Origin: an uncultured Blautia sp.
GTDB lineage: Bacteria > Bacillota > Clostridia > Lachnospirales > Lachnospiraceae
NCBI GenBank assembly: GCA_945872375.1
Contig: CAMBYR010000002.1
Coordinates: 1 to 33,798 of the forward strand
DNA: 33,798 nt
Reading direction: 5' to 3'
Part shown: piece after piece, positions 1-33,798 of the stretch
How positions within the stretch are numbered: the stretch's first letter is position 1
Layout of the letters: every line of letters begins with the position of its first letter
The notes under the pieces: generated by a model
What the model saw: the letters and a program-made list of their open reading frames with translations, nothing else
What the model was told of the DNA's origin: nothing
The model's database searches: none
Made by a program: the position numbers and the translations under genes

Positions 1-882
1 CCACCGCTGAACCGCCCCTCCCCTCCGCAGGATGTGACGACCGCCGAAGAGACGGAATTTCAGTCTGTGTGCTGCATTTATATAGATGCCAATGGCCGTC
101 ACGAACTGAATAATTATCTGGGACATGAGGCCGGAGACGAGATGCTTCGGGCGGTGGCTTCTGCGCTTCAGGCAAGCTTTTCGGAAAGTGATATTTACCG
201 GATCGGCGGAGACGAGTTTGTGGTGCTTTGCTGGAATCAGACGCAGGAAGCCGTTTATCGCGCTTCCTGGAAAGCGGAAAAATCCATTCGTGCCCAGGGA
301 TATGATGTTTCCATGGGAATTGAGTGGCGGGATAAAAATCTGAATATGAAATCGATTATCCATCAGGCAGAGGAAAACATGCAGAATGCCAAGAAACGGT
401 ATTATCAGGAACATGGGATGGACAGGCGGAAAAGAGATATGAACAGTCAGATGGATCATATTCTGGAGGAAAAAAAGGATATGGAGACCCTCCTTTCCTA
501 TCTGGCGCCTTATTTTCGTGGTGTGTTGTTTGTAAATCTGAAAAAGGATACGTTCCGCCATCTGTATCTGCCTCAGATTTTTGAGGGAATCGTTTCGGAA
601 AGCGAAGAATCCTTCCGCGCCCTGGCGAAATCCTATACAGAGAAATGGATTCGGGAAGAAGACAGGGGGATTCTTTCGGAAATCAGCGATTTCCAGAAGC
701 TTGCCGTGGCTCTGAAAGAGGGGGAACATCCGGAATTTACTTACCAGACGATCCATGGAGAGCAGATCCGGCTCAGAATCCTGAAGCACCAGGGGTATGC
801 GCGGAAAGATCGGGAGACTGTCTGGATCTTTTCCGGGGAAGATCAGATGCTGGATATCCATGAACGGGATGATAAAATATAA
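1..882 (+). CDS. GGDEF-domain protein, 5'-truncated by the window edge
   Basis: Frame is open from base 1 (PPLNRPSPPQDVTTAEE...). Contains YRIGGDEFVVL; residues 5 upstream are SESD, so no RxxD I-site. Stop at 880-882. Confidence 0.85.
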   Translation, partial: PPLNRPSPPQDVTTAEETEFQSVCCIYIDANGRHELNNYLGHEAGDEMLRAVASALQASFSESDIYRIGGDEFVVLCWNQTQEAVYRASWKAEKSIRAQGYDVSMGIEWRDKNLNMKSIIHQAEENMQNAKKRYYQEHGMDRRKRDMNSQMDHILEEKKDMETLLSYLAPYFRGVLFVNLKKDTFRHLYLPQIFEGIVSESEESFRALAKSYTEKWIREEDRGILSEISDFQKLAVALKEGEHPEFTYQTIHGEQIRLRILKHQGYARKDRETVWIFSGEDQMLDIHERDDKI

Positions 883-900
883 AAAAAGAGAGAAGAATCA

Positions 901-2064
901 ATGGAACAGGATCATACGAACAGTAAAAAATGCAGCGCTGCAGGCAAATGCGGCGGATGCCAGTTTCAGGAAATTCCATATGCACGTCAGCTGAAAAAAA
1001 AGCAGAAGCAGGAGGAGCAGCTTCTGGGAAAATTCGGGCATGTGCAGCCGATCATCGGCATGGAACAGCCATATTTTTACAGGAACAAAGTGCATAGTGC
1101 CTTTGGAAGAGACCGTAAGGGAAATATTATTTCCGGACCATATCAGGCAGGAACTCACAAAATCGTACCTGTGGAGGAGTGCCTGATCGAAGACCGGAAG
1201 TGTCAGGAAATTATCAGAACGATCCGCGGGATGCTCAGGTCGTTCAAGATTAAAACCTATGATGAGGATACGGATTATGGGCTTCTTCGCCATGTGATGG
1301 TGCGGCGTGGATTTCGAAGCGGAGAGATTATGGTAATTCTGGTGCTTCGCTCTCCGATCCTTCCGTCAAAAAATAATTTCGTCAAAGCACTCAGGGAGAA
1401 GCATCCCGAAATCACCACGGTGGTGCTGAATGTCAATGACAGGAGAACCAGTATGGTTCTTGGGGAACAGGAAAAAACGCTGTATGGACCGGGGTTCATC
1501 CGGGATACTCTCTGCGGATGCAGCTTCCGGATCTCAGCCAGATCGTTTTATCAGGTGAATCCGGTTCAGACGGAGATCTTATATGATACAGCCATCCGGC
1601 TTGCCGGACTTACCGGAAAAGAGACGGTTGTTGATGCATACTGCGGAATTGGAACGATCAGTCTGATCGCAGCAAAGCAGGCAAAAAAGGTGATTGGCGT
1701 GGAGCTGAACCGGGATGCGGTCCGGGACGCCAGGATCAATGCCAGAGAAAATAAGATCGGGAATGTGGAATTCCGGCAGGGGGATGCAGGGGAATTTATG
1801 AACGCCTGTGCAGCTGCCGGCGAAAAGGCCGATGTGGTGTTTATGGATCCGCCCAGAACAGGCAGTGACGAAAGATTTCTTTCTTCACTGGTGGCCCTTT
1901 CTCCGGAAACGATCGTGTATATTTCCTGTGGTCCTGAATCTCTGGCCAGAGATCTTCAGTATCTCACAAAGAAATCTTATGCAGTAAAAACAATCCAGCC
2001 GGTGGAGATGTTTCCTTTTACGGAGCACACGGAAACGATCGTGCTTTTAAAACACCGGAAATAA
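901..2064 (+). CDS. rlmD: 23S rRNA (uracil-C5)-methyltransferase, RlmD/TrmA family
   Basis: N-terminal CSAAGKCGGCQ cysteine cluster, SAM-binding VVDAYCGIGTISL, FMDPPRTG and YISCGPESLARD motifs. Confidence 0.85.
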   Translation: MEQDHTNSKKCSAAGKCGGCQFQEIPYARQLKKKQKQEEQLLGKFGHVQPIIGMEQPYFYRNKVHSAFGRDRKGNIISGPYQAGTHKIVPVEECLIEDRKCQEIIRTIRGMLRSFKIKTYDEDTDYGLLRHVMVRRGFRSGEIMVILVLRSPILPSKNNFVKALREKHPEITTVVLNVNDRRTSMVLGEQEKTLYGPGFIRDTLCGCSFRISARSFYQVNPVQTEILYDTAIRLAGLTGKETVVDAYCGIGTISLIAAKQAKKVIGVELNRDAVRDARINARENKIGNVEFRQGDAGEFMNACAAAGEKADVVFMDPPRTGSDERFLSSLVALSPETIVYISCGPESLARDLQYLTKKSYAVKTIQPVEMFPFTEHTETIVLLKHRK

Positions 2065-2114
2065 AGGAAACGATGTTTTTTTCAGGAGAATCATTCTATG
2101 AGGAAAGAACGTGT

Positions 2115-2762
2115 ATGGCAAAGAAAAAAGTGTATGCGGTAAGAAAGGGAAGATCCACGGGGATTTTTGACACCTGGGCAGCATGTCAGGATGCGGTCAG
2201 CGGATATCCGGGGGCCGAGTTTCAGGGATTTTCCTCAAAAGAAGAAGCAGAGCGTTATCTGAATGGAAACAAAGAACAGGAGCCTGCAGCCTGTCCTGTA
2301 CTTACGGCCTATGTGGATGGAAGCTTTGACAAATCTGTGGGACGCTATTCTTTCGGATGTGTGCTGATCACTCCGGAGGGGGATATTTTTCGAAAATCAG
2401 GAAATGGGAATCAGCCGGAATCCCTTGCCATCCGGAATGTGGCCGGAGAAATGCTGGGAGCCATGTTTGCGGTAAAGTGGGCATGGAAAAACGGCTTTAC
2501 GGAAATGGAACTCTGTTATGATTATGAGGGAATTGAAAAATGGGCAACGGGAGCCTGGAAAGCAAAAAATCCGCTGACCATAAAATATGCAGAATTTATG
2601 CAGCGCCATGCTTCGGTGATAAAAATTCATTTCCATAAGATTGCTGCACATACAGGGGTAATGTATAACGAGGAAGCAGATAGACTTGCGAAAGAAGCAC
2701 TTGCAGAGGCTGACGGCATTCCGGAAATTAAAACGGAAGTAAGGATTACAAAAGAAAGATAA
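2115..2762 (+). CDS. rnhA: Ribonuclease HI with N-terminal viroplasmin-like domain
   Basis: MAKKKVYAVRKGRSTGIFDTWAACQDAVSGYPGAEFQGFSSKEEAERYL hybrid-binding domain; RNase H motifs AYVDGSFD, NVAGEMLGA, YDYEGIEKW and ADRLAKEAL. Internal ATG at 2115 preferred. Confidence 0.88.
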   Translation: MAKKKVYAVRKGRSTGIFDTWAACQDAVSGYPGAEFQGFSSKEEAERYLNGNKEQEPAACPVLTAYVDGSFDKSVGRYSFGCVLITPEGDIFRKSGNGNQPESLAIRNVAGEMLGAMFAVKWAWKNGFTEMELCYDYEGIEKWATGAWKAKNPLTIKYAEFMQRHASVIKIHFHKIAAHTGVMYNEEADRLAKEALAEADGIPEIKTEVRITKER

Positions 2763-2768
2763 GATGGT

Positions 2769-5700
2769 ATGAGAAGAACAGAGCAGGATCAATATAAAAA
2801 ATATATTGCGATTGTTTCCATTTTTCTGCTGGCAATTCTGTGTTCTGTACTGTTGTTTTTCTATGGGATGCAGAAGAGAGTGGAGCAAAATGTGGCGGAT
2901 ACGCTGGAGGAGGATCTGAAACGGCAGAGTCATCATTTCAGTACGATGATCGAGGCAAAATATCAGTATCTGGAATCGACGGCAGACTTTATCGGGCAGG
3001 CAGAAGACCTGTTTTCGGAAAAAAATATGGAATTGATTCAGTCTGTGAGAGTGAAGAGTGACTTTGAATATGTGTCTATCATAGATCAGCAGGGAAATGC
3101 GGTTTATGATGACGGAAGTGAAAAAAATCTGTCCTCCCGCCGGTATTTTAAGGAGGGAATCTCAGGACAAAGAACACTCAGTGATCCGCTGGAAAGCTGG
3201 GTGGATGGAAAGATCCGGGTAGTGCTTGGTGTGCCCATTTTTCAGGACGGAACAGTGATTGGTGTCCTGGGGGGATCTTATGATGTAAGTGCTCTCAGTG
3301 AAATCCTCTTTGAAGATATCTATGACGGAGAAGGCTTTTACGGTATTTTTATGAAAGACGGAACTCTTGTTTCCTGCAGCATCGGGATGGAAGATTCCCT
3401 GTTTGCATACCATGCAGAGCTTGAGAATGATTCAGAGGATGTCTTTGGACAGGAGATGATCAGGCAGGCAAAGGACGATTTTACAAACCAGAGAAGTGGT
3501 TTCCTGAAACTGGACAGAGCTGGAGAGAGCTATCATATGGCCTACAGGCCTCTGGGATATAACGAATGGATGATCGGTTATGCCGTTCCGACGAAAAAAG
3601 CAGAAGAGGCCTACAGCTTTATTGGGAATTATGAGCTGATCCTCAGTATTGCCATAGGGCTGATCGGTGCGCTGATGTTCTGGGCAACGACCTACATAAA
3701 CAGCCGCAGGCAGAAGGAACTGATCCGGTATGCGGAGACAGATGCTCTCACAGGGCTATGCAATAAGAACAATACAGAAGAGCGCATTCAGAAATATCTT
3801 TCCGAAGACGAAGAAATGAGGACAGAAATTCAGGCCTTTCTGATTATGGATATTGATTTCTTTAAGAAGATCAATGACCGGTATGGTCATGCGGCAGGGG
3901 ATGAGGTCCTTCGCCGGATGGGTGAATGTCTTGGCAGCTTTTTCCGACAGGATGATATTATCGGAAGAATTGGCGGAGATGAATTTGTTGTATTCATGAA
4001 AAATCTGAAGACGCCGGAGGATGCGGAAGGGAAGGCAAGAAGTCTGACGGAAAAAATCCGCAGCATTCGTGTGCCGGAGCTTCAGGGATATGGAATTACC
4101 TGCAGTATCGGAATGGCCTTTTATCCTATGCATGGAACCAGCTATCTGGAGCTTTACAAGCATGCGGACATGGCGCTTTATACGACAAAGAAAAAAGGGC
4201 GCAACGGATATTCCATCTATCGGGACAATCTTCAGGATGTGCTTCAGGGGTCCTATGTACACCGCGCCTATACGGAAATCAATCCCCTCACCGGTCTGTT
4301 TTACAACCGGGCATTCTTTCAGAAGGCGGATGAATATCTGAGAACCGTGACGGAGACACCGCATGTGCTGATTGCGATAGATATTGAGCATTTCCGTCTG
4401 TTTAACAGGCACTACGGACGAGAGGAGGGTGACCGGCTCCTGGTCCGTATTTCCGGATGCCTGAAGGGGCTTCGCCAGGATTATGGAGGAATTGCCGGTT
4501 ATCTTGGCGGTGATAATTTCTGTATCGTGATGCCAAAACAGGAGACTGCTGTGGAAAAACTGCAGTCTGAGGTCAGTGAAATCATAAGCGAATGGGACAG
4601 CTCCGTGGGATTTCTGCCTGCATTTGGTATTTACGAGGTGAAGAAAGCTTCCATACCTGCGGTGGTGATGTATGACCGTGCTACGATTGCACTTACCCAG
4701 ATTTACGGGAATTATGTAAACAGAGCACAGGTGTATGATTTTGGCATGGAAAAGAAAATGGAAGAGGAGATTGCGCTTGTTTCTGACATTCAGACAGGAC
4801 TGGCAAATCAGGAATTTCTATTCTATGTACAGCCTCAGTGCAACATATCTGATGGAAAAATGAGAATTGTGGGCGGGGAGTGCCTTGCCCGCTGGGAACA
4901 CCGCGGACAGATGATCAGTCCGAAAGTATTTGTGCCTGTTCTGGAGAAGAACGGCTTCATGGCGGAGCTGGACCGCTATATCTGGAAATGTGCGTGCAAA
5001 TGGCTGGGAAGCTGGATCGAACGGGGACATATTCCGGTTCCGATATCTGTGAATGTCTCCAGAATTGATATCTTTTCGATGGATGTGCCGGAATACCTGA
5101 AAAAACTGATCGCGGACTACCGTCTGAGTCCACGGCTTTTGAAGGTGGAGATTCTGGAAAGCGCATATGCGGAAGAGGATGAGCGGATACGGAAGACCGT
5201 AAAGGAACTCCGGGAAGCCGGATTCAGCGTAATGATGGACGATTTCGGAAGCGGATACTCTTCGCTGAATATGCTGAAAAATGTGTCCGTGGATGTATTG
5301 AAGCTGGATACCCGTTTCCTGGATTTCAGCCAGATGGAAAAAAAGAAAGGAATGGAAATCCTGGAGTCGGTGTTCAGCATGTCGCGGCAGATGGGACTCC
5401 CGATCGTGGTGGAAGGCGTGGAAACAGAGAATCAGGAGAAGTTCCTGGTCAATATGGGCTGCCGCTATGCACAGGGATTTTATTATTACAGTCCCATGCC
5501 GGTATCGGAATTTGAAAAATTGATTGCAGATCAGGAAAATCTTGACCTGAATGGAATTATGGCCAGTCAGGTAAATAATCCGCGTATCCGGGATTTTCTG
5601 GACAGAGATGTTGTTTCGGATTCCATGCTGAATCATTTTCTGGGAGCGTCTGCGTTTTATGATGTATACGGCAGTAAAGTGGAAATTATCAGCGTAAATG

Positions 5701-7145
5701 AACAATACTGTAAACTTACCGGAAGCAGAATCCGCGGAGAAAAGCATCAGGTGGAACGGATCTGGAATCATATTCTGGACAGTGAACGGCAGAAGTTTCT
5801 TCTACTGTTTGAAAGAGCATATGAACACAGGGATGAGGGAGCTGAGGATATTCTGCATTATCTCTGTCCGGATGGCAGAGTACTTCTGATTCATTTCAGA
5901 GTGTACTTTTTCAGAGAGCGTGATGACCACAGAAGCTTTTACGGTGTGCTTACCGATGTGACGGCCATGGAGGGAATGAGCCGGAAAAAGAATATTTTAT
6001 CGGAAAAAAGCATGTCCGCAGAGGAACTGGGGATGCTGGGATGGTATTATGACTGCCTGCCCTGTGCCATGGGAATCGGAAAGCTGGAAACAGATGCAGA
6101 TGGAAATCCCTGCGGCTGGACAACGATTTACATCAATGAGGAGGCCGGAAAAAACTATAACGATAATATCAGAACACTGGAAGACAGAGTGTTTGAATTG
6201 TTTTTCGGAGGAAAGGAGAATTTCCTTCAGGAATGTTCTCTGGTGCTTTCGAGGCAGGAATCCAGGAATTATTACGGATACAGCTCTGTAAGCTGCCGCT
6301 ATCTGCATCTGTCCATGTTTCCATGCAGCGATGCTTATGCCGGTGTGCTGGTTCAGGACGGCACACAGATTGCCATCAGCCAGCAGGCGGTTCGAAGCAT
6401 GCTGTGTGCTTTTGGCGAAATATATTTTATCCACCTGGAAGACAATCATTTCCGGATGCTCTATCCGGATCCCAATAATATGCTGGAACGCGGAAATTAT
6501 GAGGAGGCCGTCAACCGGCATTTCCGCACGGGAAAAATCGTTGCCGATGAAAAAAGCAGGGTAAGGAAGGAACTTTCCATTGAATATATCAGGGAAAGCC
6601 TGATGAAGAGCCCGAGCAAGGAAATTATCTATCGAAGAAATACGGGAGAGAACAGGATAGAATGGTGTCGGTCCATCATTACTCCCGGAGAGTGGAAGAA
6701 TGGTGTTCCCGTCACGGCTGTCATGGCGATCAGCAGTGCAGAGCAGTTTGTAAACAGACAGGAAATCATCCGTGTGGGAGATGTGATGCAGCAGCTTTCG
6801 AAGGGCTTCTTTGTATATGAGGCCGCAGCCGGAGAAAAAATACTGTATGCCAACTCCAGTGTGCTGGAACTGTTTGGATGCAGCTCATCAGAAGAATTTC
6901 AGAAGCATGTGAAGGGATCTTTTGCCGGAATGGTTCATCCGGATGATCTGGAACGGGTGGAGAAGGAGATTGAAGAGCAGATTCAGCATTCTGCACAGAA
7001 AATGGATTATATTGAATACCGGATCGTGAGGAAGGATGGAAGCTGTATCTGGGTGGAGGATTACGGACATCGTCATCAGGCTTCGGGATATCGTGACGTA
7101 TTTTATGTGTTCATAGCCAAAGCAGAAGATCAGCACAGAATTTAA
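2769..7145 (+). CDS. Membrane multidomain c-di-GMP protein: Cache-like sensor, GGDEF, degenerate GGDNF, EAL, PAS domains
   Basis: N-terminal TM and second TM near residue 290; RQDD-IIGRI-GGDEF (I-site plus active motif); GYLGGDNF; EAL-type motifs GGECLARW, VNVSR, MMDDFGSGYSS, VLKLDTRF, VEGVET, AQGFYYYSPMP; PAS-like C-terminus (IEYRIVRKDGSCIWVEDYGHR). Confidence 0.85.
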   Translation: MRRTEQDQYKKYIAIVSIFLLAILCSVLLFFYGMQKRVEQNVADTLEEDLKRQSHHFSTMIEAKYQYLESTADFIGQAEDLFSEKNMELIQSVRVKSDFEYVSIIDQQGNAVYDDGSEKNLSSRRYFKEGISGQRTLSDPLESWVDGKIRVVLGVPIFQDGTVIGVLGGSYDVSALSEILFEDIYDGEGFYGIFMKDGTLVSCSIGMEDSLFAYHAELENDSEDVFGQEMIRQAKDDFTNQRSGFLKLDRAGESYHMAYRPLGYNEWMIGYAVPTKKAEEAYSFIGNYELILSIAIGLIGALMFWATTYINSRRQKELIRYAETDALTGLCNKNNTEERIQKYLSEDEEMRTEIQAFLIMDIDFFKKINDRYGHAAGDEVLRRMGECLGSFFRQDDIIGRIGGDEFVVFMKNLKTPEDAEGKARSLTEKIRSIRVPELQGYGITCSIGMAFYPMHGTSYLELYKHADMALYTTKKKGRNGYSIYRDNLQDVLQGSYVHRAYTEINPLTGLFYNRAFFQKADEYLRTVTETPHVLIAIDIEHFRLFNRHYGREEGDRLLVRISGCLKGLRQDYGGIAGYLGGDNFCIVMPKQETAVEKLQSEVSEIISEWDSSVGFLPAFGIYEVKKASIPAVVMYDRATIALTQIYGNYVNRAQVYDFGMEKKMEEEIALVSDIQTGLANQEFLFYVQPQCNISDGKMRIVGGECLARWEHRGQMISPKVFVPVLEKNGFMAELDRYIWKCACKWLGSWIERGHIPVPISVNVSRIDIFSMDVPEYLKKLIADYRLSPRLLKVEILESAYAEEDERIRKTVKELREAGFSVMMDDFGSGYSSLNMLKNVSVDVLKLDTRFLDFSQMEKKKGMEILESVFSMSRQMGLPIVVEGVETENQEKFLVNMGCRYAQGFYYYSPMPVSEFEKLIADQENLDLNGIMASQVNNPRIRDFLDRDVVSDSMLNHFLGASAFYDVYGSKVEIISVNEQYCKLTGSRIRGEKHQVERIWNHILDSERQKFLLLFERAYEHRDEGAEDILHYLCPDGRVLLIHFRVYFFRERDDHRSFYGVLTDVTAMEGMSRKKNILSEKSMSAEELGMLGWYYDCLPCAMGIGKLETDADGNPCGWTTIYINEEAGKNYNDNIRTLEDRVFELFFGGKENFLQECSLVLSRQESRNYYGYSSVSCRYLHLSMFPCSDAYAGVLVQDGTQIAISQQAVRSMLCAFGEIYFIHLEDNHFRMLYPDPNNMLERGNYEEAVNRHFRTGKIVADEKSRVRKELSIEYIRESLMKSPSKEIIYRRNTGENRIEWCRSIITPGEWKNGVPVTAVMAISSAEQFVNRQEIIRVGDVMQQLSKGFFVYEAAAGEKILYANSSVLELFGCSSSEEFQKHVKGSFAGMVHPDDLERVEKEIEEQIQHSAQKMDYIEYRIVRKDGSCIWVEDYGHRHQASGYRDVFYVFIAKAEDQHRI

Positions 7146-7148
7146 TAT

Positions 7149-7225
7149 AAAAGTCCCGGACAGCAGCCATGTGATGCAGCATGCTTGCATGCGGAGGCAC
7201 ATGGATATTGGACGGGCTAACCTGT
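7149..7225. repeat. 77-bp structured direct repeat, copy 1
   Basis: AAAAGTCCCGGACAGCAGCCATGTGATGCAGCATGCTTGCATGCGGAGGCACATGGATATTGGACGGGCTAACCTGT; 75/77 identical to copy 2. Confidence 0.95.
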
Positions 7226-7306
7226 ATGAGCAAGCAGGCCAACAGGCCGGATTGCGAATACAGGTTGTGATTGCGGGAGCATGAAATGCGGAGCAATCAA
7301 CTTTTA

Positions 7307-7383
7307 AAAAGTCCCGGATAGCAGCCATGTGATGCAGCATGCTTGCATGCGGAGACACATGGATATTGGACGGGCTAACCTGT
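7307..7383. repeat. 77-bp structured direct repeat, copy 2
   Basis: Differs from copy 1 only at GGAC->GGAT and GGAGGC->GGAGAC; offset 158 bp. Confidence 0.95.
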
Positions 7384-7412
7384 TAGAGACGGGTTCATCC
7401 CTGTTTATGGCC

Positions 7413-7441
7413 TTGACAAATAAGAACATATGTTCTATATT
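7413..7441 (+). promoter_or_regulatory. Sigma-A-type promoter with SOS box in the spacer
   Basis: TTGACA (7413-7418), 17-bp spacer, TATATT (7436-7441); spacer contains GAACATATGTTC. Confidence 0.8.
7424..7435. promoter_or_regulatory. LexA/DinR-type SOS box 1
   Basis: GAACATATGTTC, perfect 12-bp palindrome (14 bp as AGAACATATGTTCT), matching the Gram-positive GAAC-N4-GTTC operator. Confidence 0.8.
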
Positions 7442-7455
7442 AGTGTAACCAACAA

Positions 7456-7467
7456 GAACATATGATC
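7456..7467. promoter_or_regulatory. SOS-like box 2, one mismatch
   Basis: GAACATATGATC, 11/12 identical to box 1, offset 32 bp. Confidence 0.55.
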
Positions 7468-7498
7468 GGATTTGAGCAAGATAAACAGGGAGGGTGCC

Positions 7499-8818
7499 AT
7501 GATCGTACAGGAATCCATGAGTCTCATGCAAAAACTGGAAATATTGTCAGACGCGGCAAAATATGATGTTGCCTGTACCTCAAGTGGAACAGAGCGGAAA
7601 GGTGACGGCACTGGTATCGGAAACAGCATTCAGGCCGGAATTTGTCATAGCTTTGCCGGGGACGGACGTTGTATCAGTCTTTTGAAGGTCCTTTACACCA
7701 ATGAATGTGTCTATGACTGCAAATATTGTATCAACAGGGCGTCGAATGACGTCGTCCGAACAAGCTTTACGCCGGAGGAAATCAGCAGACTCACCATAGA
7801 ATTTTACAGAAGGAATTATATCGAGGGACTGTTTCTGAGTTCCGGCGTAAAAGGCAGCCCGGATGCCACAATGGAAGAAATGATCCGCGCAGTGGAGCTG
7901 CTAAGGACAAAATACCGCTTTCAGGGCTATATTCACATGAAAGCCATCCCGGGAGCGTCGCCGGAGCTGATCGAGCGTGCCGGCTTTCTGGCAGACAGGA
8001 TGAGTATCAATCTGGAGCTTCCCACGGCCGAAGGGCTTCGCAGACTTGCACCGAACAAAACCAGGAAGACGATTCTGAAACCCATGAAGCAGATTCAGGT
8101 TCGTCATATGGAAAACAAACAGGAACTGGTGCTGTACCGCCATGCGCCCAGATTTGTTCCGGCAGGGCAGAGCACCCAGATGATCATTGGAGCAACGGGA
8201 GAAAGCGACTATCAGATCGTTTCCGCGGCGGAGGCCATGTACCAGCAGTATTCTCTGAAACGGGTGTTTTATTCGGCCTTTGTGGCGGTCAATCAGGACA
8301 ATACGCTGCCTGTGCTGCCTCAGGGGCCGCCTCTTCTTCGGGAGCACAGGCTGTACCAGGCAGACTGGCTTCTTCGCTTTTATGGATTCCAGGCATCGGA
8401 GCTTTTGTCCGATGCGCATCCAAATTTTAACCTGCTCCTGGATCCGAAATGTGACTGGGCCGTGAGCCACCTGGAAAATTTTCCTGTGGAGATCAATACG
8501 GCAGATTACCGGACACTTCTTCGGGTTCCCGGTATCGGGGAAAAATCGGCATCCAGGATCCTGGGGGCAAGAAGATACCATTCTCTGGATTTTGAGGATC
8601 TGAAAAAAATAGGTGTGGTTCTGAAGCGGGCACTGTATTTTATTACCTGTCGTGGAAAGATGATGTATCCCATCCGTCTGGAAGAGGACTATATTGTGAG
8701 AAATCTTCTGGATCCTTCCGTTCGGATGCCTGTGCCGGCGTCTGAGGTGACGTACCGGCAGCTCTCTCTGTTTGAAGATCTGGCTCTGGCCGGTCAGAAG
8801 GGAGGGATGGGCGTATGA
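7499..8818 (+). CDS. Putative DNA modification/repair radical SAM protein with C-terminal helix-hairpin-helix
   Basis: CVYDCKYC (Cx3Cx2C) radical SAM motif; HhH LLRVPGIGEKSASRILGARR. ATG at 7499 has SD GGGAGGG; the listed TTG start at 7472 lies beside SOS box 2. Confidence 0.85.
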   Translation: MIVQESMSLMQKLEILSDAAKYDVACTSSGTERKGDGTGIGNSIQAGICHSFAGDGRCISLLKVLYTNECVYDCKYCINRASNDVVRTSFTPEEISRLTIEFYRRNYIEGLFLSSGVKGSPDATMEEMIRAVELLRTKYRFQGYIHMKAIPGASPELIERAGFLADRMSINLELPTAEGLRRLAPNKTRKTILKPMKQIQVRHMENKQELVLYRHAPRFVPAGQSTQMIIGATGESDYQIVSAAEAMYQQYSLKRVFYSAFVAVNQDNTLPVLPQGPPLLREHRLYQADWLLRFYGFQASELLSDAHPNFNLLLDPKCDWAVSHLENFPVEINTADYRTLLRVPGIGEKSASRILGARRYHSLDFEDLKKIGVVLKRALYFITCRGKMMYPIRLEEDYIVRNLLDPSVRMPVPASEVTYRQLSLFEDLALAGQKGGMGV

Positions 8819-9606
8819 ATACGGAATGTGAAATGACCGCAAGGAAAGCCATACTGGTATGTGAAGACAGCCTGGAGGGGATTTTTACTTCTGTGTATGA
8901 AGGCTGGACGCTGGAAAATCATGGAGAAAAGGTACAGATCTCCGTCAGAGAGCCTGATTATCCGGATTTTTTCACCAGAGTCTGTCCGGTGACGTCAGAT
9001 ACACAGAAGGCAGAAAAAGTGTTGAGAACCATTCGCGACAAACTGGGGCAGCGGACCTATGAAGCACTTTGCTTTACAGCGGTGTCCTGTCATCCGGAAA
9101 AGGGAACGCTGGTATTTCGGGTACTCCGTCAGGCTATTTCCGGCAGGCGGTTTGACAGGCGGATCATGGACAATATGGCGGATCCTTCGGTAAATCTTAC
9201 TGCAAAACTGAGGATCCGTGTATGGCATGAGATTCATCGGTTTTATGGATTTGTCCGTTTTCGGGAGATCAGCGGAAAGGTTCTGCTGGCGAAAATCCGT
9301 CCGGAAAACGATATTCTGGAGATGCTGGCGCCCCACTTTTCCGATCGTTGTCCAAATGAAAACTGGATGATCCTGGACTCCGGACGCCAAAAGGTGCTTC
9401 TGCATCCGCAGGGAGGTGTCTGTTCGGTCTACAAGGATACAGGAACTCTGTCTCAGATCAATGCGTCCCTGTGTGAAAAGGATCTGTATGAGGACCTGTG
9501 GAAAGGATTCTGCAGAAGCATTACCATACAGGAACGGAAAAATCCGCACCTTCAGCAGCAGCTTCTTCCGTTAAAATTTCGTTTAAATATGCATGAATTT
9601 TCATGA
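8815..9606 (+). CDS. DUF4130 putative DNA repair protein, usual partner of the radical SAM protein
   Basis: 4-bp overlap with the upstream gene; RRIMDNMADPSVNLTAKLRIRVWHEIHRFYGFVRF...ENDILEMLAPHFSDRCPNENWMILDSGR. No fused uracil-DNA glycosylase domain seen. Confidence 0.8.
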   Translation: MNTECEMTARKAILVCEDSLEGIFTSVYEGWTLENHGEKVQISVREPDYPDFFTRVCPVTSDTQKAEKVLRTIRDKLGQRTYEALCFTAVSCHPEKGTLVFRVLRQAISGRRFDRRIMDNMADPSVNLTAKLRIRVWHEIHRFYGFVRFREISGKVLLAKIRPENDILEMLAPHFSDRCPNENWMILDSGRQKVLLHPQGGVCSVYKDTGTLSQINASLCEKDLYEDLWKGFCRSITIQERKNPHLQQQLLPLKFRLNMHEFS

Positions 9607-9735
9607 TATACATTGTGTGATGTAATAAAGATAAACGGTCGAAACCTCTCGAATTTGTGAAATGTGTTGAAAAAATTGAATAATTTTTTAACACTATTGA
9701 CAATGAATTCTATCGGTGGCAAAATACGCATAAGA

Positions 9736-9749
9736 TGTAATCGATTACA
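9736..9749. promoter_or_regulatory. Catabolite-responsive element (cre)-like palindrome
   Basis: TGTAATCGATTACA is a perfect palindrome matching TGWAANCGNTNWCA. Confidence 0.5.
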
Positions 9750-9849
9750 GAAAATGCATCGATTATCTCTGGAATGCATATTTATGTAATAAACCTGTCA
9801 GGCAGTCAGGCTGTAATACCGGCCTGCATGTATAAGGAGGATGATGACC

Positions 9850-10076
9850 ATGACAGAGCATCACATTAAATTTCGGGAAGCGGAAGATGTAAGGGAGTTT
9901 GTCAATGCTGCAAGCAAATGCGATTTTGATATCGATAATTTTTATAATCGAATAAATATCGATCCAAAATAATTTCTTGAATCCTCAGTATGGATCTTAC
10001 AAGAGTTATGACCGTAAAATGTTATGGTGAGGATCCGAAATTTAATAAGACAATCTCAAAGTTTGCTGTTGTGTAA
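9850..10076 (+). pseudogene. HPr-family (PTS HPr-like) pseudogene
   Basis: SD AAGGAGG (9834-9840). MTEHHIKFREAEDVREFVNAASKCDFDIDNFYNRINIDPK* ends at TAA 9970; homology resumes in another frame at 9981 as ILSMDLTRVMTVKCYGEDPKFNKTISKFAVV*. Confidence 0.8.
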
Positions 10077-10146
10077 AGAAATCAAAAATCTCCGGATGGA
10101 GAGGGATATGTGAATTCAATACTGTGAACCTGCTGATAAAGATGCC

Positions 10147-10188
10147 AAAGAAGGTATGTCTGACGAAAACCTGACTGCCTTCTTTTTT
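10147..10188 (+). terminator. Rho-independent terminator candidate
   Basis: AAAGAAGG...CCTTCTTTTTT. Confidence 0.6.
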
Positions 10189-10293
10189 ATTTTCAAATAT
10201 CATAAAACATGATATCATGAAAAAAGAGATTCGATGAATGATGCGGCGGCAGGCGGTCAGGCCTGCAAAAAACGACAAAGGCAGGAAGTTAGT

Positions 10294-12696
10294 ATGGAAA
10301 AGCCGGTAACAGGTATTTCCGTGAGAAATCTGGTGGAATTCATTCTGCGAAGCGGAGACCTTGACAGCAGACGGGGCTCCATGGATAAAGAGGCCATGCA
10401 GAAGGGAAGCAGGATTCACAGAAAAATACAGAAACAGATGGGGAGTGCCTACCGTGCGGAGGTGTCTCTGAAAAAAGATACAGAATATCCGGATCTGATT
10501 CTCCGGGTGGAAGGACGGGCAGACGGAATCTTTTCGGAAGACGGGAAAGTTTTTATCGATGAAATCAAAGGAATGTACGCCAGACTGGAGCTGATGGAGG
10601 CCCCGGTGGGAGTCCATCGTGCGCAGGCGATGTGCTATGCTCATATCTATGCGGAGCTGGAAGGACTTACGGAAATCGGTGTTCAGATGACGTATGCAAA
10701 TCTGGAAACAGAAGAGATCCGCCGTTTTCGGGAAACATTTTCGGCAGAAGAACTGAAAATCTGGTACAGAGATCTGACAGACGCCTACCATCAATGGGTA
10801 TCCTATCGCCAGGAATGGAGAAAGATCCGCAGAGAATCCATGGAACATCTGGAATTTCCGTTTCCGTACCGGGATGGCCAGAGGAAAATGGTGAGCAGCG
10901 TGTATCATACCATATCGGAAGGAAAGCAGATCTTTATTCAGGCACCTACCGGAGTTGGAAAAACGATGTCCACAGTGTTTCCAGCAGTACGGGCCATCGG
11001 AGAAGGAAAGGGGGAAATGCTGTTTTATCTGACTGCAAAAACGATCACCAGAACGGTGGCTGAAGAAGCATTTTCCATTCTTGCCGGGAATGGACTGAAG
11101 TTTCAGGTGATCACCATTACGGCAAAGGAAAAGCTCTGCTGTCTGGAAAAACCGGAGTGCAGTCCGGAAGCATGCCCACGGGCAGCCGGACATTATGACA
11201 GAGTAAATCAGGCAGTTTATGAATTGTGGACGTCATGTCAGACATTTAACAGAAATGTGATTCTGGAGCATGCGGAGAAATGGCAGGTATGTCCCTTCGA
11301 GATGTGTCTGGACCTTGCCCTGTGGGTGGATGGCGTCATATGCGACTACAATTATGTGTTTGATCCCAATGTTCATCTGAAACGTTTTTTCGGCGACAGT
11401 GTATCAGGAGACTACCTGTTTCTCATCGACGAGGCGCATAATCTGGTGGAACGGGGACGGGAAATGTTCAGTGCATCTCTTTGCCGGGAGGATGTTCTGA
11501 CAGTAAAAAAGAAAGTAAAGGATGCTGCGCCCAGGCTTGCCAGGGTTCTTGGAAAAGTGAACCGGCAGCTTCTGGAGCTTGAGAAGGAATGTGATACCGT
11601 GCAGGTTCTGGAAAATCCCGGGATGCTTCCTTTGAGTCTTTTGACGGTGCAGGGAGAGATGGATGCGTTTTTCGAGGAGCAGACAGGCAGGGAAGTCCCG
11701 GAAGAGGTAATGGACTTTTATTTTTCCGTCAGAGATTTTCTGAATATTGCAGAGCTTCTGGATGAACATTATGTGGTGTATACGGAAAAAGAACCGGGCA
11801 AAAAAATCCGCATGCGTTTATTCTGTGTGAATCCGGCTGCCAATCTGGGAGAAGCTCTGAAAAAGGGAAGGAGTACTGTGTTTTTTTCTGCGACGCTCCT
11901 TCCCATGGAATATTACCGGAAACTGTTAAGCAGCAGAGATGATGACTTTGGAATCTATGTCCTCTCGCCCTTTTCCCGGAAAAAAAGATGCATTCTGACG
12001 GCTGTGGATGTGAGCAGCCGGTATACACGGAGAACTTATGAGGAATATCGGAAAATTGCCAGATATATTGCGGAAATGGCATGGCAGAAAAAGGGAAATT
12101 ACATGGTATTCTTTCCATCTTATAGGCTTATGGAGGATGTCTGGCAGGTCTATGAACAGGAGTTTTCTGTGGACTGGGTCAGATGTATCCGGCAGACTGC
12201 ATCCATGAATGAACAGGAGCGGGAAAGCTTTCTCCGGGAGTTCCGGGAGCAGAAAGAAACACTGTTGGGGTTTTGCGTGCTGGGAGGGATTTTTTCGGAA
12301 GGAATCGATCTGATCGGGGATCGTCTGATCGGTGCGGTGATCGTTGGCACCGGACTGCCTCAGGTGGGCACAGAACGTGAAATCCTGAAAAATTATTATG
12401 ATTCCAGGGGAGAAGATGGATTTGCCTATGCTTACCGGTATCCCGGGATGAACAAGGTCCTTCAGGCGGCCGGACGTGTCATCCGCACAAAAGAGGACGT
12501 GGGGACGATCCTGCTGCTGGATGACCGGTTTGGAAATCCGGAGTACAGAGAGCTGTTTCCTGTGGAATGGCAGGATATGAAAAGATGCCGTCTCAACAGT
12601 GTGAAAGGGCTTCTGGAAGAGTTCTGGGCAGGCATCCCGGAGATCGGAAAACAGAAAAACCCGGAGACCGGAAAACAGAAAAATCTTGACAGATAA
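10294..12696 (+). CDS. XPD/DinG-like ATP-dependent DNA helicase with N-terminal Cas4-like/PD-(D/E)XK nuclease domain
   Basis: FIDEIKGMYARLE nuclease-like motif, Walker A APTGVGKTMS, DEAH (LIDEAHNLVE), FeS cysteines CCLEKPECSPEAC/WQVCPFE, QAAGRVIRTKED. ATG 10294 preferred (MEKPVTGISVRNLVEFILRSGDLD). Confidence 0.82.
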   Translation: MEKPVTGISVRNLVEFILRSGDLDSRRGSMDKEAMQKGSRIHRKIQKQMGSAYRAEVSLKKDTEYPDLILRVEGRADGIFSEDGKVFIDEIKGMYARLELMEAPVGVHRAQAMCYAHIYAELEGLTEIGVQMTYANLETEEIRRFRETFSAEELKIWYRDLTDAYHQWVSYRQEWRKIRRESMEHLEFPFPYRDGQRKMVSSVYHTISEGKQIFIQAPTGVGKTMSTVFPAVRAIGEGKGEMLFYLTAKTITRTVAEEAFSILAGNGLKFQVITITAKEKLCCLEKPECSPEACPRAAGHYDRVNQAVYELWTSCQTFNRNVILEHAEKWQVCPFEMCLDLALWVDGVICDYNYVFDPNVHLKRFFGDSVSGDYLFLIDEAHNLVERGREMFSASLCREDVLTVKKKVKDAAPRLARVLGKVNRQLLELEKECDTVQVLENPGMLPLSLLTVQGEMDAFFEEQTGREVPEEVMDFYFSVRDFLNIAELLDEHYVVYTEKEPGKKIRMRLFCVNPAANLGEALKKGRSTVFFSATLLPMEYYRKLLSSRDDDFGIYVLSPFSRKKRCILTAVDVSSRYTRRTYEEYRKIARYIAEMAWQKKGNYMVFFPSYRLMEDVWQVYEQEFSVDWVRCIRQTASMNEQERESFLREFREQKETLLGFCVLGGIFSEGIDLIGDRLIGAVIVGTGLPQVGTEREILKNYYDSRGEDGFAYAYRYPGMNKVLQAAGRVIRTKEDVGTILLLDDRFGNPEYRELFPVEWQDMKRCRLNSVKGLLEEFWAGIPEIGKQKNPETGKQKNLDR

Positions 12697-12713
12697 GAAT
12701 ATTTCGATATACT
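12686..12713 (+). promoter_or_regulatory. glmS promoter candidate
   Basis: TTGACA, 16 bp, TATACT. Confidence 0.55.
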
Positions 12714-12744
12714 TTTATCTGTAAAATCAGAGGAGGAAAAACTT

Positions 12745-14571
12745 ATGTGTGGAATTGTTGGCTATATCGGAGAACAGCAGGCTGCACCGATTCTTCTGGA
12801 CGGACTTTCCAAGCTGGAGTACCGCGGATATGATTCTGCCGGCATTGCAGTTTATGATGGACAGAAGATTGAAATGCAGAAGGTAATGGGGCGCCTGAAG
12901 GTCCTGGAAGAGCTTACTCACGGCGGGGAAACCATGCCGGGTACGGTGGGAATCGGTCATACACGCTGGGCAACTCATGGCTGTCCTTCTGATACGAATG
13001 CACATCCCCATTTTAATAAAGATCATTCGATTGTGGTGGTTCACAACGGGATCATTGAAAACTATTCAAAGCTGAAAAAGAAACTGGAGGCAAAGGGCTA
13101 CCAGTTTTTATCCGAGACAGATACAGAAGTTCTGGTGCATCTTCTGACAGAATACTATGACGGAGATCCGGTTTCTGCCATTGAGAAGGTTATGCAGAGG
13201 GTAGAAGGCTCCTATGCGCTGGGCATTATGTTCCTGGATCATCCGAATCATATCTATGCGGCACGTAAGGACAGCCCGCTGATCGTTGGCTCAAGCAGTG
13301 TGGGAAATCTGATCGCTTCCGATGTGCCTGCAGTTTTGAAATATACCAGAAATGTATATTATATGGAAAATGAGGAGATCGTCTGCCTCTCCAGAGAGCA
13401 TATCCGTTTTTATAATATTGACGGAGAAAGTCTGGAAAAGACTCCGACTGCCATTGAGTGGGATATTGATGCGGCAGAAAAAGGCGGCTATGAGCATTTC
13501 ATGCTGAAGGAAATATATGAGCAGCCGAAAGCTGTCCGTGATACCTTAAACCCCCGTCTGAAGGAAAACGATGTTGTCATTGATGAGCTGGGCATGACGG
13601 ATGAGGAGATCCGGAATATCAGAAAGGTTACGATCGTGGCCTGCGGATCCGCTTATCATGCAGGAATGACGGCAAAATATGTGATGGAAGGGATGGCAAG
13701 AATTCCTGTGGAAGTGGATCTTGCCAGTGAGTTCCGCTATCGGAATCCCATTTACGGGGAGGGAACCCTGGTAATCATCATCAGCCAGTCGGGAGAAACA
13801 GCCGATTCTCTGGCTGCGCTCCGGGAAGCAAAAAAGAATGGTGTCCGTGTTCTGGGAATCGTGAATGTTGTGGGAAGTTCCATTGCCAGAGAAGCAGATA
13901 ATGTAATGTATACCTGGGCGGGTCCGGAAATCTCTGTGGCTACGACCAAGGCATACAGTGCGCAGATCGCTGCCCTGTATCTCCTTTCTTTGAAATTTGC
14001 AAAGGTACGTGGTACAATTTCCACAGAGGAATTTCTCCGGCTGAAATCCGATCTGGAGCAGCTTCCGGAGCAGATCGAAACACTTCTTGGCATGAAGGAA
14101 AAGATTCAGAGATTTGCCAATCGTTATCTGGCCGCAGACCACATGTTCTTTATCGGGCGCGGCGTGGATTATGCCATTGCCCTGGAAGGGTCTCTGAAGC
14201 TGAAAGAGATTTCCTATGTGCATTCGGAAGCTTATGCAGCAGGAGAATTAAAGCATGGAACGATTTCTCTGATCGAGGATGGTACCCTGGTGGTTGCAGT
14301 TGCCACACAGGAACAGCTTTATCCAAAGACCATCAGTAATATTGTGGAGGTAAAGACCAGAGGGGCATTTGTTATGGCTGTGACCAATTTCGGACATAAG
14401 GAAATTGAAAAAACGGCGGATTATGTCATTTATATCCCGAAAACAAGCAGTTACTTTACAAATTCCCTTGCGATTATTCCGCTTCAGCTTTTTGGATATT
14501 ATGTATCCCTGGGAAGAGGTCTGGATGTGGACAAGCCGAGGAATCTTGCAAAATCAGTAACCGTGGAATAA
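12745..14571 (+). CDS. glmS: Glutamine--fructose-6-phosphate aminotransferase (isomerizing)
   Basis: MCGIVGYIGEQQAAPILLDGLSKLEYRGYDSAG, two SIS domains, C-terminal LAKSVTVE; SD AGGAGG. Confidence 0.98.
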   Translation: MCGIVGYIGEQQAAPILLDGLSKLEYRGYDSAGIAVYDGQKIEMQKVMGRLKVLEELTHGGETMPGTVGIGHTRWATHGCPSDTNAHPHFNKDHSIVVVHNGIIENYSKLKKKLEAKGYQFLSETDTEVLVHLLTEYYDGDPVSAIEKVMQRVEGSYALGIMFLDHPNHIYAARKDSPLIVGSSSVGNLIASDVPAVLKYTRNVYYMENEEIVCLSREHIRFYNIDGESLEKTPTAIEWDIDAAEKGGYEHFMLKEIYEQPKAVRDTLNPRLKENDVVIDELGMTDEEIRNIRKVTIVACGSAYHAGMTAKYVMEGMARIPVEVDLASEFRYRNPIYGEGTLVIIISQSGETADSLAALREAKKNGVRVLGIVNVVGSSIAREADNVMYTWAGPEISVATTKAYSAQIAALYLLSLKFAKVRGTISTEEFLRLKSDLEQLPEQIETLLGMKEKIQRFANRYLAADHMFFIGRGVDYAIALEGSLKLKEISYVHSEAYAAGELKHGTISLIEDGTLVVAVATQEQLYPKTISNIVEVKTRGAFVMAVTNFGHKEIEKTADYVIYIPKTSSYFTNSLAIIPLQLFGYYVSLGRGLDVDKPRNLAKSVTVE

Positions 14572-14663
14572 AGAAAACAGACGGTGGATTCTGCCAAAAG
14601 TCTCTTATGCACGGCAGATGCAGGAAGTGATTCGGCAGCGATGGCTGTGCAAAGGAGAAAAAA

Positions 14664-16103
14664 ATGAACATACACAAAAAATGTGGGAGTGCCGGGATCC
14701 TGCTTGGAATAGTTCTGATGTGGATCATGTGCTCCCGGACGGTTTTTGGCGCAGAGAGCAGCGGCAATGTGCTTTTTTCCCTGACAGAAGAATCTCAGGT
14801 AACGCCGATTTCTGATCAGAGCGGAACATATCTGCTGAAAGGGGAAGGATTTTACTGCCTGAATGAGGATGGCAGCAGACATGCTCAGGAGGCGGTACAT
14901 TACTTTGATCATGTCACGATAGACGGAACCGTTTTTCACGGATATTATTACCATGATGCCGAAGGAAAGTACAGGGCAGGGAATGGGCATATTGTTGTGA
15001 TGAAGCAGATTGCCTGCCGGGAGGAGATTTTTGACGGCATTTATATGGTCCAGAATCTGGGAAAAATGTCTGCAGCTCCTCAGGTACATTACCTGAATAA
15101 TCTGACGGTAGAAAAAAATGTGTTTCATGGCTATTACTTTTTTGATGAAAAAGGACGCCTTGTGACGGAAAATGGAATTCATCAGGTGGAAATGGTCTGC
15201 AATGGACTGAGCTTTTCCGGGAGTTACTATTTCGGAGGGCCGAATGGAGCTCTTTTGCAGGAAGCAGGTACGACCCCGGAAGGATTTCCTGTGGAAAGCG
15301 ACGGAAAGGTGACCGGTCTGGATGAACTGGGAATGAGCCATCTTCAGCCGCGGCTGGAAACTATGCTTGCAGGCTATGAGGGAACGTGGAGTGTTTATAT
15401 CCAGAATCTTGGTACGGGAGAGGAAATTCTCCTGAATGACCAGCCCCTGTATTCGGCCAGTCTGATTAAGGCATTTACTCTGGCTGCTTCTTATCAGAAC
15501 ATGGAACAGGTTCTTGCAGATGAAGCAGCTCAAAAACAGCTTCCTGCCGGCAGTGAGGCTGCCCGGGAAAAGCTTCATGGTCTGCTTTGGAATATGATTG
15601 CAGTCAGTGATAACGAATCCTACAATGAAGTTGTCCGCCTGCAGACACCCTCCAATGATTTTCTGGAGGGAGCAGCGCTGATCAATCAATTTCTGGCAGA
15701 GCAGGGATACAGCCAGACAACGGTACAGAGCACCCTGCAGCCATCTTCTAGTGAGACGGTCAGTCTTGGCGGAAAGAATACCACCAGTGTCAGGGACTGC
15801 GGTCTGCTTTTGGAACGCATTTTTAAGGGAACCTGTGTCAGCCCGGAGGCATCACTGGAAATGCTGAACTTCTTTCTGGAACAGGAATGTGACTGGAAGA
15901 TTCCGGAGGGAGTTCCGGAAGAAATCCGCGTGGCAAATAAAACCGGAGAAACAGACACCAGCCAGCATGATATTGCCATTGTCTACGGGCCGAAAATCAC
16001 TTATATCCTGTGCGTAATGTCACAGGACTGCCCTAATGGAGATGTGGCCGTGGATCATATCCGGGAAATATCCAGAGTGGTTTATAATTATCTGAATCTG
16101 TAA
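14664..16103 (+). CDS. Secreted class A beta-lactamase-like serine hydrolase with N-terminal repeats
   Basis: Signal peptide; SLIK (SxxK), VSDNES (SDN), NKTGE (KTG); two similar units VHYFDHVTIDGTVFHGYYYHDAEGKY and VHYLNNLTVEKNVFHGYYFFDEKGRL. Confidence 0.8.
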   Translation: MNIHKKCGSAGILLGIVLMWIMCSRTVFGAESSGNVLFSLTEESQVTPISDQSGTYLLKGEGFYCLNEDGSRHAQEAVHYFDHVTIDGTVFHGYYYHDAEGKYRAGNGHIVVMKQIACREEIFDGIYMVQNLGKMSAAPQVHYLNNLTVEKNVFHGYYFFDEKGRLVTENGIHQVEMVCNGLSFSGSYYFGGPNGALLQEAGTTPEGFPVESDGKVTGLDELGMSHLQPRLETMLAGYEGTWSVYIQNLGTGEEILLNDQPLYSASLIKAFTLAASYQNMEQVLADEAAQKQLPAGSEAAREKLHGLLWNMIAVSDNESYNEVVRLQTPSNDFLEGAALINQFLAEQGYSQTTVQSTLQPSSSETVSLGGKNTTSVRDCGLLLERIFKGTCVSPEASLEMLNFFLEQECDWKIPEGVPEEIRVANKTGETDTSQHDIAIVYGPKITYILCVMSQDCPNGDVAVDHIREISRVVYNYLNL

Positions 16104-16138
16104 AAAGCAGATGGGGTGTAGCAATACAAAAAAATTGC

Positions 16139-16167
16139 TTGACCCTTACAAATATTTAATATAGAAT
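16139..16167 (+). promoter_or_regulatory. ridA promoter candidate
   Basis: TTGACC, 17 bp, TAGAAT. Confidence 0.6.
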
Positions 16168-16257
16168 AGTAGCATCACAAGGTCAGGGGAGCGTTCCTGA
16201 TTTCTGTTCAGGCGGATGTCCGGGGGAATGCTTCAGGCGAGAAGGGAGATTATTTTC

Positions 16258-16629
16258 ATGAAAACAGTATATACAGATAAGGCTCCGGCAGCGATCGGAC
16301 CATACAGCCAGGCAATGATTATGAACGGTGTTCTTTTCACTTCCGGTCAGATTCCGGTGGATCCGGCTACAGGAGAAATCGCCGGTGATACGATCCTTCA
16401 GCAGGCAGAACAGGTTATGAAAAATCTGGGTGCCGTTCTGGAAGAAGCCGGAACTTCTTTTGAAAATGTGGTAAAAACCACCTGCTTCCTTGCAGATATG
16501 GGTGATTTTGCAGCATTTAATGAAGTTTATGCAAAATATTTTGTAAACAAACCGGCTCGTTCCTGCGTGGCAGTAAAAACACTTCCAAAGAATGTACTCT
16601 GCGAAGTGGAAGTTATTGCAGAAATTTAA
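16258..16629 (+). CDS. ridA: RidA family enamine/imine deaminase
   Basis: [43 protein letters not shown] and [26 protein letters not shown] 16258 has SD GAAGGGAG. Confidence 0.95.
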
Positions 16630-16643
16630 TAAATGCCATATTC

Positions 16644-16680
16644 AAATGCCTTTCGGATAAATTTTTCGGGAGGCATTTTT
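16644..16680 (+). terminator. Rho-independent terminator
   Basis: AAATGCCTTTC...GGGAGGCATTTTT. Confidence 0.8.
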
Positions 16681-16756
16681 CATATCATGAGAAATTACTC
16701 CGTAATGTTCCTATGATTCTTGTATCAGATTTCCCGTTTTCCCTTGCCGGGAGTCA

Positions 16757-16785
16757 TTGCTTTTTTGAGAAAAATCATGTATAAT
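16757..16785 (+). promoter_or_regulatory. Promoter of egsA-like gene
   Basis: TTGCTT, 17 bp, TATAAT; implies a leader of about 195 nt. Confidence 0.6.
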
Positions 16786-16845
16786 ATCAGACTGTATTAT
16801 TGTATCATATAGGGAAACTATTCAGAGGGGATATCCCGCGAGGCG

Positions 16846-16956
16846 TTTTCATGCATTTATGCATGAAAATCCCGAGACATACAAGCAAAAATCCCATCGC
16901 CGCAGGTGATTTTACATGGATTTTTGCTCGTAACTGTGAAGAAACTGAACAGTTAC
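16846..16956. repeat. Composite three-hairpin element in the egsA leader
   Basis: TTTTCATGCAT/ATGCATGAAAA; AGCAAAAATCC/GGATTTTTGCT with nested ATCGCC/GGTGAT; GTAACTGT/ACAGTTAC. Confidence 0.75.
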
Positions 16957-16987
16957 CATATAGAAAAGTCAGGAGGAGAAAAGAAAC

Positions 16988-18268
16988 ATGCGAGTCGATA
17001 CGGATGATTTTGGCCGACCTTGCAGGTGCGGTAGGGAGCACCACGTAGACGTTAAGGAAATTGTAATTGAGGCAGGAGCAGCAGATGCTCTGGAAGAAGC
17101 CATGGCAGAGGGATATCTCAAGGAGTACATCTCTCCGCTTCTGATCTGTGACACCAATACCTATCAGGCCACAGAGGAACTTCTGGAAGAAATATATGAC
17201 CGATGTCAGGTTCTTGTTCTGGATGCAGAAGGGCTTCATGCTGATAACTATGCAGTGGAAATTGTGGAAAATAACATGGAGGACGATATTGATCTGATTC
17301 TTGCCGTAGGGGGAGGAACCATTCATGATATCAGCCGTTATGTGGCTTCACAATACCGGATTCCCTTTGTTTCCGTGCCGACCGCAGCAAGTGTGGATGG
17401 GTTCGTATCTACGGTAGCGGCAATGACATGGGACGGACTGAAGAAAACCGTTCCGGCGGCGGCGCCTTTGGCCGTATTTGCTGATACCAGAATTTTCGCA
17501 AAGGCACCCGGGCGTTTAAATGCTTCGGGAGTATCTGATTTATTTGGAAAATACATTTGCCTGGCAGACTGGAAGATTTCCAGACTTCTGACGGGAGAAT
17601 ATTATTGTGAATATGTCACGGAGCTTGAAGAAAAAGCGCTCCGTACTGTAAAATCCTGTCTGCGTGATATCGCGCAGGGAGACGAGGACAGCTGCGAAAA
17701 CCTGATGTATGCACTGATCCTTTCAGGACTGGCCATGCAGATGGTGGGTAACTCCCGCCCGGCCTCCTGTGCGGAACATCACCTTTCGCATCTCTGGGAG
17801 ATGGAGGTAATCAACCCGCATCTGGATGCGCTTCATGGAGAAAAGGTTTCCGTGGGGACCATGGTGGTGCTGGAAGAGTACAAGAAAATTGCACATGCCA
17901 TCCGAAAAGGACGGTGCCATGTGGTGCCCTGGCAGGGACTGGAGACGGAGCTTCTTGAGGAAACCTTTGGCAAAAAGGGAATTCTTGAGGGGATTCTGAA
18001 AGAAAATGAACCGGAGCTTCTGGAAAAAGTGGATCCCTCCAGGCTGGAGGAGGCACTTGAGGACATTGCAGATATCATTGATGATCTTCCGGAAGAACGG
18101 GAGATGGAACATATGCTGGAAAAGGCCGGATGCTGCAGGACTCTTGGCGATATCGGCCTGAAAGAGGAGATCCGGGAAAAAAGCCTGGCACTGGCTCCTT
18201 ATGTGCGCAGAAGGCTGAGCCTGCTCCGGATAAGGAAAATGCTGAAAATTGAGGGAGAAAGCGTATGA
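16988..18268 (+). CDS. egsA: sn-glycerol-1-phosphate dehydrogenase family (EgsA/AraM-like)
   Basis: [41 protein letters not shown] and [10 protein letters not shown]-terminal CRCGREHH. Confidence 0.85.
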
Positions 18269-18738
18269 GAATCGGAATGGGATATGATGTGCACAGGCTG
18301 ACAGAAGGAAGGGATCTGATCCTGGGCGGTGTGAAGATCGAATGGGAAAAGGGGCTGTTGGGACATTCGGATGCGGATGTTCTGATTCATGCCGTGATGG
18401 ATGCACTCCTGGGAGCAGCTGCTCTGGGAGATATCGGAAAACACTTTCCGGATACGGATCCTGCATATAAGGGAATCTCAAGCATTCTTCTTTTGAAGCA
18501 TGTGGCAAATCTCCTGAAAGAAAACGGATATACGGTAGGGAACATCGATGCCACGATCATTGCCCAGAAACCGAAGATGGCGCCGCATATTCCAAAGATG
18601 CGGGAGAATATGGCGGATGCCATGGGAATCCCGGCGGACAGGCTGAATATCAAGGCAACAACGGAAGAAGGACTGGGCTTTACCGGACGGGGCGAGGGTA
18701 TCGCTTCTCAGGCAGTCTGCCTTCTGGAAGAAATATAA
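18265..18738 (+). CDS. ispF: 2-C-methyl-D-erythritol 2,4-cyclodiphosphate synthase
   Basis: [75 protein letters not shown]. Confidence 0.97.
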
Positions 18739-18756
18739 AACTGGAGGAAATGAAAG

Positions 18757-20166
18757 ATGAAACTGTTTAATACTCTTACCCGGAGAAAAGAGGAATTTGT
18801 ACCTCTGGAAGAGGGAAAAGTCCGGATGTATGTATGCGGACCAACCGTATATAATCTGATTCACATCGGAAACGCACGCCCCATGATCATATTTGATACG
18901 GTGCGCCGCTATATGGAATATAAAGGTTATGAAGTAAATTACGTTTCCAATTTTACCGACGTGGATGACAAGATCATTAAAAAAGCCATCGAAGAAGGCG
19001 TCAGCGCAGAGGAAATTTCCACCCGTTATATTGCAGAATGCAAAAAGGATATGGAAGGCATGAATGTAAAACCTGCCACAACCCATCCTCTGGCAACCCA
19101 GGAGATCGATGGAATGATCGAGATGATCCGGACACTGATCGATAAGGGCTATGCTTATCCGGCAGCAGACGGTACGGTTTATTTCCGCGTCAAGAATTTT
19201 AAAGAGTATGGAAAGCTTTCTCATAAAAATCTGGATGATCTTCAGTCCGGTTTCCGTGCTTTGCAGGTATCCGGTGAGGAACAGAAAGAGGATCCCATGG
19301 ATTTTGTACTCTGGAAGCCAAAGAAAGAGGGAGAGCCTTTCTGGACGTCTCCATGGTGTGACGGACGTCCGGGATGGCATATTGAGTGCTCTGTAATGTC
19401 AAAGAAATATCTTGGAGAAGAAATTGATATCCATGCAGGAGGGGAGGATCTGATCTTCCCGCACCACGAAAATGAAATCGCTCAGAGCGAATGCTGTAAT
19501 GGAAAAATCTTTGCAAAGTACTGGATGCACAATGCATTTTTAAATATCGACAACAAAAAAATGTCCAAATCTCTGGGCAATTTCCGCACTGTCCGCGAGA
19601 TCAGCCAGCAGTATGATCTTCAGGTGCTTCGTTTCTTCATGCTGAATGCCCATTACAGAAGTCCGCTGAATTTCAGCGCAGATCTGATGGAGGCATCCAA
19701 GAATGCGCTTGAGCGTATTGTGGAAGCCGGTGCGCGCCTGAAAGACCGCATCGCTGCTGCATCCGTGGAAGCTGCTTCGGAAAGTGAAAAGGAACTTCTG
19801 AAAACAGCAGAATCCTTCACGGCAAAATTTGAAGAGGCCATGGATGATGACTTTAATACGGCTGATGCGCTTGCTGCCGTATTTGAACTGGTCAAATTCG
19901 CCAACACCAATGTGACGGAAGGGGCATCCCGTGAGATGGCATCCGCTGTCTATGAACAGCTTATCAGGCTTTGTGACATCCTGGGCCTGATTGTAGAGCG
20001 TAAAGAAGAAATTCTCGACCAGGAAATCGAAGACCTGATTGCAGAGCGTCAGGCTGCAAGAAAAGAGAAGAACTTCGCAAGAGCAGATGAAATTCGTGAC
20101 CTGCTTCTGGAAAAGGGAATTATTCTCAAGGATACCCGAGAAGGAGTAAAATGGACACGAGCATAA
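18757..20166 (+). CDS. cysS: Cysteinyl-tRNA synthetase
   Basis: YVCGPTVYNLIHIGNARPMIIFD, HAGGEDLIFPHHENEIAQSE, KMSKSLGN. Confidence 0.98.
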   Translation: MKLFNTLTRRKEEFVPLEEGKVRMYVCGPTVYNLIHIGNARPMIIFDTVRRYMEYKGYEVNYVSNFTDVDDKIIKKAIEEGVSAEEISTRYIAECKKDMEGMNVKPATTHPLATQEIDGMIEMIRTLIDKGYAYPAADGTVYFRVKNFKEYGKLSHKNLDDLQSGFRALQVSGEEQKEDPMDFVLWKPKKEGEPFWTSPWCDGRPGWHIECSVMSKKYLGEEIDIHAGGEDLIFPHHENEIAQSECCNGKIFAKYWMHNAFLNIDNKKMSKSLGNFRTVREISQQYDLQVLRFFMLNAHYRSPLNFSADLMEASKNALERIVEAGARLKDRIAAASVEAASESEKELLKTAESFTAKFEEAMDDDFNTADALAAVFELVKFANTNVTEGASREMASAVYEQLIRLCDILGLIVERKEEILDQEIEDLIAERQAARKEKNFARADEIRDLLLEKGIILKDTREGVKWTRA

Positions 20167-20576
20167 ATTTTTTGAAAGAGATGTTTCAGCTGGAGGATAG
20201 GGACTTACGGACCTATTCTCCTTTAACGCTTGCTTATATCGGAGACGGGATCTATGATCTGGTGATCCGGACCATTCTGGTAAAAAAGGGAAACTGTCCG
20301 GTGAATCAGCTTCACAGACGTGCCAGCAGTCTGGTAAAGGCTTCGGCACAGTCGGCCATGATGGAGATCCTGGAGCCTGTGCTTACCGAGGAAGAGCATA
20401 GCGTATACCGAAGGGGCAGAAATGCTCATTCTGCAACCATGGCAAAAAATGCGACCATGGCGGATTATCGAAGAGCGACAGGCTTTGAGGCACTTATGGG
20501 CTATCTGTATTTAAAAGAAGACTATCAGAGAATGCTGGAGCTGATCCGGCTTGGATTGGGAGAGGAGAAATTATGA
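20151..20576 (+). CDS. mrnC: Mini-ribonuclease III
   Basis: YSPLTLAYIGDGIYDLVIRTILV; GRNAHSATMAKNATMADYRRATGFEALMGYLYL. Confidence 0.95.
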   Translation: MDTSINFLKEMFQLEDRDLRTYSPLTLAYIGDGIYDLVIRTILVKKGNCPVNQLHRRASSLVKASAQSAMMEILEPVLTEEEHSVYRRGRNAHSATMAKNATMADYRRATGFEALMGYLYLKEDYQRMLELIRLGLGEEKL

Positions 20577-21307
20577 GTGAACAGATTGAAGGACGCAATG
20601 CGGTTCTGGAAGCATTTCGTTCCGGAAAAAGTGTGGATAAACTGTTCCTTCTGGACGGCTGCCAGGATGGCCCTGTGCGTACGATCGCCAGGGAAGCACG
20701 GAAAAAAGATACCATTGTCACCTATGTTTCCAGGGAACGTCTGGATCAGTTAAGCCAGACCGGTGCCCATCAGGGAGTGATCGCCCAAGTAGCTGCTTAT
20801 GAGTATGCTTCCGTGGAGGATATTCTTGCAAAGGCAGCGGAAAAAGGAGAACCTCCGTTTATTTTTATTCTGGATAATATTGAGGATCCCCATAATCTTG
20901 GCGCAATCATTCGTACAGCAAACCTGGCCGGGGCACATGGAGTGATCATTCCCAAACGCCATGCGGCAGGCCTTACTTCCACTGTGGCAAAAACATCTGC
21001 AGGAGCTCTGATGTATACACCTGTTGCAAAGGTGACAAATCTTGGGAGAACCATTGATGAACTGAAAAAAGAGGGAATCTGGTTTGTATGCGCGGATATG
21101 GGAGGAGAAACCATGTATCGCGTAAACCTTACCGGGCCGATCGGTCTTGTGGTTGGAAACGAAGGGGAGGGCGTCAGCCGTCTGATCCGTGAAAAATGTG
21201 ATTTTACAGCATCCATTCCTATGAAGGGAGATATTGACTCGCTGAATGCATCTGTGGCGGCAGGTGTTCTCGCCTATGAAATTGTGAGACAGCGTCTGAA
21301 TGCCTGA
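20573..21307 (+). CDS. rlmB: 23S rRNA 2'-O-methyltransferase, SpoU/RlmB family
   Basis: IEGRNAVLEAFRSGKSVDKLFL, NIEDPHNLGAIIRTA, VVGNEGEGVSRLIREKCD, SLNASVAAGVLAYE. Confidence 0.95.
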   Translation: MSEQIEGRNAVLEAFRSGKSVDKLFLLDGCQDGPVRTIAREARKKDTIVTYVSRERLDQLSQTGAHQGVIAQVAAYEYASVEDILAKAAEKGEPPFIFILDNIEDPHNLGAIIRTANLAGAHGVIIPKRHAAGLTSTVAKTSAGALMYTPVAKVTNLGRTIDELKKEGIWFVCADMGGETMYRVNLTGPIGLVVGNEGEGVSRLIREKCDFTASIPMKGDIDSLNASVAAGVLAYEIVRQRLNA

Positions 21308-21360
21308 GGACACCTTCCTTCATATCCGCCTGTGAGAAAGAAAAGGGGAAAAGCGTCAGA

Positions 21361-22074
21361 ATGGAAACAGAAGCGATCCGTTATGAGGAATGCTCAGACG
21401 AAGAGCTGATTCTTCGGGAACGTCAGGGTGAGCGGGAAATCACCGATTATCTGGTGGAAAAATATAAAGAGCTTGTGCGTATCCGGGCACATACCATGTA
21501 TCTTATGGGCGGAGAAAAGGACGATCTGATCCAGGAGGGGATGATTGGCCTTTTTAAAGCTGTCCGGGATTACCAGCCGAACCGTGATACGTCCTTCCGG
21601 ACCTTTGCCGCTCTTTGTATTGACAGGCAGCTTTATACTGCAATCCAGGGCTGCCACCGTCAGAAGCACCTTCCTCTGAATACGTATGTTCCTCTTGATG
21701 CCGGGGAGGACTCTGTTCTGCAGGATCACTGGTCGGAAAATCCTGAGACGATTATGATCGACCGGGAAAATGCGGAAACTCTGATGCAGGGAATTCGAAA
21801 AATGCTGAGTCCCATGGAAAATCAGGTGCTTACGTATTATCTGGACGGATACACTTATATGCAGATGGGTGAATTTCTGAATAAATCACCAAAATCCATG
21901 TACAATGCTCTTCAGAGAATTCGTGAAAAGATCAGAAATTATCTGGAACATCTGAAAAGCGCAGAACAGAATCAAAGAGGAACAGAAACAGAACCTCAGA
22001 GAAAACGTGCAGAAAAAGAGAAAGAAGAAAAAGAGAAAAAAGAGAAAATACAAAAAAATGAAAATAAGGGTTGA
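21361..22074 (+). CDS. sigH: Sigma-70 family factor, SigH-like, with Lys/Glu-rich C-terminal tail
   Basis: DDLIQEGMIGLFKAVRDYQPNRDTSFRTFAALCIDRQLYTAIQ; region 4 LSPMENQVLTYYLDGYTYMQMGEFLNKSPKSMYNALQRIREKI. Confidence 0.85.
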   Translation: METEAIRYEECSDEELILRERQGEREITDYLVEKYKELVRIRAHTMYLMGGEKDDLIQEGMIGLFKAVRDYQPNRDTSFRTFAALCIDRQLYTAIQGCHRQKHLPLNTYVPLDAGEDSVLQDHWSENPETIMIDRENAETLMQGIRKMLSPMENQVLTYYLDGYTYMQMGEFLNKSPKSMYNALQRIREKIRNYLEHLKSAEQNQRGTETEPQRKRAEKEKEEKEKKEKIQKNENKG

Positions 22075-22099
22075 CATTTTCTTTTTCATCTGGTAATAT
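22071..22099 (+). promoter_or_regulatory. tRNA-Thr promoter overlapping the sigH stop codon
   Basis: TTGACA, 17 bp, TAATAT. Confidence 0.65.
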
Positions 22100-22139
22100 A
22101 ATCAACTGTGAGCGGTAAATACCGCTTCAAAAGAAAGTT

Positions 22140-22212
22140 GCTGCTGTGGCTCAGTCGGTAGAGCGTCGCCTTGGTAAGGCGGAGGTCACGGGTTCAATTC
22201 CCGTCAGCAGCT
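22140..22212 (+). tRNA. tRNA-Thr (anticodon GGT)
   Basis: Acceptor GCTGCTG/CAGCAGC, anticodon arm CGCCTTGGTAAGGCG, T-arm CGGGTTCAATTCCCG; followed by poly-T. Confidence 0.96.
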
Positions 22213-22230
22213 TTTTTCATGCCCAAAATT

Positions 22231-22396
22231 CCTAGTACATCGTATCTTAAATAACTAGACCGAATACTTGCCCGTTTTTCCGATAGCACCATTCAAAAAG
22301 CCTCGTCGTAGCCCACTACGCCTGCGTTTTTTGAATAGCACTCTCAAAAAAACGTTCTGCGTATTAGTCCAGTTATTTTGCGAACGATGTACTAGG
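22231..22396. repeat. 166-bp imperfect palindromic element with 13-bp perfect terminal inverted repeats
   Basis: CCTAGTACATCGT (22231-22243) and ACGATGTACTAGG (22384-22396); two 81-nt arms around CGTAG-CCCA-CTACG. Confidence 0.9.
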
Positions 22397-22609
22397 TTTT
22401 ATGCGGCTTTCCAGACTTGAGAAAATTTTGGAAGTTCAAAAGGTAATCAAAAAGGTAATCAAACATGTGTTTGGGCTATTTTTAGAAGGGAGAAGTGGCA
22501 TAGCTTCCGCAAAAAAACGAATAGTTATGGATAAAACAACACAAAACTGTTTAAAACCTCGGGAAAGATTTTATTGTGATTTTTGAAGAGATATGATATA
22601 TTATAGATA

Positions 22610-22705
22610 AAGGGAGAGCCATAGAAGCGGCTACCCTCTCAAAAAACAACTAACTACAACATTTTATGCATAGCCGTCACTAGTGCGAGTAGTGGCGGCT
22701 ATTTT
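22610..22705 (+). ncRNA. Candidate antisense RNA antitoxin
   Basis: Promoter TTGTGA (22574-22579), 17 bp, TATATT (22597-22602); ends at ATAGCCGTCACTAGTGCGAGTAGTGGCGGCTATTTT; overlaps the 3' part of the minus-strand toxin transcript. Confidence 0.6.
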
Positions 22706-22788
22706 CTACCCTTGAAGATTGTGTAACACAATCCAACAAGAGCAACAATGAAGATACAAAACTGAATCAAATCAGAATATGTAACCAT
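22699..22788 (-). CDS. Putative holin-like type I toxin, 29 aa
   Basis: MVTYSDLIQFCIFIVALVGLCYTIFKGRK: short hydrophobic peptide with basic tail, SD GGAAGGAGG. Minus-strand promoter TTGATG, 17 bp, TATACT (CATCAA 22901-22906; AGTATA 22878-22883 on +). Confidence 0.7.
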   Translation of the reverse strand: MVTYSDLIQFCIFIVALVGLCYTIFKGRK

Positions 22789-23145
22789 TGGCAAGCCCTC
22801 CTTCCTATAGTCTGGAGGGTTAGCCCCTCCGGTGAAAGAGGGTAAGCCGCCTTGTTTCCATGGTCTCCCATGGAGATAGTATATCATAGAACAAAATGTA
22901 CATCAATAATATTCTGGAAGTGTTGTACAGATCACCGGGAAATCAGGAACAGATCAGAAATATCATAACGGCAGCAGGCTGCCGGAGCGTGTTACTGAAC
23001 GAAGTGAACAATTTTTTCAATGATCCGGAAAAAAATCATATAGTCTCTTTAAAAATAGGACAGTTTATGATAAAATAACACTTTAACAGAGCTTATTACA
23101 GAATTGCGCAGAAGAAAGCGCAATAGAGACTCAGGAGGGCGAGAA

Positions 23146-24813
23146 ATGGAGAATGAAACTGTTTCCAAGAATTTTATAGAAAATATTATCGATAAGGATC
23201 TGGCAGAGGGCGTTTATGACACCGTGCATACGCGTTTTCCGCCGGAACCAAATGGTTATCTTCATATCGGCCATGCAAAATCTATTTTGCTGAATTATGG
23301 ACTTGCAAAAGAATACAACGGCAAATTCAATATGCGTTTTGACGATACCAACCCGACGAAAGAAAAAACGGAGTTCGTAGAATCAATCAAGGAAGATATC
23401 AAATGGTTGGGAGCAGACTGGGAAGACAGACTGTTCTTTGCTTCGGATTATTTTGACCAGATGTATGAGGCAGCGGTAAAGCTGATCAAAAAAGGCAAAG
23501 CATATGTTTGTGATCTGACAGCGGATGAGATCCGTGAATATCGCGGTACCCTGAAAGAACCAGGCAAAGAAAGTCCCTGGAGAAACCGCAGCATAGAAGA
23601 AAATCTGAAGCTTTTTGAAGAAATGAAAAACGGTGTTTATGAGGATGGAACCAAGGTACTTCGTGCAAAAATCGATATGGCTTCTCCGAATATGAATATG
23701 CGTGATCCTGTTATTTATCGTGTAGCGCATATGGCACACCACAATACAGGTGATAAATGGTGCATCTATCCGATGTATGATTTTGCGCATCCCATCGAGG
23801 ATGCCATCGAAGGCATCACACATTCCATCTGTACTCTGGAGTTTGAGGATCACAGACCGCTTTACAACTGGGTTGTTCAGGAACTGGAGTATCCGCATCC
23901 GCCAAAACAGATTGAGTTTGCAAAGCTTTATCTGACCAACGTGGTAACTGGCAAGCGTTATATTAAAAAACTGGTGGAGGAAGGCATTGTAGATGGCTGG
24001 GATGATCCGCGCCTTGTTTCCATCGCTGCACTTCGCCGCCGCGGATACACACCGGAATCCATTCAGAAATTTGTGGATCTCTGTGGTGTGGCAAAGGCAA
24101 ACAGCTCCGTGGATTATGCAATGCTGGAGTACTGTATCCGTGAGGATCTTAAGCTGAAACGTGCCCGTATGATGGCAGTCCTGGATCCGGTTCGTCTTGT
24201 AATTGACAATTATCCGGAAGGCCAGGTGGAATATCTGGAAGCTCCAAACAATATGGAAAACGAAGAGCTGGGAACCAGGAAGATTCCTTTCGGAAGAGAG
24301 CTCTTTATTGAAAGAGACGACTTTATGGTGGATCCGCCGAAAAAATATAAACGTATGTTTGTAGGAACGGAAGTACGTCTGATGAACGCATATTTTGTTA
24401 CCTGTACCGGTTTTGAAGCAGATGATGACGGTACGGTTCATACGGTTCACTGCACCTACGATCCGGATACCAAAGGAGGAAACGCTCCGGATGGCCGCAA
24501 GGTAAAAGGAACAATTCACTGGGTAGAAGCAACCCAGGCCGGAAAAGCAGAAGTGCGTCTTTATGAGAATATTGTAGATGAGGAAAAAGGAGTATATAAT
24601 AAAGAGGACGGAAGCCTCAATGTAAATCCTAATTCCCTGACAAAGGTAACTGCTTATGTGGAGCCTGCTCTGATGGAAGCAAAAGGATATGACAGTTTCC
24701 AGTTTGTACGAAACGGATTTTTCTGTGCCGATATCCGCGATTCCAGAGATGGTGCGCCTGTGTTTAACAGAATTGTATCACTGAAAAGCTCCTTCAAGCT
24801 TCCAAAGGCCTGA
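23146..24813 (+). CDS. glnS: Glutaminyl-tRNA synthetase
   Basis: [37 protein letters not shown] 23146 preceded by AGGAGGGC. Confidence 0.96.
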
Positions 24814-24844
24814 AAATTCCCGGACGGGAAAATAAATGGTATAT

Positions 24845-24881
24845 CAAAGAGAAACGGCGGTGCTCCGCCTTCTCTTTGTTT
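24845..24881 (+). terminator. Rho-independent terminator after glnS
   Basis: CAAAGAGAAACGGCGG-TGCT-CCGCCTTCTCTTTGTTT. Confidence 0.85.
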
Positions 24882-24941
24882 ATAAAAGCCGGTAAAAGCA
24901 GCCGGACGTAAAACTCATGAACCAATGTGGAGGGTAAAAAC

Positions 24942-25334
24942 ATGAAGAAACTTAATGTGGCAAAAAAAGATGCGTGCATGGCATGCAAAGCCTGTGAAAT
25001 TGCCTGTTCAGAGGCATTTTACAAGGAGTTTAATGAAGAGTACTCCTGTATCCGTATCGGTGTTGCAAAGGATGGAGAAACTCCGAAGCCAACTGTATGT
25101 GTACAGTGCGGAAAATGCGCTAAGGCCTGTCCGGAAGGTGCGATCACCCAGAATGCAAAGGGCGTTTACATGATCAACAAGAAGAAATGTGTAGGCTGTG
25201 GAAAATGTGCGGAAGCCTGTCCGTTCCATGTTCTGGTAAAATCAGAAAAAGCAGAATATGCAAGCAAATGTATTGCGTGCGGAATTTGTGTAAAAGCCTG
25301 TCCTATGGAAGTGCTGGAGATCAAAGAAGCATAA
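24942..25334 (+). CDS. Polyferredoxin-type 4Fe-4S protein
   Basis: Four cysteine groups: CMACKACEIACS, CVQCGKCAKACP, CVGCGKCAEACP, CIACGICVKACP; SD GGAGGG. Confidence 0.9.
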   Translation: MKKLNVAKKDACMACKACEIACSEAFYKEFNEEYSCIRIGVAKDGETPKPTVCVQCGKCAKACPEGAITQNAKGVYMINKKKCVGCGKCAEACPFHVLVKSEKAEYASKCIACGICVKACPMEVLEIKEA

Positions 25335-25356
25335 GAGTATACATATCTGCAATATT

Positions 25357-25390
25357 ATAAAAGAGCTGCCTTTGCTGGCAGCTCTTTTAT
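25357..25390. terminator. Terminator hairpin, possibly bidirectional
   Basis: ATAAAAGAGCTGCC-TTTGCT-GGCAGCTCTTTTAT. Confidence 0.85.
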
Positions 25391-25398
25391 AATTATTC

Positions 25399-25425
25399 GT
25401 AACTGTTCGGTACCTTCACAGTTAC
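25399..25425. repeat. 27-bp palindromic repeat flanked by 8-bp direct repeats
   Basis: GTAACTGTTCGGTACCTTCACAGTTAC flanked by AATTATTC at 25391-25398 and 25426-25433. Confidence 0.85.
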
Positions 25426-25427
25426 AA

Positions 25428-25754
25428 TTATTCTTCTTCCGGACTTTCTTCAGCAGGAGCTTCTTCAGCAGAAGCCTCTTCAGAAGGAGTTTCTTCCTCA
25501 GGAGTGTCTTCAGCAGGGGATTCATCCAGGTCGTCTTCCTCTGTGGCTTCCTCCCATTCTTCGAAATCTTCCTGTTCTTTGTCTTCTTCAGCTTCTTCAG
25601 GAGTATCGAGATCATCGTCGAAATCGTCTTTGAAATCGTCATCAAAGTCATCGCTGGGTTTTTTCTTCATCACAACAGCGGCGATCGCCCCTGCTGCTGC
25701 AGCAGTAACTGCTCCCAATGCTAAAAGTCCCCAATATTTATTTGATTTTGCCAT
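25428..25754 (-). CDS. Small membrane-anchored protein with long acidic tail
   Basis: MAKSNKYWGLLALGAVTAAAAGAIAAVVMKKK followed by Asp/Glu-rich sequence; SD GGAGAAC region upstream. Confidence 0.7.
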   Translation of the reverse strand: MAKSNKYWGLLALGAVTAAAAGAIAAVVMKKKPSDDFDDDFKDDFDDDLDTPEEAEEDKEQEDFEEWEEATEEDDLDESPAEDTPEEETPSEEASAEEAPAEESPEEE

Positions 25755-25816
25755 AATACCGTTCTCCTTTCAATTTATTGGCTGAGGTGCCGTAGGTATT
25801 TCATGGTTACGTTTGA

Positions 25817-25843
25817 GTTACTGTTCACTTTGCTCTCAGTAAC
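25817..25843. repeat. Diverged 27-bp palindromic repeat
   Basis: GTTACTGTTCACTTTGCTCTCAGTAAC, same length and architecture as 25399-25425; nearby GTTTGA direct repeat. Confidence 0.55.
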
Positions 25844-25982
25844 GAGTTTGATTCATTTTGCAATGAGTTTCTATTATTTTACTACTTTTCAGTGAAAAAG
25901 AAAAGGGGAAGATGTGCGGAAATAAAAAAGGTTGCGACTTTTTTTGCACCTTGCTATACTATAACAGAAAAGAGGCGAAATT

Positions 25983-26573
25983 ATGAATATGAAAAAAATT
26001 ATACTGGCATCTGCTTCTCCGCGGCGTAAAGAGCTGCTGGAAAAAGCAGGTGTCATCTTTCAGGTGCTTCCCGGGAACGGAGAAGAACAGATTACGTCTT
26101 CGGATCCGGAAGACATTGTAAAAGAGCTTTCCCTTGGAAAGGCGCAGGCAGTGGAACCATTGGTAACGGAGGATGCGCTGATCATCGGCGCCGACACCAT
26201 TGTGGTTTTCCGGGGAAGGATTCTGGGAAAGCCTGCAGATGCGGAGGATGCAGTACAGACACTGACCATGCTTCAGGGAAATACTCATCAGGTGTATACC
26301 GGAGTGACAGTGATTCAGAAGGAAGAAGGCAGGTGCCGGACATACTCTTTTGCAGAGTGTACGGATGTAACGTTTTATCCGGTGTCTCATGAAGAGATCC
26401 TGAAATACGTGGCAGGAGGAGAACCTTTTGATAAAGCGGGGAGCTACGGCATTCAGGGAGGTTTTGGCAAGTATGTAAAGGGAATCAGAGGAGACTATTC
26501 AAATGTGGTCGGACTGCCGGTAGCCCGTCTGCTGTATGAAATGAAACAGCAGGGAATTCAGCTTGCAGATTAA
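25983..26573 (+). CDS. maf: Maf family nucleoside triphosphate pyrophosphatase
   Basis: IILASASPRRKELLEKAGV, IIGADTIVVFRGRILGKP, DKAGSYGIQGGFGKYVKGIRGDYSNVVGLPV. Confidence 0.95.
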   Translation: MNMKKIILASASPRRKELLEKAGVIFQVLPGNGEEQITSSDPEDIVKELSLGKAQAVEPLVTEDALIIGADTIVVFRGRILGKPADAEDAVQTLTMLQGNTHQVYTGVTVIQKEEGRCRTYSFAECTDVTFYPVSHEEILKYVAGGEPFDKAGSYGIQGGFGKYVKGIRGDYSNVVGLPVARLLYEMKQQGIQLAD

Positions 26574-26593
26574 AATTTTACGAGGAAGAGAAA

Positions 26594-27295
26594 ATGATAA
26601 AAGCATGTATTTTTGATCTTGACGGAACGCTGGCAGATACGCTGGAGTCCATGGCATATGTGGCAAATGTTATTATGAAAAAATTTGGTCTGAAAGAGCT
26701 CCCGGTAGACAATTTCCGGTATTACTCCGGAGAAGGCGCCAATATGCTTATGCGCCGCTGCCTGAAGGATGCGGGGGATCCGGAGCTTACCAGGTTTGAC
26801 GAGGGACAGAGGCTTTACCGGGAAATGTTTGCGGCAGATCCCATGTATCGTGTGAAACATTATCCGGGGATGCCGGAAACTCTGCGGAGTCTGAAAGAGC
26901 AGGGCGTACGTCTTGCAGTCTGCTCGAACAAACCGCATCCGGCGGCAGTCAAGGTGATCGCCCAGATGTTTGACGGATTGTTTGATCTGGTGATCGGGCA
27001 GAGTGATGCGGTAAAAAGAAAACCCGCTCCCGACGGACCGCTTCTTGCAGCAAGGGAATTGGGGGTAACACCGGAAGAGTGTATGTACGTGGGAGATACA
27101 AGAACCGATATGCTTACCGGAAAGGCAGCAGAAATGTTTACTGTCGGAGCACTCTGGGGCTTTCGCGATCTGAAAGAACTTACAGAGAGCGGAGCAGATG
27201 CCGTTGCGGAGCAGCCGGCAGATCTTCTGAAACTGTTTGAGGAAAAAAACATTCATGATAAAGGAGAAAAAAGATGTATAAAAAAGAAAGCATAG
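26594..27295 (+). CDS. HAD family hydrolase, phosphoglycolate phosphatase-like
   Basis: CIFDLDGTLADTLESM, CSNKPHPAAV, YVGDTRTDMLTGKAA. Confidence 0.9.
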   Translation: MIKACIFDLDGTLADTLESMAYVANVIMKKFGLKELPVDNFRYYSGEGANMLMRRCLKDAGDPELTRFDEGQRLYREMFAADPMYRVKHYPGMPETLRSLKEQGVRLAVCSNKPHPAAVKVIAQMFDGLFDLVIGQSDAVKRKPAPDGPLLAARELGVTPEECMYVGDTRTDMLTGKAAEMFTVGALWGFRDLKELTESGADAVAEQPADLLKLFEEKNIHDKGEKRCIKKKA

Positions 27296-27531
27296 ATACC
27301 TTTTTGAAGAATCAGAGTCAGCTTTTTGATGAAAATGTTGCGGAAACGCCGGAAGAAGCAGAGGAGTTTCTGGAGGAATGTATGGCAGTGGAGGCAGATA
27401 CCATTCAGGATGTGAGAAAATATCTGGATGGAGCAGGTGCTGATGTGGAAGGAATGTCAGATGACGAATTGAGAGATGCCTGTGAAGTGTTTGAACTTCC
27501 TTCCGGAAAATACCTGATCGTAGAAGGCTGA
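27274..27531 (+). CDS. Small acidic protein of unknown function
   Basis: 85-aa ORF overlapping the HAD gene end by 22 bp; MYKKESIDTFLKNQSQLFDENVAETPEEAEEFLEE...; SD-like AAAGGAGAAAA. Confidence 0.7.
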   Translation: MYKKESIDTFLKNQSQLFDENVAETPEEAEEFLEECMAVEADTIQDVRKYLDGAGADVEGMSDDELRDACEVFELPSGKYLIVEG

Positions 27532-27677
27532 CCGACAGGCGAAAATTCTATATAGTTCAGAAGATGGGAAAATGCAGATTACACTGACAGCGCTTACTAT
27601 GATAAAATAGGCGTACCAAAAGATTATGATTACAGAATCACGGCAATCAATTTTGGAAAGATAAAGGAGGATGACTT

Positions 27678-30365
27678 ATGAAGAAAACCAGAATTCTGGC
27701 AGTTGTGATGTCTGTGCTGATGATGATTTCCATGCTTCCTGCAATGGTATTTGCAGCAGCAGTTCCGGCAGGAGCATTGGGCGGCGAACTGAAAATCAAA
27801 GGTATTGCCGCTTTTGAACAGGAATTAAGTGCAGATTATAAAAAAGTTACACCGGAAGGAATAACAGATGATTATGTCACATTTCTCTGGCAGAGAAAAA
27901 TTTCCGATAATGCCGAAGACCCGCTTGTGGAGCTGGGCAAGGAAAAAACATACAAAGTGACAGCCGAGGATGTGGGATATAAAATTGTCCTGACCATCAC
28001 GGGACGCGAAGACATGGGCGTTACGGGATCACTGACAGTAACCAGCGATCCGGTACTTGCAGAGGTTCCGGCAGAGCTTCTGGCTCAGCTTCAGCAGGAA
28101 GAGGCAGCAGCACTTTCCGAAGAAGTTCAGACGGAAGGCGATTCCGTGAACCAGATTCCGGAAGGAGAAGTATACGAGGAACTGCCTGCAGAGAACACAG
28201 CATCCGAAGAACTGGCGATAGACGAAGAAATACTTTCTGAAGAAACGTCTTCTGAAGAAACATATTCCGAAGAAAACAACTCTGAGGAAGTGAATACGGA
28301 TGCAGATGTGCAGGAAGAAACTTACGAAGATGAAGAACTGTTTCCTATCACGGAAATGAATGAAGAACTGTATCCTGTAGAAGAAATCTCCGAGGGGGAT
28401 GAAGCAGAGCTGCGGGAGGAAGCACCTGTTTATTCTGCAGAGGCTGTCACGGGAGACGGTACGGGCGTCATTGATTTTGGAACGATCACCGCAGGAAAAG
28501 AATCTGAGATTGTTCCGGTGGAATTTTATGTGCAGAATACGGGTACCGGCACACTGAACTTCCCGGAGATCACTCCGGAGCGTTTTATGGTTCAGGACAT
28601 TCAGGAACCTCTGGAACCGGGCGAAAAAGCGGTGCTTTGGATTGTTCCAAGAGAGGGCATCACGCCAGGTACTTATGAAGATGAGATCGTATATCAGGCC
28701 AATGAGGATGAAAATGCAAAAGCGTCTGTTGTTGCGAAGATCACAGTGACAGAGGCAGCACCGGAGGAACCGGCAGACGATCCGAATGAAACACTGGAAC
28801 CGGCAGAAAATCCGGGACAGATCCAGGAGCCGGCAGACGATCCGGAACAGACACCGGAACCGACAGAAGAACCTGCAGCGACACCGGAACCGACAGAGGA
28901 ACCTGCAGCAACACCTGAGCCGACAGTGATTTCAGTGGAAGCAGATCCTTCGGCAGTTGCATTTGACGGAATCACAGAGGGAGATCCGGTTCCGGAAGCA
29001 AAAACCATTACATTGAAAAACAGCGGAAATACGGAAGTCACTCTGGCAATCGAGGAAGCAGAGCAGTTCACGGCAGAAGGGACAAAGGATTTCCTGGTAA
29101 GCAGTCTGACAGCATCTGTTCTGCAGCCGGGCGAGACAGCATCCTTTACTGTACAGCCTAAGGGTGGCCTTAAGGCAGAGCATTATGTAAACGTGATCAA
29201 GATCGTCAGCGCTGTTGACGGTACGGAACTTGCGTCCGTAGAAGCATCTGTGGAAGTGGGCAAAAAGATGGTTCATAAATTAACGATAAGTCCGGATACG
29301 CTGGATTTCGGCAGCGCAATTCAGGGATATACAGAGGCTCCTAAGGCACAGAAGGTTACTGTTACCAACGATGGAAATGTCACAGAGGTTCTGGGACAGC
29401 CGGCAGGAACAAGCTTCACCGTAGGAGCACTGAGTGCTGTGGAACTGGCTCCCGGCAGCTCCACTACCTTTATGGTTCAGCCTGCGACAGGACTGGCAGC
29501 GGGGGAATATTACGAGACAATCATAGTTCCGTCAGAATCCGGCACGGAATGTAAATTTGTTGCTCTTCTGGATGTGGAACAGCAGGATACCTCCGTAAAG
29601 CTTACCGGTATTACCAGACCGCAGGATATTACAGGTCTGGAAAACGGAACAGAAAAGAAGGCAGAAGCAATGAAGCTTCCGTCAACGGTTGTTATTCAGA
29701 CTTCCAATGGAGAAATGAAAGCTGCAGTTGCATGGGATGTAAACGGATGCGCATATGATCCGGCCGGCACGACCCAGCAGAGCTTCCGGGTAAACGGAAC
29801 TGTGACTCTTCCGGCTGGTGTGACGAATCCATCCGGAATCAGCCTGGTAATTTCCGTCAATGTATCCGTAAATGGATATACAGCAAACATTGCATCTCCG
29901 GATAACAATCAGATTACCGGAATTACTCCAAACGGTGAATATCAGACAAAAGCAACCATTTCCTTTACAGCAGTAGGTGCAGGTATGGATAATGCAAGAC
30001 CTCGTAAAGGTGATGTCAGATATCTTCCTCTGAACTGGACGGTTGTAAATACCAATACCTGGACAGGTGCTCCGTATGCAGCAAGTTTCGGAATGGGAAG
30101 AAGCGGTGAGTATACACTGAGTGTCGTATTCTCCCGTCAGGAATATGATGGAAGCAATTGGGTAACCAGCGGAGAACAGGATACGAAAAAAGTTTCCTTC
30201 CGTGTAGTAGACGGCTCTGGTGTTACACCTACCCCGACGCTGACTGCAGAACAGAAAGCAGCGGTTCAGACGGGAGATAATTCTCCGATCATTCCGCTGG
30301 TGATTGCGCTTGTTGTAGCAGTGCTCTGCATCGTAGGCGTAGTGGTATTCCGAAAAAAGAAATAA
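27678..30365 (+). CDS. Large secreted/surface protein with repeated FG-type Ig-like domains, Pro/Glu repeats and C-terminal anchor
   Basis: Signal peptide; three FGxI domains (VIDFGTITAGKESE, VAFDGITEGDPVPE, LDFGSAIQGYTEAPK); PEPTEEPAATPEPTEEPAATPEPT; C-terminal VQTGDNSPII, TM helix, RKKK. Confidence 0.85.
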   Translation: MKKTRILAVVMSVLMMISMLPAMVFAAAVPAGALGGELKIKGIAAFEQELSADYKKVTPEGITDDYVTFLWQRKISDNAEDPLVELGKEKTYKVTAEDVGYKIVLTITGREDMGVTGSLTVTSDPVLAEVPAELLAQLQQEEAAALSEEVQTEGDSVNQIPEGEVYEELPAENTASEELAIDEEILSEETSSEETYSEENNSEEVNTDADVQEETYEDEELFPITEMNEELYPVEEISEGDEAELREEAPVYSAEAVTGDGTGVIDFGTITAGKESEIVPVEFYVQNTGTGTLNFPEITPERFMVQDIQEPLEPGEKAVLWIVPREGITPGTYEDEIVYQANEDENAKASVVAKITVTEAAPEEPADDPNETLEPAENPGQIQEPADDPEQTPEPTEEPAATPEPTEEPAATPEPTVISVEADPSAVAFDGITEGDPVPEAKTITLKNSGNTEVTLAIEEAEQFTAEGTKDFLVSSLTASVLQPGETASFTVQPKGGLKAEHYVNVIKIVSAVDGTELASVEASVEVGKKMVHKLTISPDTLDFGSAIQGYTEAPKAQKVTVTNDGNVTEVLGQPAGTSFTVGALSAVELAPGSSTTFMVQPATGLAAGEYYETIIVPSESGTECKFVALLDVEQQDTSVKLTGITRPQDITGLENGTEKKAEAMKLPSTVVIQTSNGEMKAAVAWDVNGCAYDPAGTTQQSFRVNGTVTLPAGVTNPSGISLVISVNVSVNGYTANIASPDNNQITGITPNGEYQTKATISFTAVGAGMDNARPRKGDVRYLPLNWTVVNTNTWTGAPYAASFGMGRSGEYTLSVVFSRQEYDGSNWVTSGEQDTKKVSFRVVDGSGVTPTPTLTAEQKAAVQTGDNSPIIPLVIALVVAVLCIVGVVVFRKKK

Positions 30366-30412
30366 TGTAAAAGAAGGACCATCTCTGTGAGACAGAGACA
30401 GTCAGTTTTCAG

Positions 30413-30447
30413 AAAAAGAAGGTACCAGGACCCGGTACCTTCTTTTT
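30413..30447 (+). terminator. Rho-independent terminator
   Basis: AAAAAGAAGGTACC-AGGACCC-GGTACCTTCTTTTT. Confidence 0.9.
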
Positions 30448-30479
30448 ACTTCAGCAGAAAACCATAATCAATGCAATTA

Positions 30480-30506
30480 CTAGCACTCAACGAAAATGAG
30501 TGCTAA
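30480..30506. promoter_or_regulatory. CIRCE element (HrcA operator)
   Basis: CTAGCACTC-AACGAAAAT-GAGTGCTAA; consensus TTAGCACTC-N9-GAGTGCTAA with one mismatch. Confidence 0.93.
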
Positions 30507-30513
30507 ATTTCTC

Positions 30514-30542
30514 TTGACATTTCTTCCAAGGAGTATTACTAT
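30514..30542 (+). promoter_or_regulatory. htpG promoter
   Basis: TTGACA, 17 bp, TACTAT. Confidence 0.75.
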
Positions 30543-30615
30543 ACTATTTAACGAATCAGAAACAGCAGAAATACAAAACAGATTATAATAAAAAACCTAA
30601 AGGAGTGTGGATAAC

Positions 30616-32679
30616 ATGGCTGAAAAGCATGGTAATTTGTCAATTAACAGTGAAAATATTTTCCCGATTATTAAAAAGTGGTTGTATTCAGATCACGATA
30701 TTTTTGTAAGGGAACTGATTTCCAATGGCTGCGATGCGATTACAAAACTTCGCAAGCTGGAAGTGATGGGAGAGTATTCTTTTCCGGAAAAGTATAAAGC
30801 CAGTATTCAGGTAATTGTGAATCCGGAAGAAAAGACACTGAAATTTATTGATACCGGTATTGGTATGACAGCCGATGAAGTAGAAGAATATATTACACAG
30901 ATTGCTTTTTCAGGTGCAACAGAATTCCTGGAAAAATACAAGGACAAAACCTCGGATGATCAGATCATCGGACACTTCGGACTTGGATTTTATTCTGCGT
31001 TTATGGTTGCAGATGAAGTGCATATCGATACCCTTTCTTATAAAGAAGGAGCAGAACCGGTACACTGGAGCTGCGATGGCGGTACAGAATATGAGATGCA
31101 GACGGGAAATAAGGCAACGGTGGGAACAGAGATTACGTTGTTCCTGAATGAAGAAAGTGTGGAATTTGCCAACGAATACCGTATGCGTGAGGTAATTGAG
31201 AGATATTGTTCCTTTATGCCGGTGGAAATTTTCCTTTCCAAAGAAAATGCAGAGCAGCAGTATGAGACCATTGATGAAGCAGATCTGAGAGAAGATGACG
31301 TGATCGTTGAGCATATTCACGAGGATGCCAAAACAGAAGAAAAAGAGAATGAAAACGGCGAAAAAGAAATTGTTGAAATCTCTCCTGCGAAAGAACGTGT
31401 AAAGATCAATAAACGTCCCGTATCCTTAAGTGATACACATCCGCTTTGGATGAAGCATCCAAACGAGTGTACAGACGAGGAATATCGGGAATTTTACCGC
31501 AAGGTATTTATGGATTACAAAGAGCCGCTGTTCTGGATTCATCTGAATATGGACTATCCATTTAACCTGAAGGGAATCCTTTATTTCCCGAAAATCAATA
31601 CCGAATATGATTCTGTAGAGGGAACCATTAAACTTTACAATAACCAGGTGTTTATCGCAGATAATATTAAAGAAGTCATTCCGGAATTCCTTCTTCTTCT
31701 GAAAGGTGTGATCGACTGTCCGGATCTTCCTCTGAATGTTTCCAGAAGTGCCCTTCAGAATGATGGCTTTGTAAAGAAAATTTCCGAATACATTGCCAAG
31801 AAAGTGGCCGATAAGCTTACCGGAATGTGTAAGACCGACAGAGAATCCTATGAGAGATACTGGGATGACATCAGCCCGTTTATCAAGTATGGATGCATCA
31901 AGGATACGAAGTTTGCCGATAAGATGAACGAATATCTTCTTTTTAAGAATCTGGATGGCAAATATCTTACTCTGAAGGACTGCATTGAAGAGAATAAAAA
32001 AGAAGCGCCGGCAACGGAAGAGGCTCAGACTGAGACTGCAGAAACCGAAGAGGCAGACAGCAAGGATTCCGAGCAGAAGGAACCGGAAAAAACCACGATT
32101 TTCTATGTGACAGATGAAGTACAGCAGAGCCAGTATATTAATATGTTTAAAGAGGCCGGCAAGGATGCGGTCGTTCTGAAACATAATATTGACAGTCCGT
32201 TTATCTCCCACCTGGAACAGCGTGATCAGACGATCCAGTTCAAACGAATCGATGCAGACCTTACAGAGGAGCTGCGGGAAGAGGGAGCAGCGGATGAAGA
32301 AATGGTAAAAACGCTTACCGATCTTTTCCGTAAGAGCCTGAATAAGGATAAGCTGGAAGTAAAGGTGGAGAAATTAAAGAATGCAAATACAGCTGCGATG
32401 ATGACTCTTTCCGAAGAAAGCCGCCGTATGCAGGATATGATGAAGATGTACAACATGTACGGAATGGATCCGGGTATGTTCGGAGGCAGCGAAACACTTG
32501 TACTGAATGCGAACCATCCGCTGGTTCAGTATGTGGCTGGAAATACAGAAGGTGAGCACACCAAAGTGATCTGTGAACAGCTGTATGATCTGGCAATGCT
32601 CAGCCACAAACAGCTTTCGCCGGAAGAAATGACAAAATTTGTTAAGAGAAGCAATGATATTATGATGCTTCTTGTATAA
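30616..32679 (+). CDS. htpG: Molecular chaperone HtpG (Hsp90)
   Basis: MAEKHGNLSINSENIFPIIKKWLYSDHDIFVRELISNGCDAITKL, DTGIGMT, IGHFGLGFYSAFMVAD, NVSRSALQND. Confidence 0.97.
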   Translation: MAEKHGNLSINSENIFPIIKKWLYSDHDIFVRELISNGCDAITKLRKLEVMGEYSFPEKYKASIQVIVNPEEKTLKFIDTGIGMTADEVEEYITQIAFSGATEFLEKYKDKTSDDQIIGHFGLGFYSAFMVADEVHIDTLSYKEGAEPVHWSCDGGTEYEMQTGNKATVGTEITLFLNEESVEFANEYRMREVIERYCSFMPVEIFLSKENAEQQYETIDEADLREDDVIVEHIHEDAKTEEKENENGEKEIVEISPAKERVKINKRPVSLSDTHPLWMKHPNECTDEEYREFYRKVFMDYKEPLFWIHLNMDYPFNLKGILYFPKINTEYDSVEGTIKLYNNQVFIADNIKEVIPEFLLLLKGVIDCPDLPLNVSRSALQNDGFVKKISEYIAKKVADKLTGMCKTDRESYERYWDDISPFIKYGCIKDTKFADKMNEYLLFKNLDGKYLTLKDCIEENKKEAPATEEAQTETAETEEADSKDSEQKEPEKTTIFYVTDEVQQSQYINMFKEAGKDAVVLKHNIDSPFISHLEQRDQTIQFKRIDADLTEELREEGAADEEMVKTLTDLFRKSLNKDKLEVKVEKLKNANTAAMMTLSEESRRMQDMMKMYNMYGMDPGMFGGSETLVLNANHPLVQYVAGNTEGEHTKVICEQLYDLAMLSHKQLSPEEMTKFVKRSNDIMMLLV

Positions 32680-32693
32680 GAAAAAAATGATTA

Positions 32694-32737
32694 CCCCCGA
32701 AGAAGGTGCTAAAGACAGGACTTTTCTTCGGGGGTTC
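32694..32737 (+). terminator. Terminator-like hairpin after htpG
   Basis: CCCCCGAAGAA...TTCTTCGGGGG; short T tract only. Confidence 0.55.
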
Positions 32738-32876
32738 TATGTTAAAATAACAGATGAACCTGAAACAAAACTCGAAAAAGAACTCTTTTTGTCTGAATTC
32801 CTCGAGTTTTTTAAGAAAATCGAAAGCATTTTAATTTTGTCGTATAATGGAGAAAAACGTAAAAGAGGAGAGCAGT

Positions 32877-33224
32877 ATGAAGGAAGTGTATCATCTGATT
32901 AGGAAGCTTGGGGCGACATCAAAGTACAAGGGCTATTACTATGTTGCAGAAGCCGTAAGAATTTGCATGGAACTTCAGGAGGAACCTGTCAGAATCACAA
33001 AGGATATTTATCCGCTGTTGGCTAAGAAATTTAAGTCTACCCCTATGAATATTGAGCACGACATTCGCACAGTAGTGAATGTCTGTTGGAATGGAAATAA
33101 AGGGTTCCTGGATTGCATTGCAGGATACCCGTTGATTTATAAACCGACAAATAGTGAATTTATTGATATGTTGGCATATTATCTTCTGGAAAAAGAAGAC
33201 CATCAGGAAAAAATGTCTTCATGA
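32877..33224 (+). CDS. Stand-alone Spo0A C-terminal (effector) domain-like DNA-binding protein
   Basis: LIRKLGATSKYKGYYYVAEAVRICMELQEEPVRITKDIYPLLAKKFKSTPMNIEHDIRTVVNVCW resembles Spo0A-C; no receiver domain. ATG 32877 with AGAGGAGAG SD. Confidence 0.8.
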   Translation: MKEVYHLIRKLGATSKYKGYYYVAEAVRICMELQEEPVRITKDIYPLLAKKFKSTPMNIEHDIRTVVNVCWNGNKGFLDCIAGYPLIYKPTNSEFIDMLAYYLLEKEDHQEKMSS

Positions 33225-33228
33225 ACGC

Positions 33229-33720
33229 CTACAGCATTTCAAAAGCAATGGAGCAGCGGCGGAAAAAATCAATGACAATCTGATCCCATTGCTGTTCCGG
33301 AGCTTTATCGGGAATAAATGTTTTCAGAGAAAGCCCTGTGGTACAAATGAGTTCTTTGTTTCGATATTGAAAATTCAGATACATTCCGCCTATTTCCGGC
33401 GTATGGTATTTCTGTGAAAATTCCTGCTGTCTGGAAACGGGAGGCTGGAAAATGATTTTAAAGGAAACCGGTGTTTTTTTTCCGCGTATAATAGAATAGC
33501 AGTAAGGTTTGATGTCTTTCCATAAGGAATACTGCTGATTGGATTGATCGAGAAGGGCGCATTCATCCGTATCATAAAAAGCACGCTTTATTTTTCCGTC
33601 AATGGAAAAGGTGTTAAATGTGGTGATGACAGCCTCTGTCAGTTCCAGGGAATCAAATACCGTACCGATTAACAGCTGATTCATCATCTCTTTTATATCC
33701 AGAATTTTTAATGCGATCAT
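33229..33720 (-). CDS. DUF5721-like protein of unknown function
   Basis: MIALKILDIKEMMNQLLIGTVFDSLELTEAVITTFNTFSIDGKIKRAFYD; SD AAGGAG upstream of the internal ATG at 33720. Confidence 0.65.
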   Translation of the reverse strand: MIALKILDIKEMMNQLLIGTVFDSLELTEAVITTFNTFSIDGKIKRAFYDTDECALLDQSNQQYSLWKDIKPYCYSIIRGKKTPVSFKIIFQPPVSRQQEFSQKYHTPEIGGMYLNFQYRNKELICTTGLSLKTFIPDKAPEQQWDQIVIDFFRRCSIAFEML

Positions 33721-33798
33721 GTTCGATACTCCTTCAATCATATTTAATGCTATTATAAAGCACATCTGAAAAAAAGAACAGAGTTTTTCGAAAAAGAC

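What the first reader, a model, noticed from the sequence alone, without database searches (positions are those of the whole stretch)
22606..22906. Candidate type I toxin-antitoxin locus: 29-aa holin-like toxin and convergent antisense RNA
Seen: a minus-strand ORF MVTYSDLIQFCIFIVALVGLCYTIFKGRK with strong SD GGAAGGAGG and its own promoter (TTGATG-17-TATACT). A plus-strand promoter (TTGTGA-17-TATATT) faces it and would give a ~95-nt RNA ending at an intrinsic terminator (22670-22705) that overlaps the toxin stop codon. Knowledge: this 3'-overlapping convergent layout with a short hydrophobic toxin matches TxpA/RatA and BsrG/SR4 type I systems. Inference: the locus is an active toxin-antitoxin pair. 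The automated ORF call extends the toxin with 33 spurious N-terminal residues.
Basis: partly seen in the sequence, partly recalled or inferred. Interest (0 to 1): 0.82.

Follow-up and report, generated by a model that had tools for sequence, protein, structure and literature searches.

The report
Type I toxin-antitoxin gene pair
This is a small bacterial self-poisoning gene (a 29-residue membrane peptide) paired with a facing antisense RNA that should silence it; it is one of a large, little-described family in Lachnospiraceae gut bacteria, and its conserved RNA pairing suggests how the antisense RNA could switch the toxin off.

Summary
A 29-codon ORF (22702-22788, minus) has a strong SD, its own promoter and a facing promoter/terminator for a ~97-nt antisense RNA. 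The peptide belongs to Pfam PF16935 Hol_Tox (31 bits, cut-off 23.3). Close relatives occur in 88 of 397 genomes of its family, often multicopy or tandem; I aligned 115 distinct copies. The whole ~300-bp unit is conserved: sense promoter (70% of copies vs 2.5% of shuffles), antisense promoter (90% vs 3.8%), the antisense terminator overlapping the stop (103/115), and the peptide is under purifying selection. This panhandle covaries strongly. Folding suggests a switch: the mRNA 5' end either masks the SD or is held by the 3' end; antisense RNA would occupy the 3' end and return the SD to masking. This resembles bsrG/SR4 of Bacillus subtilis. Verdict: a well-supported new member of a known kind (TxpA/BsrG-type type I toxin-antitoxin); transcription and toxicity are untested.

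The parts
22702..22788 (-). 29-codon toxin ORF (MVTYSDLIQFCIFIVALVGLCYTIFKGRK), one predicted membrane helix, basic C-terminus; stop TAG 22699-22701
   Evidence: Pfam PF16935 Hol_Tox 31 bits vs cut-off 23.3; pN/pS about 0.13 over 110 relatives
22796..22805 (-). Shine-Dalgarno GGAAGGAGGG, 7 nt before ATG
   Evidence: sequence; AAGAAAGGAGGG near-invariant in 115 copies
22878..22906 (-). toxin promoter TTGATG-17-TATACT with TG-extended -10; start expected near 22871
   Evidence: position-specific score in 115 copies 70% vs 2.5% of shuffles
22837..22869 (-). 5' arm of the mRNA panhandle (GGGAGACC...GGCGGCTTACCCTC); its CCCTC can also pair with the SD
   Evidence: duplex with own 3' arm -46.5 kcal/mol; folds; covariation
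22814..22830 (-). local hairpin GGAGGG-GCTAA-CCCTCC between 5' arm and SD
   Evidence: sequence; 82 of 88 parsed copies identical, rare compensatory GAAGGG/CCCTTC
22574..22602 (+). antisense (antitoxin) RNA promoter TTGTGA-17-TATATT, TG-extended; start expected near 22609
   Evidence: 90% of 115 copies vs 3.8% of shuffles at this position
22609..22706 (+). antisense RNA (antitoxin), about 97 nt, wholly complementary to the toxin mRNA 3' UTR
   Evidence: extent inferred from promoter and terminator; fold z -4.1
22670..22705 (+). intrinsic terminator of the antisense RNA, overlapping the toxin stop codon; its U-tract is the complement of the Lys codons before the stop
   Evidence: TAG+CCGCC in 103/115 copies
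22612..22640 (-). 3' arm of the mRNA panhandle (opposite strand = 5' end of the antisense RNA); followed by a short U-tract, probable toxin mRNA 3' end
   Evidence: the T-run in this copy is short (TTTATC), consensus is TTTTTC

Best explanation
A chromosomal type I toxin-antitoxin module of the Hol_Tox (TxpA/BsrG-like) kind. The ~266-nt mRNA encodes a 29-aa single-helix membrane toxin. The facing ~97-nt RNA is fully complementary to the mRNA's 3' UTR and pairs there, which should recruit RNase III. In addition (inferred from folding), the mRNA's 5' end has two possible partners: its own 3' end (panhandle, SD freer) or the SD (masked). The antisense RNA carries a copy of the mRNA 5' end and occupies the 3' end, so the real 5' end falls back on the SD and translation stops. 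Shown: anatomy, conservation, covariation of the panhandle. Inferred: transcription, toxicity, the switch direction, RNase III.
For: Hol_Tox match over cut-off; 88/397 family genomes carry relatives, with tandem arrays; whole unit conserved in 115 copies; both promoters at fixed places; purifying selection; own 5'/3' arms pair at -44.4 vs -37.4 kcal/mol when swapped, 0 of 20000 permutations, also worse between close relatives; compensatory classes CCTA/CCTG with TAGG 13/13, CTTTA-types with TAGAG 7/7, ATAGAG with CTTCTAT 18/21; predicted SD accessibility 0.167 with own 3' UTR, 0.036 without, 0.037 with shuffled 3' UTR (for this copy); copies that lost the toxin's 5' half but keep the antisense half (about 11) outnumber the reverse (3, two of them with altered ORF) (my reading of the listed copies).
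Against: No expression or toxicity data. Predicted SD accessibility in the full-length mRNA is still low (median 0.13), so the 'panhandle = ON' direction is a tendency of an energy model, not a demonstration; in hok and AapA systems 5'-3' pairing keeps the mRNA OFF (PMC6733600). Copies are related, so permutation counts overstate independence. The sense terminator in the window copy has a short U-tract.
Confidence: 0.85

Rival explanations
1. Type I pair in which the 5'-3' panhandle keeps the full-length mRNA inert (hok/AapA-like); 3' trimming activates it, and the antisense RNA acts on the activated or nascent form or only through RNase III.
For: 5'-3' pairing is inhibitory in hok and aapA (PMC6733600); full-length SD accessibility is low in absolute terms.
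Against: In this family the 5' end itself complements the SD, and removing the 3' end lowers predicted SD accessibility in 87% of copies, the opposite of hok/AapA; the antisense RNA here targets the very 3' end that trimming would remove.
Confidence: 0.3
2. The conserved arms are terminal inverted repeats of a mobile element (MITE-like) rather than RNA pairing.
For: The unit is about 300 bp, scattered, tandem in places, absent upstream of glnS in 19 relatives, sometimes multicopy.
Against: Conservation continues outside the arms through both promoters to the -35 hexamers, so the arms are not the ends; the arms change together by compensatory classes including matched insertions; the ORF evolves under purifying selection.
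Confidence: 0.05
3. A membrane microprotein with a regulatory antisense RNA but no toxin function, or a decayed, silent copy in this genome.
For: Single copy in a draft genome of 73% completeness; no functional data; short sense U-tract.
Against: All elements are intact in this copy and its panhandle pairs as well as the average (-46.5 vs mean -44.4); asymmetric decay fits toxicity; related Hol_Tox/TxpA/BsrG peptides are toxic (PMC4147584).
Confidence: 0.12

Closest known systems
bsrG/SR4 of B. subtilis prophage SPbeta (Rfam RF01412 BsrG)
   Same: Small hydrophobic toxin, convergent antisense RNA on the mRNA 3' end, masked SD, 5'-3' pairing of the mRNA (duplex -66.9 vs shuffled -41.9 +/- 5.2), and SR4 binding at the 3' end remodels the SD region (PMC6562991).
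   Different: 38-aa toxin and a longer SR4 (own knowledge); no Rfam BsrG match here; here the antisense RNA is shorter and its 5' end copies the mRNA 5' end.
txpA/RatA of B. subtilis skin element
   Same: 3'-overlapping convergent pair, SD masked in a few GC pairs.
   Different: 59-aa toxin; RatA acts by RNase III decay and no SD remodelling was seen (PMC6562991; PMC4147584).
PF16935 Hol_Tox proteins
   Same: The peptide matches over the cut-off; more distant Hol_Tox loci also show 5'-3' pairing, z -3.3 to -8.1.
   Different: The family is defined on protein only; this 29-31-aa VTYSDLIQF-type subfamily is concentrated in Lachnospiraceae (88/397 in the family, vs 5 weak hits among about 398 genomes across the phylum).
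TxpA-like sequences in Clostridium bolteae
   Same: Earlier in silico prediction of TxpA-like toxins in a Lachnospiraceae species (reported in PMC6563280).
   Different: No antisense RNA or RNA structure is described in that passage; sequences not compared here.
C. difficile type I modules (CD2517.1-RCd8 and others)
   Same: Convergent overlapping toxin/antisense RNA in a clostridium.
   Different: 50-53-aa toxins without sequence relation to known type I toxins (PMC6563280).

Membership tests
Pfam PF16935 Hol_Tox | Score over the gathering cut-off | tested here: met
   31.0 bits vs 23.3
TxpA/BsrG-type type I toxin-antitoxin | Short hydrophobic peptide with basic C-terminus | tested here: met
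   sequence; C-termini KGRK/GKRK/KGKK conserved
TxpA/BsrG-type type I toxin-antitoxin | Convergent antisense RNA gene overlapping the mRNA 3' end | tested here: met
   promoter and terminator conserved at fixed places in relatives; sequence level only
TxpA/BsrG-type type I toxin-antitoxin | Both RNAs are made | not testable with these tools
   needs RNA-seq or Northern
TxpA/BsrG-type type I toxin-antitoxin | Peptide toxic; antisense RNA relieves toxicity | not testable with these tools
   asymmetric decay of copies is only indirect
TxpA/BsrG-type type I toxin-antitoxin | SD masked in mRNA structure | tested here: met
   by folding only
Rfam BsrG (RF01412) or another Rfam antisense family | Covariance-model match over gathering score | tested here: not met
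   none at gathering; weak RefA9 23.5 vs 49 bits over the terminator; SPbeta bsrG control matched at 210 bits
NCBIfam PepG1 (NF041589) | Score over curated cut-off | tested here: not met
   18.9 vs 70 bits
Fst/par (RNA I/RNA II) | Fst-type peptide | tested here: not met
   only Hol_Tox matched in Pfam at E<=10

The most novel reading that the evidence does not exclude
Across Hol_Tox type I modules the antitoxin RNA works as a molecular copy of the toxin mRNA's own 5' end: it competes with that 5' end for the mRNA 3' end, so binding far from the start codon switches the SD off. The covarying arms would make this a general, genetically testable riboregulatory switch of the whole family, with the 5'-3' pairing activating rather than silencing.
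Probability: 0.3. Interest if true: 0.6.

Novelty: new member of a known kind. Interest (0 to 1): 0.45.

Why it matters
Type I pairs in Lachnospiraceae, dominant gut bacteria, appear little described (the held literature gave only a one-line prediction for C. bolteae). Here a multicopy family with 115 compared copies gives natural compensatory mutations that pin down an mRNA 5'-3' pairing and make the antisense mechanism directly testable by swapping arms. It also explains unannotated or over-extended small ORFs in these genomes.

Tried and rejected
Rfam at gathering and at permissive E-value: no family fits; the RefA9 hit is sub-threshold. NCBIfam PepG1 far below cut-off. Chance explanation for the promoters: not excluded in the window alone, excluded by the family alignment. 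The 62-aa ORF as the real product: rejected because its start lies upstream of the -10. A relay in which the 5' arm pairs the hairpin's 5' half and the hairpin's 3' half masks the SD: considered; folding favours direct pairing of the 5' arm with the SD for this copy, and the copies are split. Structure prediction of the 29-aa peptide was not run: a lone membrane helix would tell little.

Full report
What is there. The minus-strand ORF 22788-22699 encodes MVTYSDLIQFCIFIVALVGLCYTIFKGRK behind GGAAGGAGGG. A promoter-like TTGATG-17-TATACT precedes it and a facing TTGTGA-17-TATATT lies beyond its end. The antisense RNA would run about 22609-22706, and folds into a 5' hairpin and a 13-pair terminator stem followed by a U-tract (-32.3 kcal/mol, z -4.1). 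In this single sequence the promoter hits are no more than chance would give, so the case has to rest on relatives. The 62-aa ORF call begins upstream of the -10 and cannot be the product.

The peptide. It matches Pfam PF16935 Hol_Tox at 31 bits, over the cut-off of 23.3; NCBIfam gives only a sub-threshold PepG1. The own draft genome has one copy. In its family 88 of 397 genomes have relatives at E<=0.01, several with many copies or tandem arrays, such as three at 371-bp spacing in G343. Across the phylum only five weakly matching genomes besides this one were found among 399. Named carriers include Acetivibrio ethanolgignens, Blautia, Faecalicatena contorta, Lacrimispora, Dorea and Roseburia; G365 and A. 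ethanolgignens share contig lengths, which places the family as Lachnospiraceae (inference).

The conserved unit. I aligned 115 distinct copies. The consensus runs from the -35 of the toxin promoter through a near-invariant 5' leader, SD, ORF, a stop codon embedded in the antisense terminator (TAG+CCGCC in 103/115), a variable stretch, a conserved 3' end, and the antisense -10 and -35. At the expected places the sense promoter scores >=10 in 70% of copies against 2.5% of shuffles, and the antisense promoter in 90% against 3.8%. The ORF shows pN/pS about 0.13 over sampled pairs, so the peptide is translated and selected.

The panhandle. The mRNA's first ~35 nt are complementary to its last ~30 nt; equivalently the antisense RNA starts with a copy of the mRNA's 5' end. 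In the window the duplex is -46.5 kcal/mol and the whole mRNA folds at -108.5 kcal/mol, z -7.9. In 91 copies with both arms, own arms pair at -44.4 on average against -37.4 when 3' arms are dealt out anew; none of 20000 permutations reached the observed value. Swapping is worse even between copies with ORF identity of at least 0.92 (mean penalty 2.4 kcal/mol, 70% worse) and more so with distance. Changes match in classes: CCTA/CCTG in the 5' arm with TAGG in the 3' arm (13/13), CTTTA-type with TAGAG (7/7), ATAGAG with CTTCTAT (18/21), AGAGAG with CTTCTCT or TTTCTCT (9/9); two copies carry a double change GGTTGCC/GGCAACC. Copies are related, so these numbers are not independent events, but matched insertions are hard to explain without pairing.

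How it probably works. With its own 3' UTR the SD is predicted unpaired at 0.167 on average, without the 3' UTR 0.036, with a shuffled 3' UTR 0.037, with a foreign one 0.106; 87% of copies are more open with their own 3' UTR than without. For the window copy the values are 0.48 against 0.00, because the 5' arm pairs with the SD once the 3' arm is gone. Antisense RNA covers the 3' arm, so its binding should free the 5' arm to mask the SD. This is inference from an energy model; absolute accessibility remains low, and in hok and aapA the 5'-3' pairing is inhibitory (PMC6733600). The precedent for the direction proposed here is bsrG/SR4, where SR4 binds the 3' end and extends SD masking from 4 to 8 bp (PMC6562991); bsrG of SPbeta also has 5'-3' pairing well beyond shuffles. 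More distant Hol_Tox loci show it too (z -3.3 to -8.1). Decay by RNase III of the long duplex is expected from txpA/RatA and bsrG/SR4 but untested.

Indirect sign of toxicity. Among the copies that are not intact, about 11 (L023, L025, L041, L043_1016, L047, L048, L057, L058, L067, L103, L107) have lost the toxin promoter/leader but keep the antisense half; only L079, L097 and L149 have clearly lost the antisense half, and in L097 and L149 the ORF is altered or truncated. The script's own classes are cruder (18 vs 14) because several copies scored as lacking the antisense half merely fail a strict motif and still score as promoters; the smaller numbers are my reading of the printed sequences, and the difference is only suggestive.

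Place in the genome. The unit lies between tRNA-Thr (22140-22212) and the gene for glutaminyl-tRNA synthetase (ORF 23104-24813; name from its sequence, own knowledge). In 19 genus relatives the region upstream of that gene holds no copy, so it was gained here or lost elsewhere. A copy on a viral contig sits beside a 2085-aa tape-measure-like ORF, so phages carry it at least sometimes.

Verdict. A well-supported new member of the TxpA/BsrG-like Hol_Tox kind of type I toxin-antitoxin, with an RNA not covered by Rfam. The claim 'works like bsrG/SR4' is plausible but rests on folding; 'active' is untested.

Noticed in passing
window 22224-22403: An imperfect palindrome (37-nt outer arms, 39-nt inner arms) follows the tRNA-Thr gene; parts of its ends recur elsewhere in the genome (C150:1-55 100%, C25:8441-8506 94%, C60), like a small non-autonomous mobile element.
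   Followed up: partly
L096 1228-1257: A copy of the module lies on a viral contig next to a 2085-aa tape-measure-like ORF.
   Followed up: partly
L115 (G343:C11:16800-18350): Three tandem copies at 371-bp spacing; the antisense terminator differs between copies.
   Followed up: no
L041, L025, L058, L067 and others: Copies without toxin promoter and leader but with ORF and antisense half intact: possible solitary antitoxin RNAs.
   Followed up: partly
window 7148-7306: Rfam Clostridiales-1 RNA (RF01699), 120 bits.
   Followed up: no
L178-L183: Distant Hol_Tox loci (MITYSDLFQFCLVV-type, another family of the phylum) with perfectly complementary mRNA ends such as GGCGGTTAGTC/GACTAACCGCC.
   Followed up: partly
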